Positions 1-64,000 of a stretch of DNA of 64,000 nt are shown piece by piece (within the stretch, counting starts at the first letter, position 1; each line of letters starts with the position of its first letter). Location: the NCBI RefSeq assembly GCF_900104335.1, contig NZ_FMXT01000001.1, positions 744,001 to 808,000 of the forward strand, given 5' to 3'. Both the position numbers and the translations under genes were made by a program. The notes beneath the pieces were generated by a model. It saw only the letters and a list, made by a program, of their open reading frames with translations. It was not told the DNA's origin and searched no databases. The DNA is from Pseudobutyrivibrio sp. YE44. Lineage in GTDB: Bacteria; Bacillota; Clostridia; Lachnospirales; Lachnospiraceae.

Positions 1-10
1 CTCGCTACTA

Positions 11-48
11 AAAATAAAAGCTAGACCATTTGGTCTAGCTTTTATTTT
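11..48 (-). terminator. Strong hairpin terminator
   Basis: An 18-bp perfect inverted repeat (arms 11-28 and 31-48, 2-nt loop), flanked by A-rich and T-rich ends, lies just downstream of the lipoprotein gene that ends at 70. The pairing nearly continues outward into positions 1-10 and 49-58. The symmetry lets it work in both directions. Confidence 0.85.
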
Positions 49-69
49 TGTAGTGAGAGGGGGATTCGA

Positions 70-1284
70 TTAAAACACCCTCCCCGCATCATTGGATAAA
101 TATGGAAAATGATAGCAAAAGTCAACATATATTCCAAAGATTTCCAAAATCTGCTTATGGTTCAGAGCATTTTTTTCATTTAAATTTGTAAAAACTTGCT
201 CTCCATTCTTAAGATAATAACTACTGTACCCATCACCATCATTCCAAAAATCATATGAAAACTCATATACATCACCAGTATTAGATAGGTATGTAAAGTG
301 TTCTGGCGTGCCACTTATTTCAAATCCTTCAGCTAAAAGCAACTGGTATAAACCACCATATGTTATTCGATGGATGTCATGTTCTGGCTCGTAAGCTAAA
401 CACTCTCCACAAAATCTTGTCACCTCTCCATCAGCTGCATAAACTTTTTTCTTTTCATCAGGATTTAATGCTTTATCTAAATCCTTTACAACATATACCC
501 ATAGCAATTCATTATTTTCGACTGTAAAATCGATATCTGATGTTGTCATTTCTGATAAAACAGAATCCTCTTGGTATACATATCCAAATGTAAAATATTT
601 AAGTTTAACTTGCTCTATAAGTTCATCCATACTCTGGATTTGTTTGCAGTTGCAATATTCTAGATAATCGTCAAAATAATCGGCATTCATCTCTTGACCA
701 ATATATCCGTAAAAGTCACCTAACGAATAGTCTAATGGAGGATAATACATTTTATCCCAACTAGCATCATGAGGAGTAGACAATCTATATCTAAACATTA
801 TTCGAGAATCTCCTTTTTCACGAATCTTCTTGGAGATTTTCCAAAACTCCTTACATCTTGCATACAATTCTTCTTTATTTGTATAGTTAATCTCAAAATA
901 ATAATGACTTAAATGAATCTTATCTCTTTTAATAGACTCATCATAAACAATATAATCTGGAAAATCCTTTGCTAACCTCTGGACATACTTTGCTTCATAA
1001 TCATCGCTTATTACTCTATTAATTTCTGGAATAATATCGCCGCTCCCTTGGAGTGTTGAATATACATAAAAACTAAAGTCTTCATCCTCGTCATATACTT
1101 CCCAAGAAGATCCATTCTCCGTGCTTTCAGGAACCCTTGATATTTTATAGTTTTCTAGACCTAATTTTTTTTCTACATGATTAATTGCCTCCCTGCGTGT
1201 TGCTGAGCCAGACAAGCATCCTGTTGTAACACTCGCCATAAAACAAATAAAACAAATTAAAACAATTTTTCTAATATTTTTCAT
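70..1284 (-). CDS. Lipoprotein of unknown function
   Basis: A 404-residue protein with a lipoprotein signal peptide: basic start MKNIRK, a hydrophobic stretch, then a lipobox VTTGC with the lipidated cysteine near residue 23. It should be anchored outside the membrane. The rest is soluble, rich in Tyr, Asp and Glu, and I recognise no catalytic motif. It starts 14 bp inside the end of the upstream gene (1271-1978), so the two are probably translationally coupled. A strong terminator follows. No function is assigned. Confidence 0.75.
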   Translation of the reverse strand: MKNIRKIVLICFICFMASVTTGCLSGSATRREAINHVEKKLGLENYKISRVPESTENGSSWEVYDEDEDFSFYVYSTLQGSGDIIPEINRVISDDYEAKYVQRLAKDFPDYIVYDESIKRDKIHLSHYYFEINYTNKEELYARCKEFWKISKKIREKGDSRIMFRYRLSTPHDASWDKMYYPPLDYSLGDFYGYIGQEMNADYFDDYLEYCNCKQIQSMDELIEQVKLKYFTFGYVYQEDSVLSEMTTSDIDFTVENNELLWVYVVKDLDKALNPDEKKKVYAADGEVTRFCGECLAYEPEHDIHRITYGGLYQLLLAEGFEISGTPEHFTYLSNTGDVYEFSYDFWNDGDGYSSYYLKNGEQVFTNLNEKNALNHKQILEIFGIYVDFCYHFPYLSNDAGRVF

Positions 1285-1978
1285 CCCTTTGTCCTAACTT
1301 AATCTGGTTCTTCAAATCCCTACCTAGAGATTCCTCTACCTTCTCCATTTCCTTTTCTATATACCTACTGACAAATCCTTCCTTATAGTAGGATTCATCC
1401 ACTTTCCTCTCCCGCTCATCTTTTTTAGTCTGAAAGTTCTCCTTTTCCTCCAAACTCTCTGTCAAAACTTTTACAAGCTCCTCTTTATCGTCAAGATCAT
1501 GTTCCTTCTTCAAATGACTGTATAATCTTCCATCATGTATAGCCTTATCCGCTTCTAGCTGTTCAGTAAGTCTGTTGTATTCTCGTTCCTTTGCTTCCCT
1601 GTCTTGAATATACTTATTAAGTAAATCAGCTCTTTCAAAACCAAAACTTTCAATATTATCATAGCTTCCAGACGCAAAGTTTTGAACTTCACTGTCAAAC
1701 CATTGCTGGTCCTTCTTTGATACAGACTCACCCTCAGCTAATTTTCCAAGGATTTCATCCATTCTAAAAACATAATCCCTATAAGCCTCTGAATCCTTAT
1801 TTAAATTATTATTTGGAACATTTTTAGACTTTTCTGCACCTTCTCTAGATAACGAAACAGAATATGCCTCCTGATTATTCTTTTTTGCATGAATTGGTGA
1901 ATTGTCACCATCAGCACCAGTTCTTGATGATATCACAGTTTTATTATTTAAATTTAGATGTGTTGCATTTATATCCAT
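1271..1978 (-). CDS. Conserved-looking hypothetical protein, coiled-coil rich
   Basis: A 235-residue charged protein without signal peptide or membrane segment. The N-terminal 50 residues are polar and look disordered, with a YSVSLSREGAEKS segment. From about residue 60 onward, and especially 125-235, the composition (Glu, Lys, Leu, heptad-like spacing) predicts long helices or coiled coil. AAGGAGAAATAAA precedes the ATG. It overlaps the following lipoprotein gene by 14 bp and probably acts with it. I do not recognise the family. Confidence 0.7.
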   Translation of the reverse strand: MDINATHLNLNNKTVISSRTGADGDNSPIHAKKNNQEAYSVSLSREGAEKSKNVPNNNLNKDSEAYRDYVFRMDEILGKLAEGESVSKKDQQWFDSEVQNFASGSYDNIESFGFERADLLNKYIQDREAKEREYNRLTEQLEADKAIHDGRLYSHLKKEHDLDDKEELVKVLTESLEEKENFQTKKDERERKVDESYYKEGFVSRYIEKEMEKVEESLGRDLKNQIKLGQRDEKY

Positions 1979-2071
1979 TTTATTTCTCCTTTAAAAAAAA
2001 ATAAAACTATCATCCATCAAGTTATTATAATACCTAGATATGAAAAATCTGCAACTAAATCTACCTACATA

Positions 2072-2104
2072 AAATAAGCAGGAACCCGCGATTCCTGCTT
2101 ATTT
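2072..2104 (-). terminator. Terminator after PepSY gene
   Basis: A 13-bp perfect inverted repeat (2072-2084 and 2092-2104) with a 7-nt loop and T-rich flank, 31 bp past the stop codon of the PepSY gene. It also separates that gene from the 1271-1978 unit. Confidence 0.8.
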
Positions 2105-2134
2105 CTCTATATTAAATTACAATATTAAGTTTTC

Positions 2135-2455
2135 TTAGTCGTTAATCTCAGTCTTTAGAATTGTTCCGTTAGCTTTATCAATATGATAACCAAACTCTAC
2201 AAATCCTAAATAGAAAACAACCTTGTAAATAGCTGTGCCATCTTCTTCCTGGCCATCCATAACCTTAGGATATTTAACAGCAGCTTCGCTGTAACCAGCT
2301 GCGCCTAATGCAATCTGAAGAGCATCACTCTCTGTTATAGCTGCAGCTTCCACCTGAGTATCCTCAGCAGCATATGCTAATGTTGAAGCTCCAAATGTGA
2401 AAACTGATAATGCCATAGCTAATGTTAATACAGATGCTAAAACTTTCTTCATCAT
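2135..2455 (-). CDS. Secreted PepSY-domain protein
   Basis: A 106-residue exported protein. Residues 1-29 form a signal peptide ending near LAYAAED. The mature part is one PepSY-like domain (about residues 40-106) with the usual ITESDALQIAL helix and a final strand DKANGTILKTEIND. PepSY domains are small extracellular modules thought to inhibit proteases or modulate cell-surface processes. The start is fixed by GGAGGATTGAATT before the ATG. The gene stands alone, has its own terminator, and its ribosome site can be masked by a hairpin at 2464-2498. Confidence 0.8.
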   Translation of the reverse strand: MMKKVLASVLTLAMALSVFTFGASTLAYAAEDTQVEAAAITESDALQIALGAAGYSEAAVKYPKVMDGQEEDGTAIYKVVFYLGFVEFGYHIDKANGTILKTEIND

Positions 2456-2463
2456 AATTCAAT

Positions 2464-2498
2464 CCTCCATAAGCGATTGCTGTTTGAAACTATGGAGG
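2464..2498 (-). promoter_or_regulatory. Hairpin that masks the PepSY ribosome site
   Basis: An 8-bp inverted repeat, CCTCCATA at 2464-2471 and TATGGAGG at 2491-2498. In the minus-strand mRNA the GGAGG used to start the PepSY gene is one arm of the stem, so folding would block initiation. The pairing is seen in the sequence; the regulatory role is inferred. Confidence 0.5.
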
Positions 2499-2607
2499 AG
2501 TATATTATGAAATTGTGTTATAATTGTGTTTTGCAAAGCAAATTATTAGACAAATGTAACGCTTAAATTTTTACACTTTTTCCTTTAACGATTTAAGTAA
2601 CGTATTT

Positions 2608-3111
2608 TCAACTAACCGATAACTTCCCTTTAATTAAGTTATAAAGTAAACAGCCTAATATAACTCCACTAAATGTCTGAAGGGTTAAAGTAAACAATGT
2701 TGATAAAGCATAAGTTAATCCAAACAATGGTATTTTCACTATTGTATATAGCATAACATGAATGAATCCTCCTACAATTGCCCCAATTACCAAATTAAAC
2801 TTTGAATTCTTTATCAGCTTGAAAGCTACAAATCCCATCACTAGCGCCCAGGATGCCTTTATTGCCATAGTAGGTAATACCCAGGCTGTATATCCACCAA
2901 GCAAATCTGACAAGCCAGCCCCTAACGCTCCTGCAAGAGCCCCCTTCTTGGAGCCAAGTAATGAAACTGTAAGTATAATCATACAATCTCCTAAATGGGT
3001 ATATCCAAAAAGTGTAGGTATCTTGAAATAAAAGGTTCCAAGAAAAACTAAAGCTATCATCATCCCTTCCATTGCAATATCCTTGGTTGAAATCATATTC
3101 TTTGTGTTCAT
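2608..3111 (-). CDS. ECF transporter S component
   Basis: A 167-residue integral membrane protein with five to six hydrophobic segments and glycine-rich turns (LGTFYF, THLGDCMIIL, GALGAGLSDLLGG, GAIVGGFIHV). This matches the small substrate-binding subunits of energy-coupling-factor vitamin transporters of the riboflavin/HmpT-like class. Such subunits capture a vitamin or precursor and share a common EcfA/T module encoded elsewhere. The start is 1 bp past the stop of the upstream amidohydrolase, with AGGAGG ahead, so the pair is an operon. The substrate cannot be told from sequence; a link to the amidohydrolase product is plausible. Confidence 0.75.
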   Translation of the reverse strand: MNTKNMISTKDIAMEGMMIALVFLGTFYFKIPTLFGYTHLGDCMIILTVSLLGSKKGALAGALGAGLSDLLGGYTAWVLPTMAIKASWALVMGFVAFKLIKNSKFNLVIGAIVGGFIHVMLYTIVKIPLFGLTYALSTLFTLTLQTFSGVILGCLLYNLIKGKLSVS

Positions 3112-3112
3112 A

Positions 3113-3877
3113 TTATGCCTCCTGCTCTAGTAAACTACCCCAAAAGTTCTTTGCATTGTTATAAAAGATATTTTCATAATCCTTCTCACTTAGAGGACAA
3201 GAAAGAATTTTCTGTATCTCTACTTCTGGTGCATGAAAAGGTGTATCCAATCCAAACATCACCCTATCGTTTCCTACATTTTTATATGCGTTGTATATCT
3301 GAGCACTCATAGACGTTCCAGATGTTTCCAGCCAAATATTCTTATATCTTTTTGCTATTGTCTGAGCAGCTTCCACATAGATGCCATGCCCATGACCCAT
3401 GTGTAGCATCACGAATTTACACCTTGGATGTCGTTCAGCCAAAAGACCAATTTGCCATGGTAGAGAAAAAGGTTCATGACCTGAATGAACAAAAAACGGA
3501 ACATTGTATTTTTCACAAATCTCAGCGACCGGATCTACAATAGGTGAATCAGCTGCATATCCATCAAATAATGATTGTATCTTAGCACCTTTACAACCTT
3601 TATCTCTTATCAGATGCTCTAGTTCATCATAGGCTTCTTGTTCTTTTGTACAGTCAACCCAAGCCACCGGAATAATCTTTCCTGGTGCACTTTCATATGC
3701 TTCTAGCATCTCACTGTTCCTTGTGGAATCCGCAGGGCAAAGGACAGTCTTTTCAATATTAAACTTTTCCATTAAATCCAGAACAAGATTTATATCCCCG
3801 CTATAATTAAAGGGATTACCCCAGGTTCCGATATGCGAATGCATATCAATCTTTTTAAAGTCACTAAAACTAAACAT
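3113..3877 (-). CDS. Amidohydrolase-2 family metal-dependent hydrolase
   Basis: A 254-residue TIM-barrel amidohydrolase. Metal-site features are visible: DMHSHIG near residue 11, HSGH near 131, HMGHGHG near 159, and a late Asp in FGLDTPFH near 210. The length fits the amidohydrolase-2 (PF04909) group, which hydrolyses or decarboxylates small cyclic or aromatic substrates. It is the first gene of a two-gene operon with an ECF S component, suggesting it processes the imported compound. The ATG follows directly on a perfect 12-bp inverted repeat that contains the ribosome site. Confidence 0.75.
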   Translation of the reverse strand: MFSFSDFKKIDMHSHIGTWGNPFNYSGDINLVLDLMEKFNIEKTVLCPADSTRNSEMLEAYESAPGKIIPVAWVDCTKEQEAYDELEHLIRDKGCKGAKIQSLFDGYAADSPIVDPVAEICEKYNVPFFVHSGHEPFSLPWQIGLLAERHPRCKFVMLHMGHGHGIYVEAAQTIAKRYKNIWLETSGTSMSAQIYNAYKNVGNDRVMFGLDTPFHAPEVEIQKILSCPLSEKDYENIFYNNAKNFWGSLLEQEA

Positions 3878-3968
3878 AGCATCATACCCCTTTCTTTTAT
3901 TGGGTATGATGCTACCTTATATCTGACCTCTTTAAAAGCGTCAGTATTATTAAATTTTTAAGGGTCAG
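3878..3968 (-). promoter_or_regulatory. Structured leader, candidate riboswitch
   Basis: Two hairpins sit in tandem before the amidohydrolase/ECF operon. The distal one (3923-3968) pairs CTGACC with GGTCAG, continues as TTAAAA/TTTTAA after small bulges, and encloses a loop containing ACTGACGC. The proximal one (3878-3889 with 3902-3913) is a perfect 12-bp stem whose downstream arm carries the GGGG of the ribosome site and ends at the ATG. An aptamer-like stem followed by a masking stem, upstream of a vitamin-type transporter, is the layout of translational riboswitches. It does not match a class I can name. Confidence 0.45.
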
Positions 3969-4010
3969 ATTATTTTCTAGCTCGTGCTCAGTCAAAATTA
4001 GTCTAATTCC

Positions 4011-4775
4011 TTACAAGCTATAATCCTTCGATTTTAATATCGTATATTTACCATCAAATACTTCTTTGCAGATTCGAAGTTCTAACTCCTGTCTGTGCCT
4101 GAAGTGTTCAAAAAGCGCTTCTTTACCTGATATTCCCTTCGCTTTTGCATAAGGTGAATTATCAAAATATCCAAGCATCAGTGGAAACCACATTTCATTT
4201 CCATTATCGTCAGATCTTTCCTTTCGAATCACATCAATATTACCAGCTATATCATCCGTCTTGATATAAAATATCTGATACTCTTTTTCGTTAAGAACTA
4301 CTTTAATTTCTCTGTAAAAATTTATAATTTCCTGATCTTCAAGACACTGATACAAAATCATATCTTCTACAATGTTTTGGAATATGGAACACTCAAAGAT
4401 GTTATTATCACTATGCCAGTTTCTAAGACGTCGCAAAATAATATCCTTAAACTCCTTAGAATCACGATTTCCATTATAAATTTCATAGTGCTCTAAATCC
4501 TTATGAAATCCAGGAACATCAGTAATTATTTTTGTATAACATATGATTACGTGATTATCTTCCTCCACACTTTTGGCTTCAATTTCATCACGAATCATGC
4601 CGTACTTTTCAAGTATCTCGTTGTATGTTTTTCTATCAACATACGCACACCATGCTAGCTCTACTGGAGAATAATCACCTTCACATATTGGCCTATATTC
4701 TGAATTCTTTTCCGAAAGCTTTCTTACAAGTGTACTCTTTCCACTTCCCTGAAGTCCCTCTATAAAATAATTCAA
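4011..4775 (-). CDS. P-loop NTPase, kinase-like, unknown substrate
   Basis: A 254-residue soluble protein with an N-terminal Walker A motif GLQGSGKSTLVRKL (residues 8-21), as in nucleoside/shikimate-type kinases. A conserved HxxLE-like region and charged helices follow, but no specific substrate motif is recognised. The start is TTG with GGAGG 10 nt upstream; no better ATG is nearby. It is a single-gene unit at the beginning of the accessory stretch. ATP/GTP binding is well supported; the reaction is not. Confidence 0.65.
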   Translation of the reverse strand: MNYFIEGLQGSGKSTLVRKLSEKNSEYRPICEGDYSPVELAWCAYVDRKTYNEILEKYGMIRDEIEAKSVEEDNHVIICYTKIITDVPGFHKDLEHYEIYNGNRDSKEFKDIILRRLRNWHSDNNIFECSIFQNIVEDMILYQCLEDQEIINFYREIKVVLNEKEYQIFYIKTDDIAGNIDVIRKERSDDNGNEMWFPLMLGYFDNSPYAKAKGISGKEALFEHFRHRQELELRICKEVFDGKYTILKSKDYSL

Positions 4776-4841
4776 CTAATAAATACCTCCCGATTTACAA
4801 TTTCCACTCCGAATTTCTTCTCCGATTCTGCAAAAAATAAT

Positions 4842-5216
4842 TTATATTATTGGCGTGTTATTGCATAGTTCAAACCATTCGCAATAATAGCAAATCTTAT
4901 CAAACTCAGAAGTTTCAAAGATTTTTCCTCTTGCCAAGTTTGCCAGCTTACTCCATTCACTGGACATGCCATATGACAAACCACAAGCTCCCAATACTGC
5001 TTCATCCATCTGTTTTACTTTATCCAAAGAATTGCAGTTTCCATCTATATTGTTAGGACAGGCTATACACAAATCATCACATCCTTCGATAAGCGTTACA
5101 GAACAGCCTTCTGCAAGAGAATCTACAGTATTGTCCATATGATTTGTAAAATTCTCATCATATCCATGACCAGTATATTTTTGTATGCATAGCAAATGAT
5201 GTGGTCGTAAATTCAT
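4842..5216 (-). CDS. DUF1284 cysteine-rich protein
   Basis: A 124-residue protein beginning MNLRPHHLLC, the hallmark of the DUF1284 family. It is rich in Cys (about 11), with pairs such as CxxC in LCIACP and CYYC, suggesting a metal or iron-sulfur site. The reading frame opens at a TTG at 5225, but AAGGA lies 9 nt before the ATG at 5216, so that start is chosen. The ribosome site overlaps the stop of the upstream methyltransferase-like gene, so both are cotranscribed. Function unknown. Confidence 0.7.
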   Translation of the reverse strand: MNLRPHHLLCIQKYTGHGYDENFTNHMDNTVDSLAEGCSVTLIEGCDDLCIACPNNIDGNCNSLDKVKQMDEAVLGACGLSYGMSSEWSKLANLARGKIFETSEFDKICYYCEWFELCNNTPII

Positions 5217-5221
5217 TTTAA

Positions 5222-5863
5222 TCAATCCTTATATATCAAAGTTTCTACAGCATATTTAGACAAATCAACTTTGCCATCAATAACTTCTATTCCATCAGCT
5301 TCCAGTAATTCTTTCTGGGCCCAAGCTCCGCCAAAAGCATATTCTCCTGCCAGCTCTCCCCTGGAGTTTACAACTCTATAGCATGGCACATTTTCAAAAT
5401 CTGGATTTTTGTGAAGAGCATTTCCAACTGCTCGACACATCTTTGGATTGCCAGCCATTGCCGCTACCTGAGCATAAGTTGCCACTTTCCCCTTGGGAAT
5501 TCGTTTTACAGCTTCGTAAATACGTTTTGTTGGAGTATCTGTTACAAGGTCATAGCTTTCTGCTATCATCCTTTTTATATCTTCATCAGGAATGGAACCA
5601 TCCAAGATAACTGTATTCCAATGCTCCTTATTCTGATGATATCCAGGCTGAACAGCTTTATAGGTATTTCTCCAAAAATCTCTCCATTCAGGATCACATT
5701 TCAGATTGAGACAAATATATCCATCCTTTTCATATGTCCACAAAAATGCCTTTTTGCTAGGCTTAACTCTTATCAGCTGCCAATTTGAATCATGGAATGG
5801 TGCCTCTTGATACGTATAATCAAATGTTAGGCCATATGCTAATGCTTCTTCACGTGTCTTCAT
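5222..5863 (-). CDS. MmcQ/YjbR-MGMT fusion (alkyltransferase-like)
   Basis: A 213-residue two-domain protein. Residues 1 to about 100 resemble the MmcQ/YjbR small DNA-binding-type fold. Residues about 110-190 resemble the DNA-binding/active-site domain of O6-alkylguanine-DNA alkyltransferase, with IPKGKVATYAQVA and AVGNALHKNP. The acceptor motif reads PCYRVV instead of PCHRVV: the methyl-accepting Cys is kept but the catalytic-triad His is Tyr. GGAGG directly precedes the ATG at 5863; an upstream TTG overlaps that site and was rejected. It is coupled to DUF1284 downstream. DNA repair is the likely role, though activity may be altered. Confidence 0.7.
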   Translation of the reverse strand: MKTREEALAYGLTFDYTYQEAPFHDSNWQLIRVKPSKKAFLWTYEKDGYICLNLKCDPEWRDFWRNTYKAVQPGYHQNKEHWNTVILDGSIPDEDIKRMIAESYDLVTDTPTKRIYEAVKRIPKGKVATYAQVAAMAGNPKMCRAVGNALHKNPDFENVPCYRVVNSRGELAGEYAFGGAWAQKELLEADGIEVIDGKVDLSKYAVETLIYKD

Positions 5864-5883
5864 TGTTTCCTCCAATGATGCGC

Positions 5884-6633
5884 CTATATTCTCAAAGCTA
5901 TATCTAGTGCTACAAACAGCTTTCCAAGATTATGATTAGCATCATCTAATCCTTCAATTTCATATCCACTATCTGAAAGAACATCACCAGCTTCCAAGAA
6001 ATCGTATAGGGTCAAGCCATAAAAATCACATAGTGCTTGAACACCAGCAAGCTCCATTTCTACGGCTATGCAACCTTCTGCTCTTCTTTTAGAAACTAGT
6101 CCTTTTGTCTCTCTGAGCATTGAATCTGTTGTCCAGACAGGTCCTTTAACAAAAGGAACCTTTAGTTCATCAAAGATTTCTGCGAGCCTATCCGCAGTTT
6201 TAATATCAATATAGTCATCAGCTGGAGCGTAATAGAAGGACGTGCCTTCTCCTCGATAACTTTTAGTAGGCACAATAAACTTTCCTGCAGAAACATCAGC
6301 ATCTAAGCTTCCACAGGATCCAAACATAATAAATTTTGTAGCACCTGTTTGCCAATGAACTTCGTAGCAGGTTGCTGATGCCATTGGGGCTCCAATTCCA
6401 GTTAAATAAAAGGCTATTTTTTCGCCTTTATACTCTGTTTGATATATAGTTGTATTTCCATTACATGCTGTTATTATTCCTATTTCTTCGCAAGAATAGT
6501 TTTCCAGCAAATAATCATGTATCTCTTTTGAAAAAATAATTAAGCATTTATCAGTTAACTTTTTTGGCTCACCATAAAATGCTTCCAAATTAACCACTGG
6601 TTCTGTTTCTTTATCATAAAAGTCTTTTAACAT
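5884..6633 (-). CDS. Nucleoside phosphorylase family protein
   Basis: A 249-residue PNP/UDP-phosphorylase fold protein. Recognisable elements are GIGAPMASA, FGSCGSLDADV, TTDSMLRE and the ribose-binding VEMELAG, all in the expected order. Such enzymes cleave a nucleoside with phosphate to base and ribose-1-phosphate. Base specificity cannot be assigned. The start overlaps the stop of the upstream methyltransferase by 7 bp, so the two are coupled. Confidence 0.75.
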   Translation of the reverse strand: MLKDFYDKETEPVVNLEAFYGEPKKLTDKCLIIFSKEIHDYLLENYSCEEIGIITACNGNTTIYQTEYKGEKIAFYLTGIGAPMASATCYEVHWQTGATKFIMFGSCGSLDADVSAGKFIVPTKSYRGEGTSFYYAPADDYIDIKTADRLAEIFDELKVPFVKGPVWTTDSMLRETKGLVSKRRAEGCIAVEMELAGVQALCDFYGLTLYDFLEAGDVLSDSGYEIEGLDDANHNLGKLFVALDIALRI

Positions 6634-7400
6634 ATCTTCCTCATTTTCAATATCATGTAAACTGGTGATTCAATAAACCCTTCATATCTGTATGGCTGGG
6701 AGTCTTTCCACGATTCTGGAGCCATAGGCTCACATATCTTTTCAATAGTTAACCCAGCATCTATAATTGCGTTCGTATAATCTGAAAAGGTATGATGAAA
6801 ACTTTTACTAAGATGATTTTCATAATCATCATTATACTCAAGCCATGGCTGAATATATGCTCTCGTCGACTTATCCAAGTATCTTACATTCCACTCTTCA
6901 TCTTCAGGATAGCTACCATCAGCATGTTCAATTGGATACATTGCTGAATACACTGGATGAATTATAGAAAAGATACATTCTCCCCCATTTTTAAGACTAC
7001 TAGAAACATTCTCAAAAAACTGCTCTAGATTACCTATATAATGGCTTGTAGTTGAAGAAAAGATAAAGTCTACAGGTTCTTTTATAACCTCTCTACAAGT
7101 TGCAGCATCATGTAAGACAAACACAGCATTCGAATTGTTTTCGTCTGACTTTTTCTTAGCTATGCTCAACATCTCTTCTGATAAATCAATACCAATAAGT
7201 TTTGAGGGGAGGCTTTTTTCTAAAAGGAAAGTAAATATCCCTGTTCCACACCCTAAATCTACAACTGTCCTTCCATTTAAATCAGGAAGTAACTCTTTAA
7301 TACATGGCCATTCTATATTAAAACTATACGAATCTTCAGCATTATTGAACTCTTCATAAGCTCGTGCCATACTATTCCAATCAATTTTAATTTCATTCAT
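6627..7400 (-). CDS. SAM-dependent methyltransferase, class I
   Basis: A 257-residue methyltransferase with the SAM-binding glycine loop VVDLGCGTG (about residues 45-53), acidic motif II LIGIDLSEEML and a post-motif DFIFSS. The C-terminal half carries the substrate region typical of small-molecule methyltransferases. GGAGG 8 nt upstream supports the ATG. It overlaps the nucleoside phosphorylase downstream, which may hint at a nucleoside substrate, but that is only context. Confidence 0.75.
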   Translation of the reverse strand: MNEIKIDWNSMARAYEEFNNAEDSYSFNIEWPCIKELLPDLNGRTVVDLGCGTGIFTFLLEKSLPSKLIGIDLSEEMLSIAKKKSDENNSNAVFVLHDAATCREVIKEPVDFIFSSTTSHYIGNLEQFFENVSSSLKNGGECIFSIIHPVYSAMYPIEHADGSYPEDEEWNVRYLDKSTRAYIQPWLEYNDDYENHLSKSFHHTFSDYTNAIIDAGLTIEKICEPMAPESWKDSQPYRYEGFIESPVYMILKMRKIC

Positions 7401-7447
7401 ATTCTAGTCCTCCAACGATGCTTTACACTCTGACTGCAACCTACTTT

Positions 7448-7999
7448 TCAAACAAGCTTTTTCATCATCCAATATGCATCACAATATGTTCCGTCCGAAT
7501 ATTTCATATTATCTGGGAATGTGCCATATTTCTTGAAGCCAAGCTTCTCATAGAGAGAAATTGCATTCTCATTATCAGCTACAACTTCCAATTCAGCTTG
7601 CTCATATCCAAGCTTAGTTGCTACATCAAGAACAGTTTCAAGCATAGCCCTTCCAATTCCACATCCGCAGTATTCTTGATAAAGAGCAATTGCAACATCA
7701 CATCTGTGTTGATATCTTTTGTATGAAGCAAAGCTCATAATTGAGCAATTGCCGACATGTTTTCCATCTATATATGCTACTAACAGAAGCTCCCGGTCGT
7801 TTTCAAGTTTACTCTTGATGAATGTCAATTCTTCTTCCATCGTAATCGTTACTTCATTAGGTTCCCTAATTAAATAAGGAGTTTCTCCACAAGTTACTTT
7901 AAGATACTGTATCAAATCTTCTGCATCTTCTGATCTTGCCGCCCTTAGTACTACTTCTCTTCCTAATTTATCTTTTATTGTAATTGGATCTATTCTCAA
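7448..7999 (-). CDS. GNAT N-acetyltransferase (paralogue set 1)
   Basis: A 183-residue GNAT protein with the acetyl-CoA loop QEYCGCGIGRAML near residue 118 and the C-terminal NENAISLYEKLGFKKYG signature. It is clearly related to the GNAT at 16114-16659: same length, same NE.AI..Y...GF motif. TTG start, with GGAGG 8 nt ahead. Substrate unknown; small GNATs of this type often acetylate ribosomal protein termini, amino acids or drugs. It is one of seven intact GNAT genes in this accessory stretch. Confidence 0.75.
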   Translation of the reverse strand: MRIDPITIKDKLGREVVLRAARSEDAEDLIQYLKVTCGETPYLIREPNEVTITMEEELTFIKSKLENDRELLLVAYIDGKHVGNCSIMSFASYKRYQHRCDVAIALYQEYCGCGIGRAMLETVLDVATKLGYEQAELEVVADNENAISLYEKLGFKKYGTFPDNMKYSDGTYCDAYWMMKKLV

Positions 8000-8067
8000 T
8001 ATTCTTCCTCCACTAAAGAAATACTACTGATTCTAATGTTTTTATCCCACTCAAAGGTCATTTGATT

Positions 8068-8667
8068 TTACTTTACTACCATGGTTCGAATTGAATCCCA
8101 ATCTAAGCACCTTGTGAAATTATTGTTTGGGAACTCACAATCCTGATTCCAAGGCCTATCAAATACCATGACTTTTGTATCTTGGAAATGTTCTAAATAT
8201 GGGAAAGCTAAAGGTGAATCCTCCACCGCGAAATCAAATTTCATCTTGTAGAAATCCTCTAGCTCCAGATTATGTTCTCCATTTTTGTAAAACTCATCTC
8301 TTCCATACTTGTTTAGAAAATAAATTTTCACCCTATCTAGACCATGTTCATCCAGCCATTGACGTGATGCCTCATAAGAACTATATGGACGTCCTGTAAT
8401 AATTTTTACGTCATACCCCTTATCTAGCCACTCATTGATTACCTCTGAACATCCTGGGGTTTCTTCGTATGCCAATAAAACCTCTGGCAAATGTCCTTCC
8501 GCCATAAGCTGCTGATATTCCTCATCCTTCAAATCAAAAGACTTTTGAAGATTAAAAAATCTCACATCTTCATATGGAACACTCTTTCCAAAAAATCTAG
8601 CTGCAATCTCCGTAAAAGCTCTTGCTGTCTCACATAAACAATCGTCAAAATCTACATATATATTCAT
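8068..8667 (-). CDS. HAD-family 5'-nucleotidase-like phosphatase
   Basis: A 199-residue HAD-superfamily protein. Motif I is VDFDDCLCET (nucleophile Asp near residue 6), motif II ITGRP near 91, and the acidic motif IV DFAVEDS near 150. Overall it resembles the NT5C-type 5'(3')-deoxyribonucleotidases, which dephosphorylate nucleoside monophosphates. AAGGGAG precedes the ATG. It lies 19 bp after a TauE/SafE-type membrane gene on the same strand. Confidence 0.7.
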   Translation of the reverse strand: MNIYVDFDDCLCETARAFTEIAARFFGKSVPYEDVRFFNLQKSFDLKDEEYQQLMAEGHLPEVLLAYEETPGCSEVINEWLDKGYDVKIITGRPYSSYEASRQWLDEHGLDRVKIYFLNKYGRDEFYKNGEHNLELEDFYKMKFDFAVEDSPLAFPYLEHFQDTKVMVFDRPWNQDCEFPNNNFTRCLDWDSIRTMVVK

Positions 8668-8686
8668 ATATCTGCGCTCCCTTGCC

Positions 8687-9403
8687 TTACAAATTCATTC
8701 CTATCAAAACCATTCCTGACACAGCCAACAGGACTATAACTATCTTTTTTACAATCCTCTCGTCCAAGATTTTGGAGCTTTTCATTCCTATAAACAATCC
8801 AATGAGCATGAATGGGATAAGAATAGCAGTCTGTTTCAATGTATTAAGCGTAAATACTCCAAGCAAAAAATATGTGACAACTCTTACAGTATTTTCAACA
8901 ATAAATACTGCACTAATATTAGCCTTAAATTCATCTGTTGTAGTGGTTACTCTTCCAACATAAGCTGCCAGCAGCGCACCTATTCCAAATAGACCACATA
9001 GCAATCCTGACAGCACTCCAATGATACCTAATAAAACCTTAGAATCCTTGGTAGTTGTGTGCTGGTATTCTCTTAAAAACATTTCAATAGCAATAAGAAT
9101 TACAACTATCCCAAAGAATATTTTCAAATAAGCAACATCCACATTCTTTAAAAGAATTGCTCCAGGTATACTCCCCCCTAGAACCAATAACGACAACGGA
9201 ATGTAAACTTTTCTATCAAGTTGATTACGATTCTTCCAGGTTAAAATTAGATTGGTCGGATAACCTAATAATAATTCAACTGGCGAAATATTAACATTTG
9301 CTACTCCAAATCCTAAAACTGATGTAAAGACTAATGTATTTGCAAAACCGCAAAGTCCCTTTATAAAAAAAGCCAACAATGTAGCCAATATCCATATAAT
9401 CAA
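8687..9403 (-). CDS. TauE/SafE-family membrane permease
   Basis: A 238-residue membrane protein with about seven or eight hydrophobic helices in two similar halves, including FFIKGLCGFANTLVFT and GVLSGLLCGLFGIGA. This is the TSUP (TauE/SafE) pattern of sulfite, sulfoacetate or other organic-acid exporters. TTG start with GGAGG 9 nt upstream. Given the sulfur genes elsewhere in the window, export of a sulfur anion is possible, but the gene is far from them. Confidence 0.7.
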   Translation of the reverse strand: MIIWILATLLAFFIKGLCGFANTLVFTSVLGFGVANVNISPVELLLGYPTNLILTWKNRNQLDRKVYIPLSLLVLGGSIPGAILLKNVDVAYLKIFFGIVVILIAIEMFLREYQHTTTKDSKVLLGIIGVLSGLLCGLFGIGALLAAYVGRVTTTTDEFKANISAVFIVENTVRVVTYFLLGVFTLNTLKQTAILIPFMLIGLFIGMKSSKILDERIVKKIVIVLLAVSGMVLIGMNL

Positions 9404-9431
9404 GTAAAAAGCCTCCCGAAAAAACTATAAT

Positions 9432-9457
9432 TTGATTCTTATTTTATTTAGAATCAA
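9432..9457 (-). terminator. Weak hairpin after the PanE-like gene
   Basis: An 8-bp perfect stem, TTGATTCT (9432-9439) and AGAATCAA (9450-9457), with an A/T-rich loop, 27 bp after the stop at 9485. It is followed on the minus strand by A/T-rich sequence and a T run. Confidence 0.45.
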
Positions 9458-9484
9458 GATTCAGTCATCCTTTGAATTAATAAT

Positions 9485-10435
9485 CTAGCTCATAATCTTT
9501 TCCATATTTTCATAAAACAAAGGTAGCTGTAGACCTTGTTTTTTTCCTTCATCATATACGCATTTACAACCATATAAGATATCATTTACGTCATTGTGCA
9601 ATGTCATTATTCTTGATGTTAACTCGTTAGAAGAAAATAATTTTTTCATTGCAATACCTGCAATTCCAGCAGGTATTTTATATGGCAATAATTCATTTTT
9701 ATACAAGCTTAAATCAACACCTCTTGCCTCTACTGTTTTTACAGTCTCACGTATGGACTTAACTGCTAAACTAAGTGATTTGGAGTCAGACATTAAATCT
9801 TTGGCTAGCTGATTTGGATTATCAAGCTCACCATTTCTTCCAGCAGTAGATGTAACACCAGCATTTATTGCCATGTGAATCCATATCCACTCAAACATAT
9901 CATGAGGGATTTCCTGCTTTATATCAGCAGAATTCAGAAGTGATAATAGATCTGTATAATTAGCAATATTTGCCTTCTCTCTGCTTTCAAGCATTATATG
10001 ATCAAATAAAACACAATCTAGCACTCCATTCGAATTCATATGTCCCCCTGCTGTAGGGAATGCTGTAACGTAATTAAGATTACCTATAATTTTTTCTATC
10101 TCTTTACGTTCGTTCCAAAAATTACAGAACAGTACGATTGTCCCTTTGATATTCCTTTCCCTTATTGTATTTATGGCTGCTTCAAGTTTTCCACTGGCCA
10201 CACTAACAATTATAAAGTCATATTCTTCGTTATTTTTTGCTAAAGCAACTTTATAATTATCTTGCTTTTCTTCGCCTTTGCTGTTATATCTCCCATCCAA
10301 TAAACGCACTAAGATTTCTGCTGGAATATCCTTCTTTCCTTCTCTTACAATATGAAAAGTTTCATGCCCTGCTTTTTGAAAAGCATAAGCATATGTTGTT
10401 CCAATTACACCTAGTCCCAAGATTGCAACTCTCAT
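9485..10435 (-). CDS. Ketopantoate reductase-like (PanE/ApbA family)
   Basis: A 316-residue protein with the N-terminal NADP-binding loop MRVAILGLGVIG. A central FPTAGGHM segment and an all-helical C-terminal half (from about 185) are as in 2-dehydropantoate 2-reductases. The family reduces ketopantoate to pantoate, but many paralogues act on other 2-oxo acids and this one has no pantothenate neighbours. AAGGAGACATC precedes the ATG. Confidence 0.7.
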   Translation of the reverse strand: MRVAILGLGVIGTTYAYAFQKAGHETFHIVREGKKDIPAEILVRLLDGRYNSKGEEKQDNYKVALAKNNEEYDFIIVSVASGKLEAAINTIRERNIKGTIVLFCNFWNERKEIEKIIGNLNYVTAFPTAGGHMNSNGVLDCVLFDHIMLESREKANIANYTDLLSLLNSADIKQEIPHDMFEWIWIHMAINAGVTSTAGRNGELDNPNQLAKDLMSDSKSLSLAVKSIRETVKTVEARGVDLSLYKNELLPYKIPAGIAGIAMKKLFSSNELTSRIMTLHNDVNDILYGCKCVYDEGKKQGLQLPLFYENMEKIMS

Positions 10436-10468
10436 GATGTCTCCTTTAAACTAAAAACAAATTGTCCA

Positions 10469-10981
10469 TTATAGAGCTATTTTGTAAATATCAGCCATCT
10501 CACCTTCGAATACAAAACTTCTTTCGTAGACACCGCCATTTGCAAGAATAGTTTTTATTGATGGTTCATTGTCTCGTTCTACTGATAAATGAAGCTCGCA
10601 CATATTGCAATCTTTAGCGACATTTAAAATTTGCCTCAACATATCTGTTGCATATCCCTTTTTTCTATCGGAAGGCCTAACACTATATCCACAATTTCCA
10701 AAATCTTTCAAAAAATCATTCAGAGTATGTCTCAAATCTATAATACCTACAATTCTGTTAGATTCATCCACAGCAAAAAAAGTATCTGTAACAACCCAAT
10801 CTGGATTAACTGTTTCTGCACAAATGTTATTAGTAACAGAAACTAGCCAATCTTTATAGTTTTCCATTTGGTCAAGCAATTCACTTCCATTTATAATTTT
10901 TTCATTGTTTTTAAAAAACTCTTCTTTAAAATCCAATGCTTGTGTTTCATGTTCACTAGTTGGTCTAATTAGTCTTAGCAT
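10469..10981 (-). CDS. GNAT N-acetyltransferase
   Basis: A 170-residue GNAT protein of the longer COG3981-like type. FFAVDESNRIVGIIDLRH is the beta-strand 4 region, and GNCGYSVRPSDRKKGYATDML is followed by a degenerate acetyl-CoA loop. Two ATGs lie 6 bp apart; the second (10981) is spaced properly from GGGGG, so it is used. Upstream lies the 365-bp non-coding region with the 37-bp repeat modules. Confidence 0.7.
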   Translation of the reverse strand: MLRLIRPTSEHETQALDFKEEFFKNNEKIINGSELLDQMENYKDWLVSVTNNICAETVNPDWVVTDTFFAVDESNRIVGIIDLRHTLNDFLKDFGNCGYSVRPSDRKKGYATDMLRQILNVAKDCNMCELHLSVERDNEPSIKTILANGGVYERSFVFEGEMADIYKIAL

Positions 10982-11030
10982 CTTCATCCCCCTTATAATC
11001 TTGAATTGATTTCGTTAAATCTCGTTCTTT

Positions 11031-11289
11031 TACGGAACATCACTCGAAAAATCCCATTATTTCCGTATTAAAAATTCATACTTGTAAATGAATTACGGAA
11101 TAATGCATATTATTAGAATCTATTGCCGTAATTATCCATGCAATTTCTCAGCAAAATTTCAGCCCATCTCTATGTTAGTAAACAAATCCTACGGAACAAT
11201 ATCCACTAAACAGTCATTGTTCCGTAATTAAATCCAAAGTAAGAATTAACCCTACGGACTTTTGATTCATATTTGAAAAATGTTCCGTA
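11031..11289. repeat. Four 37-bp TACGGAA...TTCCGTA modules
   Basis: Within the 365-bp gap 10982-11352 there are eight copies of the heptamer TACGGAA or its near variants, alternating in orientation. They start at 11031, 11061, 11094, 11124, 11190, 11220, 11253 and 11283. They define four inverted-repeat modules of exactly 37 bp: 11031-11067, 11094-11130, 11190-11226 and 11253-11289. Module 3 has 11-bp arms. Interiors differ between modules. Spacings of 30 and 33 bp (one of 66) keep all copies on one DNA face. Otherwise the gap is non-coding. Confidence 0.85.
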
Positions 11290-11331
11290 AAACAAAGCAT
11301 AATAACTATAAATTACATACCAAGGAGCTCC
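11277..11331. repeat. Dispersed 55-bp repeat, copy A
   Basis: This begins inside the last 37-bp module and ends 21 bp past the stop of the DJ-1 gene. It is about 80% identical to 19519-19574, including an exact run of 24 bp. Both copies lie just beyond the 3' end of a minus-strand single-gene unit. Confidence 0.8.
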
Positions 11332-11352
11332 CACAAAGGTTCCTTATCATAA

Positions 11353-11865
11353 TTAAAAGGTCTTATGTAGCTTCCAAAAATCAACTGTCTCCTGTAAATC
11401 CGCTTCATCTGCAAATAGATTCATTTTCTTTCCAATAGCGATAGCCATATCTACGTACATATTAGCTCTTGCTGTGATTACATGGTCGCCAACCACAAGC
11501 GGCTCTTTACATGAATGAGTAGATTCTATGCCTTTAAGAACACCGGCATTATCCAGTTCATCCACCCCATTGCATATTCCAGCAACTAACTGTTTATTAT
11601 CCACTACTGCACGAATAAAAGAATAAACTTCCTCATTTGCAATAGATGAAATATCTCCACCAGGCACCAAAAGTAACTCTACTTCCTTCGGATCAATATC
11701 TTGTAAAGCGCAGGTCGCATTCAGCGAAAATTTTTCCTGAGCAACCACAGAGTTTCCATCTGTAGTAACAAACACCAATTCATGATTACAACACTGAAGG
11801 AAATAGTTCGTAATAACTATTTCATAAATGCAACATGTTTCATAAAGTAATACAACTGTTTTCAC
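11353..11865 (-). CDS. DJ-1/PfpI family protein
   Basis: A 170-residue class I glutamine-amidotransferase-like protein of the DJ-1/PfpI group. VELLLVPGGDISS precedes the nucleophile elbow AGICNGVDEL, with the reactive Cys near residue 96. Family members act as proteases, glyoxalases, isonitrile hydratases or stress chaperones; the sequence does not decide which. GTG start, 1 bp after a 26-codon open frame (11867-11947) that ends in its ribosome-site region. Confidence 0.7.
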   Translation of the reverse strand: MKTVVLLYETCCIYEIVITNYFLQCCNHELVFVTTDGNSVVAQEKFSLNATCALQDIDPKEVELLLVPGGDISSIANEEVYSFIRAVVDNKQLVAGICNGVDELDNAGVLKGIESTHSCKEPLVVGDHVITARANMYVDMAIAIGKKMNLFADEADLQETVDFWKLHKTF

Positions 11866-11866
11866 C

Positions 11867-11947
11867 CTAAATCTCCTTCATTTTTTCCTCTATTCCAAGC
11901 AATGCCGCAGTACATATAAGCACTTTTTTCAATTTAGAATGGTTCAT
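11867..11947 (-). CDS. Possible 26-residue small ORF before DJ-1 gene
   Basis: A short frame from ATG at 11947 to TAG, with AGGGGAAG just upstream, ending 1 bp before the GTG of the DJ-1 gene. The product begins MNHSKLKKVLICTAALLGIE and resembles a gene fragment or a coupling leader rather than a stand-alone protein. No homologue is recognised. Confidence 0.3.
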   Translation of the reverse strand: MNHSKLKKVLICTAALLGIEEKMKEI

Positions 11948-11979
11948 ACATCTTCCCCTACTACACACACTCTCTCATA

Positions 11980-12432
11980 TCACAGCTTATACTGCATAAA
12001 ATTATCATTATGGACAAATCCATAAGCCGAATAAAGCTTTACTCCCATATCAGAAGCTGTAATTTGAACTGTTCCGCAACCATATTTCTTCGCTTCACTA
12101 ACAACTCTATCAAGAAGCTCTTTTGCGATTCCCTGTCGTCTATATGAAGGATTAGTATACATACTAGATAATAATCCTATTCTACCAGTTGGACATCCAA
12201 AATAAGGCGGCTTCTCTACAAAAGACATACCACTTGTTCCAATGATTTCATCACCATCAAAAGCTAACCATGAAACAAACGTGCCATCCGCCATATGTCT
12301 ACTGTAATAATCCTTCAATGCAGGAACTAAATCGATATCTTCTTTTGCCCCCTCTTCGCGCAATTGATTAATTCGCATTTTTATGAATACATCTAATTCA
12401 GCTGTAGTAAGTTTTTTATATACTATTCCCAT
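11980..12432 (-). CDS. GNAT N-acetyltransferase (paralogue set 2)
   Basis: A 150-residue GNAT protein with MYTNPSYRRQGIAKELLDRV as acetyl-CoA loop (about residues 91-110) and a SAYGF terminal motif. It is a close paralogue of the GNAT at 13538-13993: both share a G.PTG.....M.VYT/P.YRRQGIA block. It lies 5 bp after the HD-domain gene and is presumably cotranscribed with it. Substrate unknown. Confidence 0.75.
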   Translation of the reverse strand: MGIVYKKLTTAELDVFIKMRINQLREEGAKEDIDLVPALKDYYSRHMADGTFVSWLAFDGDEIIGTSGMSFVEKPPYFGCPTGRIGLLSSMYTNPSYRRQGIAKELLDRVVSEAKKYGCGTVQITASDMGVKLYSAYGFVHNDNFMQYKL

Positions 12433-12437
12433 TTTTA

Positions 12438-13031
12438 TTACCCCGCTAACATAGCCTCGTTAATAGTGTCCTCACTAGCTGCCATAGCATGTAATGTCTT
12501 ATCCAACAAATCATTCAATTCCCAACCAAGCTGATTTGCTCCGCGTTCGATAACTTCTCGCGAGCATCCTGCCGCAAATCCTTTACTCTTATATTTCTTT
12601 TTAAGAGATTTCAATTCCATATCCTTGGTGCTCTTTGAAGGGCGCATCAAAGCTGCTGCCCATATTAATCCTGTTAATTCATCTGCTGCGAAGAGTACTT
12701 TTTCCATTTCTCTTGTTGGCTCAACATCAATTGTTGTACCACAGCCAACAGTAATTCCATATCCATGTGAACAAACTGCATGAATGATATCCTCGCTCAC
12801 TCCTGCTTCTTTTAAAAGTTCAGGTGCCTTAATGCAATGCTCCTCGGGATATAATTCAAAATCTATATCATGCAAAAGACCAACAATTCCCCAGTACTCT
12901 TCTTCATCAGAGTATCCAAGGTCATTTGCATACCACTTCATGACAGCTTCTACAGTCAGTGCATGCTGAATATGAAATGGATCTTTATTGTATTTCTTTA
13001 ATAATTCGAATGCCTCGTTCCTTGAAATCAT
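12438..13031 (-). CDS. HD-domain metal-dependent phosphohydrolase
   Basis: A 197-residue HD-superfamily protein. Metal ligands are visible in HIQHALTVE (residues 19-27), LLHDIDFELYPEEH and the later AADELTG aspartate. Family members cleave phosphomonoesters or phosphodiesters of nucleotides and related compounds. AAGGGGGATAAAATA precedes the ATG. A 15-codon fragment of a paralogous gene is found 1.5 kb away at 14511-14555. Confidence 0.75.
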   Translation of the reverse strand: MISRNEAFELLKKYNKDPFHIQHALTVEAVMKWYANDLGYSDEEEYWGIVGLLHDIDFELYPEEHCIKAPELLKEAGVSEDIIHAVCSHGYGITVGCGTTIDVEPTREMEKVLFAADELTGLIWAAALMRPSKSTKDMELKSLKKKYKSKGFAAGCSREVIERGANQLGWELNDLLDKTLHAMAASEDTINEAMLAG

Positions 13032-13089
13032 TATTTTATCCCCCTTATCCTTTATTATTTATTCATTTCTGTCACTTATAAACTAGATT

Positions 13090-13527
13090 TTATCGTTCAA
13101 TCCCTAATATGTGAGATTTAATTTTAAATCCATACTTCTCATACAAATGAATCGCTGGATTACCATCAACTACTTTTACTTCAATATGCATAACATTATT
13201 CTGGGCAAACACCCCCATTGCCCAGTCCATGAGTTCTTTGCCAAATCCTTTTCCTCTGAATTCCTCTTTTACCACCAAATAATCCAGCTTACCGCTCGTC
13301 CCATTTATATCGACTTTACAGAATCCTATAATCTGATTTTCTATTTCAGTGACCGCTATATGCGAATCCTTATTTGCTAATGCTACTTCAAATGATTTCA
13401 GAGTCTTTTCATATGGATTTATAGGATAACATCCTTTGAAATTCACAGATGTTGTATTGTGATATTCTGATAACTCACGAATACAATCATACAACCTGCT
13501 TGCCTCGTCCTGTGCTATTTCTCTCAT
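13090..13527 (-). CDS. GNAT N-acetyltransferase
   Basis: A 145-residue GNAT protein with LVVKEEFRGKGFGKELMDW as acetyl-CoA loop (about residues 85-103) and NPAIHLYEKYGFK near the end. AGGAGAAAGAGC precedes the ATG. It is 10 bp downstream of the next GNAT, so the two form a pair. Substrate unknown. Confidence 0.75.
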   Translation of the reverse strand: MREIAQDEASRLYDCIRELSEYHNTTSVNFKGCYPINPYEKTLKSFEVALANKDSHIAVTEIENQIIGFCKVDINGTSGKLDYLVVKEEFRGKGFGKELMDWAMGVFAQNNVMHIEVKVVDGNPAIHLYEKYGFKIKSHILGIER

Positions 13528-13537
13528 GCTCTTTCTC

Positions 13538-13993
13538 CTAGTGTTTTGTCAAAACCATACATTCTTCTGAATCTATAAATCCTATTTTTTTATAGAGTGG
13601 TCTTCCTAATGTGGTTGCATCAAGACTTATTTCTGTCGTGCCTTTTTCCCATGTTTTCTCGATTAGCAATTCAACCATCTTTTGTGCAATCCCCTGTCGG
13701 CGATATTCAGGTCTTGTGTAGACATTCATAAGATGAGCTCTTTTTCCTGTTGGGTGACCAAATGTTGGCATTATCCTAATAAAACTCATTGATGCACAGC
13801 CAATAACAGCATTCCCGTCAATGGCAAGAACAGTCATCTGGTCTCCATTCAAAAAGTAATCACGACTTTCATTTATTATTTCATCAGAAAACTCATAATC
13901 TTCTGGTAGATTATTCACCACCTTAAGCATTTCCAGGCGAATACTCATCAAGCAATCTATATCATCTTGTGTTGCAATTCTTATATCAACCAT
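13538..13993 (-). CDS. GNAT N-acetyltransferase (paralogue set 2)
   Basis: A 151-residue GNAT protein with NVYTRPEYRRQGIAQKMVEL as acetyl-CoA loop and PLYKKIGF near the end. It is the paralogue of 11980-12432. The frame opens at a GTG 6 bp upstream, but the ATG at 13993 is better spaced from GGGAG and is used. Both copies lie within 2 kb, consistent with local duplication or repeated capture of related genes. Confidence 0.75.
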   Translation of the reverse strand: MVDIRIATQDDIDCLMSIRLEMLKVVNNLPEDYEFSDEIINESRDYFLNGDQMTVLAIDGNAVIGCASMSFIRIMPTFGHPTGKRAHLMNVYTRPEYRRQGIAQKMVELLIEKTWEKGTTEISLDATTLGRPLYKKIGFIDSEECMVLTKH

Positions 13994-14063
13994 TATCACA
14001 TGCTCCCGTTGTTATTTATTCTGACCTATAATTACTCGATAAATTAGAACTTAGCGATATCTT

Positions 14064-14501
14064 TTATAATGCCATACGCATTGATGCGACTCCATCCTTA
14101 GTACTTGTTTCCTCAAAACCCATCCGCTGATATAAACCATATCCCACGCTCATTACCTCAGGCTTTGTTGTAAATGTAACCTCAGAAAAACCAAGTTTTC
14201 TACTTTTATTAAGCATCTCATTCATTAAGAATCTCGCATAACCTTTACCCCTATATTCTGGCTTGATATAAAGCCTTTTAGCCTCACAAGAATTTCCGTC
14301 GATATTTTTGATTGCAATAGTGGCAATTGTTTTTTCGTTCTCATATCCTATAAGAATAGCGCCCCCTTTATAAAATTCTTCTAAATCAGCTAACTCTTTA
14401 TCAAGAGTAATAAAGCAGGATTCAGCTCCTTTAATCTTGGAATACTCAAGAATCAATGCTTTCGCAACATCATAGTTTTCACAATCTCTTATTTCAAGCA
14501 T
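14064..14501 (-). CDS. GNAT N-acetyltransferase
   Basis: A 145-residue GNAT protein with KRLYIKPEYRGKGYARFLM (about residues 88-106) and GLYQRMGFEE near the end. GGGAGAAGAG precedes the ATG. Directly upstream is a fragment of an HD-domain gene (14511-14555), so the unit appears to have been joined to broken older sequence. Confidence 0.75.
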   Translation of the reverse strand: MLEIRDCENYDVAKALILEYSKIKGAESCFITLDKELADLEEFYKGGAILIGYENEKTIATIAIKNIDGNSCEAKRLYIKPEYRGKGYARFLMNEMLNKSRKLGFSEVTFTTKPEVMSVGYGLYQRMGFEETSTKDGVASMRMAL

Positions 14502-14510
14502 CTCTCTTCT

Positions 14511-14555
14511 CCCTTCTACTGTTAATGCATGCTGAATATGAGTTACCCCCTTATT
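14511..14555 (-). pseudogene. Remnant of an HD-domain gene
   Basis: Read on the minus strand, this stretch encodes NKGVTHIQHALTVEG. The intact HD gene at 12438-13031 encodes NKDPFHIQHALTVEA at its first metal-binding His. Nucleotide identity is also high across the segment. There is no start, no downstream HD motif, and the frame runs into the next GNAT leader, so this is a relic of a second HD gene. Confidence 0.6.
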
Positions 14556-14620
14556 TATGTCATTTCAGCAAGTGTTTGGATCTCGCTTTCTCATCATGAT
14601 TAAATGTTTGCTTACCCCTC

Positions 14621-15241
14621 TCACATGCCAAACATATAAAATTCTTTCTCCTCACCATAAAACACATTCATGTCAATGTATCGTTCTGTTCCAGAATATC
14701 CCTTTAACACATGTCTATTTGAATACTGCCAAAAAGTCCATTTAATTGATGAATCTGGCTTTCCGTAAACATCTCGAATCCACAAATTATAATCATTAAA
14801 ATCTTCCTGTAAAACTGGCCACCACTCTTCCGTGGTATATATAACCGGCTTTATTCCATAAAAAGATTCCACACTTTTTAAATATGCATCCAACTCACTG
14901 ATCATTTTTTCTTGATCAAGCTGGTTGGGATCTCGGTATTTTCCATAAGGCTCAATATCTACCACTGGTGGAAGCATTCCATCAATCGCATTTACATTCT
15001 TACAAAAATTCTTAGCTTGGTCTGCTCCTGGTGAATCAAGACTAAAAAAATGATAAGCACCAATTCTTAAATTTGTAGCCTGGGCCCCGCTCCAGTTTTC
15101 ATCAAATTGCTCATCCTTATTGCTTGACCCCTCTGTCGCCTTTATATAAGCAAACTGAATATCTTCTTTTGCTAATTGATCCCAGTCGATTTCACCTTGA
15201 TAATGAGAAACATCTACTCCTCTAATAGGATGTGTTTTCAT
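14621..15241 (-). CDS. GH25 family lysozyme without signal peptide
   Basis: A 206-residue glycoside hydrolase 25 protein. RGVDVSHYQGEIDW at the N-terminus, FAYIKATEG, GAYHFF, PPVVDIEPYG (catalytic acidic pair region) and FWQYSNR near the end are all in the family order. GH25 enzymes cut the MurNAc-GlcNAc bond of peptidoglycan. No signal peptide, cell-wall anchor or phage neighbour is present, so the route to the wall is unclear. The ribosome site is weak. Confidence 0.8.
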   Translation of the reverse strand: MKTHPIRGVDVSHYQGEIDWDQLAKEDIQFAYIKATEGSSNKDEQFDENWSGAQATNLRIGAYHFFSLDSPGADQAKNFCKNVNAIDGMLPPVVDIEPYGKYRDPNQLDQEKMISELDAYLKSVESFYGIKPVIYTTEEWWPVLQEDFNDYNLWIRDVYGKPDSSIKWTFWQYSNRHVLKGYSGTERYIDMNVFYGEEKEFYMFGM

Positions 15242-15270
15242 TGATGGATTATTAATTTTTATTTTTGGAA

Positions 15271-15681
15271 CTAGATTACTATGCCGTTACAGTGGTCTAT
15301 CTGGTGCTGAATTGATTCAGCTGTAAGCCCTGTGTACTTAGCATGTTGAGGCTCAAAGTTTTGATTAAGGAAATCAACTTCAATTTCCTCATATCTAGTG
15401 CATGGTCTTACTCCATCTAAAGAAAGGCAACCTTCCTCTGTCTGGTACTCTCCACTCTTTTTTGTAATCTTTGGATTAATCATTACAAACTGAAATGGAC
15501 CTGCCGCAACAGCAATAATAGTCTTCTTCTCGCCAATCATATTTGCGCACATGCCTACGCAATGATCAATATTGTCTCTAAGTGTATCCAATAAATCTTG
15601 CGCAATCTGAGCATCCTTCTCAGTAGCAGGCTCACACTTCTGCGCCAAAAACATTGAATCTCTAATAATCTTTCTTACCAT
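15271..15681 (-). CDS. Peptide deformylase paralogue, altered motif 3
   Basis: A 136-residue deformylase-family protein. Motif 2 EEGCLSL holds the metal Cys. Motif 3 reads QHQIDH, so both metal His are kept but the catalytic Glu of HExxH is Gln. Motif 1 is also divergent (GMCANMIG). The family removes N-formyl groups from nascent proteins; the Glu-to-Gln change should strongly reduce that activity. GAGGAAATTATT precedes the ATG. Likely a diverged second deformylase with another role. Confidence 0.75.
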   Translation of the reverse strand: MVRKIIRDSMFLAQKCEPATEKDAQIAQDLLDTLRDNIDHCVGMCANMIGEKKTIIAVAAGPFQFVMINPKITKKSGEYQTEEGCLSLDGVRPCTRYEEIEVDFLNQNFEPQHAKYTGLTAESIQHQIDHCNGIVI

Positions 15682-15754
15682 AATAATTTCCTCTATAAAC
15701 TTGATTTGAAAAAAATCCTCATTTCAATTCCACCTTATCCATGTAAACTAAAGC

Positions 15755-15928
15755 TTAGTCAACTATAAAATACTGCATCAACTCATACTTAAGCTGTGTA
15801 CCTTCTTCAATATCTGAAGGAAGAAGGGCTCTTGCCACTAACTTAAGCTCATCTGATTCAATATCTGTTCTTTTAAGATTCGCATAATCGCCATCTATAC
15901 TTACAACTGTATAAAACCATGTTTCCAT
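15755..15928 (-). CDS. Small DUF3006-like protein
   Basis: A 57-residue acidic protein. VVSIDGDYANLKR followed by ALLPSDIEEGTQL resembles the small beta-barrel DUF3006 pattern (a strand pair, then LP..I.EG). The frame opens at TTG 15949, but AAGGAG lies inside that extension, 8 nt before the ATG at 15928, which fixes the start. Function unknown. A multi-stem structure lies 90 bp upstream. Confidence 0.5.
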   Translation of the reverse strand: METWFYTVVSIDGDYANLKRTDIESDELKLVARALLPSDIEEGTQLKYELMQYFIVD

Positions 15929-16017
15929 ATGTTTTTTATCTCCTTGCAATTCTTAAGTAGAATATCTTGCCCTTCAAATTCTATGACTTCTTGTGTGCTA
16001 CTTAATGAAAAAGCCCA

Positions 16018-16099
16018 CAAGAACTCTGCTTTGCAGAGCAACATTTTCTTTCAGAAAATATTGGTCCATCTCCGGTTCTTGATTTTCTGATGAAAATCA
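16018..16099. other. Three-way-junction inverted repeats
   Basis: Nested inverted repeats form a closing stem CAAGAAC (16018-16024) with GTTCTTG (16075-16081). It encloses two hairpins: CTCTGC/GCAGAG (16024-16038) and an 11-bp stem with one mismatch (16039-16049 with 16053-16063). A further perfect 8-bp hairpin (16080-16087 with 16092-16099) overlaps the closing stem and could compete with it. It lies between a GNAT stop (16114) and the DUF3006-like gene. It could be terminator, leader RNA or relic. Confidence 0.5.
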
Positions 16100-16113
16100 A
16101 AAACCTATGCTAT

Positions 16114-16659
16114 TCACAATCTCAGAAGCATATAAACTAATTCCTGGAATCCATCTGTACGAGAGTTGAATCCCATTGGATTTCGTCCAAATTCCTCAAA
16201 TCCCATTTCTTTATACATTGCAATAGCCCTTTCATTTTCTGCCACTACATTTAATTCCAATTGAACATACCCTGCATCTTTAGCACATTGAATACAAGCC
16301 TTCATAAGAGCCGTCCCAAGACCTAGCCTCCAGTAATCACGCAAAATACTTATTCCTAATTCTGCTCTGTGTTTTACTTTATATTTTGTCCCGACAGCCT
16401 CTATTCCTGCTGTTCCCACGATTTTGTCATCCACCAGAGCAATAATTTCTATTTCGTTATTGCTTTTTGTTTTATCATCAAGAAATTTTGCTTCCTGCTC
16501 TGGATCATAGCTATTTTCATCAGGATACGAAAGCAAGAAGTCTGTTTCTGCATGAGTGGCATTAAAGGTCTCATATACAGCTCTTCCATCAGATGCCTCA
16601 CCATTTTTAAGCCATGCTTCTTTTCCATCTTTTAGAATAACCTTTTGACTGTATTTCAT
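16114..16659 (-). CDS. GNAT N-acetyltransferase (paralogue set 1)
   Basis: A 181-residue GNAT protein with ISILRDYWRLGLGTALMKAC (about residues 104-123) and NERAIAMYKEMGFEEFG. It is the paralogue of 7448-7999. The leader GGAGTTTATAAAG before the ATG carries the GTTTATA element also found before several neighbouring genes. Substrate unknown. Confidence 0.75.
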   Translation of the reverse strand: MKYSQKVILKDGKEAWLKNGEASDGRAVYETFNATHAETDFLLSYPDENSYDPEQEAKFLDDKTKSNNEIEIIALVDDKIVGTAGIEAVGTKYKVKHRAELGISILRDYWRLGLGTALMKACIQCAKDAGYVQLELNVVAENERAIAMYKEMGFEEFGRNPMGFNSRTDGFQELVYMLLRL

Positions 16660-16679
16660 CTTTATAAACTCCGTTTTAT

Positions 16680-17465
16680 TTAACTACACACAAATGTACC
16701 GTATTCTTTTGGTAAATCTATTGCTCCATCTACAAAATGTTCTACCAAAATCTCTCTTATTCGCTGGAATGGAATATTCAATACTGCCTTAAATGAAGCT
16801 AAGCTTTGAAGATACCCAACAAGATGATCTACCTCAGTGATATGAAGCGAATCCTCATAAACTAAAGCTGTTACATCATCAAAAGGTCCTTGTAGCTTTT
16901 TTGCTCCATTTTGTATTGTAAAATTATGGTTAGGCTTAAACTCTTCACCACTTAATTCAAACCATTCAGCAAGTTTATCAGTGAAATTATTTTCACCAAA
17001 TGTAGCGCAGTAAAATACTCCACCATCCTTCAAAACTCTTCTAACTTCACTGAGCCCCTTATCAAGATTTGGAACATGGTAAAGCATTCCATTAGCAATA
17101 ACCACGTCAAAAGAATTATCATCAAAATCTAAATCTTGAATATCGGCTATACGATATTCCACATTATCATGTTCGCCAATATTCTTTTTTGCAGTCTCTA
17201 GCATTCCTTCTGACAAATCCGTAAAAACGAACTTCTCACATCGTGAAATTATTTCATGACGGCCTATCCACATACCGCCTGGACCACCGCCAAGTTCCAA
17301 TACCTTCATCCCTTTTCGAATATCATAGTTAGAAATAAGCCAGTTGCTATAACCTAGCTTATTTGTTGAATACATATCGTGGAAATTAACTCTAACATCA
17401 TAACTTTTGGATGTGACATACTGTGCTTTCACAGCTGCTGAATCATTTGAACTTCCAATTTGCAT
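16680..17465 (-). CDS. SAM-dependent methyltransferase, class I
   Basis: A 261-residue methyltransferase with VLELGGGPGGMW as SAM loop (about residues 55-66), the acidic FTDLSEGML, and IANGMLYHVPNL as motif IV. It is of the UbiE/small-molecule type. It is followed 20 bp later by the GNAT at 16114-16659. GGGAGAAGATAA precedes the ATG, after the repeated GATAACTTCAAGTTTATA leader. Confidence 0.75.
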   Translation of the reverse strand: MQIGSSNDSAAVKAQYVTSKSYDVRVNFHDMYSTNKLGYSNWLISNYDIRKGMKVLELGGGPGGMWIGRHEIISRCEKFVFTDLSEGMLETAKKNIGEHDNVEYRIADIQDLDFDDNSFDVVIANGMLYHVPNLDKGLSEVRRVLKDGGVFYCATFGENNFTDKLAEWFELSGEEFKPNHNFTIQNGAKKLQGPFDDVTALVYEDSLHITEVDHLVGYLQSLASFKAVLNIPFQRIREILVEHFVDGAIDLPKEYGTFVCS

Positions 17466-17476
17466 TTATCTTCTCC

Positions 17477-17498
17477 CTTTATAAACTTGAAGTTATCT
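17477..17498. repeat. Leader repeat, copy A
   Basis: On the minus strand this reads AGATAACTTCAAGTTTATAA and lies just before the ribosome site of the methyltransferase. It matches 18892-18911 at all but one position. Shorter relatives (AAGTTTATA/GGAGTTTATA) precede the genes starting at 15681 and 16659. Confidence 0.6.
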
Positions 17499-17559
17499 TT
17501 TTATTTATATTAAAATATAGGTATATTCATATCCTTTATACTGCATGATTATCTGAATT

Positions 17560-17748
17560 TCATTCATAATCTTCTTTCTTTGAATTTTTGATTCGGCGGA
17601 CTAGTTCATATACATTTCTTGCACCAATGACAATCCAACATATAGTTAAGATTATTTTATCTTCAAAATAATACCTTGTGGCAACAAAAAATGATAAACA
17701 AATTAATACAATATAACCTACTCTCTTTAAAAGTTCTTTGTTTTTCAT
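17560..17748 (-). CDS. Small two-helix membrane protein
   Basis: A 62-residue protein with two hydrophobic segments (about residues 9-24 and 31-46) and a basic C-terminus (RRIKNSKK). The ATG overlaps the stop of the HIT-family gene by 4 bp (ATGA), so it is translated by coupling. Function unknown. Confidence 0.6.
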   Translation of the reverse strand: MKNKELLKRVGYIVLICLSFFVATRYYFEDKIILTICWIVIGARNVYELVRRIKNSKKEDYE

Positions 17749-18212
17749 CCTAACAGTCTCTCCAATTCGATATTAAGCTTTGTTTTCATTTCTTCTATTT
17801 CCTGATTGCTAGGTCTGTTACTCTCGGCATACATTTTATCCCTTGGATAACACCAAACTGGACCTTTTCCATTATTTCCATATTTTTCTATGTCACCATT
17901 TCTTCTTGGGAATAAATGCCAATGAATATGGGCTCCCCCTTCGCCATTTCCTAAACATTCATAATTCATTTTTTCAGCTCCAAAAGCATTTTTTACCGCT
18001 TCTGCAACTACAGTCATTTCATGTAAATGTTTGGATCTTACGTTCTCTTTGAGATCAAATAACTCAACAACATGTTCCTTGTATAGGAAAAGTGTATATC
18101 CATAAAAATGTTGAAAGTCACCTATGACCACATATCCAGTATCAAGCTCTTTTACAAGACATGGATTCTCTCCTGCCTTAGTTTGATTAACCCTCTCACA
18201 TACAAAACACAT
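17745..18212 (-). CDS. HIT-family nucleotide hydrolase
   Basis: A 155-residue HIT-domain protein. The catalytic triad region reads GGAHIHWHLFPRR (about residues 93-105). The N-terminus MCFVCERV carries the CxxC zinc pair common in these proteins. HIT enzymes hydrolyse or transfer nucleotide phosphates (for example AppppA, AMP-lysine or dinucleoside polyphosphates). The frame opens at a TTG 30 bp upstream, but GGGAG is placed 9 nt before the ATG at 18212. Coupled to a small membrane protein. Confidence 0.75.
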   Translation of the reverse strand: MCFVCERVNQTKAGENPCLVKELDTGYVVIGDFQHFYGYTLFLYKEHVVELFDLKENVRSKHLHEMTVVAEAVKNAFGAEKMNYECLGNGEGGAHIHWHLFPRRNGDIEKYGNNGKGPVWCYPRDKMYAESNRPSNQEIEEMKTKLNIELERLLG

Positions 18213-18252
18213 AAAATCTTCTCCCTCATAAATTTCAATCAATATAATTCAC

Positions 18253-18414
18253 TTATGAAAGCACCATTTTAATCAAATACTCTGTAGCACTTTTTTCAAG
18301 TTCTTTTTCACCACTATAACGAAAACCATGCGCCTCATAAAACTTTATAGCATCAGTTATCATATTCTTCTGCAACTCTAATGACCTGTAAATTACCAAA
18401 TGAAAATGCATCAT
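18253..18414 (-). pseudogene. C-terminal GNAT fragment
   Basis: A 53-codon frame whose product contains DAIKFYEAHGFRYSGEKE, the last helix-strand of a GNAT domain, followed by LIKMVLS and a stop. The acetyl-CoA loop and all N-terminal elements are missing. The frame begins directly after the stop of the upstream lipoprotein gene without a clear ribosome site. It is best read as the tail of a broken acetyltransferase gene. Confidence 0.65.
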
Positions 18415-18435
18415 TTTGAAATATTGATCTGTAAT

Positions 18436-18879
18436 TTATTCCTTGTAGTAATCTTGAGTTCCTTCATATTCTGATACAGAAATATAATTACCATTTACAT
18501 CGAAAGGATACTTCGAGTCATTCATGTAGATATAACAAGCATCCCAAGTGAAATCTATTGTATCTTGTCCATCGTAAACACCCGTCCCATCTGAATTGAA
18601 TGTATAAGAAACCTCATAGGAAATCTCTTCTCCCTCAATTTCTTCAGTAAATGTTGCGGAATACTTTCCCTCTGGCTCACATACAGCTTCTACGCCTTCA
18701 TTATCAGTCTCTTCTGATTCCGCTGTATCTGATGTTGCCGATGTATCAGCTGAAACATCTTTTTCATCCTGAATTACTTCTGTTGATACATTATCAGTAT
18801 TGTTCTCTTCTGTGGTTGCACCACATCCTACAAATGTAAGTGCCACAATCATGCTTGCAATTAAAAATCTTTTTTTCAT
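18436..18879 (-). CDS. Small acidic lipoprotein
   Basis: A 147-residue lipoprotein: signal peptide with lipobox TFVGC (Cys about residue 19), a low-complexity Thr/Ser/Glu/Asp linker to about residue 65, then a small beta-rich domain (EVSYTFNSDGTGVYDG). The domain resembles the lipocalin-like repeats of Gram-positive extracellular proteins. Expected on the outer face of the membrane. GGAAGGATAAATT precedes the ATG, next to a leader repeat. Confidence 0.7.
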   Translation of the reverse strand: MKKRFLIASMIVALTFVGCGATTEENNTDNVSTEVIQDEKDVSADTSATSDTAESEETDNEGVEAVCEPEGKYSATFTEEIEGEEISYEVSYTFNSDGTGVYDGQDTIDFTWDACYIYMNDSKYPFDVNGNYISVSEYEGTQDYYKE

Positions 18880-18891
18880 AATTTATCCTTC

Positions 18892-18911
18892 CTTATAAAC
18901 TTGTAGTTATC
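18892..18911. repeat. Leader repeat, copy B
   Basis: On the minus strand this reads AGATAACTACAAGTTTATAA. It begins at the stop codon of the gene fragment 18907-19026 and runs to the ribosome site of the lipoprotein gene. One mismatch to copy A at 17477-17498. Confidence 0.6.
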
Positions 18912-19026
18912 TGGACAATTGTTTTTGAAACAACTGATCCACGGTACCATATATTGTCTCAAAATCACCTATTTTTTCGTAACCATATTTTTCAACCCCA
19001 CCAATAAACAACGATATAACTCACTA
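18907..19026 (-). pseudogene. C-terminal fragment of an unrecognised gene
   Basis: An open frame of 39 codons ending GTVDQLFQKQLSR-stop and containing GGVEKYGYEKIGDFE. It looks like an authentic C-terminus but has no start, and runs up against the stop of the gene at 19027. The parent family is not recognised. Confidence 0.4.
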
Positions 19027-19443
19027 TTAGACTGCGAAACTTTCCGTCTTCAAATCACAATAATATCTTCCGCTCTCAGCAGTAAACTTCAATACACAAT
19101 AATCCGGATCAGTAACCCCTCCCTTATAGAACATCGTGTCACCTTTACGCCAGATTATATCTTTTGTCTCTTGGTCGTTAAGTACTTCCATTTTGCCCTT
19201 CAGCATAACACCCACATACTTAATCACCCCCTTATGATAGAAATAGATACAAGCATTGGGATTATTCATGTACTGTTTTACTCTCATTGAAGAAGTGTTT
19301 GTCGAAAAATAAAAACTCTGTAAACCTTCCATTTTTCTAGGCTTTAACATAGCTTTTACATTTGGAAATCCCTCTTCATCTATGGAACAGATAAATGCAA
19401 CCTTCTGTTTTCTGATAAAACTCTCAATCTTATTGTGATCCAT
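19027..19443 (-). CDS. Pyridoxamine-phosphate-oxidase-like flavoprotein
   Basis: A 138-residue split-barrel protein of the PNPOx/general-stress-26 type. VAFICSIDEEGFPNVKAML is strands 1-2, FYFSTNTSSMRVKQY the FMN phosphate region, and ACIYFYHKG the central strand. Such proteins bind FMN or F420 and often act as oxidoreductases of unknown substrate. GGAGGTGTGTT precedes the ATG. Confidence 0.75.
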   Translation of the reverse strand: MDHNKIESFIRKQKVAFICSIDEEGFPNVKAMLKPRKMEGLQSFYFSTNTSSMRVKQYMNNPNACIYFYHKGVIKYVGVMLKGKMEVLNDQETKDIIWRKGDTMFYKGGVTDPDYCVLKFTAESGRYYCDLKTESFAV

Positions 19444-19518
19444 AACACACCTCCATAATTTTAGATTATGATTGCCCTACAAACCTCGATTATTAGGTTT
19501 ATTTTCTTCAATTTCGAT

Positions 19519-19574
19519 AAAATGTTCCGTAAAACAAAGCATATTAACTTCAGATTACCCCACCTAGGAGTTCC
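19519..19574. repeat. Dispersed 55-bp repeat, copy B
   Basis: About 80% identical to 11277-11331. It contains a single TTCCGTA heptamer but lacks the facing TACGGAA at the expected 30-bp distance, so it is a solitary end of the 37-bp module family. It lies 40 bp past the stop of the isochorismatase gene. Confidence 0.8.
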
Positions 19575-19613
19575 TGCATAATAAAACATCTGCAAAATCT
19601 AGCTTATCTCGTT

Positions 19614-20132
19614 CTACATCATCGAAATAGCCTCATCTACTGATACACACAATGCAAATCTATCTGGCCACATCATTTCGTTATAATATCTATATGTTGT
19701 CGCTGCATCCATGTAATCATTATCAAATGTAGAATTTGTTCCACTCGGAATAATCACTTTGAAGCCTCTTTCAAATGCAGCTTTTACTGTTGCATCTATA
19801 CAGAAATTAGTTTGCAATCCAACTATCATCAGACGCTTATCAGCCATCACCTCTAAATAATCAGCTAACTCTTTATTACCAAAACAGCTATTAATATTCT
19901 TCATATAAATCTTATCTAACTCATTGGGTGCCACCTGATCAGCTATCTCAAAATCCCAATCCCCAACAGAAAAGCCTGTACCAGGCCCGTCATCATGTTG
20001 AACATATATTATCTCAACATTATTAGTTCTTGCGGCATCAATAACCTTCTTGGTTGCTTCCAAGAATCCATCATAATTATATAATCTACTGTCTGTAATT
20101 CCTTTTTGTATGTCGATGACTAATAAGACCAT
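19614..20132 (-). CDS. Isochorismatase-family cysteine hydrolase
   Basis: A 172-residue hydrolase with the Asp-Lys-Cys triad arrangement: VIDIQKG (Asp near 6), a Lys in the EIADQVAPNELDKIYMK region, and GLQTNFCIDATVKAAF (Cys near 115). Family members hydrolyse amides or isochorismate-like ethers (nicotinamidase, N-carbamoylsarcosine amidase types). GGAGGTAAA precedes the ATG. Confidence 0.75.
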   Translation of the reverse strand: MVLLVIDIQKGITDSRLYNYDGFLEATKKVIDAARTNNVEIIYVQHDDGPGTGFSVGDWDFEIADQVAPNELDKIYMKNINSCFGNKELADYLEVMADKRLMIVGLQTNFCIDATVKAAFERGFKVIIPSGTNSTFDNDYMDAATTYRYYNEMMWPDRFALCVSVDEAISMM

Positions 20133-20188
20133 TTTACCTCCACAATTTCCGCCACCTTTTATAAAGCCATTACTTTCACTTAGTATGG

Positions 20189-20725
20189 CTACATCTTATG
20201 CTCCTCAACATACTCCAAAAACTCAGGTGTCTTAGACCAATACTTAATTCCCCAATTTTCAAAATTCCATTCTTCCATGTAATCGTTACACTCATAGTCG
20301 ATATAGAAAATCTCACCATTGTTAACCACAAAATTTGTTGGGAAATAATCGATATTTGTCTTTGCTGGATAAAGTAAATCGCACATTTCTTTTACCTGCT
20401 CCAAATAAACAGGTTGCATCTTATCTTCAAGAACAAGATTGTAAATTGTTTCCCCATCAACAAATTCTTTTACGATACGCTCATTATCAACATCCACATC
20501 AAGCATAACTGGCATCTTGATGCCAATGTTAATCAGTCTCTTATAGTCATCGATTTCAGATTGAATCTTATTTCCAAACTGATAATAAGAACATGGTTCA
20601 TGATGAATCTGCTTCACCACATATTGCTTACCATCTTTTTCTGCCAAATAAGAATATCCGCCTTTGCCCTTTCCTAAGAGCTTTTTTATTTCATAGTCTT
20701 TTCCATTTACGCTTAACATATCCAT
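20189..20725 (-). CDS. Minimal protein-kinase-like protein
   Basis: A 178-residue protein with a kinase N-lobe: glycine loop LLGKGKGGYSYLAE (about 15-28), VVKQ with the ATP-binding Lys, and IVKEFVDGETI as hinge. The catalytic region is shortened: DYFPTNFVVNNGEIFYIDYE stands where HRD...N and DFG are expected, keeping Asn and Asp but not the HRD. It resembles small RIO/Bud32-like or antibiotic-kinase-like proteins. Activity uncertain. Confidence 0.6.
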   Translation of the reverse strand: MDMLSVNGKDYEIKKLLGKGKGGYSYLAEKDGKQYVVKQIHHEPCSYYQFGNKIQSEIDDYKRLINIGIKMPVMLDVDVDNERIVKEFVDGETIYNLVLEDKMQPVYLEQVKEMCDLLYPAKTNIDYFPTNFVVNNGEIFYIDYECNDYMEEWNFENWGIKYWSKTPEFLEYVEEHKM

Positions 20726-20751
20726 TCTAGTCTTCTCCTCTTATGCCGTAA

Positions 20752-21297
20752 TTAATCTTCTCCCACTAAATGCACAGTTTTATAGTCGTGCTCTACTGCT
20801 GGAAGAAATTTCTTTATTACATCCTCTGTTCTCATTTTCAAACTAGATGTATTCACGCATGGATGACACCCTAAATACTCATCCTTAAGTACATCCTCAT
20901 CAATAAGAAGTTGCACTGCATTATCTTTATCATTCATAAGTCCCATAATACTTACTGAGCCAGGTTCAATATCAAGATATCTAAGCATATCCTCAGGCTC
21001 TGCAAAGGAAAGCCTAGCTGAGCCTATTTGTGATGACAATTCCTTGGTCTTAAACTTCTTATCTCCTGGCATCATCAAAAGATAAAATGCAGTCTTCTGT
21101 CGATTACACAAAAATAAGTTTTTACAGATTACCACATCTAGAATCTTATCAACTTCATTACAAGCTTCCATAGTATCCGTTCTGTCATGATCTGTTCTTT
21201 TATAAGCTATTCCTAGAGAATCCAGCATATCGTAAGTACGAATCTCTCGCTCCAAACGTCCTTCAGTATTCTCTGGTCTTCCATCTAATAATTCCAT
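20752..21297 (-). CDS. YbaK/ProX-type aminoacyl-tRNA deacylase
   Basis: A 181-residue single-domain protein of the PrdX/ProXp-ala group. ELLDGRPENTEGRLEREI at the N-terminus and LGCHPCVNTSSLKM near 145 are the family signatures. These enzymes hydrolyse alanine mischarged on tRNA-Pro in trans, protecting translation fidelity. AAGGGAGACCGAT precedes the ATG. No prolyl-tRNA synthetase gene is nearby. Confidence 0.8.
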   Translation of the reverse strand: MELLDGRPENTEGRLEREIRTYDMLDSLGIAYKRTDHDRTDTMEACNEVDKILDVVICKNLFLCNRQKTAFYLLMMPGDKKFKTKELSSQIGSARLSFAEPEDMLRYLDIEPGSVSIMGLMNDKDNAVQLLIDEDVLKDEYLGCHPCVNTSSLKMRTEDVIKKFLPAVEHDYKTVHLVGED

Positions 21298-21479
21298 ATC
21301 GGTCTCCCTTTTACCCCTTTTTTCATCTTATGGAAGATTATATAAAAACCCAGCCTACAACGCAATAAAACCCCAGAAATAATATTCCTGAGGTTCATTC
21401 ATCCTGGTCAAACTTTTTTAAAAATTCTATGATATATTTTTGAAAACTGTTCTTTTAGTGTTTTAAAGGATTGAAAGCT

Positions 21480-22538
21480 ATGATTTGGATTTTAATGTTT
21501 TTGGGAGCAATAGTTGCTGCAATCGCGGGTGGAGTTTTTCTTATTTCCTCCATTGCGAAATTCAGCTTGATTAGTAATAAGAAAATATCTTTTCTTTTGA
21601 TTGCCTTGACCTTTACCTTCTTTTACTTTGCCCTAGGATGGATAAACGCTCTGACAATCATTATATTTGTGACCTTTTTCTTTTTGTTTGCTGAAGGATT
21701 AGGAAAGCTGATAAAGAAAATAGATACAAAATATTACTGGCAGGGCTGGCTAGCTTTACTTTGCTCTGTTTTATATTTGGGCGCCGGCTATTATTTGTGT
21801 GTCACTGTTGTTCCAAAGGATTATAATCTATCAACTGAGAAAGACTTAGGTACTCTAAAGGTGGCAATGTTTGGCGACTCCCATATGAGTACTACCTTTG
21901 ATGGTGATGGATTTGCAAAACACCTTAAGAAAATCGAAGCTGAAAATCCAGATATTCTTTTGATTGCCGGCGATTTTGTAGATGATGGCAGCAAGAATAT
22001 AGATATGGAAAAAGCCTGTGAAGCCCTTGGTAAATTAGATTTGAAATATGGGGTTTGGTTTGTTTATGGAAATCACGACGAAGGATATTTTAATCATAGA
22101 GATTTTACTGCTGAAGATTTAAGATATAATCTAACTAAAAATGGAATCAATATCCTAGAGGATGAATACACTCTAATAGATAACAGATTCTATCTGGTAG
22201 GTCGCCTAGACAAAGGATTAAATAGTGACAGAATGCCAATAGCTGACCTTGTAAAGGATTTAGACCAATCCAAATACATACTTGTTATGGACCACGAGCC
22301 AGCCGACTATGATGCTGAAGCAGCGGCTGGATGTGACCTTGTTGTCTCAGGACACACCCATGGTGGCCAGATGATTCCAATCACCTATATTGGCGAATGG
22401 ACTGGAGTAAATGATGCCACCTATGGATATGAGCGCAGAGAAAAAACGGACTTTATAGTTACCTCCGGAATCTCCGACTGGGCACTAAAATTTAAAACTG
22501 GAACTAGATCTGAATACACAATTATAAATATAAAATAA
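21480..22538 (+). CDS. Membrane-anchored metallophosphoesterase
   Basis: The only plus-strand gene in the window, 352 residues. Residues 1-105 contain about four membrane helices. The C-terminal domain carries the calcineurin-like metal motifs in order: FGDSHMS, AGDFVDDG, YGNHDEG, DHEP and SGHTHGGQM. This matches YkuE/YaeI-type phosphodiesterases or UDP-diacylglucosamine-like hydrolases working at the outer membrane face. The frame opens at TTG 21471, but AAGGA suits the ATG at 21480. It converges with rsmH. Confidence 0.75.
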   Translation: MIWILMFLGAIVAAIAGGVFLISSIAKFSLISNKKISFLLIALTFTFFYFALGWINALTIIIFVTFFFLFAEGLGKLIKKIDTKYYWQGWLALLCSVLYLGAGYYLCVTVVPKDYNLSTEKDLGTLKVAMFGDSHMSTTFDGDGFAKHLKKIEAENPDILLIAGDFVDDGSKNIDMEKACEALGKLDLKYGVWFVYGNHDEGYFNHRDFTAEDLRYNLTKNGINILEDEYTLIDNRFYLVGRLDKGLNSDRMPIADLVKDLDQSKYILVMDHEPADYDAEAAAGCDLVVSGHTHGGQMIPITYIGEWTGVNDATYGYERREKTDFIVTSGISDWALKFKTGTRSEYTIINIK

Positions 22539-22554
22539 ATTCCTACAATAAGAA

Positions 22555-22640
22555 CCTGGTTACACTAACAAGCATTATAATTCTCCGCTCCACCATAGAA
22601 GGTGTCGCTTATGAATTATAATAGCTTGTTAGCTACCAGG
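22555..22640. terminator. Long hairpin between convergent genes
   Basis: An 86-bp imperfect palindrome: CCTGGT/ACCAGG (22555-22560, 22635-22640), then an 18-bp stem 22566-22583 against 22613-22631 with one bulged A. The loop holds a small CCACC/GGTG stem. It lies between the convergent metallophosphoesterase and rsmH and probably serves as a shared terminator, though its length is more like a small palindromic element. Confidence 0.6.
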
Positions 22641-22657
22641 CTCCAAAAATCACTATT

Positions 22658-23701
22658 TTACATTTTAACCGCCCAACGCATTTTGGTGGATTTGCTGCGT
22701 GGGTTCAGGCGGCACTCCTCCGCTGACGGGCGAATCACATCTGAGGAAACCTCAGAGTACACCCCTGCCCTAGCAAGCTCTTTAAAGGATTTCTTTACCA
22801 ATCTATCCTCTCCTGAATGGAAGGTAAGGATTGCTACTCTTGCCCCTGGATTTAAAATCGTAGGGAGCTTTTCCAAGAAAGAATATAAAACTTCGAATTC
22901 ACTATTAACGTCTATACGAAGTGCCTGGAAAACTCTGGCACAGGATTTTTTGATAGCCTGGTCCTTCTCATCCTTTGGCACCTTCCAAAGAGCTTCAGCT
23001 ATAGCTTCACGAAGAGCTGTTGTGGTATCCATAGGATTTCCCTTAGACATTAAAGAGAAAACCTTCTGCGCAATCTCCTCTGCATAAGGCTCATCAGAAT
23101 TTTCCACCATCATTCCAACAAATTCTTCCTGTGTGATGTCGTGAAGACGCTCAGCTGCAGACTGACCATGTGCTGGGTCAAGTCTCAGATCCAAGGGACC
23201 ATCAATCTTGTATGAAAAGCCTCGCTCAGGGTTATCAATCTGCATTGATGAAACACCAAGGTCTGCTAGTACAAAATCAAATTTTCCAGCTTCTTCCGCC
23301 ACTTTATCTATGTTTGCAAAATTGATAAGCCTAAACTGAAAATTATCCTCATCAAATCCTGCATCTCTAAGTCTTTTTACGGTCTTTTCTGACTCAATAG
23401 GATCCACATCAAGACCATAAATACATCCCTGGCCCTGAAGCTGTTCAAGCATTTTTCGTGTATGCCCACCATAACCTAGAGTACAATCCAAGCCCTTCTG
23501 CCCCGGCTTTATCTGCAAAAAATCTAAAATCTCCTGCACCATAATAGAAATGTGCATACCAGCAGGTGTGGAACCCTTGCTTATAACATGAGCAATAGTA
23601 TCCTTATACTTTTCTGGGTTATGCTCCTTGTATTTCTCCTCAAATTTCTTTGGATATTTTCCAGAGTATCTGACTCTTCGTTTATGTTGTTTTTCTTCCA
23701 T
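22658..23701 (-). CDS. rsmH: 16S rRNA m4C1402 methyltransferase, RsmH family
   Basis: A 347-residue methyltransferase of the RsmH/MraW family, with an extra basic N-terminus of about 55 residues. TPAGMHISIMVQEIL, LDCTLGYGGHTRKML (SAM loop), LADLGVSSMQID, and FHSGEDRLVKKSF at the C-terminus are diagnostic. The enzyme N4-methylates C1402 in the ribosomal P site. Here it is alone, away from a dcw cell-division cluster, and likely a second paralogue. A REP-like repeat supplies the GAGGTG ribosome site before the ATG. Confidence 0.85.
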   Translation of the reverse strand: MEEKQHKRRVRYSGKYPKKFEEKYKEHNPEKYKDTIAHVISKGSTPAGMHISIMVQEILDFLQIKPGQKGLDCTLGYGGHTRKMLEQLQGQGCIYGLDVDPIESEKTVKRLRDAGFDEDNFQFRLINFANIDKVAEEAGKFDFVLADLGVSSMQIDNPERGFSYKIDGPLDLRLDPAHGQSAAERLHDITQEEFVGMMVENSDEPYAEEIAQKVFSLMSKGNPMDTTTALREAIAEALWKVPKDEKDQAIKKSCARVFQALRIDVNSEFEVLYSFLEKLPTILNPGARVAILTFHSGEDRLVKKSFKELARAGVYSEVSSDVIRPSAEECRLNPRSKSTKMRWAVKM

Positions 23702-23706
23702 TAATT

Positions 23707-23758
23707 ACACCTCATCCGTCAGCTAAAGCTGACAGCTTCCTCTCAAGGGGAAGCCTTA
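23707..23758. repeat. REP-like double-hairpin repeat, copy 1
   Basis: CACCTCATCCG followed by two hairpins, GTCAGC-TAAA-GCTGAC and GCTTCCTC-TCAA-GGGGAAGC. The second copy at 46222-46270 shares CACCTCATCCG and the CTCAAGG second-hairpin core while its first stem has compensating changes. It covers the whole gap between metH and rsmH and carries the rsmH ribosome site. Confidence 0.8.
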
Positions 23759-26194
23759 TATCTTCATTAATCGCTGCACTAGCTTTACTGCTTCCGCAGC
23801 ATCAGCAGAATATCCATCCGCATTTATTTCATCCTTAAAGGATTCGTTTATGCAGGCTCCACCAATAATTATTTGAGCTCTGCAACCCTTATTCTTTGCA
23901 AGCTTCACCACATCATCCATGCGCATCATTGTGGTGGTCATAAGTGCAGACAGACCAATAATATCAGCATCTACCTCAACGGCTTTATCAATGATTGTCT
24001 CAGCCGGAACATCCTTTCCTAAATCAATCACTTCGAAGCCGTAGTTTTTAAGCATAAGCGCCACAAGATTCTTTCCAATATCATGGATATCTCCCTCAAC
24101 GGTTGCGATAACAATCTTTGCCTTTGCTTCACTATCTGAGCTGGCAAGTAGTGGTTCAATATGCTTCATTCCAAGCTCCATAGCATTTGCTCCAGCTATA
24201 AGCTGAGGAAGGAAGTATTTCTTTTTATCATAAAGCTCACCTACCACGTTGATGCCCTTAATCAAGTGCTCCTCAATAATTTCCTGAGGATTCACGCCAG
24301 CATCAAGCATAGTCTGGATTTCTTTAACAATCTGCTCTTTTTTGCCTTTGATTACACATTCAGCCACAGGACCTACTCCATCGCAGGCATTGGATACACT
24401 TAATCCACCAGAAGGTGCACTAGCCTTTGCGGCGCCAGCTGCTGGTGCGGCCTTAGCCTCAACCACAGGAAGGGAAGCATATTTTTCCAAAGCTCCTTCC
24501 TTGTTCATAAGAGTATCTGCCGCAGCTGCGCAATACATAAGCATCTCCTGATTAGGATTTGCAATGGCCATGGTAAGGCCTTTGCTAACTGCAATTGTAA
24601 GGTATGTTGTATTAACGAACTGTCGATTAGGCATACCAAAGGAAATGTTTGAAAGTCCACACACTGTTGGAAGACCTAATTCGTATTTACAGTATTCAAT
24701 AGTTTCAAAGCACTGAAGAGCCGCTGTTCCTTCCGCACCAACAGTCTGCACTAAAACGTCCACAACAGCATCCTCTTTTTTTAGACCAAGCTCAACTGCC
24801 TTAGATAGAACAGTATTTATATGCTGCTTCTTCTCTTCTATATCCTTTGGCAAACCTGCGCCTGATAGAGGAAGTGTGATAAACATAGCACCATACTTTT
24901 TCGCAAGCTGAAGCATTGCTTCCATCTTCTCTTCTTCTGCGGAAATAGAGTTAATAAGAGCACGTCCAGGATAAATACGAAGAGCAGCCTCCATAACCTC
25001 AACATGACTAGTGTCTAAGCAAAGTGGCAAATCAACAGCTGAGGTTACCTCATAGATGCTATCAATCATCATTTGCTTTTCATCAATACCATTCATACCC
25101 ATGTTTACATCGAGAATATTGGCTCCCTTTTCCTCCTGCTCACGGGCAAAATCCACCACCATTGAAAGTGAGCCTTCTCGTAAGGTCTCCTGGAACTTCT
25201 TCTTTCCTGTAGGATTGATTCTCTCACCAATAACCATGAACTTGCCATCCAAATCAATCCAAGTGTTCATACGCTCAGAAGTAACCACTCGAAGTGGCTT
25301 GTCTTCCACCTTATTTACAGGCTTATCTTTTAAGGTATCCACCAATGCCTTGATGTGATCTGGAGTGGAACCACAGCATCCACCAAAAAGGCCAGCTCCT
25401 GCTTCGTAAAGACGAAGTGATGCCTCAGCAAAGGTTTCTGGAGTCATCTTATAAACTGTCTTGCCATTCTCAAGCTCTGGCAAACCAGCATTTGGCTTAA
25501 CCATGATAGGCACAGTTGCCACCTTTTTCATTTGCTGAACCAGTTCTAACATGGCATCTGGACCGGTACTACAATTCATTCCAACACAGTCCACACCCAT
25601 AGACTGAAGCACAATCATAGCTGTGTCTGGAGATGTACCATACAAAGTCTTCCCATCAGGATTGTAGGTAAGAGATACAATAATAGGAAGATCGCAGGTC
25701 TCTTTTATAGCAAGTACAGCAGCACGGCATTCCTGAAGACTCATCATAGTCTCAACTACAAATAAATCCACGCCTTCTTCTAAGATTGCCTTCACCTGTG
25801 CCTTGTAACAATCTACCAAATCCTCAAACATTAAATCCCCAAGAGGATAAAGCTGCTTTCCTGTCATAGAAATATCTGCAGCCACAAGACCTGTTTCACC
25901 TGCCACCTGACGGGTAAGTTGAACAAGTTTATGATTAATTTCCACCAAATCCTTTTCAAGTCCATACTCGGCAAGCTTTATTGGAGTTGCAGTAAAGGTA
26001 GGGGCCAACACAATATCAGAGCCTGCATCATAATATGCTTTTTGAATCTCTTGAATAGCCCAAGGATTATCTATAATCCACTTTTCAGGACAAACCCCTG
26101 CTGGCATACCTCTTTTTTGAAGCTCTGTGCCTGTTGCGCCATCAATAAATACATTTCTAGTTTCAAGTAATTTCCTAAATTCAAGTCTTGTCAT
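23756..26194 (-). CDS. metH: Cobalamin-dependent methionine synthase (short form)
   Basis: An 812-residue MetH. Residues 1-290 are the homocysteine domain with zinc cysteines in GMNCSTG and GGCCGST. Residues about 310-560 are the methyltetrahydrofolate (pterin) domain. About 600-680 is the cobalamin cap. Residues 690-812 are the B12-binding domain with GDIHDIGKNL, whose His ligates cobalt. The AdoMet reactivation domain is missing, as in many Firmicutes. It makes methionine from homocysteine, the product of MetY. Its ribosome site lies in the end of the LysR gene 5 bp upstream. Confidence 0.9.
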   Translation of the reverse strand: MTRLEFRKLLETRNVFIDGATGTELQKRGMPAGVCPEKWIIDNPWAIQEIQKAYYDAGSDIVLAPTFTATPIKLAEYGLEKDLVEINHKLVQLTRQVAGETGLVAADISMTGKQLYPLGDLMFEDLVDCYKAQVKAILEEGVDLFVVETMMSLQECRAAVLAIKETCDLPIIVSLTYNPDGKTLYGTSPDTAMIVLQSMGVDCVGMNCSTGPDAMLELVQQMKKVATVPIMVKPNAGLPELENGKTVYKMTPETFAEASLRLYEAGAGLFGGCCGSTPDHIKALVDTLKDKPVNKVEDKPLRVVTSERMNTWIDLDGKFMVIGERINPTGKKKFQETLREGSLSMVVDFAREQEEKGANILDVNMGMNGIDEKQMMIDSIYEVTSAVDLPLCLDTSHVEVMEAALRIYPGRALINSISAEEEKMEAMLQLAKKYGAMFITLPLSGAGLPKDIEEKKQHINTVLSKAVELGLKKEDAVVDVLVQTVGAEGTAALQCFETIEYCKYELGLPTVCGLSNISFGMPNRQFVNTTYLTIAVSKGLTMAIANPNQEMLMYCAAAADTLMNKEGALEKYASLPVVEAKAAPAAGAAKASAPSGGLSVSNACDGVGPVAECVIKGKKEQIVKEIQTMLDAGVNPQEIIEEHLIKGINVVGELYDKKKYFLPQLIAGANAMELGMKHIEPLLASSDSEAKAKIVIATVEGDIHDIGKNLVALMLKNYGFEVIDLGKDVPAETIIDKAVEVDADIIGLSALMTTTMMRMDDVVKLAKNKGCRAQIIIGGACINESFKDEINADGYSADAAEAVKLVQRLMKI

Positions 26195-26199
26195 TAATG

Positions 26200-27111
26200 C
26201 TACTCCTCAATTGCATGTCTAATAAAATCAATAAACTCTCTTGCCATAGGACTTGGTGTATAGTCCATATTTGTAACATAGCCAAAATCAATTTGACCAT
26301 GTTCGTTGTAAATCTCAACACCTGGCTTATGTGCATCATCATAGTTTTTAAAGGATGCACCGCTAAGATTTGCCAAGTTATTCTTTTCAAGCATGTTATG
26401 CATTACATAATCGCTATTAGTAACAACTGAAATATCCTTGCTAATATCAATAGGCTTTCCATCCCCAGTTTTCCAATTTCCCAATCTAAGATATTCATCA
26501 TTCTCAGATTGAATAAATTTCATGCCACTGAAATCACCACGAAAATCTATCTGCTTTGATGTAATATCCTCCCCATCCTCAGGGGCAAAATATATCATTC
26601 CATCTACAGTCTTTAGCTTTACAAATCTAAGATTATATTTTTTGATAAGGTATTCCACCTGAGGTCTGGTATCAGGAAAAACGTAGATAAAGCTCAGCTC
26701 ATCCTCAGATAACTTTAATCTTTCAATCAAAGAACTGGTGCCATCTGCATGGATATAAAAACAGCAATTCTCATCCTTATGAAGCTCGTAAAACTCTGAG
26801 AAAGAATTTGCCAGCCAAGAGCTATGAATCATCCCGATTCGAACCGAATTCTTCTGTATCATATCGCTTTCTGTTTCAAGCTTATCAAAGTCAGAAACTA
26901 TACCACTGGCCCTTTGGTAGAAAACCTTTCCTTGCTCAGTAAGTGAGATTCCCTTACTCTCTCTCTTAAAAAGTGTGTAATCAAGTTCGTGCTCTAGTGA
27001 TGCAATCACTTTGCTTACGCTTGACTGTGTGGTATAAAGCACAGTTGCTGCCTCACTAAAGGACCCCACATCAGCTGAAACCACAAAATACTTAAGCTGT
27101 TTTATCTCCAT
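26200..27111 (-). CDS. LysR-type transcriptional regulator
   Basis: A 303-residue LysR protein. N-terminal helix-turn-helix MEIKQLKYFVVSADVGSFSE...TTQSSVSKVIASLE; the remaining 210 residues form the effector domain. It lies 5 bp before metH on the same strand and probably controls it, as MetR-like regulators do for methionine genes elsewhere. Two overlapping inverted repeats upstream (27133-27168) are candidate binding sites. Confidence 0.8.
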   Translation of the reverse strand: MEIKQLKYFVVSADVGSFSEAATVLYTTQSSVSKVIASLEHELDYTLFKRESKGISLTEQGKVFYQRASGIVSDFDKLETESDMIQKNSVRIGMIHSSWLANSFSEFYELHKDENCCFYIHADGTSSLIERLKLSEDELSFIYVFPDTRPQVEYLIKKYNLRFVKLKTVDGMIYFAPEDGEDITSKQIDFRGDFSGMKFIQSENDEYLRLGNWKTGDGKPIDISKDISVVTNSDYVMHNMLEKNNLANLSGASFKNYDDAHKPGVEIYNEHGQIDFGYVTNMDYTPSPMAREFIDFIRHAIEE

Positions 27112-27132
27112 AATAATCTACCTTCCAATACA

Positions 27133-27168
27133 CTTTAGTATGCTAAAGATTAACAGTATTTTAGCATA
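27133..27168 (-). promoter_or_regulatory. Candidate LysR operator
   Basis: CTTTAG-TATG-CTAAAG (27133-27148), overlapped by TATGCTAAA (27139-27147) facing TTTAGCATA (27160-27168). Two alternative dyads sharing a half-site, 21-57 bp upstream of the LysR start, are the usual layout of an autoregulated LysR promoter. Confidence 0.5.
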
Positions 27169-27171
27169 AAA

Positions 27172-27198
27172 AAGAGCAGTCCAACAAGGACTGCTCTT
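27172..27198 (-). terminator. Terminator after the STAS gene
   Basis: A perfect 11-bp GC-rich stem (27172-27182 with 27188-27198), 5-nt loop, followed on the minus strand by a run of six T. It ends the EAL-feoB-ATPase-STAS unit. Confidence 0.85.
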
Positions 27199-27239
27199 AT
27201 AAAAATATTTTATTAGCAAAATATCGTTACGCAAATACG

Positions 27240-27539
27240 TTATGAAATAGTAAGAATATCTGAAAAGCCTGTAACCTCAAAGATTTCCAAGATTTCCTCA
27301 GAGGCATTCTTAACAAGCATTTCCCCTTGCTTATTCATAACCTTCTGTATTGTAAGAAGCACTCTAAGACCTGCACTAGATATATATTCAAGCTTATTTA
27401 AATCAAAAACCAAACTCTTAACATCGTCAAGCTTTCCTGTTAATGAATCCTCAAGCTGAGGTGCTGTTGTAGTATCTAATCTGCCCTCCAAAGAAATTGT
27501 AAGATTTCCATTTGCTTTTGTCTCGTTGATGTTCAACAT
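27240..27539 (-). CDS. STAS-domain anti-sigma factor antagonist
   Basis: A 99-residue SpoIIAA/RsbV-like protein. The phosphorylated Ser lies in YISSAGLRVL (about residues 54-63). Such proteins bind and remove an anti-sigma kinase when unphosphorylated. The gene lies 19 bp after an RsbW-like ATPase, forming a partner-switch pair. No sigma factor gene follows, so the output may be another protein or encoded elsewhere. GGAGG-type ribosome site; a strong terminator follows. Confidence 0.8.
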   Translation of the reverse strand: MLNINETKANGNLTISLEGRLDTTTAPQLEDSLTGKLDDVKSLVFDLNKLEYISSAGLRVLLTIQKVMNKQGEMLVKNASEEILEIFEVTGFSDILTIS

Positions 27540-27558
27540 AAAAATGCCCTCCTAATAA

Positions 27559-27966
27559 TTATATTTTCTTGTAGATAGTTGTCTTGTTATTTCCATCAGT
27601 GTATTCATAGGTTAAATCGTCCATTGTCTTTTTAACCATCAGAATACCCAAGCCTCCAACCTCTCTTTCTTCTGCAGATAAAGTAATATCTGGATCTGAC
27701 TTCTCCAAAGGGTTGAACTTTGCACCACTATCGACAAAAGAGATTTTCACCTCTCGACTATCTTTATCAAAGAAGAACTCAATTGTAGCCTTTCCTGTAC
27801 CATCCCCATAGGCATAGTTTGCTATATTAACAAAAAGCTCCTCTATTGCCACATCAATTTGCATTTGAGCTTTCATGCTACATTCAACCTGCTGAAGCTC
27901 AAGGTCAACAAATTCCATGACGTTTGGTAAATTCTCAAGTATTGCATCAACCACTATACTCTTCAT
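27559..27966 (-). CDS. RsbW-like anti-sigma kinase/ATPase
   Basis: A 135-residue HATPase_c protein. N-box EELFVNIANYAYG, G1 box VDSGAKFNP and G2 box GGLGILMVKK are present. It should phosphorylate the STAS partner and sequester a sigma factor or other target. The frame opens at TTG 27987, but GGAG lies 7 nt before the ATG at 27966. It follows feoB by 54 bp. Confidence 0.8.
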   Translation of the reverse strand: MKSIVVDAILENLPNVMEFVDLELQQVECSMKAQMQIDVAIEELFVNIANYAYGDGTGKATIEFFFDKDSREVKISFVDSGAKFNPLEKSDPDITLSAEEREVGGLGILMVKKTMDDLTYEYTDGNNKTTIYKKI

Positions 27967-28020
27967 ATTTAGTCTCCAAATACTCAATAATCCCGAAATG
28001 ACAAATTTATTATACCATAA

Positions 28021-30381
28021 TTAGTTAAAACCTAAAGCAAGACCTGTTGCTCTAATCAGGAAGGCAATGATCCAAGCCACTGCACACTGGAATATTACCA
28101 TCTTTAAAGCTGCTCGCTTTCCTGCTTCTCGCTTTTCTGCAGCAATTGCAGCTACACATGGTGTGTAAAGCAAACAGAATACCAAGAATGCAAAGGCTGT
28201 AAGCGGAGACATTGCAGCACGAAGACCTTCAACACCACCATAAAGTACAGTAAGCATTGATACCACACTTTCCTTTGCAAGGAAGCCTGAAATCAATGAT
28301 GTAACCATCTTCCAATCTCCAAATCCAAGAGGAACAAAGATTGGTGCAAGTATGCCAGCTAAGGCTGCAAGTATGCTATCCTCTGAGGACTCTACCATAT
28401 GGAAGTAAAAATTAAAGTTCTGCAAGAACCATACCACAATTGTGCCAAGGAAGATGATGGTAAAGGCTCTCTGAATGAAATCCTTTGCCTTATCCCACAT
28501 AAGCATCAATACGTTTTTAAGTCCTGGTAATCTATAGTTTGGAAGCTCCATAACAAATGGAACTGCTTCACCCTTGAACAAGGTGTTCTTAGAACAAAGT
28601 GCAACGATTACAGCCACAACTACACCAATTAGATAAAGACCTACCATTACAAGCGCCGCTTTCTTTGGGAAGAAGGCTGCCGCAAAGAATGCATAGATAG
28701 GCATCTTTGCGCTACAACTCATAAATGGAATAAGTAGCTGTGTCATCTTTCTATCTCTATCTGATGGTAAGGTTCTTGTGGACATAATAGCTGGCACGGA
28801 GCATCCAAATCCAATAAGCATTGGCACGATGCTTCGACCAGAAAGACCAATTCGTCTTAACAGCTTATCCATCACAAAGGCAACTCTGGCCATATATCCA
28901 CTATCTTCTAGCATAGATAAGAAGAAATACAAAACCACGATGATTGGTACAAAGCTAAGAACTGAACCAACTCCTGTGAAAATAGCATCTATAATCAACG
29001 AATGAATTGGTGCTGCCACATTTGCTGCTGTAAGAACATTATCTACAGAGTCAGTTATGGCACCAATTATTGTTTCTAATACTCCCTGTAAAAAAGCGCC
29101 AACCACATTAAAGGTAAGGTAAAAAACAAGAGCCATTATTCCAATAAAAGCAGGAATCGCTGTCCACTTACCAGTAAAGAACTTATCAAGATTTCTACTT
29201 CTAATATGCTCCTTACTTTCCTTAGGCTTAATAATAGTCTCTTGACATATACGATTGATAAAGGTGAATCGCATGTCTGCCATCGCAGCAGCTCTGTCTA
29301 AGCCTCTCTCCTTTTCCATTTGAAGAATAATCTTTTCTAAGGTGTCTGCTTCGTTTTCATCTAAAGCAAGCGCCTTTGAAACAAGAGAATCTCCCTCAAG
29401 AAGCTTTGTAGCAGCAAATCTAATTGGAATATCTGCCTTTTCAGCGTGATCCTCAATCAAGCTCATAACACCATGAATAGCACGATGAACTGCACCATTA
29501 TGGTCTTCCTTGCCACAGAAATCTGTACGGCCTGGCTTTTCATTATACTTTGCAATATGAATAGCATGAGCCACAAGCTCTTGGATACCCTCGTTCTTTG
29601 AAGCTGAGATTGGTACTACAGGAATCTGCAACAAATCCTCAAGCTCATTAATAAGAACTGAACCGCCATTTCCTGCCATCTCATCCATCATATTAAGTGC
29701 AAGGATTGTAGGAATCTCAAGCTCTAAAAGCTGCATTGTCAGATAAAGATTTCTCTCGATATTGGTAGCATCAACAATGTTAATAATGGCTGATGGCTTT
29801 TCCTCTAAAACGAATCTACGAGATACAACCTCTTCGCTTGTATAAGGGCTCATCGAATAAATACCAGGCAAATCAACTACCTCAGTATTTGGATATCCCT
29901 TAATAGAGCCGCTCTTTCTGTCAACTGTTACACCTGGGAAATTTCCCACATGCTGATTAGCACCAGTCAGCTGGTTAAATAGTGTCGTCTTTCCGCAGTT
30001 TTGATTACCAACAAGAGCAAAGGTCAGCTTGCCAGTGTTAACCTCTTTTGCTTTATGCTCCACCTCATAATCATGGGTAAAGGCTTCCTCACCAAGTGCT
30101 GGATGAGGTATTCCTTTGCTGTGAATATTATTATTTTTTTCAACCTCTGCGGTATCTCTTATGTTTTCTATTTCAATCTGCTTTGCATCTGCCAGTCGGA
30201 TTGTAAGCTCATATCCGGAAATGCGAAGCTCGATTGGGTCCCCCATTGGAGCATATTTTATCATGGAAACATCAGAGCCAGGGATGATTCCCATGTCCAA
30301 AAAATGCTGACGCAGGGCACCGCTTCCGCCTACAGTAGTAACTGTGGCAGTTTTACCGATTTCAAGTTTACTTAAATTCAA
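28021..30381 (-). CDS. feoB: FeoA-FeoB fusion ferrous iron transporter
   Basis: A 786-residue fusion. Residues 1-75 are a FeoA (SH3-like) domain. Residues about 115-290 are the FeoB G domain with GNQNCGKTTLFNQL, DLPGIYS and NMMD. From about 395 onward come the membrane helices with two gate regions. It imports Fe2+ across the membrane. TTG start with AAAAGGAAAA upstream. Located between an EAL-domain regulator and a partner-switch pair on the same strand. Iron demand fits the many Fe-S enzymes of the sulfur island. Confidence 0.9.
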   Translation of the reverse strand: MNLSKLEIGKTATVTTVGGSGALRQHFLDMGIIPGSDVSMIKYAPMGDPIELRISGYELTIRLADAKQIEIENIRDTAEVEKNNNIHSKGIPHPALGEEAFTHDYEVEHKAKEVNTGKLTFALVGNQNCGKTTLFNQLTGANQHVGNFPGVTVDRKSGSIKGYPNTEVVDLPGIYSMSPYTSEEVVSRRFVLEEKPSAIINIVDATNIERNLYLTMQLLELEIPTILALNMMDEMAGNGGSVLINELEDLLQIPVVPISASKNEGIQELVAHAIHIAKYNEKPGRTDFCGKEDHNGAVHRAIHGVMSLIEDHAEKADIPIRFAATKLLEGDSLVSKALALDENEADTLEKIILQMEKERGLDRAAAMADMRFTFINRICQETIIKPKESKEHIRSRNLDKFFTGKWTAIPAFIGIMALVFYLTFNVVGAFLQGVLETIIGAITDSVDNVLTAANVAAPIHSLIIDAIFTGVGSVLSFVPIIVVLYFFLSMLEDSGYMARVAFVMDKLLRRIGLSGRSIVPMLIGFGCSVPAIMSTRTLPSDRDRKMTQLLIPFMSCSAKMPIYAFFAAAFFPKKAALVMVGLYLIGVVVAVIVALCSKNTLFKGEAVPFVMELPNYRLPGLKNVLMLMWDKAKDFIQRAFTIIFLGTIVVWFLQNFNFYFHMVESSEDSILAALAGILAPIFVPLGFGDWKMVTSLISGFLAKESVVSMLTVLYGGVEGLRAAMSPLTAFAFLVFCLLYTPCVAAIAAEKREAGKRAALKMVIFQCAVAWIIAFLIRATGLALGFN

Positions 30382-30419
30382 ATTACTATTTTCCTTTTAC
30401 AGTTTTTAATTGGTTGTTC

Positions 30420-32105
30420 TTAGCTTGTCTTTATAAAAATCTCAAAAGTTTCAGCATCAACCGGCTTAGAATAATAATATCCTTGGATAATGTCAACCCC
30501 GGCTTTCTTTAAAAGCTCGTGTTGTTCTTCATATTCCACACCTTCTGCCACTACTTTTACATTTAAAAGTCGTGCAATTTGAAGAATAATCTCTACCATT
30601 TTATAATCCTTTGGATTTTCATGAATATGTCTTACAAAGCCAATATCAAGCTTTAAGGTGTCAAATGGTAAAGACGAAATCATATTAAGTGAAGAATATC
30701 CTGAACCAAAATCGTCCATTTCAATTCTGAAACCTAGGGATCTTAATTGCTTCACAATATCAATAATACCATCAGAATTATCCGTATATACGGATTCTGT
30801 CACTTCCAGTATATAGTCGTTAGGGGTAAGACCTGCTTCTCGAACTATATGTGTGATGTTCTCAACAAAATTCGGCTCTAACAAATCAATTCTTGAAACA
30901 TTTACAGATACAGGAACAGATCTACCAAATTTTTCTCTCCAAGCCGCCACTTGTTCAGCAGCAGTTTTCCAAATATACTTATCAAGCTTTTGAATCAATC
31001 CATTCTGTTCCAAAACTGGTATAAACAGACTTGGATTTATCATTCCAAGCTCTGGATGCTTCCATCTGATTAATGCTTCTGCAGAAATCAACCTTGGCCT
31101 ATCTTCTTGAATAAAATATTTAGGCTGATAAAAAACTATAAACTGATCTTCTTCTAATGCTGATTCCAGATCGTGTAGTAGCTTTTCATCATAAGCCTCT
31201 CGCTCATGCATGATTGCATCATAGTAAGCTATGCTTGCACCATAATTTCCCTTTATGCTATTGCATGCAAGAAGAGCCCAGTCCACTCTTTTTTCAACAT
31301 CTACATGTCTATCGGAATGGCTGTATACACCCATTCTGATTCTGGTACTAACATCCTTTAGGTGATCTTTAAGATGTACATGAATCTCCCAGAGTAATTC
31401 ATTTGGATTGGATTGATGTGGCACACAGAGGATGAAGGTGTCACCGTTGCTTCTACAAGCGACTCCGCCTTTATTATCCACATACTTTTGTATGCACACA
31501 CCTAATTCTTTAAGAATACGATTTCCATAAACATGGCCGTGAATTTCATTTATAAGATGGAATTTGTTTACGTCTAAGACGATAATGTCAAAATCCTTTT
31601 CAGGAGCATAGTGATCAATCATCTCAACATAGTTAATGAAATATTCCTTTGTCAAAAGACCGGTAAGAGGATCATCCTTAGTAGCTGAAACCAAGGTGTT
31701 ATTTTCATAGAGTTGAATAATTCTATCTATTCTGGCAAAGATAACCTCTGGCACATTGTATGGCTTCTGAATAAAATCCGCCGCTCCCATTCTAAGGCTC
31801 TTTACCTCTGCAGAATCATCAGCTGTAAGAACAATAACTGGAATCCGACACATGGTTTCGTCCTTACCAATTATAGAAAGAACTTCATATCCATCCATCT
31901 CTGGCATAATCAAATCTAAAAGAATCAAAGATAAGGTATTGTAATTATCCTTAATTATCTGTAGAGCCTGTTTTCCATCTTCTGCTAAAAGAACCTCATA
32001 GTGCTCCTCTAACATATCCTTAAGAAGCTTACGCTCAACAGCACCATCATCAACCACCAATACTTTTCTTTTTAGCTTTAATTTGTTTTCAACAAATTCC
32101 TTCAT
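30420..32105 (-). CDS. Response regulator with degenerate GGDEF and EAL
   Basis: A 561-residue protein. Receiver domain 13-135 with phospho-acceptor Asp in LILLDLIMPEMDG. GGDEF-like domain about 150-300 whose signature is RSNGDTF instead of RGGDEF, so probably no diguanylate cyclase activity. EAL domain about 310-561 with intact AEALIRWKHP, VNVSRIDL, EVTESVY and DDFGSGYSS. It should hydrolyse cyclic-di-GMP under control of a sensor kinase not in this window. It lies 38 bp upstream of feoB on the same strand. Confidence 0.85.
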   Translation of the reverse strand: MKEFVENKLKLKRKVLVVDDGAVERKLLKDMLEEHYEVLLAEDGKQALQIIKDNYNTLSLILLDLIMPEMDGYEVLSIIGKDETMCRIPVIVLTADDSAEVKSLRMGAADFIQKPYNVPEVIFARIDRIIQLYENNTLVSATKDDPLTGLLTKEYFINYVEMIDHYAPEKDFDIIVLDVNKFHLINEIHGHVYGNRILKELGVCIQKYVDNKGGVACRSNGDTFILCVPHQSNPNELLWEIHVHLKDHLKDVSTRIRMGVYSHSDRHVDVEKRVDWALLACNSIKGNYGASIAYYDAIMHEREAYDEKLLHDLESALEEDQFIVFYQPKYFIQEDRPRLISAEALIRWKHPELGMINPSLFIPVLEQNGLIQKLDKYIWKTAAEQVAAWREKFGRSVPVSVNVSRIDLLEPNFVENITHIVREAGLTPNDYILEVTESVYTDNSDGIIDIVKQLRSLGFRIEMDDFGSGYSSLNMISSLPFDTLKLDIGFVRHIHENPKDYKMVEIILQIARLLNVKVVAEGVEYEEQHELLKKAGVDIIQGYYYSKPVDAETFEIFIKTS

Positions 32106-32185
32106 CCTAAACCCTCCATAACTTACAATACCCCATTAAGTTTATTATACTCTTTTTTCACAAGAATAAAACAAAAGTGGCAAAA

Positions 32186-32216
32186 AGAAGCCCCTTGGAA
32201 TTAACCAAGAGGCTTC
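32186..32216 (-). terminator. Terminator after cysK
   Basis: AGAAGCC-CC-TTGG pairs with CCAAG-A-GGCTTCT across a 6-nt AT loop, directly after the cysK stop. On the minus strand it is followed by TTTTTGCC. Confidence 0.8.
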
Positions 32217-32224
32217 TGAAAAAA

Positions 32225-33157
32225 TTACTCTGTAAATAATGGTGTTGAATAATATCTATCGCCTGAATCAGGAAGAAGAGCTACGATTGTCTTGCCTTTA
32301 TTCTCTGGCTTCTTTGCAAGCTCTATTGCACCGTGAAGTGCAGCGCCTGATGAAATACCAACAGAGATGCCTTCCTTCTTTGCAAGAAGCTTTGCAGCTG
32401 CAAACGCATCCTCAGCCTCTGCTACGAAAATATCATCATAAATCTTTGTGTTAAGAACATCTGGAACAAATCCTGCACCGATACCCTGAATCTTGTGAGC
32501 ACCTGCACGGCCCTCAGAAAGAACTGGAGAATCCTTTGGCTCAAGTGCTACAACCTTAACATCTGGGTTCTGTGACTTTAAATATTCACCAACACCAGTA
32601 ACTGTGCCACCAGTACCAACACCAGCAATAAAGATATCAACCTTTCCATCTGTGTCCTTCCAAATTTCAGGACCAGTTGTGTTGCGGTGCGCCTCTGAGT
32701 TTGCTGGGTTTACAAACTGTCCAGGAATGAAGCTTCCCTCGATTTCAGCTGCAAGCTCCTCAGCCTTTGCGATAGCACCCTTCATACCCTTAGCACCTTC
32801 TGTAAGCACAATTTCTGCACCATATGCCTTAAGGATATTTCTACGCTCTACTGACATTGTCTCTGGCATTGTAAGGATTGCACGATATCCCTTAGCTGCT
32901 GCGATGGCTGCAAGACCAATACCTGTGTTTCCTGATGTAGGCTCAATGATAACTGAACCTTCCTTAAGCTGTCCCTTCTTCTCAGCATCTTCAATCATAG
33001 CAAGAGCTACCCTATCCTTTACTGAACCAGCTGGATTAAAGTATTCAAGCTTTACAAGAACTGTAGCCTCAAGGCCAAGCTCCTTCTCAATGTTTGTCAC
33101 CTCAACAAGAGGTGTGTTACCGATAAGCTCTGATGCGCTCTTAAAAATATTAGACAT
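32225..33157 (-). CDS. cysK: O-acetylserine sulfhydrylase (cysteine synthase)
   Basis: A 310-residue PLP enzyme. PLP-binding Lys in GSVKDRVA (about 45), the TSGNTG substrate loop near 72, GTGGTVTGVG phosphate cradle and EGISVGISSGAA near 265. It makes cysteine from O-acetylserine and sulfide. It is 62 bp downstream of metY and shares its sulfur-regulated promoter. CysE in the same island supplies O-acetylserine. Confidence 0.9.
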   Translation of the reverse strand: MSNIFKSASELIGNTPLVEVTNIEKELGLEATVLVKLEYFNPAGSVKDRVALAMIEDAEKKGQLKEGSVIIEPTSGNTGIGLAAIAAAKGYRAILTMPETMSVERRNILKAYGAEIVLTEGAKGMKGAIAKAEELAAEIEGSFIPGQFVNPANSEAHRNTTGPEIWKDTDGKVDIFIAGVGTGGTVTGVGEYLKSQNPDVKVVALEPKDSPVLSEGRAGAHKIQGIGAGFVPDVLNTKIYDDIFVAEAEDAFAAAKLLAKKEGISVGISSGAALHGAIELAKKPENKGKTIVALLPDSGDRYYSTPLFTE

Positions 33158-33219
33158 TTCATTATCCTCCGTATGTAAACTATAAGTATTATATATCTTC
33201 TTTATTCAGTCTGCCATAA

Positions 33220-34551
33220 TTAAACGGCCTGGCTATTTGAATTTGAATCCGCATTTACGTTATTGATTCCGTCAATTGCTGCAAAACCCTTTTCAAGATC
33301 TTCAATGATGTCATCAATATGCTCTGTACCGATTGAAAGTCTGATTGTAGACTGTGTAATTCCCTGATCAAGTAACTCTTCCTCTGTAAGCTGTGAGTGA
33401 GTTGTTGTAGCAGGATGAATTACTAAGCTCTTAACATCTGCAACGTTTGCAAGAATAGAGAAAATCTGAAGATTATCAATAAACTTGTATGCTGCTTCCT
33501 TGCCGCCCTTAATTTCAAAGGTAAAGATGCTACCGCCATTCTTAGGGAAGTATTTCTTGTATACTTCGTGATCTGGATGATCTGCCAAAGAAGGATGATT
33601 TACCTTAGAAACCTTTGGATGATTCTTAAGGAACTCTACAACCTTTGTGGTATTTTCTGCATGTCTATCGAGACGAAGTGGAAGTGTCTCAATTCCCTGA
33701 AGAAGAAGGAATGCATTAAATGGAGAGATTGTAGCTCCAGTGTCGCGTAGTAAGATTGCTCTAATGTATGTTACAAATGCAGCTGGTGCTGTTGCATCTG
33801 CAAAAGAAATACCATGATAGCTTGGATTTGGCTCTGCAATGGCAGGGAACTTTCCACTCTTCTTCCAATCATAGGTACCAGCCTCAACGATTACACCACC
33901 AAGTGTTGTTCCGTGTCCACCGAAAAACTTTGTTGCTGAATGAACTACGATGTCTGCGCCGTGCTCGATAGGACGTACCCAATATGCTGCACCAAAGGTG
34001 TTATCTACTACAAGTGGTAAATCATGTCTGTGAGCGATTTCTGCAAGTGCATCAATATCAGGAATATCAGAATTTGGATTTCCAAGTGTCTCAATGTAGA
34101 TTGCCTTTGTGTCTTCCTGAATAGCATCCTCAACCTCTTTAAGATTGTGAGCATCTACAAATGTTGCTGTAACACCATACTGTGGAAGTGTATGTGCAAG
34201 TAAGTTGTAGCTTCCACCGTAGATTGTCTTCTGTGCTACGATGTGTCCACCTCCTGCTGCCAAGGCTTCGATTGTGTATGTGATAGCTGCTGCTCCAGAT
34301 GCAACTGCAAGTGCTGCTGTGCCACCTTCAAGAGCTGCTACTCTCTGCTCTAAAACACCCTGTGTTGAATTTGTAAGTCTTCCATAAATATTTCCTGCAT
34401 CTGCAAGACCAAATCTATCAGCTGCGTGCTGTGAATCTCTAAATACATATGAAGTTGTCTGGTAAATAGGTACTGCTCTTGCGTCAGATGCTGGATCTGG
34501 ATTTTCCTGTCCTACGTGAAGTGCTAATGTTTCGAATCTATAGTTTGCCAT
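33220..34551 (-). CDS. metY: O-acetylhomoserine sulfhydrylase
   Basis: A 443-residue Cys/Met-metabolism PLP enzyme. ETLALHVGQENPD at the N-terminus, YGRLTNSTQ, DNTFGAAY and the PLP Lys in HSATKFFGGHGT (about 210) mark the MetY group. It makes homocysteine from O-acetylhomoserine and sulfide or a protein thiocarboxylate. A 17-residue Asn/Ser tail is unusual. Translation starts behind AAAGGAG, 30 bp after a cysteine-rich leader ORF; the promoter carries the island operator. Confidence 0.9.
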   Translation of the reverse strand: MANYRFETLALHVGQENPDPASDARAVPIYQTTSYVFRDSQHAADRFGLADAGNIYGRLTNSTQGVLEQRVAALEGGTAALAVASGAAAITYTIEALAAGGGHIVAQKTIYGGSYNLLAHTLPQYGVTATFVDAHNLKEVEDAIQEDTKAIYIETLGNPNSDIPDIDALAEIAHRHDLPLVVDNTFGAAYWVRPIEHGADIVVHSATKFFGGHGTTLGGVIVEAGTYDWKKSGKFPAIAEPNPSYHGISFADATAPAAFVTYIRAILLRDTGATISPFNAFLLLQGIETLPLRLDRHAENTTKVVEFLKNHPKVSKVNHPSLADHPDHEVYKKYFPKNGGSIFTFEIKGGKEAAYKFIDNLQIFSILANVADVKSLVIHPATTTHSQLTEEELLDQGITQSTIRLSIGTEHIDDIIEDLEKGFAAIDGINNVNADSNSNSQAV

Positions 34552-34581
34552 AATTTTAATCTCCTTTATTAAACAAAATTT

Positions 34582-34665
34582 TTAACAACAGTAACAGCAA
34601 CAACAACCCTGCATTCGTTGATATTTGCAATTGTGTCTTACAAAAGAAATTAAAAGTTTTTTCAT
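34582..34665 (-). CDS. Cysteine-rich leader peptide before metY
   Basis: A 28-codon frame in the metY 5' leader: ATG at 34665, stop TAA at 34582-34584. The 27-residue product has seven cysteines and ends MQGCCCCYCC; six of the last seven codons are Cys (TGT/TGC). A plausible TAGGTAG ribosome site lies 8 nt upstream. It starts about 48 nt after the predicted transcription start and ends 30 nt before the metY ATG. Leader peptides rich in the end-product amino acid are classic attenuation sensors. Translation is not proven. Confidence 0.65.
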   Translation of the reverse strand: MKKLLISFVRHNCKYQRMQGCCCCYCC

Positions 34666-34719
34666 TTTGAACTACCTACCCTTTCGATACATTTTCTTGT
34701 GTTTTTTCTTGTTGAAAAG

Positions 34720-34753
34720 ATATTATTACATATTACCTACTAGGTCAATAGGT
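34720..34753 (-). promoter_or_regulatory. metY promoter with sulfur operator
   Basis: On the minus strand: TTGACC (34743-34748), 17 bp, TAATAT (34720-34725). The -35 box is embedded in the dyad ACCTATTGACCTAGTAGGT (34735-34753). The same arrangement occurs at 55673-55706 and, in a variant, at 40984-41040. Confidence 0.75.
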
Positions 34754-34768
34754 TTTAAGATAAAGAAA

Positions 34769-34811
34769 AACTATAGCCAGTTATCAATGAAATTTATAAC
34801 CAGCTATAGTT
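34769..34811 (-). terminator. Terminator after MATE gene
   Basis: A 16-bp stem with two mismatches (AACTATAGCCAGTTAT facing ATAACCAGCTATAGTT), ending 10 bp past the MATE stop and followed on the minus strand by TTTTTCTTT. Confidence 0.7.
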
Positions 34812-34820
34812 ATATTTTTA

Positions 34821-36206
34821 TTAAAGTGCCTTTACAGTATTTGATGCCTCTCGTTTTTCATTCAATAGCGGTAACAAATTTATGTATAACGCATATGCGT
34901 TAATAACAAGCGCTCCTACCCAAGCACTAATTTCTGCATATGGCGTTGCTTTGAAGCCTATCCTTCCGATGAAGAAAGAAATCACAAACACTCTAAGAAT
35001 CATCTCTGCTATTCCAGAAATCATAGGAAGCATTGGCTTGCCCATTCCCTGGACTGTAGCCCTCACTATAAAGAGTATGTTAAGGAAGATAAGCATTATT
35101 CCACATCTTGGAAGGAAAATACAAACCAACTTAATCTGTTCTTTTCCATCCAAAAGAAAATCTCCAAGCTGCGCTGGCAAAAATACCATAATTGAACCAA
35201 GTATAAGATAGAAAGCTAGGACCATCTTTAGTCCAACCTTAACCCCTTCTTTGATTCTGCCATACTCTTTTGCACCGTAGTTTTGACTAGTAAATGCAGT
35301 AATAGCATTTCCTGTGGTTCCTGCTGGATTCATAAATAAATTCAAGTACTTTGAGCAAACAGCATAAGAAGCCGTGTAAACTACACCATATCCATTTACA
35401 AAGGCTTGAACCACCATGCATCCCACTGCAGTGATGGAATTCATAAGTGCCATTGGAAGACCGTTTTTTAGAAGCTCCCAAAAGATATATCCTTCATTAT
35501 TGAAGTACTTCTTTTCAAGTCTAATCAGATCTATCTGTCTAAGACTATTTATACATATAATTACAGAAATCACTTGAGCAACTACAGTTGCAATGGCAGC
35601 ACCCTCTACACCTGAATGCAACACAAAGATAAATAGACTATCTAAGGATAGATTCACAATTGAAGAAAACAAAATTGCATTCAAAGGTGTTTTACTATCC
35701 CCTAAAGAACGCAACACTGATCCAGCAATGTTATAGGCAATTCCCACAGGCAACCCACCAAATACAATGTAGCCGTATTTTAAACTGTCTTTCATGATAA
35801 CAGGGTCAGTGTTCAAAAATATAAGAAGCTTTGGAAGAAATACTATGCTAAAGGTTGATAGCACAATAGCAAGAATAACTCCCAGCTCAATGGTTGCAGC
35901 TAGTCTGTGTCTAAGCTGTTCTACATCCTTCGCGCCATAGCTTTGTGCAATGAGAACAGCAAAACCATTGGCAAGGCCAAAAGAAAATCCTACTATTAAA
36001 AAGAACAACGAGCCCATATTACCAACTGCGGCAAGAGCATTATCTCCAAGTCCTCTTCCTACAATTAAGGTATCAACAAAGTTATATACCTGCTGAAGCA
36101 TGCTTGTCATAAAGAGTGGCCAAAAGAAAGCCAATATCAGCCTAAAAGGACTTCCCTGTGTAAAATCAATATCCTTCTTTTTTGTGTTATTAAATAGTTT
36201 CACCAT
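34821..36206 (-). CDS. MATE-family efflux transporter
   Basis: A 461-residue protein with twelve hydrophobic segments in two similar halves, beginning GSPFRLILAFFWPLFMTSML. GRGLGDNALAAVG and YGAKDVEQLRH are typical MATE signatures. It exports organic cations or drugs using Na+ or H+. The frame opens 69 bp further upstream inside the cooS terminator; GAGGG before the ATG at 36206 fixes the start. It lies between the cooS operon and metY but has its own terminators, so a sulfur role is doubtful. Confidence 0.85.
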   Translation of the reverse strand: MVKLFNNTKKKDIDFTQGSPFRLILAFFWPLFMTSMLQQVYNFVDTLIVGRGLGDNALAAVGNMGSLFFLIVGFSFGLANGFAVLIAQSYGAKDVEQLRHRLAATIELGVILAIVLSTFSIVFLPKLLIFLNTDPVIMKDSLKYGYIVFGGLPVGIAYNIAGSVLRSLGDSKTPLNAILFSSIVNLSLDSLFIFVLHSGVEGAAIATVVAQVISVIICINSLRQIDLIRLEKKYFNNEGYIFWELLKNGLPMALMNSITAVGCMVVQAFVNGYGVVYTASYAVCSKYLNLFMNPAGTTGNAITAFTSQNYGAKEYGRIKEGVKVGLKMVLAFYLILGSIMVFLPAQLGDFLLDGKEQIKLVCIFLPRCGIMLIFLNILFIVRATVQGMGKPMLPMISGIAEMILRVFVISFFIGRIGFKATPYAEISAWVGALVINAYALYINLLPLLNEKREASNTVKAL

Positions 36207-36224
36207 AATACCCTCAACACATAA

Positions 36225-36258
36225 AAAATGCATACCACATAATTGTAGTATGCATTTT
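36225..36258 (-). terminator. Terminator after cooS operon
   Basis: A perfect 11-bp stem AAAATGCATAC/GTATGCATTTT (36225-36235, 36248-36258) with a 12-nt loop, followed by T-rich sequence on the minus strand. Confidence 0.75.
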
Positions 36259-36325
36259 ACACAATCGATTATCAAGATGGTGGTCTTTAATTGATTACTT
36301 CTTAGTCAATTTTTGTTATTACTTT

Positions 36326-38446
36326 TTAATCCCAGCCTAGAGCCTTTCTCTTTTCCTTCATATCATTTACAATCTGCTTTGCAAGCTCCACTGGATCCGT
36401 ATTTACGTTCATGGTAGAACCAAGCAATTCCTTTGTTCCATATTTCAGGAATTCAATTACATTCTTTGAACCATAAATTGGTGCCTCCACGCAGTGATAT
36501 GAACTGATTCCATTAAGTCTGAAGCCAAGTGCTGCATCGATTCCTTTTTCATTTCCCCACTCAGGTGATGAAAATGCAAATGGAAGCTCGTAAAGATTCT
36601 TCCCTAACTCGCCTGCAATACCTGCAAAGATTCCTGTTGAGCGTGTATTATCAATACACTCTCCCACATGCCATACTGGTGGTAAATCTGGCTCAAGGAA
36701 TTCTCGAAGAGACTCTCCAGCCTTTTCTTTTCCTGATACAGCACAATATCCTAACTTCATAAGTGGGAAGGATGCACATCCATTAGTGATGATAAGTACA
36801 TTGTTCTTAAGAAGCTCATCTGCCACATCAATAATACATTTCTCGTAAAGTACTTTAGGATTGTTACAGCCAACCATATTTACTACACCAAGAATCTGAC
36901 CTGATTTAATAGCCTCAGCAAGTGGCTTCATGCTGCCAAATCTTCTGTGGATGTATTCAACAGAAAATCCCACCTCTGCCTCTACCTCATATGGTGGTAT
37001 GTAAACTGGAATTCCTTTTCTATCCTCAAAGCTTTCAATGGCACGTCTTACAATTTTTTCAGCAAGCTCCTTTGTCTGACCAATGTTGCTGTGATGATGA
37101 TCATATTCATAGCGCTCTGCACCTGGAAGACGAGCCGAATCACTTGTGGTAACAACAACTGTCTTAAAGCATTTAGCCACATCCATAATAGATGGGAAAA
37201 CATCCTGCACATCAGCTACCCACAAATCAAGAGCACCTGTGCCAAGAACAAGTTCTGCCGACACTGCATTTGAAAGAGGAATAACGCCGCTGTCTCTGTA
37301 CATTGCAGAAAGACCAGAACAGCAAATACCGTAAAAACGAATTCCTTTAGCTCCTTTTGATTTTGCAAGTTCTACTAAATCTTCTCTCTTTCCAGCAGCC
37401 ACTATCTGACTAACAAGAGTTGGAAGATGGCCGTGAACAGCAACATTAACATAGCCCTTCTCAAGAGCTCCTATATTAACCTTAGAGGTTACTCTATCTC
37501 CAACACCAAATAACGAGTCTGTGGCAAGGCTGGCTCCTACCACCCCTGAGAAGGTAAAGGCAAGACCACAGCGAAGGAATTGCTGCATGATGCTCTTCCA
37601 GTCACCATCAGTTGCGCAACCTGACTTGTGATATGCTTCAAACACCTCGTGATAAGCGCTTATAGGAAGGATGTCTAATTCCTCCCACACCTTTTGGCGC
37701 TCTAGCAAAGCACAGGCTCTGATGGTTTTATAATCATCAGGTACAGTTCTTGATAAGTCCTCCAGCAAAACATCTGCTAAATCCTTAGCAACGTTCTTAA
37801 GCTGTCGGTTCTTTTCTCTAATACCAAAAGCCTTAGCTGTACTTCTGATTTTCTGTTCGCCAAGAAGTGGAATATCAAGTTCACCTTCTGCAACCTTCTT
37901 TAAAGTGAGCATTACCTCTCGGGCGTGCATACCGTGCTGTGCTGCACCAGCTGCTGCGGAGCGAAGTAGGTTTCTAGCTACAATCAAATCTGCATCTGCA
38001 CCACAGACACCTCTCTGAGCCTTTGCTGTAATTCTACAAGGTCCCATGTTACAAATCTTACAGCAGGTACCACATAACCCGAAATTACACTGAGGCTTTT
38101 GAGCATCAAATCTATCGAAGGCTGTATCAATTCCAAGCTGCTCCATTCTAAGAAGCATATCCCTTACTGCTGGGTCCGGAGTCTGATCAATTACATCCTG
38201 CTTCGATGGAAAGGTCTTTCGATATTCCTGGACAGCATTCATATAATCTTTTGTGAAATCCTCTGGGCTGCTCTCTCCGCCATGGTCGCTAGCTTTAAGT
38301 GTAACTGTAGGAATTCCATGCTCATCAAAACCTATTAAATTTCTGTGTGAGTGGATATGCTCAAGACCATGCTTTCCATGAGAATGATTGTGTTCATGGC
38401 TGTGACAGTGCTCATGTGTATGTTCTTCTGTATGTGTGTGACTCAT
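36326..38446 (-). CDS. cooS: Variant Ni-Fe carbon monoxide dehydrogenase
   Basis: A 706-residue CooS homologue. The first 34 residues hold 14 His, a likely nickel-binding tail. The B/D-cluster cysteines are all present (QKPQC, GLCGTCC, KICNMGPC, GVC). For the active C cluster, His in VAVHGHLP and Cys in GICCSG, MVGCNNPK, TNGCASF and VGECIDN are kept, but the DVQC cysteine is Asp (VADVQDVFPS). Two His of the proton relay are also missing. CO oxidation may therefore be lost or changed. It is last in an operon with a sulfonate-type ABC transporter behind the sulfur operator. GGGAG precedes the ATG. Confidence 0.8.
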   Translation of the reverse strand: MSHTHTEEHTHEHCHSHEHNHSHGKHGLEHIHSHRNLIGFDEHGIPTVTLKASDHGGESSPEDFTKDYMNAVQEYRKTFPSKQDVIDQTPDPAVRDMLLRMEQLGIDTAFDRFDAQKPQCNFGLCGTCCKICNMGPCRITAKAQRGVCGADADLIVARNLLRSAAAGAAQHGMHAREVMLTLKKVAEGELDIPLLGEQKIRSTAKAFGIREKNRQLKNVAKDLADVLLEDLSRTVPDDYKTIRACALLERQKVWEELDILPISAYHEVFEAYHKSGCATDGDWKSIMQQFLRCGLAFTFSGVVGASLATDSLFGVGDRVTSKVNIGALEKGYVNVAVHGHLPTLVSQIVAAGKREDLVELAKSKGAKGIRFYGICCSGLSAMYRDSGVIPLSNAVSAELVLGTGALDLWVADVQDVFPSIMDVAKCFKTVVVTTSDSARLPGAERYEYDHHHSNIGQTKELAEKIVRRAIESFEDRKGIPVYIPPYEVEAEVGFSVEYIHRRFGSMKPLAEAIKSGQILGVVNMVGCNNPKVLYEKCIIDVADELLKNNVLIITNGCASFPLMKLGYCAVSGKEKAGESLREFLEPDLPPVWHVGECIDNTRSTGIFAGIAGELGKNLYELPFAFSSPEWGNEKGIDAALGFRLNGISSYHCVEAPIYGSKNVIEFLKYGTKELLGSTMNVNTDPVELAKQIVNDMKEKRKALGWD

Positions 38447-38462
38447 TTTAATTCTCCCTTTA

Positions 38463-39236
38463 CTAAATGTTGTATTCAATATTCTCTTCCGTCTTCATGT
38501 TCAGCAAGTCAAATATCTTATCTCTGACTAACAAGAAATCTCCGCTGGTTCTATCTCTGAAATGATGAAGAGGAACTGTAATAACCCCTTTTACTTTGCC
38601 AGGATTAGGTGTCATTACTACAATTCTATCTGCTAAATAAACTGCTTCTTCTATATCGTGAGTTACAAAGATGATTGTCTTCTTTTCGTTTTTGCAAATA
38701 TCCAAAATATCATCCTGAAGCTTCATTCTGGTGATAGCATCCAGCGCGCCAAAAGGCTCGTCCATGAATATAATATCTGGCTCAACCGCAAGGGCTCTTG
38801 CTATTGCAACTCTTTGCTTCATACCACCTGAAAGCTGTCGCGGAAAGCTATTTGCAAAGTCTTCCAGCTTTACTAACTTCAAATACTCTAGCGCCTTTTC
38901 ACGCCTAGCTTTTTTATCAATGCCCTGTGCCTCAAGACCCAGCTCTACATTCTTTACAACAGTGCGCCATGGCAACAGACCATAGTTTTGAAATATGGTT
39001 ACGTTCTTTGTACTTGGAGCTGTAACCTCTTTTCCATCTATTTGCACTCTACCATGATTTGCCAAATCAAAGCCTGCGATAGCGTTAAGTAATGTGCTTT
39101 TGCCGCAGCCAGATGGACCAAGAAGACATATAAACTCACCTTTTTCTATATCAAGGTTAACCTCAGTAAGAGCTGTGAACTCTGTGCCATTTTCTGTGAA
39201 GGTTTTCCCTGCATTTTCTATATGAATGTATGACAT
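38463..39236 (-). CDS. ABC transporter ATPase, nitrate/sulfonate type
   Basis: A 257-residue ATPase. Walker A LGPSGCGKSTLL, Q-loop, signature LSGGMKQRVAIARAL, Walker B DIIFMDEPFGALD and a switch His in FVTHDIEEA. It matches the SsuB/TauB/NrtD group. Its start overlaps the permease stop by 1 bp. With the permease and binding protein it forms a complete importer for a sulfonate, sulfate ester or similar anion. Confidence 0.85.
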   Translation of the reverse strand: MSYIHIENAGKTFTENGTEFTALTEVNLDIEKGEFICLLGPSGCGKSTLLNAIAGFDLANHGRVQIDGKEVTAPSTKNVTIFQNYGLLPWRTVVKNVELGLEAQGIDKKARREKALEYLKLVKLEDFANSFPRQLSGGMKQRVAIARALAVEPDIIFMDEPFGALDAITRMKLQDDILDICKNEKKTIIFVTHDIEEAVYLADRIVVMTPNPGKVKGVITVPLHHFRDRTSGDFLLVRDKIFDLLNMKTEENIEYNI

Positions 39237-39997
39237 TACTGTTCACCTCCCCATGCCTTTAAGATTCTCTTCTCTGCAAGTCCAATTAAGAAATCAAGCA
39301 ATAATCCAATGAGACCAATCACAAGGATTGTAGCTAAAAGAATATCTGCTCTAATGTTATTTCTCGCATCAATTATCTGATAGCCAAGTCCTGACTGGGC
39401 ACCTACCATCTCACCTGCCACAAGGAAAATCCATGCACTTCCAAGCGCAAGGTGAATAGCGTTTGCAATCTGTGGGAATGCGGCTGGTAATATCACCTTC
39501 CACATAAGTGCCGGCTGCTTTATTCCAAAGTTGTCAGATACTCTGAAATAAATATCATCTATTTTTGATACAGCAGACACTGTAGATAGAAGAACTGGGA
39601 AAAATGCTGCTATGAAAATGATGACGATTGCTGGTAAATCTCCAATTCCAAAAAGTAAAACCACAAATGGCATCCATGCTGTTGGTGATATTGGTCGAAG
39701 TAACTGCAAGGTTGGATTCACATAGTTAAAAACCCTTGGCAGACTTCCTAGAATCAATCCTAAGAAAACTGCAATAATTACAGACAGGCCATAGCCAATT
39801 ACAAATCTGTACATACTTGCTGCGATTGATGCAATAAGCGTTCCATCTGATATCATTTCCACCAAGGCTTGTAATGCCATAAGAGGTGATGGAAATAATG
39901 CTTCGCTATAATCACTTATGATAAATGCCAATTGCCAGATTCCTATTAATATTAATATTGATACAACTACATATTTGAAAGAGATTAATTTCTTCAT
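39236..39997 (-). CDS. ABC transporter permease, nitrate/sulfonate type
   Basis: A 253-residue membrane protein with about six helices and the EAA-loop (VILPAAFPQIANAIHLALGSAW) that contacts the ATPase. It belongs to the SsuC/TauC group. It sits between the binding protein and the ATPase. Confidence 0.85.
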   Translation of the reverse strand: MKKLISFKYVVVSILILIGIWQLAFIISDYSEALFPSPLMALQALVEMISDGTLIASIAASMYRFVIGYGLSVIIAVFLGLILGSLPRVFNYVNPTLQLLRPISPTAWMPFVVLLFGIGDLPAIVIIFIAAFFPVLLSTVSAVSKIDDIYFRVSDNFGIKQPALMWKVILPAAFPQIANAIHLALGSAWIFLVAGEMVGAQSGLGYQIIDARNNIRADILLATILVIGLIGLLLDFLIGLAEKRILKAWGGEQ

Positions 39998-40018
39998 GCC
40001 TTCCCCTTTGTCAATCGA

Positions 40019-40945
40019 TTAAAAGTCGCTCTTTACAAAATCATCATATGCTGGTGGATTATCTGAAAGACCATAAGCCTTCACTTTCTCAGCAAGCTCA
40101 TTGTATTGTTCTTCAGTAATCTCAAGATCATCATAAGAAATCCACTTAAGTGAAATATCAAGTACATCGTCCTTCTGATTTAAATACTTCTTAGCAACAC
40201 TCTTTGCTGTATCTGCATCAAGATTATTTCCAGCAGTCTTATATCCTTCCACAAAAGCCTTTGCTGTATCTGAATGATTATCAATAAAATCATCTGTAAG
40301 AACTAAAGCGCAGCAAACTGAATCCTCCCAAAGCTCCTCAGAAGTATATAGAACCTTTCCTGCTCCAATTGAGACGCCCATTGCACCAAATGGCTCAGCC
40401 ACACAGTAGCCATCAATTGTTCCAGCAGCAAGTGCTGAAGGCATCTCTGTAGGTGCTAGCTCTACCACATTGATGTCTTCAATAGTAAGACCATTTTTAG
40501 CAAGAGCATCATTTACAAGTATGTTGTGTGATGATTGACGATGTGGGATAGCAACTGTTTTTCCTTTTAAATCAGCTCCATCCTTTACGTCGTTCGAAAC
40601 GATGATTACATTTCCATCCTTATGACCAAGGGCAACTGCCTTGATTCCAACACCCTCAGCCTTTGACTTCATTGCAAGCTCAATAAGTACTGACGCACCG
40701 TCTACCTGTCCTGAATTAAGAGCATCCAAAAGCTCTGGCCAAGAACCATATTTCACAAGTTCAACTCTTACCTTGTCATTGCTTGCTAGCTCCTCTGCCT
40801 CTTCAAGAGCCGCAAGAGAATGAGTTATAGGAAGATAAGCAATCTTCACGGTCTCAGCTGATTCACTTGCTTTTGCACTGCCACAGCCAACAAAAGCAAA
40901 GCATGTAACGATTAGTAATGATGTTAATAGTAAAATTCTTTTCAT
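40019..40945 (-). CDS. ABC transporter substrate-binding lipoprotein
   Basis: A 308-residue lipoprotein. Lipobox FVGCG (Cys about residue 21). The mature domain is of the NMT1/SsuA type: VKIAYLPITHSLAA, LLDALNSGQVDGASV, SSHNILVNDALAKNGL and VAEPFGAMGV. These proteins bind sulfonates, nitrate, bicarbonate or pyrimidines. The frame opens at GTG 40960, but GGAGG lies 7 nt before the ATG at 40945. First gene of the operon ending with cooS; the operator upstream points to a sulfur compound. Confidence 0.85.
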   Translation of the reverse strand: MKRILLLTSLLIVTCFAFVGCGSAKASESAETVKIAYLPITHSLAALEEAEELASNDKVRVELVKYGSWPELLDALNSGQVDGASVLIELAMKSKAEGVGIKAVALGHKDGNVIIVSNDVKDGADLKGKTVAIPHRQSSHNILVNDALAKNGLTIEDINVVELAPTEMPSALAAGTIDGYCVAEPFGAMGVSIGAGKVLYTSEELWEDSVCCALVLTDDFIDNHSDTAKAFVEGYKTAGNNLDADTAKSVAKKYLNQKDDVLDISLKWISYDDLEITEEQYNELAEKVKAYGLSDNPPAYDDFVKSDF

Positions 40946-40983
40946 ATTCTTATCCTCCACTTTATCTTAATAAATTCCTATCG

Positions 40984-41040
40984 CCTACTAGGTTGATAGG
41001 ATAATAACAAAATAAAAGAACTAGGTCAATAAACCTAGTT
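40984..41040 (-). promoter_or_regulatory. Promoter and operators of the ABC-cooS operon
   Basis: On the minus strand: TTGACC (41024-41029), 17 bp, TATTAT (41001-41006). One dyad, AACTAGGT-N6-ACCTAGTT (41019-41040), covers the -35 box. A second site, CCTATCAACCTAGTAGG (40984-41000), lies just after the -10 box. The half-sites match the operators at 34735 and 55688. Confidence 0.7.
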
Positions 41041-41087
41041 CCCACAATATCTGATAGCTGGGTATCAAATATATTAATAACAAACAT

Positions 41088-41729
41088 TTAATCCTTGCAC
41101 AAATCCTCTGGCCTGCACTTTAAAACTTTACTTAATGATAAAACAGTAGATGCAGCTGCCTTATTTATATCCTTAGCTCCAATTTCATACTGCTGCAAAG
41201 TTCTAAGATTAATCCCTGCCTCCTTTGCCAATTCACTCTGTGACAAACCATAAAGTTTTCTGTATGCCTGAAGTCTTCTAACAGTATCTGAATGTTCCGC
41301 TTTACTATTAATATATTCAACAATCTTTTCTTCATCCATCTCATGATAAGGATTATATTTTTTACTAAGTTCTTCTACTGTGATAATCTTCTGAATATCT
41401 CTAAATGATTTTCCAGAAGACCATTGATAGTATGCCAACACCCATCCAGTCCAGTATTCTACTGTTGGTGGAGTATATGAAGTATCTACTTCCTTGTGAC
41501 TATCACTCCCATAGACCTTAGTTACAACTACATCCACTAATTCAGTCCCAGACTTGCCTGAAACATATCTAGGATTTCCCACTTCAAACTGAGCAGCTAT
41601 ACCAGAAGTAATAAATAAATGCATAAAAAAATCCAAGTTAAATTTATAAACATTCGCTGCAACATCTAAAGCTTCTGCCAAATTCATCATTGCATCATTT
41701 AAATACATCTGATTATATGCATGAACCAT
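41088..41729 (-). CDS. XRE-family antitoxin-like regulator
   Basis: A 213-residue protein. Residues 1 to about 145 form a domain of unknown function, often paired with DUF3990 proteins. The last 65 residues are a Cro/C1 helix-turn-helix (RRLQAYRKLYGLSQSELAKE, then GINLRTLQQYEIGAKD). It is 1 bp downstream of the DUF3990 gene. It probably neutralises that protein and represses their promoter, which carries a palindrome at 42394-42413. Confidence 0.65.
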   Translation of the reverse strand: MVHAYNQMYLNDAMMNLAEALDVAANVYKFNLDFFMHLFITSGIAAQFEVGNPRYVSGKSGTELVDVVVTKVYGSDSHKEVDTSYTPPTVEYWTGWVLAYYQWSSGKSFRDIQKIITVEELSKKYNPYHEMDEEKIVEYINSKAEHSDTVRRLQAYRKLYGLSQSELAKEAGINLRTLQQYEIGAKDINKAAASTVLSLSKVLKCRPEDLCKD

Positions 41730-41730
41730 A

Positions 41731-42384
41731 CTACTGCTCCTTTCTTACTAAATCTAAAAGATATACTCCATCTTTATCCATGGTATTTGTTATATTATTA
41801 AAGCTTTCTCTTGCACCCATATCTCTAGACACTTTCTTAGGATAATAGTCATCATAATCTACAGGAATGGCTTCAATAAATTTCAATTTAGAAAAAGCCT
41901 TTTCACTCTTGATGAAATACTGCTTTCCAAGATCACCTAAGTACATAGCTTTCTCCAACTGTGAAATACTGATTGAGTTTGAAATAAATGCTCTTGCAAA
42001 TGAAAAATAAGAATCATCAGCTCTGTATCCAACAATGTAATCATATCCATCTATATCTACATGATAGTTTCTTTTTAAATATTCCAAGCCATCTTGAGCT
42101 ATAGGTGTGTTTATCCTGACATCACGGTGTTCCAATAAAACAGTCAACCAATGTAATATAGAATACTCACTACTATTTAAATCCAAAAAATTCAACCCCT
42201 TGGTATTAAAATCATAGGAATTAACAATACCAGGACGATTAGTATCTACTGCCCATTCCTTAGCAAGCTCAATATGCTTGGTACAATAAAAGCCCTGTCC
42301 ATAATCATTATTGATTTTTCCGCCATTATACAATGGTTTCTCTATAATTTTTTCTGAACCATGATATAAAACCAGCTTATCCAT
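41731..42384 (-). CDS. DUF3990 protein, ART-like toxin candidate
   Basis: A 217-residue protein. KLVLYHGSEKII near the start, YGQGFYCTKHIELAKEWA, and YDYIVGYRADDSYF mark DUF3990, a family related to ADP-ribosyltransferases (His, Tyr/Ser and acidic motif). It lies upstream of an XRE protein with 1 bp between, the order of many toxin-antitoxin pairs. The target is unknown. It interrupts the sulfur island and has its own promoter. Confidence 0.65.
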   Translation of the reverse strand: MDKLVLYHGSEKIIEKPLYNGGKINNDYGQGFYCTKHIELAKEWAVDTNRPGIVNSYDFNTKGLNFLDLNSSEYSILHWLTVLLEHRDVRINTPIAQDGLEYLKRNYHVDIDGYDYIVGYRADDSYFSFARAFISNSISISQLEKAMYLGDLGKQYFIKSEKAFSKLKFIEAIPVDYDDYYPKKVSRDMGARESFNNITNTMDKDGVYLLDLVRKEQ

Positions 42385-42393
42385 ATAGCCCCC

Positions 42394-42445
42394 TATACTT
42401 CCTTAGAAGTATATATATTATAACTCCACAGAAGTATAGTTTCAA
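42394..42445 (-). promoter_or_regulatory. Promoter/operator of the DUF3990-XRE pair
   Basis: On the minus strand: TTGAAA (42440-42445), 17 bp, TATAAT (42417-42422). The palindrome TATACTTC-CTTA-GAAGTATA (42394-42413) lies at the start site. A third half-site, CTATACTTCT, is in the spacer. This suits autorepression by the XRE protein. Confidence 0.75.
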
Positions 42446-42457
42446 GAGTATAAAAAT

Positions 42458-42487
42458 AACCAAGCATAAACTGTGTTATACCTGGTT
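42458..42487 (-). terminator. Terminator after the siroheme genes
   Basis: AACCAAG (42458-42464) faces CCTGGTT (42481-42487), a 7-bp stem with one mismatch, 30 bp after the stop of the siroheme dehydrogenase gene, followed on the minus strand by ATTTTTAT. Confidence 0.55.
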
Positions 42488-42517
42488 AAAAAAATCTAAA
42501 ACTCATCCATATGTTTT

Positions 42518-43111
42518 TTACAAAACTATACTATCGTCACGTTTTATATTACCTATTATACATCTATCAAATTCCTGCTTCAAAGCTTCCCGTCTTTGTT
42601 TTTGATTCGAAGACTGTTGCTTAACCTTTTGTCTGTATTCTCCCATATGATTATTTATCTCTCCGATGTTTTTAGGAAGAATATCCTGAATTAACTTTTT
42701 GATATGCTTAGCCACAAAAGGACTCTTGCCCCCTGATGAGACAGCCACTACTACATCCTCTTCTTGTACAATTGCAGGGAAAATGAATGTACAAAGCTCC
42801 ACATCATCAACAACATTTATTGGAATCGATTTTTCCTGAGCCAGTTCGTAAATACGTTTATCAAGCTCTCTGTCATTTACTGCTGAGACTATGAGCGCAA
42901 AATCTGATTCATTTATATCTATATCTTCAAAGCATTTTTCATAATATTTATCAGCCAACTCCTTAGCCTCTAGAAAAGCCTCTAATGCAATAAGAGTAAC
43001 TTCAGCTCCAAAATCTTTAAGTACTTTTATCTTTTTAAGACCTTCTGCATTTCCACCAATTACTAGAACTGGCTTGCTTTCAATATTAATCATCATTGGA
43101 AAATATGCCAT
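42518..43111 (-). CDS. Precorrin-2 dehydrogenase/ferrochelatase (CysG N-domain)
   Basis: A 197-residue protein of the Met8/SirC/CysG N-terminal group. PVLVIGGNAEGLKKIKVL is the NAD loop; a VVDDVELCTFIFPAIV core follows; VAVSSGGKSPFVAKHI closes the domain. It oxidises precorrin-2 to sirohydrochlorin and may insert iron. Last gene of hemC-cobA/hemD-cysG. It completes siroheme, the cofactor of the sulfite reductase encoded 5 kb upstream. Confidence 0.85.
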   Translation of the reverse strand: MAYFPMMINIESKPVLVIGGNAEGLKKIKVLKDFGAEVTLIALEAFLEAKELADKYYEKCFEDIDINESDFALIVSAVNDRELDKRIYELAQEKSIPINVVDDVELCTFIFPAIVQEEDVVVAVSSGGKSPFVAKHIKKLIQDILPKNIGEINNHMGEYRQKVKQQSSNQKQRREALKQEFDRCIIGNIKRDDSIVL

Positions 43112-43125
43112 AGCTACACCACCAC

Positions 43126-44640
43126 CTAGTTGTTAATACACTTGATCACTCCATCATAAGAAGAGACTGTTGCCTCTGCTGTAACAACAAATCCAGATGT
43201 TTCAATCCTCTTAGAGCATGCTGGGCCAATTGAATAGATAGCTTTAGGTAAATGTTCACCTAAAAGCTTTATTGCAAAAGCCGCATTACTTCCACTTGTA
43301 AAAATTGCACCATCACATGAAGCAACCTGAGCTAATAAAGCATCTGTAACTTCTACATCTGACTCAACATTTTCGTAGCAGTATATCTTATTAAGATTGA
43401 ACTGGTTTGATATATTGCCCTCAAAATATTCTGATGAAGACTTTTGGCATAACCAGTATATGCTAGTGCCAGCTTCAAGCTTTTCATTTAAAAGAGCAGC
43501 CAAATCTTCGCCATTTTGCTTTTCAGAAATGAAATCTGCTCTAAAGCCAAAGCTGCGTAAAACATCGGCAGTCTTTTGACCAATGGCAGCAAACTTAGCC
43601 TTTCCCATAGCTCGCACATCAAGTCCTGCTATCTCATACAAATTCCAGAAAAAGGACTTCACACCGTTTGCGCTGGTAAATACGATACAATTATCCTCCG
43701 AAAGAGAATCAAAAAATGAAAGGTCACATTTAATCGGTGCTATTGTTCCTGCTGTGACAGCTACTACCTCTGCTCCCTTTGAAGTTAAACTCTTCTCTAA
43801 TTCATTTATTCCTGTATTCTCCTCATATCCTGCTAATGAATAATTAAATGATTTGATTACAGGAAGGAAATACTTCTTTCCAAAGAAAGGTCTCTCCTCA
43901 AAGAAATTAAGCTCCTCTGAAAGACTAACTACATCACCCACTACAATGATTGCCGGTGACTGTAAATCAGCAGCCTTCACCTTAGCATCTATATCAGATA
44001 ATGTACCTACCACCTTTTTCTGATGATTTGTGGTACCACTTGAAACAACTGCCGCCTTTGTGTCACGGCTTCTGCCAGCTGCCATAAGTCCTTCTGCAAT
44101 CTCACCTACATGAGAAAGTCCCATTAAAAATACATAAGTCACCGATTCATCAGTAAGCTGACTGTAATCTATATCAGCAAGCTGATCCTTTTTGCTGTGT
44201 GCTGTAATAACCTGAAACCCCTTTGATAGTCCACGATGTGTAATAGGAATTCCCGAGGCAGATAAAGCGGCAATTGAAGAACTAATTCCAGGTACTACTT
44301 CTACCTTTACTCCTCGCTCTTTCAAATACAAAGCCTCTTCTCCACCTCGACCAAAAACATATGGATCACCGCCCTTAAGTCGAACTATAAGCGTATGTTC
44401 TTTTGCCTTCTCAAAGAGCAACTCATTAATCTTATCCTGAGTCATGGTATGAAAATGATTTTCCTTACCAACAAAAATCTTCTCACATCCATCTGGCGCA
44501 AAAGCTAATAAATCCTTATTGAGCAATCTGTCATATATAATGCAATCTGCTTTTTTTATATATTCTAATCCTTTAAGGGTAAGGAGCCCTATCTCTCCAG
44601 GGCCTGCCCCCAGCAAAACAACATTGCCTAAATAACTCAT
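43126..44640 (-). CDS. Uroporphyrinogen-III methyltransferase/synthase fusion
   Basis: A 504-residue fusion. Residues 1-245 are CobA/SUMT: VVLLGAGPGEIGLLTLKG, RLKGGDPYVFGRGGEE and VPGISSSIAA. Residues about 260-504 are uroporphyrinogen-III synthase (HemD) with ITAG-like strand and the IFTSGSNAAFA motif. One protein thus makes and bis-methylates uroporphyrinogen III to precorrin-2. It starts 1 bp after hemC. Confidence 0.88.
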   Translation of the reverse strand: MSYLGNVVLLGAGPGEIGLLTLKGLEYIKKADCIIYDRLLNKDLLAFAPDGCEKIFVGKENHFHTMTQDKINELLFEKAKEHTLIVRLKGGDPYVFGRGGEEALYLKERGVKVEVVPGISSSIAALSASGIPITHRGLSKGFQVITAHSKKDQLADIDYSQLTDESVTYVFLMGLSHVGEIAEGLMAAGRSRDTKAAVVSSGTTNHQKKVVGTLSDIDAKVKAADLQSPAIIVVGDVVSLSEELNFFEERPFFGKKYFLPVIKSFNYSLAGYEENTGINELEKSLTSKGAEVVAVTAGTIAPIKCDLSFFDSLSEDNCIVFTSANGVKSFFWNLYEIAGLDVRAMGKAKFAAIGQKTADVLRSFGFRADFISEKQNGEDLAALLNEKLEAGTSIYWLCQKSSSEYFEGNISNQFNLNKIYCYENVESDVEVTDALLAQVASCDGAIFTSGSNAAFAIKLLGEHLPKAIYSIGPACSKRIETSGFVVTAEATVSSYDGVIKCINN

Positions 44641-44641
44641 T

Positions 44642-45547
44642 CTAATCCTCCAGCTGCTTTCTAATATCCTCCACAGCTTTATCTATCATATCTTCAGTTG
44701 GCTCTTCTGCAGAAACTACAGCAGTGGCCAATTTACTTCCATCTTCATTTCCAAAGAGTGTCTTTAGTACATAACCCTCCTCTTCTTTTGATGCATATGC
44801 ACCGATTGGAAGATGACAATCCCCACCAATTTTCTCAAGGAATCCTCTCTCCAAAAATGAAATATTATTTGTCACTTCATCAGATAGAGAATTTACCATC
44901 TCAAGTAATTTCGTATTTGCGGATTTAATCTCAATAGCAAGTGTTCCCTGGGCTGGTGATGGAATCATTTCATCTATATCAAAGTAATATAGATTTTCAT
45001 TCTCTATGCTTAATCTATTCAAACCTGCTGCAGCAAGAATAATTCCATCAAGTCTAGTGCCGTCAGCAAGTCCATTTTTCAATTTATTAATTCTGGTATC
45101 AATATTTCCTCTAATAGGAAAGATATTGATATCAGGACGAAGCTTAAGTAGCTGATAGCTTCTTCTCTTGCTACCTGTAGCAACATTTGCCCCCTTTGGC
45201 AAATCAGAGAGTGTTTTTCCCTCTTTTAGAATCAAAACATCCCTTGCATCTTCACGCTTCCAAGACTTTGCAAAGGTAAGACCCTCTGGCTGTTCAGATG
45301 GCATATCCTTCATAGAGTGAACTGCCAACTGAATTTCATCAGCAAGCAATGCTCGCTCAATTTCGTCTACAAAAAGCCCCTTTGAACCAATCTGATCCAA
45401 AGGTCTTGTCTGATCTTTATCTCCAGTAGTTTTAATAATAACTACTTCATATTCATTTTCAGGAAAAGCCTTCTTAAGTTTCTCAATAACATAATTTGTC
45501 TGAGCAAGGGCAAGCTTTGAACCACGTGTTCCTATTTTTATATGCAT
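44642..45547 (-). CDS. hemC: Hydroxymethylbilane synthase
   Basis: A 301-residue HemC. IGTRGSKLALAQTNYV at the N-terminus, HSMKDMPSE near 83, and the dipyrromethane Cys in EKIGGDCHLPIGAY near 238. It polymerises four porphobilinogens. The open frame extends 39 bp upstream, but MHIKIGTRGSKLA at 45547 is the conserved beginning. HemA, HemL and HemB genes are not in the window. Confidence 0.9.
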   Translation of the reverse strand: MHIKIGTRGSKLALAQTNYVIEKLKKAFPENEYEVVIIKTTGDKDQTRPLDQIGSKGLFVDEIERALLADEIQLAVHSMKDMPSEQPEGLTFAKSWKREDARDVLILKEGKTLSDLPKGANVATGSKRRSYQLLKLRPDINIFPIRGNIDTRINKLKNGLADGTRLDGIILAAAGLNRLSIENENLYYFDIDEMIPSPAQGTLAIEIKSANTKLLEMVNSLSDEVTNNISFLERGFLEKIGGDCHLPIGAYASKEEEGYVLKTLFGNEDGSKLATAVVSAEEPTEDMIDKAVEDIRKQLED

Positions 45548-45596
45548 TTCGTATACCGCCAAATTTTTTTTATTTAACGCTATCATATCTATATAG

Positions 45597-45784
45597 TTTA
45601 TAAAAGCTTTTTAACTAATTTTAATACAATTAACCATAAGTTCTTAATAAATAAGTATTCTGAAATGGTCATTTTGAGGACTGTTTGAGCGAAGCGAGTT
45701 CCGCAAAAATGACCAGAGCTTTGAAGAATACTTATGAATTTAGAACTTATGAGTGCATAAAATTAGTCAAAAAGCTTTATAAAC
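45597..45784. mobile_element. MITE-like 188-bp palindrome
   Basis: Ends 45597-45624 and 45758-45784 are inverted repeats of about 27 bp with one mismatch and one indel. Inner parts also pair: ATAAGTATTC/GAATACTTAT and TGGTCATTTT/AAAATGACC. The centre carries GAGCGAAGCGAGTTCCGC. There is no coding capacity. It fills most of the gap between the JAMM gene and hemC, beginning right at the JAMM stop codon. It has the look of a small non-autonomous element. Confidence 0.65.
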
Positions 45785-46218
45785 TAGTAGAAATAATCCT
45801 CGGAAATGATTCTCAAATCTTCCTTGGTATACTGACCATTTTCGACATGGTAACTGTTAAGTACAGGATTTTCTGCCATAAGAGAAAGAATCATATAGCT
45901 TGCCTTTGAATCAAAGGAAAGACGTATGTCTTCCTCAGATGGACGTGATGGCGACTCTGGATGAGAGTGCCAATTTCCAAGCTGCTTTAGACCAAGAGTG
46001 CGAATATCCTTTATTGCTGCCATTTGATCCTTTGGGTCAAGTGTGAAGTGATCTTCGGCATGGTCAATATTCTCAAGGAAATATATTTTTTCTATTACTC
46101 TGTTTCCATCTTCATCCTCGGTGCCTGCGATAAGTCCGCAGGCCTCCTCTGGAAGATGTTCCTTGGCGTATTTTATTACGTCATCGTATAACTTATAGTC
46201 TATCCTAATAATACTCAT
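45784..46218 (-). CDS. JAMM metalloprotease (sulfur-carrier processing)
   Basis: A 144-residue JAB/MPN+ protein. EEACGLIAG and the zinc motif NWHSHPESPSRPSEEDIRLS are complete. In thiocarboxylate pathways such as the Wolinella HcyS-HcyD system, this protease trims residues after the Gly-Gly of the carrier. The adjacent ThiS-like carrier ends GGGQ and so needs trimming. The ATG at 46218 uses GAGGTG supplied by a REP-like repeat. Confidence 0.8.
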   Translation of the reverse strand: MSIIRIDYKLYDDVIKYAKEHLPEEACGLIAGTEDEDGNRVIEKIYFLENIDHAEDHFTLDPKDQMAAIKDIRTLGLKQLGNWHSHPESPSRPSEEDIRLSFDSKASYMILSLMAENPVLNSYHVENGQYTKEDLRIISEDYFY

Positions 46219-46221
46219 AAA

Positions 46222-46270
46222 ACACCTCATCCGCCCCACAGGGGCACCTTCTCCTCAAGGAGAAGGCTTA
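46222..46270. repeat. REP-like double-hairpin repeat, copy 2
   Basis: CACCTCATCCG, then GCCCC-ACA-GGGGC and CCTTCTCC-TCAA-GGAGAAGG. Homologous to 23707-23758; stem bases differ but pairing is kept, which indicates selection for structure. It spans the gap between the ThiF-like gene and the JAMM gene and holds the latter's ribosome site. Confidence 0.8.
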
Positions 46271-47104
46271 TTGATTTTCCTTTGTTTCAAAACGTCCTGC
46301 TGTTTCTTCGCAGACCTCCTGCTCGTAGTCAATGAGTTCTGTGATGGTTGGATGGGCACCACAAACAGCGCAACCGCTATTATCAGATGGAAGCTTTACC
46401 TTCCTGAATTCCTGGTTTACAGCATCATATGTAAGTAGGTAACCAGTAAGAAGCTTTCCAACGCCTACAATATATTTAACTGCCTCCATGGCCTGAAGTG
46501 AACCAATAACACCACCCATTGCACCGATTACACCTGCCTGTTTACAAGTAGGTACTGCGTCCTTTGGTGGTGGATTCTTGAATACGCATCGATAACATGG
46601 ACCTTCCCCTGGAACATATGTCATAAGCTGCCCCTTAAAACGAATAATTCCTGCATGGCTGAATGGCTTCTTTTCCATTACACATGCATCGTTAATCAAA
46701 AACTTAGCTGGGAAATTGTCTGTTCCATCGATTATAAAATCGTATTCACGAACTAATTCTCTAATATTTGTTGAATCTACAAACATGTGGTAAGTCTTTA
46801 CTTCCACATCCGGATTCATTGCATTCATAGTCTCTTTAGCTGACTTTACCTTTGGTTTTCCAATATCAGCTGTGCTATGAATAATTTGACGTTGAAGATT
46901 TGATAAATCAACTTCATCAGCATCTACAATACCAATTGTTCCTACACCTGCCGCTGCCAAATACATTGCAGCTGGTGCGCCAAGTCCGCCTGCACCAATA
47001 ATAAGTACCTTTGCGTTAAGAAGTTTTTTTTGACCTTTTGCACCAACCTCCTTAAGAATGATGTGGCGGCTATAGCGTTCGATTTGCTCGTCTGTCATTG
47101 CCAT
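46268..47104 (-). CDS. ThiF/MoeB/HcyF-type E1 enzyme
   Basis: A 278-residue adenylyltransferase. Nucleotide loop VLIIGAGGLGAPAAMYLAAA (about 30-50), DEVDLSNLQRQ, and two zinc CxxC pairs (CYRC and CAVC). It activates the C-terminal glycine of a small carrier as an acyl-adenylate for sulfur transfer. Its start overlaps the carrier stop by 1 bp, and a JAMM protease follows. With MetY and sulfite reductase nearby, it fits a HcyF role in homocysteine synthesis better than thiamine or molybdopterin, whose other genes are absent. Confidence 0.85.
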   Translation of the reverse strand: MAMTDEQIERYSRHIILKEVGAKGQKKLLNAKVLIIGAGGLGAPAAMYLAAAGVGTIGIVDADEVDLSNLQRQIIHSTADIGKPKVKSAKETMNAMNPDVEVKTYHMFVDSTNIRELVREYDFIIDGTDNFPAKFLINDACVMEKKPFSHAGIIRFKGQLMTYVPGEGPCYRCVFKNPPPKDAVPTCKQAGVIGAMGGVIGSLQAMEAVKYIVGVGKLLTGYLLTYDAVNQEFRKVKLPSDNSGCAVCGAHPTITELIDYEQEVCEETAGRFETKENQ

Positions 47105-47310
47105 TACTGTCCGCCTCCCATGAAATACAAGAACTCTACTGAGTCACCTTCTTTAAGAACTGTCTTTTCCTTATCCTCTGTTGCAACAAACTCGTCGTTA
47201 ATTGAAACAGTAACATACTGTGGAGTCTCAACATCCTCAAGCTCAATTAGCTCTGGAAGTGTTAAGCCTTCCTTATATTCTTTCTTCTCTCCAGCAACTG
47301 TTATTGTCAT
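47104..47310 (-). CDS. ThiS/HcyS-like sulfur carrier protein
   Basis: A 68-residue beta-grasp protein ending EFLYFMGGGQ. Normal ThiS/MoaD carriers end in Gly-Gly, so the extra Gln must be removed before activation. A JAMM protease 0.9 kb downstream is the likely processor. The mature thiocarboxylate would deliver sulfide to O-acetylhomoserine or O-acetylserine. Coupled to the E1 gene. Confidence 0.8.
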   Translation of the reverse strand: MTITVAGEKKEYKEGLTLPELIELEDVETPQYVTVSINDEFVATEDKEKTVLKEGDSVEFLYFMGGGQ

Positions 47311-47327
47311 TTTACTAATCCTCCCTG

Positions 47328-47645
47328 TTAAATATTTGCGTCAATCCAATCTGTTAAATCATCATAATCCTTTGCACCAATCTGCTTTCCAATATCCTTA
47401 CCATCCTTGAAAAGAATTAAGGTAGGATTTGAAAGTACTTCATATTTCTGTGCCAAAATCTGATCATAATTTGTGTTTACCTTAAAGACATTAAGCTTTC
47501 CCTCATAGTCTTCCTCAAGCTCACATAAAATTGGAGCAAGCTTTTTACAGGCTACACATGAGTCTGAATAAAAATCCACCAATACTGGAAGTTCACTCTC
47601 TATAACCTTATCTTTAAAGTTATCAACATAAATTCTAGATGCCAT
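47328..47645 (-). CDS. Thioredoxin-like protein, CVAC active site
   Basis: A 105-residue thioredoxin fold. The active site is DSCVACKKLAP (Cys about 32 and 35), not CGPC, and the cis-Pro loop is NPTLILF. A non-standard dipeptide alters the redox potential. Placed between TusA and the carrier, it may reduce APS reductase, sulfite reductase partners or persulfides. Confidence 0.8.
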   Translation of the reverse strand: MASRIYVDNFKDKVIESELPVLVDFYSDSCVACKKLAPILCELEEDYEGKLNVFKVNTNYDQILAQKYEVLSNPTLILFKDGKDIGKQIGAKDYDDLTDWIDANI

Positions 47646-47646
47646 A

Positions 47647-47895
47647 TTATTCCTCCACTTTTCTTACATATAATGTGTAGGTTCCATCCTCATTATCATC
47701 AAGCTTAAGAACCTGATGTCCATCCTCTTTAAATGAACGAGGTACATTCTGTACTGGCTCACCATCATTTAAACGAATAGCCAAAACCTGACCATCATCT
47801 AATTCCTCAATTGCAACCTTTGCAGTAACGAATGTCAAAGGGCACACCTTATCTGTGATATCAATCTTCTCATCAAACTCTAATACATCTGCCAT
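47647..47895 (-). CDS. tusA: TusA-family sulfurtransferase
   Basis: An 82-residue TusA/YeeD-like protein. The sulfur-carrying Cys is in DKVCPLTFVTAK (about residue 18). These proteins pass persulfide sulfur between enzymes. AGGAGGTTAATT precedes the ATG. Located between sulfite reductase and thioredoxin in the sulfur operon. Confidence 0.82.
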   Translation of the reverse strand: MADVLEFDEKIDITDKVCPLTFVTAKVAIEELDDGQVLAIRLNDGEPVQNVPRSFKEDGHQVLKLDDNEDGTYTLYVRKVEE

Positions 47896-47934
47896 AATTA
47901 ACCTCCTTGTCTTTCACTCGCCTGTTACGGCTAT

Positions 47935-48804
47935 TTATACATTTTCATAAGCTTTTTGTATTTCTTCTTTAAGACCCTCATCACCAAGTCTCTGTAATGT
48001 GGCCCTAAATCGTTCACTAGGTTTAGCATTTTTCTCGAAATACGAGATTGCTGCATCTGTGACACGGAATAATGTCTCCTTGTCACGGATGATTGGAAGA
48101 AGCTCCTCTGCTTTATAAATCTTATTACCGAAGGTTCCTCCAAAAGATACGATGTATCCTGGTGTTCCTTCCCAAGCATCGGTTGGACAGCTCTTTACAC
48201 AGCGAGCACAGTTGTTACACTTGCTTCTGTCGATTGTGACCTTGCCATCCTCCATTCTTAGTGCAGACTCACGACATGCCTTTACGCAGACACCGCAAGA
48301 AATACATGCATCTTCTTTATACTCAACTGTCATTCCGCCCTTGATTCCAACATCATTTTCCTCTGCCTTAAGGCAGTTGTTCTGACAGCCAGTTACACCA
48401 AACTTAAACTTATGTGGAAGCTCTCTACCAAAATATCTATCATTTAGCTCCTGGGCTAATGTGTATGTATCAATACAGCCTGAAGGACAAATCTCCTTAC
48501 CCTGACAAGCTGTGATAGTTCTTACTCTTGGACCGCAGACACCAGTGAAAACTCCGCCTTCCTCAAGCTCCTTCTTTACATTTTCCAAATCATTAACATG
48601 AATAAATGGAATTTCAATTCCCTGACGGGATGTCATATGGATGTATCCATGTCCATATTTTTCTGCCACCTCAGCAACTACCTTTAATGCTGAAGTTTCA
48701 AAATTACCACCTACAACTGCAAGTCTTAAGGATCCATATCCCTTTTGCACTTGAGTCATGAAGCCGCCAGCCTTCAGTGCCTTATAATCAATTTTTTCTG
48801 CCAT
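47935..48804 (-). CDS. Small siroheme sulfite reductase with ferredoxin domain
   Basis: A 289-residue protein combining a nitrite/sulfite reductase half-domain with ferredoxin motifs. Siroheme-[4Fe-4S] ligands are in TACQGKEICPSGC and GCQNNCLKA. Two [4Fe-4S] motifs follow: CISCGVCVKAC and CNNCARCVKSCP. This is like the C-terminal part of F420-dependent or clostridial Asr-type sulfite reductases. It reduces sulfite to sulfide. Much shorter than CysI. AAGGAG precedes the ATG. Confidence 0.85.
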   Translation of the reverse strand: MAEKIDYKALKAGGFMTQVQKGYGSLRLAVVGGNFETSALKVVAEVAEKYGHGYIHMTSRQGIEIPFIHVNDLENVKKELEEGGVFTGVCGPRVRTITACQGKEICPSGCIDTYTLAQELNDRYFGRELPHKFKFGVTGCQNNCLKAEENDVGIKGGMTVEYKEDACISCGVCVKACRESALRMEDGKVTIDRSKCNNCARCVKSCPTDAWEGTPGYIVSFGGTFGNKIYKAEELLPIIRDKETLFRVTDAAISYFEKNAKPSERFRATLQRLGDEGLKEEIQKAYENV

Positions 48805-48815
48805 TTCAAACTCCT

Positions 48816-50036
48816 TTACTCTATAGCTTGCTTAAAATCTTCTATTAAATCTTCAACATCTTCGATTCCAACGGATATACGAATTAAATCTTCGAATACT
48901 CCTGAATCCTCCAACTCTTTTTCGGTGCTGTGAAGTGAAATCGTTGATGAAGGGTGAACAACCAGGGTTTTTGTATCACCAATATTTGAGAGGATATATG
49001 GAATCTTTAGCTTATTCATTATCGAAAATGCCTTTTCCTTACTTCCTACTCTGATAGTAATTATTCCACCATAGCCACCGGTTAATTCTTTCTCCGCTAT
49101 GTCATGCCACTTGCTAGAAGCAAGCCCTGGGTAATTTACTTTAATACCTGAGTAGTTGTCCTCAAACCACTTGGCTAAGGCATATGCGTTTTCACATTGC
49201 TGCTTCATTCGAAGCCCAAGTGTTTCAACACCTATCAAATTCAAATATGCGTTAAATGGTGATAAGCAAACGCCAACATTTCTGTACAATCCATTTCGAA
49301 GCTTACTTATATACGCAAACTGTCCAAACTTAAGATACTCTCCAAGGACCGGATATCTTTCCTTCGTCCATTTGAAATGACCGCTATCTGTAAGCACACC
49401 ACTAATAGAATTACTACTTCCATTTATATATTTAGAAGATGAGTTCACTACTATATCAGCACCATGTTCTATAGCTTTTATCAGATAAGGTGTTGCTGTA
49501 GTGTTGTCCATTAACAGTGGCACTCCATGTGAATGTGATATTTCAGCAAGCTTATCAATATCTGTTACGTCCAAACAGGGATTCCCGATGGTCTCTGCAA
49601 ATACCACCTTGGTCTTATCCGTAAATGCGTCTTCGATTGCCTCCCAATCGTTGTTCTTTACGTAAACTGTTTTTATTCCAAAGGCTTCTATATCTCTGAA
49701 TAAATCAATTGAGCCACCATAAAGGCTAGCACTTGAGATAATCTCATCTCCCGCCTGAAGAATGTTAAGAAGTGCCATTGATATTGCAGCCATTCCTGAT
49801 GCACAAGCCACCGAAGCAAGTCCACCTTCTAACTTCGTGATTCGCTCCTCAAAAGCACTTACCGTTGGGTTTGCCACTCTTGTGTAGCAAAATCCCATTT
49901 TCCTTCCTCCAAATATTCCTGCTAAATCCTCTGCAGTTTCTTGGTCAAAGGCACTGCTTTGATATATGGGTGGCAATGTTGCCCCTTTTGAGTCCTTGAT
50001 GACTCCTGCATGTAATAAATCTGTATTAAATCCCAC
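48816..50036 (-). CDS. MetY/MetB-type PLP sulfhydrylase, second copy
   Basis: A 406-residue Cys/Met-metabolism PLP enzyme, paralogue of the MetY at 33220-34551. It has YTRVANPTVSAFE, DNTTATPYL and the PLP Lys in NSSSKYINGSSN (about 205). It could use the thiocarboxylated carrier encoded downstream to make homocysteine or cysteine, as MetY does in Wolinella. The frame opens at 50069, but GAGGTGATTTG puts the start at the GTG at 50036, 14 bp after cysE. Confidence 0.8.
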   Translation of the reverse strand: MGFNTDLLHAGVIKDSKGATLPPIYQSSAFDQETAEDLAGIFGGRKMGFCYTRVANPTVSAFEERITKLEGGLASVACASGMAAISMALLNILQAGDEIISSASLYGGSIDLFRDIEAFGIKTVYVKNNDWEAIEDAFTDKTKVVFAETIGNPCLDVTDIDKLAEISHSHGVPLLMDNTTATPYLIKAIEHGADIVVNSSSKYINGSSNSISGVLTDSGHFKWTKERYPVLGEYLKFGQFAYISKLRNGLYRNVGVCLSPFNAYLNLIGVETLGLRMKQQCENAYALAKWFEDNYSGIKVNYPGLASSKWHDIAEKELTGGYGGIITIRVGSKEKAFSIMNKLKIPYILSNIGDTKTLVVHPSSTISLHSTEKELEDSGVFEDLIRISVGIEDVEDLIEDFKQAIE

Positions 50037-50050
50037 CAAATCACCTCGCT

Positions 50051-51010
50051 TTAAATAATGTAGTACCACTCTTCACTTTGTGGCACTTCCTCAACAACTC
50101 GCTTATTTCCTGTTGTTCGATATTCCATCTCAGGGTTCTTCATGCTGACTCTGGTATCAGGTGGAACTGAAGCTGTGATAAAGGTGTTACCTCCTATGAC
50201 AGAATTTTCCCCGATTACAGTTTCTCCTCCAAGAATAGATGCTCCCGCATAAATAGTTACATTATCACCAATAGTTGGATGACGCTTCTTTCCAGAAAGC
50301 TTCTGTCCACCTCTGGTAGAAAGAGCACCTACTGTAACACCTTGATAAATCTTTACATTCTTGCCTATTACAGCTGTCTCTCCTACTACTATTCCTGTTC
50401 CATGATCAATAAAGAAATACTTTCCTATTGTAGCTCCCGGATGAATATCAATACCTGTTTCTGAATGAGCATATTCCGTCATAAGACGAGGTATCACAGG
50501 TACCTTTAACAAATAAAGCTCATGGGCCAATCGATAAACTGTTGTAGCCATAATTCCTGGATAAGCAAGAATGATTTCTTCCAAACATCCTGCAGCAGGA
50601 TCACCATCAAAGGCCGCCAATAAATCTGTCTCTACATATTCTCTGATAAGAGGAATACGCTCAAAAAAGGCTACGCATATACGATAACTCTCAAGTTTGC
50701 GTTCCTCCTCTGTCATTGTTCCTCTAAGGTTACAATAATCAAGCGCAAGAATAATCTGCTTATTCAAGTGATAAAAGATATCCTCTATAGTTACAGCAAA
50801 ACTATTTTTAGGATTATATATTTTAAAGGTTCTATGTCTGAAGTAGCCTGGAAAAACAATCTTAAAAAGATTATCCACAAGCTCTCTTACCTCATCCTTA
50901 TCGGGCTTGCTAAAAATATCAAGAATATCAATATTCTTTCCGCCTTCAAAGTCTGCTAATACTCTTCGAACTAAACCGTCAATTTCATCTTCTCTAATAA
51001 ATTCATCCAT
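50051..51010 (-). CDS. cysE: Serine O-acetyltransferase (EpsC type)
   Basis: A 319-residue left-handed beta-helix acetyltransferase. The hexapeptide region carries TGIDIHPGATIGKYFFIDHG and the later GDNVTIYAGASILGGETVIG. The N-terminal 180 residues are helical, as in the longer EpsC/CysE type. It makes O-acetylserine for CysK. The open frame reaches 51073 into the desulfurase gene, but GAGGATGAGG sits at the ATG 51010, after an intergenic hairpin. SAT genes often accompany Family 2A encapsulins. Confidence 0.85.
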   Translation of the reverse strand: MDEFIREDEIDGLVRRVLADFEGGKNIDILDIFSKPDKDEVRELVDNLFKIVFPGYFRHRTFKIYNPKNSFAVTIEDIFYHLNKQIILALDYCNLRGTMTEEERKLESYRICVAFFERIPLIREYVETDLLAAFDGDPAAGCLEEIILAYPGIMATTVYRLAHELYLLKVPVIPRLMTEYAHSETGIDIHPGATIGKYFFIDHGTGIVVGETAVIGKNVKIYQGVTVGALSTRGGQKLSGKKRHPTIGDNVTIYAGASILGGETVIGENSVIGGNTFITASVPPDTRVSMKNPEMEYRTTGNKRVVEEVPQSEEWYYII

Positions 51011-51031
51011 AACCTCATCCTCAAAAGCTTT

Positions 51032-51056
51032 GCTATCTGCCAAGAAGGCAGACAGC
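51032..51056 (-). promoter_or_regulatory. Intercistronic hairpin, desulfurase-cysE
   Basis: A 10-bp stem with one wobble, GCTATCTGCC/GGCAGACAGC (51032-51041, 51047-51056). It may stabilise upstream mRNA or limit readthrough into cysE. There is no T run. Confidence 0.45.
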
Positions 51057-51065
51057 AAAATCAAT

Positions 51066-52697
51066 TTATGCAAAAGTTCTAAGCACTTTTACAAGTGCAT
51101 CAATGTCATCTGGCGAATTATAAAGTGCAAGTGTTGGTCTTACTGAACCCTCATATCCAAAATGTCTAAGGACAGGCTGGGCACAATGATGACCAGTTCT
51201 TACAGCAATGCCATAACTATCAAGACGTTTTCCAACCTCTTCATCTGAATATCCATCAAGCTTGAAGGATAAAACTGACGCCTTATTTAAAGCTGTGCCA
51301 ATAAGTGTAAGGCCCTTAATCTGTTTCATCTCTTTCATAGCATACTGAAGAAGCTCGTGCTCCCATCTATAAATGCATGGCATACCAATCTCTGAAAGAT
51401 AGTTAAGAGCTGCGCCAAGTCCTACTGCATCAGCAATACTTCCTGTACCGGCCTCAAACTTGTTTGGAGCACCATTGTAGATGGTACGCTCAAAGGTAAC
51501 ATCTGCAATCATGTTTCCACCGCCGTGGTATGGCTCAGCTGCCTCAAGCAACTCTCGTTTTCCATAAACAACACCAATTCCAGTTGGTGCAAAAATCTTA
51601 TGTCCTGAGAATACAAAGAAATCAGCATCAAGCGCTCTAACATTAACAGGAATATGTGCCACAGACTGAGCACCATCTATTAAGATTCGAACCCCATGTC
51701 TATGTGCAATTGCTATAAGCTCCTCTACAGGTGTAACTGTTCCAAGAACATTTGAAACATGTGTTACAGCTACAAACTTTGTATTCTTTGTAAACAACTT
51801 TTCGTATTCTGAAAGAATAAGCTGACCTGTTTCATCACAAGGAATAACCTTAATTACCGCACCGGTCTTTTGAGCTATTAGCTGCCAAGGAACAATATTG
51901 GCATGGTGCTCAAGAATGGAAACAATTATTTCATCTCCTGGCTGTAAAGTTGGCTTCACATATGCATTAGCAACCAAGTTGATAGCCTCTGTAGTACCAC
52001 GAACAAAGATAATCTCATCTGAACTTCCTGCTCCAATAAAGTCTCTTACTGTGTCTCTAGCTGCCTCATAAGCATCAGTAGAACGTGCCGCAAGTGCATG
52101 TGCTCCACGGTGTACATTCGAATTTTCGTGCTGATAATAGTATGAAAGTCTATCTATTACCGCTTGAGGTCTTTGTGTAGTAGCACCATTGTCAAGCCAT
52201 ACCAGTGGATTTCCATTGATTTTCTCAGAAAGAATTGGGAAATCATCTCTAATCTGAGCAAGAGTTTTACTACCAATACGAATACTGTCGTTCCTTGATG
52301 TAGGACGCTCTGAGGTTGTCTTGCTAGTTACTACATCACCCTCTCTGTGGCTTGTTGCAACATCAATTCTCCTGTCACTTTCTGCAGCCTGTTCTTTGGA
52401 CTGTACCTGCGGAGTATAGCTAGGTGCAGGTGCGACTGCTTGAGTTACTGCATCTGCGAAAGGATGTTCCCAATCAAAATCACTATAGCTACCATAAGAA
52501 GACTCAGGGACCGCCTGCAATTCTGGGGCTGAAGAAATTACTGGCTCAACTGGAGTAATTGACTCTGTTGTTTCTGGTGTCTGTGCCTGAACAGGTTCAG
52601 CACCACCAAACAGCTGGTTTGCAATGCTCTCGAGTTCTGCCGCACTAGGTAATCCCAGGCTTTGCTCTGTTACGGCGTATGGATTAGTCGTAGTCAT
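51066..52697 (-). CDS. Cysteine desulfurase, encapsulin cargo with N-terminal extension
   Basis: A 543-residue SufS-type enzyme. The catalytic part starts about residue 145 (KTLAQIRDDFPIL); PLP Lys about 367 in FFVFSGHKIFAP; persulfide Cys about 505 in RTGHHCAQP. The first 143 residues are absent from ordinary SufS: a short helix-like segment GLPSAAELESIANQLF, then a Pro/Glu/Thr/Ser-rich linker with FDWEHPFADAV. Such extensions target cysteine desulfurases into Family 2A encapsulins, and the shell gene is directly upstream, overlapping by 14 bp. A GTG 9 bp earlier is an alternative start. Confidence 0.88.
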   Translation of the reverse strand: MTTTNPYAVTEQSLGLPSAAELESIANQLFGGAEPVQAQTPETTESITPVEPVISSAPELQAVPESSYGSYSDFDWEHPFADAVTQAVAPAPSYTPQVQSKEQAAESDRRIDVATSHREGDVVTSKTTSERPTSRNDSIRIGSKTLAQIRDDFPILSEKINGNPLVWLDNGATTQRPQAVIDRLSYYYQHENSNVHRGAHALAARSTDAYEAARDTVRDFIGAGSSDEIIFVRGTTEAINLVANAYVKPTLQPGDEIIVSILEHHANIVPWQLIAQKTGAVIKVIPCDETGQLILSEYEKLFTKNTKFVAVTHVSNVLGTVTPVEELIAIAHRHGVRILIDGAQSVAHIPVNVRALDADFFVFSGHKIFAPTGIGVVYGKRELLEAAEPYHGGGNMIADVTFERTIYNGAPNKFEAGTGSIADAVGLGAALNYLSEIGMPCIYRWEHELLQYAMKEMKQIKGLTLIGTALNKASVLSFKLDGYSDEEVGKRLDSYGIAVRTGHHCAQPVLRHFGYEGSVRPTLALYNSPDDIDALVKVLRTFA

Positions 52698-53646
52698 AGT
52701 ACTCACCTACCTCTACATCTTCCAAAACTGCAATAGCGTCATCTGCAAGAATAGCAGCTGAGCAATACAATGAAAGTAGATAAGATGCAACTCCTTTATC
52801 ATCAATTCCTCTAAAGCGAACTGAAAGTCCTCTTGAGTGTTCATTCTTAAGATTTGCCTGGAAAAGACCAATAACTCCGCGCTTAGCCTCGCCTGTACGG
52901 ATTAGAAGAATGTTTGTCTTTCCACTCTGTGAAGTAGGATTCTTAAGACCATCTACAAGAAGCTTGTCTGTAGGAATGATAGGAATTCCTCTCCATGTAA
53001 GGAATGTACCACCAGCGATATTTGCAACAACAGGTGGAACACCACGCTTTGTACATTCTCTTTCAAAAGCTGCAATAGCTCTTGGATGTGCAAGGAAGAA
53101 TGAAGGCTCCTTCCATACTTTTGAAATGAGTTCATCCAAATCGTCAGGTGTTGGTGCACCATTTCTTGTCTGAATACGCTGTGAATCTGCAATGTTCTTT
53201 AAGAGACCATAATCATCGTTGTTGATAAGCTGGCTCTCCTGACGTTCACGAAGTGACTCGATTGCAAGAGATAACTGCTCCTGAACCTGATCATAAGGTG
53301 CACTGTAAACATCTTCGATTGCTGTGTTGATGTTGATGATTGTAGAAATTGAATTAAGCTGATATTCTCTTGGCTCAGTCTCGTACTCTACATAACCGTC
53401 AGGAATAATATCTGACTTCTTTGTCTGGCTGCAAAGCACATCAAGAGGGGTCTCACCTTCTACAACCTTGTTCACGCGAAAAATACCTGTCTCTAATCCC
53501 TTAAACTCAAGGAATTTTGTAAGCCACTTTGGTGTAAGTGCTCCGTACTGAGGCTTTGTTTTTGTGACATTAGCCAGGTTATATGCCGCTTTTGCTCCAA
53601 GGGCATTAATACCAGTGTCTTTTACTTCTGTTTCTTTTGCCATCAT
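52684..53646 (-). CDS. Family 2A encapsulin shell protein (SrpI-like)
   Basis: A 320-residue HK97-fold shell protein. It aligns in my memory with cyanobacterial SrpI throughout: LTPKWLTKFL, GIFRVNKV, YETEPREYQL, SAPYDQVQEQLSLAI, GAPTPDDLDELISKVWK, PSFFLAHP, RGVPP, TWRGIPIIPTDKL, GLSVRFRGID, and SLYCSAAILADDAIAVLEDV. These proteins assemble icosahedral compartments housing cysteine desulfurase for sulfur metabolism or storage. Its stop overlaps the start of the desulfurase. GGAGAG precedes two adjacent ATGs. No phage genes are near. Confidence 0.9.
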   Translation of the reverse strand: MMAKETEVKDTGINALGAKAAYNLANVTKTKPQYGALTPKWLTKFLEFKGLETGIFRVNKVVEGETPLDVLCSQTKKSDIIPDGYVEYETEPREYQLNSISTIININTAIEDVYSAPYDQVQEQLSLAIESLRERQESQLINNDDYGLLKNIADSQRIQTRNGAPTPDDLDELISKVWKEPSFFLAHPRAIAAFERECTKRGVPPVVANIAGGTFLTWRGIPIIPTDKLLVDGLKNPTSQSGKTNILLIRTGEAKRGVIGLFQANLKNEHSRGLSVRFRGIDDKGVASYLLSLYCSAAILADDAIAVLEDVEVGEYYDYD

Positions 53647-53701
53647 TACTCTCCTTTATAAAAATATTTGACATATGTTAAAGCTCTTATGAGCATATGC
53701 C

Positions 53702-55159
53702 CTACAACAAACCTGCTTCATGAGAGAAAATAATATCCTTCATTCCTTCAATTCCTCCCTTCAGGTTGTACAACGGACCTTCATATCCCGCTTCTCTAAG
53801 GGTATTGATTGCGAGAATACTACGTTTTCCTTCCTTACATATAAATACTGTGTCTATATCTGGATTTAATTCCTTCTGTCGTCTAGCCAGCTGACCTATA
53901 GGAATAACAACTGCACCTGGGAATCGAAGAATTGCGCGCTCGTGAGGTTCCCTCACATCAATGATTGTCATAGGTACTTCTTCCTCTAAACGTTTTGCAA
54001 ATTCATCAGCTGTAAAGCCTTCCACAGGAATCTCTGTCTCATCTTCCTTTAATCCACAGAAATCTTCATAATCAAAATCAACGATTTCTGTAATGGTTTT
54101 ATTCAAACCACATATTGGACAATCACAATCCTTATCTATATTTACAACCCTTGACTTCAGATTAAGGCTGTCAAAGGTTAGTAGCTTTCCATCTAAATGT
54201 TCACCGATTCCTATTATTAGTTTCAGAGCCTCATTTGCCTGAATACTTCCTATTATTCCTCCTAGCGGACTGATTGATCCTCCCTCTGTACATGTTGGAA
54301 CAAGTCCTGGTGATGGTGGTGCTGGAAAGAGACATCTAAGACATGGACCACCTTTGTAGTTAAATACACTTACCAATCCCTCATACTGATAAATTGATGC
54401 AAATACCAAAGGAATACCTGCCAATATACAGGCATCATTAATCAGATATCTGGCTTTATAATTATCCGTACAATCTAAAACCAAATCGAAGCCATCAATT
54501 AAATCAATAGCATTTTCAGCAGTAAGCTGTTGATTCTCGTCAATCACCTCAATGCTTCTATCAATATTTCTGATAGTATCTCGTGCCGATGCAACTTTTG
54601 GTCTATTTACATCTCTCGCCCCGTGAATGACCTGACTCTGAAGATTTCCAAGCTCTACCTTATCGTGATCAATAACCTTAATTGTTCCTACCCCAGCTGC
54701 TGCTAGATACTGGATAGCTGCTGAGCCAAGAGCACCTGCACCAATTACAACAACCTTTGCAGCCTTTATTCTCTTCTGCCCTTTAACGCTAATCTCTCGA
54801 AGCATTAAATGCTTATTGAAACGCTCGATTCCTTTTTCATCAATAGATATTTCCTTTTGGCGTTCATCTGAAATAATGCTATCGCTTGGCTTTCCTCCTG
54901 CTATAAGTGGAAGAAGTAAAACCTCAGAGTTCTCACTTAACTTTTCCTTATGACGAGATACATCTGTAAAATCTTCGTCGTTTACAAATATCCTGATAAA
55001 GCTTCTAAGCTTTCCATCGTCATCATATAATCCTTTTTTTGACTCAGGGTATTCATCAGTTAATCCCTTTAATATTTCTCCAACTGTTTTTCCCTCAATC
55101 TCAGTCTGTGCTGTTTTATCAAAAAAAGTTCTTAGTGTTGCTGATATATAAACCTTCAT
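53702..55159 (-). CDS. Sulfur carrier-MoeB-rhodanese fusion
   Basis: A 485-residue three-part protein. Residues 1-92 are a MoaD/CysO-like beta-grasp domain ending LLLPLIAGGKPSD, with an internal Gly-Gly where free carriers end. Residues about 110-350 are a ThiF/MoeB E1 with VVIGAGALGSAAIQYLAAAG and zinc pairs CLRC and CPIC. Residues about 375-485 are a rhodanese with VFICKEGKRS active loop. It combines carrier, activator and sulfur donor. The JAMM protease gene is 4 bp upstream and may cut after Gly-Gly. Encapsulin follows. Confidence 0.85.
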   Translation of the reverse strand: MKVYISATLRTFFDKTAQTEIEGKTVGEILKGLTDEYPESKKGLYDDDGKLRSFIRIFVNDEDFTDVSRHKEKLSENSEVLLLPLIAGGKPSDSIISDERQKEISIDEKGIERFNKHLMLREISVKGQKRIKAAKVVVIGAGALGSAAIQYLAAAGVGTIKVIDHDKVELGNLQSQVIHGARDVNRPKVASARDTIRNIDRSIEVIDENQQLTAENAIDLIDGFDLVLDCTDNYKARYLINDACILAGIPLVFASIYQYEGLVSVFNYKGGPCLRCLFPAPPSPGLVPTCTEGGSISPLGGIIGSIQANEALKLIIGIGEHLDGKLLTFDSLNLKSRVVNIDKDCDCPICGLNKTITEIVDFDYEDFCGLKEDETEIPVEGFTADEFAKRLEEEVPMTIIDVREPHERAILRFPGAVVIPIGQLARRQKELNPDIDTVFICKEGKRSILAINTLREAGYEGPLYNLKGGIEGMKDIIFSHEAGLL

Positions 55160-55163
55160 GAAT

Positions 55164-55631
55164 CTATTCTCCCTTAACCTTGATGTTTACTCTGCTAATG
55201 GAATCGTCTTCAATACTTTTTTTCCAAACATTTCTATGAAGAGTTATTCCTGCCTGTACTTCTAATATCAAATAAAGCTGTTCAGGAATCATATATTTCT
55301 TATCTTCTTCTGAAAGATAAGCTATAGCATCAGGATGTGAATGATAAAAACCGATTATTTCATTACCATCCTTAGCAAATGTATTTTCATAGCTATACAG
55401 TTTCAAAGGATTAATAGTGTAATGCCTATCCTGATCAAATTCTGAATCACTATTTTCAACTGATACATAATTCGTAATTACGATAGTATTATTTTCAAGT
55501 AGTTTTCCTAGAATAATTCCGCAGGCTTCACGTGGGTATTTCTCTTCAACTGAACGAACTAATCTTTTACACAAGCTATCAGCTACAACATATTTCAATT
55601 CCTCTTTTTGATACCTGATATCATTGCCCAT
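55164..55631 (-). CDS. JAMM metalloprotease (carrier-processing)
   Basis: A 155-residue JAB/MPN+ protein. EACGIILGKL, and the zinc motif GFYHSHPDAIAYLSEEDKKY with His, His and Asp ligands. It resembles Mec+ of the CysO pathway. First gene behind the 55673-55706 promoter, 4 bp before the carrier-MoeB-rhodanese fusion. It could cleave the internal Gly-Gly of that fusion, or remove cysteine from the carrier. GAGGAATACAT precedes the ATG. Confidence 0.82.
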   Translation of the reverse strand: MGNDIRYQKEELKYVVADSLCKRLVRSVEEKYPREACGIILGKLLENNTIVITNYVSVENSDSEFDQDRHYTINPLKLYSYENTFAKDGNEIIGFYHSHPDAIAYLSEEDKKYMIPEQLYLILEVQAGITLHRNVWKKSIEDDSISRVNIKVKGE

Positions 55632-55672
55632 ATGTATTCCTCAACCAGTACCGTTTGAATAACTTTGTAAAC

Positions 55673-55706
55673 ACTATAAATATATTCACCTATCGGGTCA
55701 ATAGGT
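55673..55706 (-). promoter_or_regulatory. Promoter/operator of the encapsulin operon
   Basis: On the minus strand: TTGACC (55696-55701), 17 bp, TATAGT (55673-55678). The dyad ACCTATTGACCCGATAGGT (55688-55706) covers the -35 box. It matches the metY operator at 17 of 19 positions. Confidence 0.78.
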
Positions 55707-55775
55707 TTACTGTTGGATAAAAATTATAACCAGTTATCAATAGAATCTATAGCAACAAAATCTTGCAAAAATAAA

Positions 55776-55801
55776 GGGCCAACCCCAATTGGAATCAGCC
55801 C
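55776..55801 (-). terminator. Terminator after cysN
   Basis: An 11-bp stem with four G-T wobbles, GGGCTGATTCC facing GGGGTTGGCCC on the minus strand, loop AATT, followed by TTTATTTTT. It ends the sulfate transport/activation operon 20 bp after cysN. Confidence 0.8.
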
Positions 55802-55820
55802 AATTCTTCTATATGAAGCT

Positions 55821-57458
55821 TTATATAAAGTCGCCCAAAACTATACTTTGCTCATGTATAGAGGACGCTTTGTAAATAAATGAAACAACATCAGATATAG
55901 AGTGATTTTTTCTAGTTGCCCAATTTTTGTAGTATCCTCTTGTAGTGTCAAAAACTGATGTATCAACAGTTTTTTCTGCTACTAAAATTACTAAGATACC
56001 TGCGTCATTTAAATGTTTTACAACGCCTTGTATTCCATGAGAACTTTCAGGATGATATAAATAAGTGTGACGTCCAAGGATACTTAATTCCTTTTCCACC
56101 TTCTGAGCGAATTCAACAGTAAATCCATTTTCTCCCACTGGAATTTCAACTGTAATTGCTCTCTGATTCTTCCACTGTCCTCGAGTCTCTCTATCAATAA
56201 AGGTTGAAACTTCTCCTTCTTCTGCCTGATATACTTGGGTTACAACACCACAGGCTGAAGTCATATTTGAAACTCTATCTATGAGAATAAGCTCACCTAT
56301 GGTCTTATGCTTATCAAAAGCGTCAAGAACAATTTCATCAGCAACCTTTATCTCACAAACAGCTATTTCATTTTTGTTAAGAGTATTGGCCTCCCTTTTC
56401 TCACCACTATTAACATCAATAGTATATCTGATGTTATTTACTACACCCGGAATAAGCTTTGTACCAAGCTTTACGTAAAAGTTCTTACCTAGTGTTAATT
56501 TCTCATCATCCATCCAAAGCAAGGTAGTTTCAAAAGAAGAAGATGGCTTTATTGAAATCTCCTTAACAAGCACACACCCTCTAGATACATCAACCTCTCT
56601 ATCTAATTGGATGGTAACAGGCTGACCCTCGCTTATCTCCTGAACCTCTTTATCCAAAATCAGGAGACTCTTTATATGAGCTTTCTCACCACTAGGTAAA
56701 ACTGTTATTTCATCTCCAACTGAAGCCTGACCTGCCTCAACCTGTCCCTGAAAACCTCTGAAGGTGTGATTTGGTCTGCATACACGCTGTACTGGAAGAT
56801 AAAAGCCTGATTCAGTTTTTGTATCAACTTCTAGATTCTCAAGATATTCCAGTAAAACCGGACCATCATACCAAGTTATATTTGATGATTTCTTTGTGAC
56901 ATTATCACCTTCGGTTGCTGATACTGGAATTGCGATAACATTTGCAAGCTTAAGCTCCTTAACAAGCTCATCAATCTGAGCGCTGATCTCATTAAATCTT
57001 TCTTGGCTATATCCCACCAAATCCATTTTATTTATCGCAAATACGAAATGCTTTATTCCCATTAAAGAACATATTCTTGCATGACGCTTTGTCTGAACTA
57101 AAACGCCTTGCTTTGCATCAATAAGGATAATAGCTAAATCTGCAAAGGATGCTCCCACCGCCATGTTTCTGGTATATTCTTCATGCCCCGGTGTGTCTGC
57201 AACAATAAAGCTTCTCTTATCTGTGGTGAAATATCTATAGGCCACATCAATTGTTATTCCCTGCTCACGCTCAGCCATGAGACCATCCAATAAAAGCGAA
57301 TAATCTATTTTACCTTCTCGACTTCCAACCTTTGAATCAAGTTCAAGTGCCTTTTCCTGATCTGCATATAGCAATTTTGAATCATATAATATGTGTCCGA
57401 TAAGGGTAGATTTTCCATCATCAACACTTCCGCATGTAATAAATTTAAGCAACTGCAT
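55821..57458 (-). CDS. cysN: Sulfate adenylyltransferase large subunit (GTPase)
   Basis: A 545-residue CysN. G motifs CGSVDDGKSTLIGHIL, DTPGHEEYT and NKMDLVGY are intact, followed by EF-Tu-like beta-barrel domains. The last 130 residues are an extra C-terminal region, not an APS kinase. With CysD it makes APS from sulfate and ATP, driven by GTP hydrolysis. Its start overlaps the cysD stop by 1 bp. Confidence 0.9.
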   Translation of the reverse strand: MQLLKFITCGSVDDGKSTLIGHILYDSKLLYADQEKALELDSKVGSREGKIDYSLLLDGLMAEREQGITIDVAYRYFTTDKRSFIVADTPGHEEYTRNMAVGASFADLAIILIDAKQGVLVQTKRHARICSLMGIKHFVFAINKMDLVGYSQERFNEISAQIDELVKELKLANVIAIPVSATEGDNVTKKSSNITWYDGPVLLEYLENLEVDTKTESGFYLPVQRVCRPNHTFRGFQGQVEAGQASVGDEITVLPSGEKAHIKSLLILDKEVQEISEGQPVTIQLDREVDVSRGCVLVKEISIKPSSSFETTLLWMDDEKLTLGKNFYVKLGTKLIPGVVNNIRYTIDVNSGEKREANTLNKNEIAVCEIKVADEIVLDAFDKHKTIGELILIDRVSNMTSACGVVTQVYQAEEGEVSTFIDRETRGQWKNQRAITVEIPVGENGFTVEFAQKVEKELSILGRHTYLYHPESSHGIQGVVKHLNDAGILVILVAEKTVDTSVFDTTRGYYKNWATRKNHSISDVVSFIYKASSIHEQSIVLGDFI

Positions 57459-58363
57459 TAGAAATATCCCTCCCTCTTTCTTCTTTCCATAGAACCTGCC
57501 GCCTCATTATCAATAACACGCGTGGTTCTCTCACTTGAAATTGCACTTAAGGTTTCATCAATGATTTCATCCAAGGTTTCTGCCTCGGATTCCACACCTC
57601 CAGTAAGTGGATAACAACCAAGGGTTCTAAAGCGCACTTTTTTATATTCGATCTTTTCATCAGGTGCAAGTCTCTTTTCAAACCTTTCATCGTCAACCAT
57701 GATTATGTTTCCATCTCTATAAACAACAGGTCTTTCCTTAGCAAAATATAAAGATGGAATTTCGATATTTTCTCTTTTTATGTACTGCCATATATCTTTT
57801 TCTGTCCAGTTAGAAAGAGGGAACACTCTAACCTCCTCGCCTTTAAAAAGCTTTGTGTTATAAAGCTTCCACATTTCTGGTCGCTGGTTCTTAGGATCCC
57901 AGGCGTGCTCTGTATTTCTAAAAGAAAAAATTCTTTCCTTAGCTCTTGATTTTTCCTCATCACGTCTACCACCACCAAAAGCAGCTGTAAATCCATAATT
58001 ATCTAGAGCTTTCTTCAATGCCTGAGTCTTCATAATATCAGTGTAAGCACTGCCATGGTCAAACGGATTAATCCCCGCCTTTACACCTTCCTCATTAATA
58101 TATTCAAGCATATTGAGACCATACTTTTCTGCCACATGATTCCTGAACTCAATCATCTCTTTAAACTTCCAAGTTGTATTCACATGCAAAAATGGAAATG
58201 GTGGTTTTTCTGGGTAAAAGGCTTTCAATGCCAGATGTAGCATAACAGAACTGTCTTTGCCTATAGAATAAAGCATTACTGGCTTCTCGCATTCTGCAGC
58301 AACTTCTCTTATGATATAGATTGCTTCAGCTTCCAGTTTATCTAAGTGTGTCAACTTACTCAT
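57458..58363 (-). CDS. cysD: Sulfate adenylyltransferase small subunit
   Basis: A 301-residue PP-loop enzyme. [16 protein letters not shown] (about 31-46) is the ATP pyrophosphatase loop; [19 protein letters not shown] and [10 protein letters not shown] are the CysD hallmarks. It catalyses the adenylyl transfer step of APS formation. It lies 15 bp after aprB. Confidence 0.92.
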
Positions 58364-58378
58364 ATTGTTCCTCTCTTC

Positions 58379-58690
58379 TTAATATTTATTTGATTCCAAA
58401 GAGTTTATCTCTATTGTTTTTGTAGCACCATCGTTACCTGTAAATATCCAATGTTTAATTGGGCCTTCTTCTTTAAAAGTAAGAACAGTTCCCTTACCGC
58501 CTACATCTGCACCAAGAAAAAACTCAATTGCCTGCTTGTGGCATTCCTTTAGACATGAAGTACATCCCCAACAATCTCGTTCTCTTTTGATTGCTGCTTT
58601 GCCAGACTCAAGCTTTATAAGATTTCCTGGACAAACCTCAATACACCTTTTACACCCTACGCATCTATCCTGATTAATTTTTATACTCAA
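58379..58690 (-). CDS. aprB: APS reductase beta subunit
   Basis: A 103-residue ferredoxin-like protein with two [4Fe-4S] motifs, CVGCKRCIEVCPGN and CWGCTSCLKECHKQ, then a beta-rich part. It is shorter than AprB of sulfate reducers (about 150 residues), lacking the long C-terminal tail that wraps AprA. It passes electrons to the FAD of AprA. Its ATG overlaps the aprA stop by 4 bp. Confidence 0.85.
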   Translation of the reverse strand: MSIKINQDRCVGCKRCIEVCPGNLIKLESGKAAIKRERDCWGCTSCLKECHKQAIEFFLGADVGGKGTVLTFKEEGPIKHWIFTGNDGATKTIEINSLESNKY

Positions 58691-60417
58691 TGCACTACAC
58701 CTCCTGCATAGTTAATGGTGTTATCCTCATTAAAGGTAAACTTCAATGGTTTATAATCATCTACCACAAGAGGTCTTTTTACTATCTTAATACCCTCTGA
58801 TGTTTTAACTGAATTAACATATAATGCATAATCTTTATCCTCATTTGGATGAGACATATTCTCAGCAAAACTATGCCATCTAGTTTCCTTTCTTGCATTA
58901 AGATGCTCTATGACTGAAAGACAAACTATAAGTCGATCCCTAAGCTCATATATTTGAAGTAATTCATCTGTATCATTTGCTTTTAGCTTTCCAAAAACCT
59001 CAAATAATCCATTGATTAACTTCTTTGCTATAACAAGTCCGGCCTCGTTGTACTGATAATTCTTTTTGATACCGCCAGCATACTCATCCATTATTTTTTG
59101 CATTGCTTCTTCTATTTGTTCAATAGAAATATTGGAAGCATCGTTGTTCAAGTGCTTATTGTAGCTATCAAGGATTTGTTGGTAGTTAACCTCAATTGTC
59201 TCTGTCTCTTCTTCAGCAAGCTGCTTCAAAATTCCTTTTGCTGCAAGCTCACCTTCAACAAGAGCTCCTGTTACATATTTCTGTGGTGCACCGCCTGCCA
59301 CATCTCCTGCAGCAAATAAACCTCTAACAGTTGTTGCTCTGTCATTATCCACCCAATAACCACTGGCAGTATGTCCACCTACGATATAAGGCTCTGTACC
59401 TTCAATTTCGACGTTTTGTGATTTTGGTCCCTGACCTCCTTCTATCCATTTAAGAGTTTGTGATGGAGCCATATTTAAATATGCCTTGTAAAGCTCCTCT
59501 TCCTGCTCTGAAGAAATCTCATCAGTCTTCAGATAACAAGGTCCTCTTCCGTTGGCGTTTTCAACCGTAGTACCATATACTCTTTCACATGTTACAACAC
59601 CGTACTTTGTCTCATAAATCTCACCAAGACCATTCATCTGCTTGGCCTTTACGCCTTGAGCAATAGTTCCTGTTGGTGCAATAGTATCTTTACATCTAAG
59701 GGCAATAAATCTCATTTCAAGGGTGGTCATCTCTGCCCCTGAATTTATTCCCATGGCATAACCAGCACCTGTGTTAAATGGCGGATACCACATTTTATGT
59801 CTGGAAAAACCTGGATTGTTGGGTCTATATAATCCAGCAGCACCACCTGTAGCCATAAGCACCGCTTTTGACTTAATCACATAAGCCTTCTCCTTATTAA
59901 CATCAAACCCCACCGCTCCATGTACTCTATTTCCTGCCACCAGCAAATCTGTAATATTAATGTGATTTATCACTTCTACATTAGGAGCATTCTTTGCCAT
60001 TTCCGCCAATATTGGCTTTATATTCTCTCCATTTATTTTTATATTTCTATTTCCTCTGGTTACATATTTTCCATTTTCATCCTTAAGAATAACCAGCCCA
60101 TTATCCTCAAGCTTTTTTGTAACCTCATTTAATCCCTGGGAAATAGAAAGGAGTAAATCCTCTCTTACAATTCCCTTAGCATCATTTTTACAATAATCCA
60201 CATAATCCTGCGGTACTCTTCCCTCAGTAATATATGCATTAATAGCGTTGACACCAGCCGCCAGACAGCCACTTCTTTTTATGTTTGCCTTTTCAGCTAT
60301 GATGACCTTATGTTTTCCATTTTGTCCTAAAATATAAGCACCATAACAACCAGCTGTTCCACCACCAATTATTAGAACATCCGTGTTTAGTTCTTCTACT
60401 GTAATATTTTTACTCAT
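58687..60417 (-). CDS. aprA: APS reductase alpha subunit
   Basis: A 576-residue flavoprotein of the fumarate-reductase superfamily. FAD loop VLIIGGGTAGCYGAYIL, then KRSGCLAAGVNAINAYI, ATGGAAGLYRPNN, GPCYLKTDE and GYWVDNDRATTVRGLFAAGD are AprA features. It reduces APS to sulfite and AMP. Neighbours are sulfate transport and cysDN, and there are no dsrAB or qmo genes, so the use is assimilatory. Confidence 0.88.
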   Translation of the reverse strand: MSKNITVEELNTDVLIIGGGTAGCYGAYILGQNGKHKVIIAEKANIKRSGCLAAGVNAINAYITEGRVPQDYVDYCKNDAKGIVREDLLLSISQGLNEVTKKLEDNGLVILKDENGKYVTRGNRNIKINGENIKPILAEMAKNAPNVEVINHINITDLLVAGNRVHGAVGFDVNKEKAYVIKSKAVLMATGGAAGLYRPNNPGFSRHKMWYPPFNTGAGYAMGINSGAEMTTLEMRFIALRCKDTIAPTGTIAQGVKAKQMNGLGEIYETKYGVVTCERVYGTTVENANGRGPCYLKTDEISSEQEEELYKAYLNMAPSQTLKWIEGGQGPKSQNVEIEGTEPYIVGGHTASGYWVDNDRATTVRGLFAAGDVAGGAPQKYVTGALVEGELAAKGILKQLAEEETETIEVNYQQILDSYNKHLNNDASNISIEQIEEAMQKIMDEYAGGIKKNYQYNEAGLVIAKKLINGLFEVFGKLKANDTDELLQIYELRDRLIVCLSVIEHLNARKETRWHSFAENMSHPNEDKDYALYVNSVKTSEGIKIVKRPLVVDDYKPLKFTFNEDNTINYAGGVVH

Positions 60418-60428
60418 AGAAACTCCTT

Positions 60429-61490
60429 TTAAATAACAATAGCCTCCTCCGCAATTGAGCTGTTTATTGAAAGCGTCACTTCATCATTTGTGACCACATA
60501 CAATCGATAAATAAATACAAAAACCTTTTCTCCCACCTCAACTGCTGGATCATTTATACTTCGTATAGCAGAAATCAGATTTCCATGAAGTCTGGTCTTT
60601 ACTTCTAGATTGCTTCCCCTAAAAATAATATCCTCAACAACCGCTTCCTCAGCTGAACGTTGAAATTGAACGCTTTCGCCTTTTTTAAATATACTTACAA
60701 ATTCTGGGCGTATATATGCTACCTGGGTCGCTTCCTGCTTTTCAAAATATTTAAACTGGTCAAAGTTCTTTACTTCTGTAGAGTTTCCTATAAACTGTGC
60801 CACAAAAGGAGTAGCAGGATTCTTATATAGCTCCTGTGGTGTTCCTGTCTGCTCAACTCTTCCCTGGTTTGTAACGATGATTTCGTCAGCAACCTCAATT
60901 GCCTCATCCTGATCATGGGTAACAAATATACTGGTGATGTTCAGCTTTGTAATCATCTCTCTAAGCCAAGAACGAAGCTCCAGTCTAACCTTTGCATCAA
61001 TAGCTGCAAAGGGCTCATCCAAAAGAAGAATCTGCGGATTTGGAGCAAGCGCTCTTGCAAATGCCACACGTTGACGTTGACCACCTGAGAGCTGACTAGG
61101 ATATCTTTTTTCAAGCCCCTGGCAATTTATTAGCTCTAACAGCTCATTAACTCTTTCTTTTATTTCATTTTCTGGAACTTTTTTCACTCTAAGTCCAAAG
61201 GCAATATTGTCATATACTGTCATATATCTGAACAAAGCATAGCTCTGGAAAACGAAGCCAATTCCTCTCTCGCTTCCCGGTATATTATTTACCACCTTCC
61301 CATCAATAATGATTTCACCTGAATCAGGATTTTCCAAACCTGCTATCATTCTAAGAATAGTTGTCTTACCACTTCCTGAAGGCCCAAGTAATGCAACTAA
61401 CTTTCCCTTTTCAATAGAGATGTTAATATCCTTTGACGCATGAAATTTTTTGAAGTGTTTGTTTATATCATGAAGTTCTACATAAGCCAT
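60429..61490 (-). CDS. cysA: Sulfate/thiosulfate ABC transporter ATPase
   Basis: A 353-residue ATPase. Walker A ALLGPSGSGKTTILRM, signature QLSGGQRQRVAFARAL, Walker B ILLLDEPFAAID, H-loop FVTHDQDEA. The last 110 residues form the TOBE-like regulatory domain of CysA/MalK. It powers import through CysT/CysW. It lies 11 bp before aprA. Confidence 0.9.
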   Translation of the reverse strand: MAYVELHDINKHFKKFHASKDINISIEKGKLVALLGPSGSGKTTILRMIAGLENPDSGEIIIDGKVVNNIPGSERGIGFVFQSYALFRYMTVYDNIAFGLRVKKVPENEIKERVNELLELINCQGLEKRYPSQLSGGQRQRVAFARALAPNPQILLLDEPFAAIDAKVRLELRSWLREMITKLNITSIFVTHDQDEAIEVADEIIVTNQGRVEQTGTPQELYKNPATPFVAQFIGNSTEVKNFDQFKYFEKQEATQVAYIRPEFVSIFKKGESVQFQRSAEEAVVEDIIFRGSNLEVKTRLHGNLISAIRSINDPAVEVGEKVFVFIYRLYVVTNDEVTLSINSSIAEEAIVI

Positions 61491-61503
61491 ATTTATTCAC
61501 CCT

Positions 61504-62334
61504 CTACTTGTTTACGTCCAACTCTTTTTTTCCGTTCTTTTCAATTACCAATCTAAGAATCAATACTATGATTGCCAGCACAACAAGGATTGATGACGCT
61601 GCAAAAGCTCCTGTGAAATCATATCCCTGATATAAAAGCTCAATGTATAGTGGCAATGTATTTGTCTTTCCTCTCAAGTGACCTGACAGTACTGAAACTG
61701 CGCCAAACTCACCCATTGCTCTGGCTGTACAAAGCACCACGCCATAGAGTAAGGCCCACTTGATGTGTGGAAATGTAACCTTCTTAAATATCTGAAAGGT
61801 CCCTGCTCCCATTAACGCTGCTGCCTCTTCCTCATCACTTCCCTGAGCTGTAAGAACTGGAATAAGCTCCCTGGAAATAAAAGGAAATGTAACAAATATG
61901 GTGGCAAGCACAATACCTGGAACCGCAAATATAATCTGTATTCCGTATGAATCTAAAATAGGATACAAAAAGCTTTGTCGCCCAAAGGTAAGAACATAAA
62001 TCAAACCTGCAATAATAGGAGAAACTGTCACTGGCAAATCTATGAATGTAGACAGTAGCTTCTTCCCTTTAAATGCGTATTTTGTAATTAGCCAAGCTGC
62101 TGAAAGTCCAAACACAGTGTTAATTACAACTGCAAAAATAGTTGCCTCTATTGTTAGAAGTGCTGCCTTAATGGCATATTCATCTGTAACTGAAATTACA
62201 TATGTCTCTATTCCAGATTTAAAAGCTGTAATCAAAATGTAAATAAGAGGCAATATCAAAAATATTCCAAGGAATAAATAACTGATAGTTATCAACGTAT
62301 ACTTTAATACTCTATTTTCTTTTCTTAGCTCCAT
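61504..62334 (-). CDS. cysW: Sulfate ABC transporter permease CysW
   Basis: A 276-residue membrane protein with six helices, EAA loop EEAAALMGAGTFQIFKKVTF and GEFGAVSVLSGHLRG, a CysW signature. AGGAGGTGTCAAG precedes the ATG. It pairs with CysT. Confidence 0.9.
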   Translation of the reverse strand: MELRKENRVLKYTLITISYLFLGIFLILPLIYILITAFKSGIETYVISVTDEYAIKAALLTIEATIFAVVINTVFGLSAAWLITKYAFKGKKLLSTFIDLPVTVSPIIAGLIYVLTFGRQSFLYPILDSYGIQIIFAVPGIVLATIFVTFPFISRELIPVLTAQGSDEEEAAALMGAGTFQIFKKVTFPHIKWALLYGVVLCTARAMGEFGAVSVLSGHLRGKTNTLPLYIELLYQGYDFTGAFAASSILVVLAIIVLILRLVIEKNGKKELDVNK

Positions 62335-62345
62335 CTTGACACCTC

Positions 62346-63179
62346 CTAAGCAAGTCCATTAACACGTTTTGATACAACACTTTGAATTATGGCATTTACA
62401 GATAAAATCACTACAGCAATTCCAAGCATCACTAACGCGATTGAAGTTGCAGCGGAATAATCATATTCTTGAAGCTGTGCCATAATTAAAAGAGGTGCTA
62501 TCTCAGTTTCAAATGGAGTGTTACCTGCGATGAAGACTACACTTCCATACTCGCCAATACTTCTAGCAAAGGCTAAGGTGAATCCAGAAATAATAGAAGG
62601 TAATATCTCTGGGAAAATAACCTTCCAAAATGTAGTCTTTGAATCTGCCCCTAAAATAAAAGCGGCTTCCTCATATTGAATATCTATTTTTTCAAGTACC
62701 GGTTGAACACTTCTTACAACAAATGGAATACCTATAAAAATAAGTGCAATAGTAATACCTATTCTTGTGTAAGCGATCTCTATTCCGAATAAATTGTAAA
62801 ATAAAGAGCCTATCCAACCATTATTTGTTGTAAGGTGTGTTAAGGATATACCTGCTACGGCTGTTGGAAGCGCAAACGGAAGTTCAATGATTCCATCAAT
62901 AAATCGCTTTCCTTTGAAATCATATCTAACCAAAACAAATGCAAGGATAAGTCCCATTATCACGTTTATCACAGATGCAATAAAAGCTGTTGAAATACTT
63001 ACATAATATCCAGATAACACCCTGGGTGTCGTCACCGTATTTACGAATTCTGAAAAACTCAACTTTGCAGAAAAGACTACAAGAGAACAAAGTGGAATTA
63101 ACACGACTATGCTAAGTATGGTAATCGTCACTCCTAATGAAATTCCAAATCCGGGTATAACACTTCTTCTTTTTCTCAT
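62346..63179 (-). CDS. cysT: Sulfate ABC transporter permease CysT
   Basis: A 277-residue membrane protein with six helices, ELPFALPTAVAGISLTHL, EEAAFILGADSKTTFWKVIF and ARSIGEYGSVVFIAGN. The open frame reaches 63221 through an intergenic hairpin; AGAGGACTATAAG fixes the ATG at 63179. Confidence 0.9.
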   Translation of the reverse strand: MRKRRSVIPGFGISLGVTITILSIVVLIPLCSLVVFSAKLSFSEFVNTVTTPRVLSGYYVSISTAFIASVINVIMGLILAFVLVRYDFKGKRFIDGIIELPFALPTAVAGISLTHLTTNNGWIGSLFYNLFGIEIAYTRIGITIALIFIGIPFVVRSVQPVLEKIDIQYEEAAFILGADSKTTFWKVIFPEILPSIISGFTLAFARSIGEYGSVVFIAGNTPFETEIAPLLIMAQLQEYDYSAATSIALVMLGIAVVILSVNAIIQSVVSKRVNGLA

Positions 63180-63201
63180 CTTATAGTCCTCTCTACAAAA
63201 T

Positions 63202-63226
63202 TTGGAATGGGTAAAACCCATTCCAA
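63202..63226 (-). terminator. Intercistronic hairpin, sbp-cysT
   Basis: A perfect 11-bp stem TTGGAATGGGT/ACCCATTCCAA (63202-63212, 63216-63226) with a 3-nt loop. It is likely to attenuate transcription or protect the binding-protein mRNA so that more binding protein than permease is made. Confidence 0.65.
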
Positions 63227-63250
63227 TAATATTTTTAACTGGTAAGCTTT

Positions 63251-64000
63251 TTACTGTTGCTCATAAATACTGTCGAAGTTTGCACCATCAGCAAAGTGTG
63301 TAGCTCTAGCCTTTGTCCATCCACCAAAGTGATTAATGTCTGTTAATGTGATATTGTCATTAATCCACTTGCCATCAGCTGGAACCTCTGTGATAGTGTT
63401 TGATTCAGCTGAGAAAAGGTATTTATCATAGATTGCCTTTGTGCTTGGACGATAGAAATTCTGAGCCTCAATCTCCTGTGCCTCGTCAGAATATAAGTAG
63501 CTTAAGTATTCCTTTGACACATCCTCTGTACCATGCTTCTTTGCAACTTCATCAACTACTGCAACAGTAGGCTGGCAAAGGATTGATACTGAAGGAACTA
63601 CGATTTCATACTCACCTGGATATTCCTGAAGTGAAAGGAATGCCTCGTTTTCCCATGCAAGAAGTACATCACCCTGCTTGTTCTCTACGAAGGATGTTGT
63701 AGCCCCTCTTGCACCAGAATCAAGAACAACTACATTCGCATAAAGCTGCTTGATTGAATCAAGAATTTCCGACTCTGACTGTCCCTGCTGCTCGAAGTAA
63801 TACCAAGCCGCAAGATAATTCCACATCGCACCACCAGAAGTCTTAGGATTTGGTGTGATAACTCCAACATCCTTTCTAATTAAGTCGTTCCAATCATAGA
63901 TCTTCTTTGGATTTCCTGAACGAACAAGAAAAACAATTGTTGATGTATATGGTGAGCTATCTAAATCAAACTCTGATGTAAACCCATCATCAATAAGTCC
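63251..64000 (-). CDS. Sulfate-binding protein, partial (start beyond window)
   Basis: The C-terminal 249 residues of a Sbp/CysP-type protein; the frame stays open to the window edge, so the start and signal peptide are missing. VFLVRSGNPKKIYDW, VGVITPNPKTSGGAMWNYLAAW (split in two motifs), VENKQGDVLLAWENEAFL and a C-terminal FGGWTKARATHF are family features. It binds sulfate or thiosulfate outside the cell for CysTWA. Confidence 0.88.
   Translation of the reverse strand, partial: GLIDDGFTSEFDLDSSPYTSTIVFLVRSGNPKKIYDWNDLIRKDVGVITPNPKTSGGAMWNYLAAWYYFEQQGQSESEILDSIKQLYANVVVLDSGARGATTSFVENKQGDVLLAWENEAFLSLQEYPGEYEIVVPSVSILCQPTVAVVDEVAKKHGTEDVSKEYLSYLYSDEAQEIEAQNFYRPSTKAIYDKYLFSAESNTITEVPADGKWINDNITLTDINHFGGWTKARATHFADGANFDSIYEQQ

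Follow-up and report, generated by a model that had tools for sequence, protein, structure and literature searches.

A conserved cysteine-rich leader peptide upstream of metY in Pseudobutyrivibrio and its relation to a wider family of putative sulfur-gene leaders

The metY-cysK locus and its leader ORF

The stretch of DNA analysed here, called the window below, comprises 64,000 nucleotides of Pseudobutyrivibrio sp. YE44 (contig NZ_FMXT01000001.1, positions 744,001 to 808,000), and Table 1 lists the features under discussion, all of which are on its reverse strand. Upstream of metY and cysK lies a short upstream ORF (uORF) with seven Cys codons, six of which are held by the last seven codons, as the preliminary description of this DNA had stated. 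Among the 1152 window ORFs of at least 15 amino acids, the uORF is alone in having four or more Cys in its last seven residues, and 20 local shuffles of the window gave no such ORF. The transcription start predicted from the sequence lies about 48 nt before the uORF ATG, which indicates that the uORF is not leaderless, and its ribosome site departs from the textbook form.

Table 1. Features of the metY leader and its surroundings (positions are those of the window)
Feature	Position	Strand	Basis or remark
uORF, leader peptide MKKLLISFVRHNCKYQRMQGCCCCYCC, 27 codons + stop	34582..34665	-	Full-length homologues upstream of metY in 11 other genus genomes
C-terminal Cys run CCCCYCC, codons 21-27	34585..34605	-	Sequence
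CGA-AUG (Arg17-Met18), most conserved dicodon of the leader family	34612..34617	-	
Cys13 codon	34627..34629	-	Last position from which a single stalled ribosome is predicted to free the metY ribosome site
Predicted anti-Shine-Dalgarno segment TTTTAATTTCTTTTGT, uORF codons 4-9	34640..34655	-	Folding prediction
Partner segment ATAAAGGAGATTAAAA, containing the metY Shine-Dalgarno AAAGGAG (34561..34567)	34554..34569	-	Folding prediction
uORF ribosome site AAAGGGTAGGTAG	34672..34684	-	Sequence; kept in relatives
Promoter TTGACC-17-TAATAT	34720..34748	-	Motif match and conservation in relatives
Operator-like site ACCTATTGACCTAGTAGGTAAT, inner palindrome ACCTAGTAGGT (34735..34745)	34732..34753	-	Overlaps -35
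metY, O-acetylhomoserine/O-acetylserine sulfhydrylase	33220..34551	-	TIGR01326, 617.2 bits
cysK, cysteine synthase A	32225..33157	-	TIGR01139, 448 bits; downstream of metY

The promoter had been called well formed in the preliminary description, and it is indeed conserved in relatives, but the motif match by itself is at chance level (3 found vs 2.3 expected); the evidence for the promoter is therefore its conservation. A leader stacked on a repressor site had also been proposed, and we have found a conserved operator-like palindrome over the -35 element, a putative site that would add transcriptional control of metY. A 17-base form of this site was present in 34 of 80 metY upstream regions vs 0 of 80 shuffled ones. 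As a marker of a regulon the site was dropped, because the whole genome gave a single match when up to three mismatches were allowed.

No terminator-like site was found in 34400..34900, in agreement with the preliminary description, though relatives in other genera appear to use a terminator; this locus resembles classical attenuators in its short ORF that carries control codons and precedes a biosynthetic gene, and lacks their terminator in that region. The peptide had no match in NCBIfam or Pfam, and ten relatives had none in NCBIfam and, in Pfam, three weak matches below the cut-off (E 0.0068-0.093). Rfam gave no match in the window at gathering scores and none in 34400..34850 at E up to 1, so that the leader does not have the signature of a cysteine T-box riboswitch. 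In an Rfam scan of 30 loci, nothing was found at the leader in 28, and the other two matched a c-di-GMP riboswitch and a tRNA, both elsewhere in the locus.

Several other features of the window can be recorded here. An inverted repeat, CTATAGCTGGTTAT...ATAACTGGCTATAG, followed by a T run (34766..34809, minus strand) lies between a MATE-type gene and the metY promoter and is likely to be the terminator of that preceding gene; similar repeats precede the metY promoter in many relatives, even where the preceding sequence is different. The ORF at 36326..38479 (minus strand) encodes an anaerobic CO dehydrogenase catalytic subunit (TIGR01702, 491.7 bits) with a His-rich N-terminus, SHTHTEEHTHEHCHSHEHNHSHGKHGLEHIHSH, and is directly behind taurine/nitrate-type ABC transporter genes (38463..39997). 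Judging from its translation only, a 786-aa ORF at 28021..30381 (minus strand) resembles a FeoA-FeoB fusion for iron transport.

Conservation and loss of the leader within the genus

A profile built from eight distinct peptides was used to search 29 genomes of the genus, and full-length leaders were found in 12 of them, all directly upstream of metY; ten had E-values of 2e-16 or lower (the source sequences of the profile included) and two diverged ones had 8e-5 and 2e-4. The eight distinct peptides all agree at M1, K2, L4, L5, I6, F8, V9, R10, H11, N12, R17, M18 and Q19 and at the last two Cys, and the two diverged peptides differ at several of these positions. The peptide under study is 63-78% identical to the siblings retrieved by a profile of peptides from outside the genus (see below). 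In nine distinct uORFs, variable columns are found at 17 of 27 third codon positions and at 10 first and 11 second positions. The preliminary description had called the peptide poly-cysteine after its Cys-rich end; the last two Cys are invariant as mentioned, but the run varies, the 12 genus peptides having between 3 and 6 Cys near the C-terminus, and what the alignments point to as conserved is the core FVR.N....RM followed by cysteines, more than the Cys run.

A metY gene was found in 25 of the 29 genomes (the four with no hit are 77-87% complete), and the uORF is present in 12 and absent from 13 of these metY-bearing genomes. The proposal that a leader peptide exists in a Clostridia sulfur operon is borne out by these 12 genomes, and on the sequence evidence we regard the uORF as a real, conserved leader peptide. 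The preliminary description had also held that it should be conserved wherever promoter and metY are; this applies to 12 genomes, but the other 13 keep metY without the ORF and 12 of them keep the promoter, an absence that the metY tree reads as repeated loss. These 12 genomes retain both promoter and palindrome, with a metY leader of just 42-60 nt. In the thirteenth (G004), metY is more distantly related (81% N-terminal identity), and both promoter and palindrome are absent from the 220 nt examined. At two of the uORF-less loci (L052 and L058), part of the uORF ribosome site survives and passes directly into that of metY, suggesting the footprint of a uORF deletion. The distribution of the uORF on the metY tree needs five changes, only two of which are forced by well-supported branches, and the simplest account is that the uORF was gained once, at the base of a 16-row group (support 91/71), and lost about four times.

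A wider family of leaders before sulfur genes

A search for short ORFs ending in poly-Cys had been recommended in the preliminary description. In the form of a peptide profile it finds the 12 genus leaders, but the bare pattern of five TGY codons followed by TRR, which matched 44 of 299 family genomes, was rejected: in the 30 loci retrieved, no match proved to be a short ORF preceding a sulfur gene, and the Cys run alone is for this reason a poor search handle.

For a survey beyond the genus, 80 metY loci were taken from 594 matching stretches, picked for metY and not for cysteine, and were searched for a core pattern, [RH].N[FYWC][RKN]..[RV]M, and a variant pattern, RM..SR. The core was present upstream of 27 of the 80 metY loci, with no occurrence on the opposite strand or beyond metY in the same 80 loci and none in 20 shuffled sets; the variant was present upstream of 17, with 0 and 0 in the two place controls and a mean of 0.45 (maximum 2) in the shuffles. 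Two loci have both patterns, giving 42 distinct loci. The carriers belong to Clostridia, Negativicutes and Treponema, and include Treponema zioleckii (L160; Spirochaetota), Anaerovibrio lipolyticus DSM 3074 (L129; Negativicutes) and many Clostridia MAGs (labels as in the records).

When 26 peptides from outside Pseudobutyrivibrio were made into a profile, seven of the ten distinct genus peptides were among the best 25 of 10,010 entries and six outscored all 10,000 shuffled decoys; the peptide under study was missing from these best 25. Profile scans added ten core leaders among 16 loci inspected, bringing the total outside the genus to 52. In the phylum scan, 15 of 299 genomes matched at E <= 0.05, the present one included and mostly weakly, and four of the other 14 loci were inspected, one of which (L191) has the core before metY; the order scan gave matches at E <= 0.01 in 18 of 392 genomes, of which five belong to the genus, and nine of the 12 loci inspected from the 14 outside the genus have the core. 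The gene directly downstream is metY in the present genome and in eight of the ten scan leaders, and in the remaining two a sulfate ABC transporter binding protein (L219) and a nitrogenase-component-like protein (L214). Members of at least two phyla therefore carry the core before sulfur genes, but its distribution is sparse, and the best reading of the Pseudobutyrivibrio leader, on these sequence comparisons, is as one branch of a family with the core (L/V/F)VR.N[FYWC][RK]..RM. In the open-licence literature searched, we have found no description of this family.

Two observations on individual members may be added. The leader at L214 (Lachnospiraceae, G032; MLNLFESLLRQNFRCGRMYSCS...) stands before a nitrogenase-component-I-like gene, whose product is perhaps a sulfur-salvage reductase under the same control. 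At L115, L164, L183 and L158, a short hairpin directly follows the stop of the Spirochaete-type leader (GGCTGAAAG..CTTTAGCC; GACTGAAA..TTTAGTC), with apparent compensating changes as judged by eye.

Cys codons and the CGA-AUG dicodon at the core

Outside the genus, 46 of the 52 leaders have a Cys within eight codons after or four before Arg-Met, and Cys makes up 19% of the codons flanking Arg-Met in these 52 leaders vs 1.3% in 30 window ORFs. The profile that retrieved the ten scan leaders contained Cys columns; the other 42 leaders did not come from it. Six leaders have no Cys beside the core, and three of these (L116, L165 and L218) end GRM-stop. The Arg-Met itself is written CGA-AUG in 59 of 64 leaders, the present one included (37 of 42 survey loci, 10 of 10 scan leaders and 12 of 12 genus leaders), counts in which related rows are not independent. 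Split by pattern, 22 of the 27 core loci and all 17 variant loci have CGA-AUG, and the five exceptions are all in Spirochaete-type loci (GTC three times, CGG and CGC). In metY of the 42 loci only 12 of 547 Arg codons are CGA, and the remaining two Arg of the core are written with several codons. CGA is not rare in ORFs of the present genome (53 of 455 Arg codons, 12%, in 30 window ORFs), so the bias is less telling within the genus. No conserved structure around CGA-AUG was seen in the consensus of the 17 variant loci.

These results bear on the possibility of an arrest peptide, in which the chain VR.N[FY]R.GRM together with CGA-AUG would pause the ribosome from within the exit tunnel, a small sulfur metabolite perhaps serving as co-effector, and the Cys codons would do no more than tune the response. 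Such a peptide would fit the retention of the core where Cys has been lost, as in the three leaders ending GRM-stop, as well as the CGA-AUG preference and the freedom of the other two Arg codons. We nevertheless consider it unlikely, in view of the Cys found at the core of most leaders, the chain before Cys-Arg-Met that is unconserved in the 15 loci with the RM..SR variant only, and the ordinary frequency of CGA in the genus.

In another reading, the heart of the family would be a codon-specific pause at VR.N[FYW]R.G plus CGA-AUG, the speed at CGA being set by a sulfur- or SAM-dependent modification of the tRNA-Arg(ICG) anticodon loop (s2C32, or m2A37 made by RlmN), so that sulfur status would be read twice, via CGA and via the neighbouring Cys codons. 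CGA is read by tRNA-Arg(ICG), s2C32 restricts this reading, and RlmN is a SAM enzyme. A TtcA-like protein was found in 15 of 20 leader-bearing genomes (157-225 bits, all below the curated cut-off); two had no TtcA match and three had matches of 45-58 bits, and three of these five have CGA. Leaders in TtcA-poor genomes weaken the s2C32 form, in which CGA senses tRNA thiolation by TtcA, and we disfavour it; RlmN is present in 19 of the 20 genomes, which excludes nothing. The s2C32 modification occurs in tRNA-Arg(ICG), derives its sulfur from cysteine and has no counterpart in B. subtilis (PMC5372745), and RlmN modifies tRNA-Arg(ACG), its loss lowering CGT and CGA decoding in Vibrio cholerae (PMC12588516). 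Taken as a whole, we judge this double reading distinctly unlikely.

Terminator-type relatives

In all 17 RM..SR loci, CTCCCGG lies within the codons of S-R-(A) and is followed by CCGGGAG, with which a hairpin opens; this hairpin has a T-rich tail in 16 of the 17, L135 being the one without. The consensus fold of the 17 loci has a 10-bp pairing of the CTCCCGG and CCGGGAG segments, as expected of an antiterminator. In 14 of the 15 variant-only loci the Cys codons are just before CGA-AUG, about 14 nt before the pairing segment, and with this spacing a ribosome waiting for Cys-tRNA would leave the pairing segment free. The wiring of these loci is, on this sequence evidence, that of classical attenuation. 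A strict terminator finder reported sites in 6 of 23 leaders, two of them inside the uORF and probably due to chance; the assignment for the RM..SR loci rests on the two pairing segments and the T-rich tail, not on this finder.

Predicted pairing of the uORF with the metY ribosome site

A translational mechanism had been considered likelier than attenuation in the preliminary description, and folding predictions have supplied a candidate for it. In six species of the genus, the present one included, the metY Shine-Dalgarno is predicted to pair with uORF nucleotides 17-24 and is unpaired at only 0.00-0.02, vs means of 0.52-0.70 in shuffled sequences; in each of the six species, 0 of 200 shuffles were as low as the real leader. 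The consensus fold of the six has two helices, one of 16 pairs that joins codons 4-9 to the metY ribosome site and one of 5 pairs that joins codons 11-12 to the last two Cys codons. Neither helix has covariation, and nearly all columns of the pairing helix are invariant in the six species. The codons for LISFVR are identical in all six; at the metY rate, 44 of 107 columns of this kind, the chance of this is 0.0048, and the same identity is seen in 4 of 308 metY windows of six codons. However, codons 5, 6, 8 and 10 are invariant in the non-pairing species too. For the whole leader of the present genome, the gain in folding over shuffled sequences is only moderate (z -2.36, equalled by 5 of 200 shuffles). 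Outside the genus, the 5% level is reached by only 6 of the 25 leaders that could be tested, and their partners differ.

In the other six species of the genus, the metY Shine-Dalgarno is open (0.83-0.92), as it is in the 12 uORF-less relatives (0.51-0.88), and these six leaders must work otherwise. In the consensus fold for these six, the Cys codons are paired to the ribosome site of the uORF itself; this candidate has no covariation and was set aside, the single-species tests being not significant (fractions 0.09-0.99). The open sites in half of the genus leaders, together with a gap from uORF stop to metY that ranges from 29 to 64 nt, are what would be expected if uORF ribosomes simply protected the 5' end of the mRNA or fed re-initiation at metY, with no specific RNA switch. 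However, such stabilisation or coupling leaves the strong pairing in the six other species unexplained, as well as the terminator wiring in other genera, and we think it very unlikely.

The explanation we prefer for the pairing species is a translational attenuator that works through the Shine-Dalgarno pairing. In the free mRNA, uORF codons 4-9 would pair with the metY Shine-Dalgarno and metY would be poorly translated; when Cys-tRNA is scarce, ribosomes would wait at the uORF Cys codons, and one waiting at Cys13 would cover the anti-Shine-Dalgarno segment and expose the metY start. Alternatively, that segment would be covered by a ribosome queued behind another held at the first C-terminal Cys. 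With ample cysteine, ribosomes would clear the uORF and the pairing would return.

These steps were modelled with the ribosome as a 31-nt footprint of unpaired bases, its bulk and the kinetics being ignored. With Cys13 in the A site, the access of the metY Shine-Dalgarno was 0.46, 0.53, 0.50 and 0.27 in G000, G010, G022 and G005, respectively (0.18-0.54 with a 27-nt footprint), and with a ribosome from codon 16 on it was at most 0.03 (31 nt). Four of the six pairing species have Cys13, whereas none of the non-pairing species does, Tyr being found there instead. A single ribosome anywhere in the Cys run leaves the Shine-Dalgarno closed (0.00-0.16). A stall at the first C-terminal Cys with one queued ribosome gave access of 0.49, 0.83 and 0.79 in three of the six species and 0.02-0.21 in G005, G024 and G011, and a stall at the last Cys with a queued ribosome gave 0.00-0.02.

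Interpretation and relation to known systems

On the basis of the sequence comparisons and the folding model, we think it probable that the leader makes metY, and probably cysK behind it, sensitive to cysteine as a translational attenuator acting via the Shine-Dalgarno pairing. The parts of this reading differ in strength: the leader is very likely translated and regulatory; cysteine is likely the signal, judging from the codons, the downstream genes and the terminator-type relatives; and the Shine-Dalgarno pairing as the switch in the present species is plausible as a model. A functional small Cys-rich protein for metal or thiol binding, instead of a cis-acting leader, would agree with the amino-acid conservation, but it is extremely improbable, since all 12 genus copies are directly upstream of metY, the number and spacing of Cys vary, the C-termini that follow the core before metY in other genera are unrelated, and the protein-family searches gave no match for the peptide.

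Polycysteine attenuators of mycobacteria have reportedly been presented by Canestrari et al. in 2020, under a title that calls the ORFs leaderless, whereas the uORF studied here has a 5' untranslated region and its own ribosome site. Leaders with Cys runs and without terminators have been described for Mycobacterium, P. acnes and B. longum (PMC1262725), and the present leader resembles these actinobacterial ones in its Cys run near the stop of a short ORF upstream of sulfur genes, here a sulfur operon, and the Mycobacterium ones also in having no conserved terminator. It differs from them in its conserved non-Cys core, in CGA-AUG, in the predicted pairing of early codons with the metY Shine-Dalgarno, in belonging to another phylum and in having metY downstream. 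The same source describes the LEU element of actinobacterial leuA, in which leucine codons pair with the leuA Shine-Dalgarno; in both systems uORF codons pair with the Shine-Dalgarno of the next gene, but the LEU element uses its run of control codons, while the present leader would use early codons, its final Cys codons pairing with codons 11-12.

Two tandem Cys codons in a short upstream ORF are shared with the uORFC-8-2 motif before cysS of Rhodobacterales, for which ribosome-mediated attenuation has been proposed (PMC8632094). That motif has an intrinsic terminator and precedes cysS, whereas the present leader has no terminator; our 17 terminator-type loci are nearer to it in wiring, yet carry CGA-AUG and have metY downstream. 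In Clostridia, cysK-cysE and cysP have been described as under cysteine T-boxes (PMC2940859), which likewise sense Cys-tRNA upstream of cysteine genes, but T-box RNA reads the tRNA directly, with no peptide, and the present leader has no Rfam match. Histidine leaders have been reported in Firmicutes in a review of premature terminators (PMC2965389).

According to these sources, Cys-codon leader peptides have been known so far from Actinobacteria and Rhodobacterales, and the described Cys-tRNA sensor of Clostridia is the T-box. The present comparison shows a leader family in Clostridia, Negativicutes and Treponema that is tied to metY and occasionally to sulfate uptake, and in which closely related leaders appear to be wired differently: to a terminator in some genera, to the ribosome site of the next gene in half of the genus, and to neither in the other half. 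The genus Pseudobutyrivibrio offers a ready comparison, because 12 species with the uORF and 12 without it have the same promoter, and the near-invariant CGA-AUG is a precise and easily tested regularity. The leader family also makes a set of unannotated genes findable.
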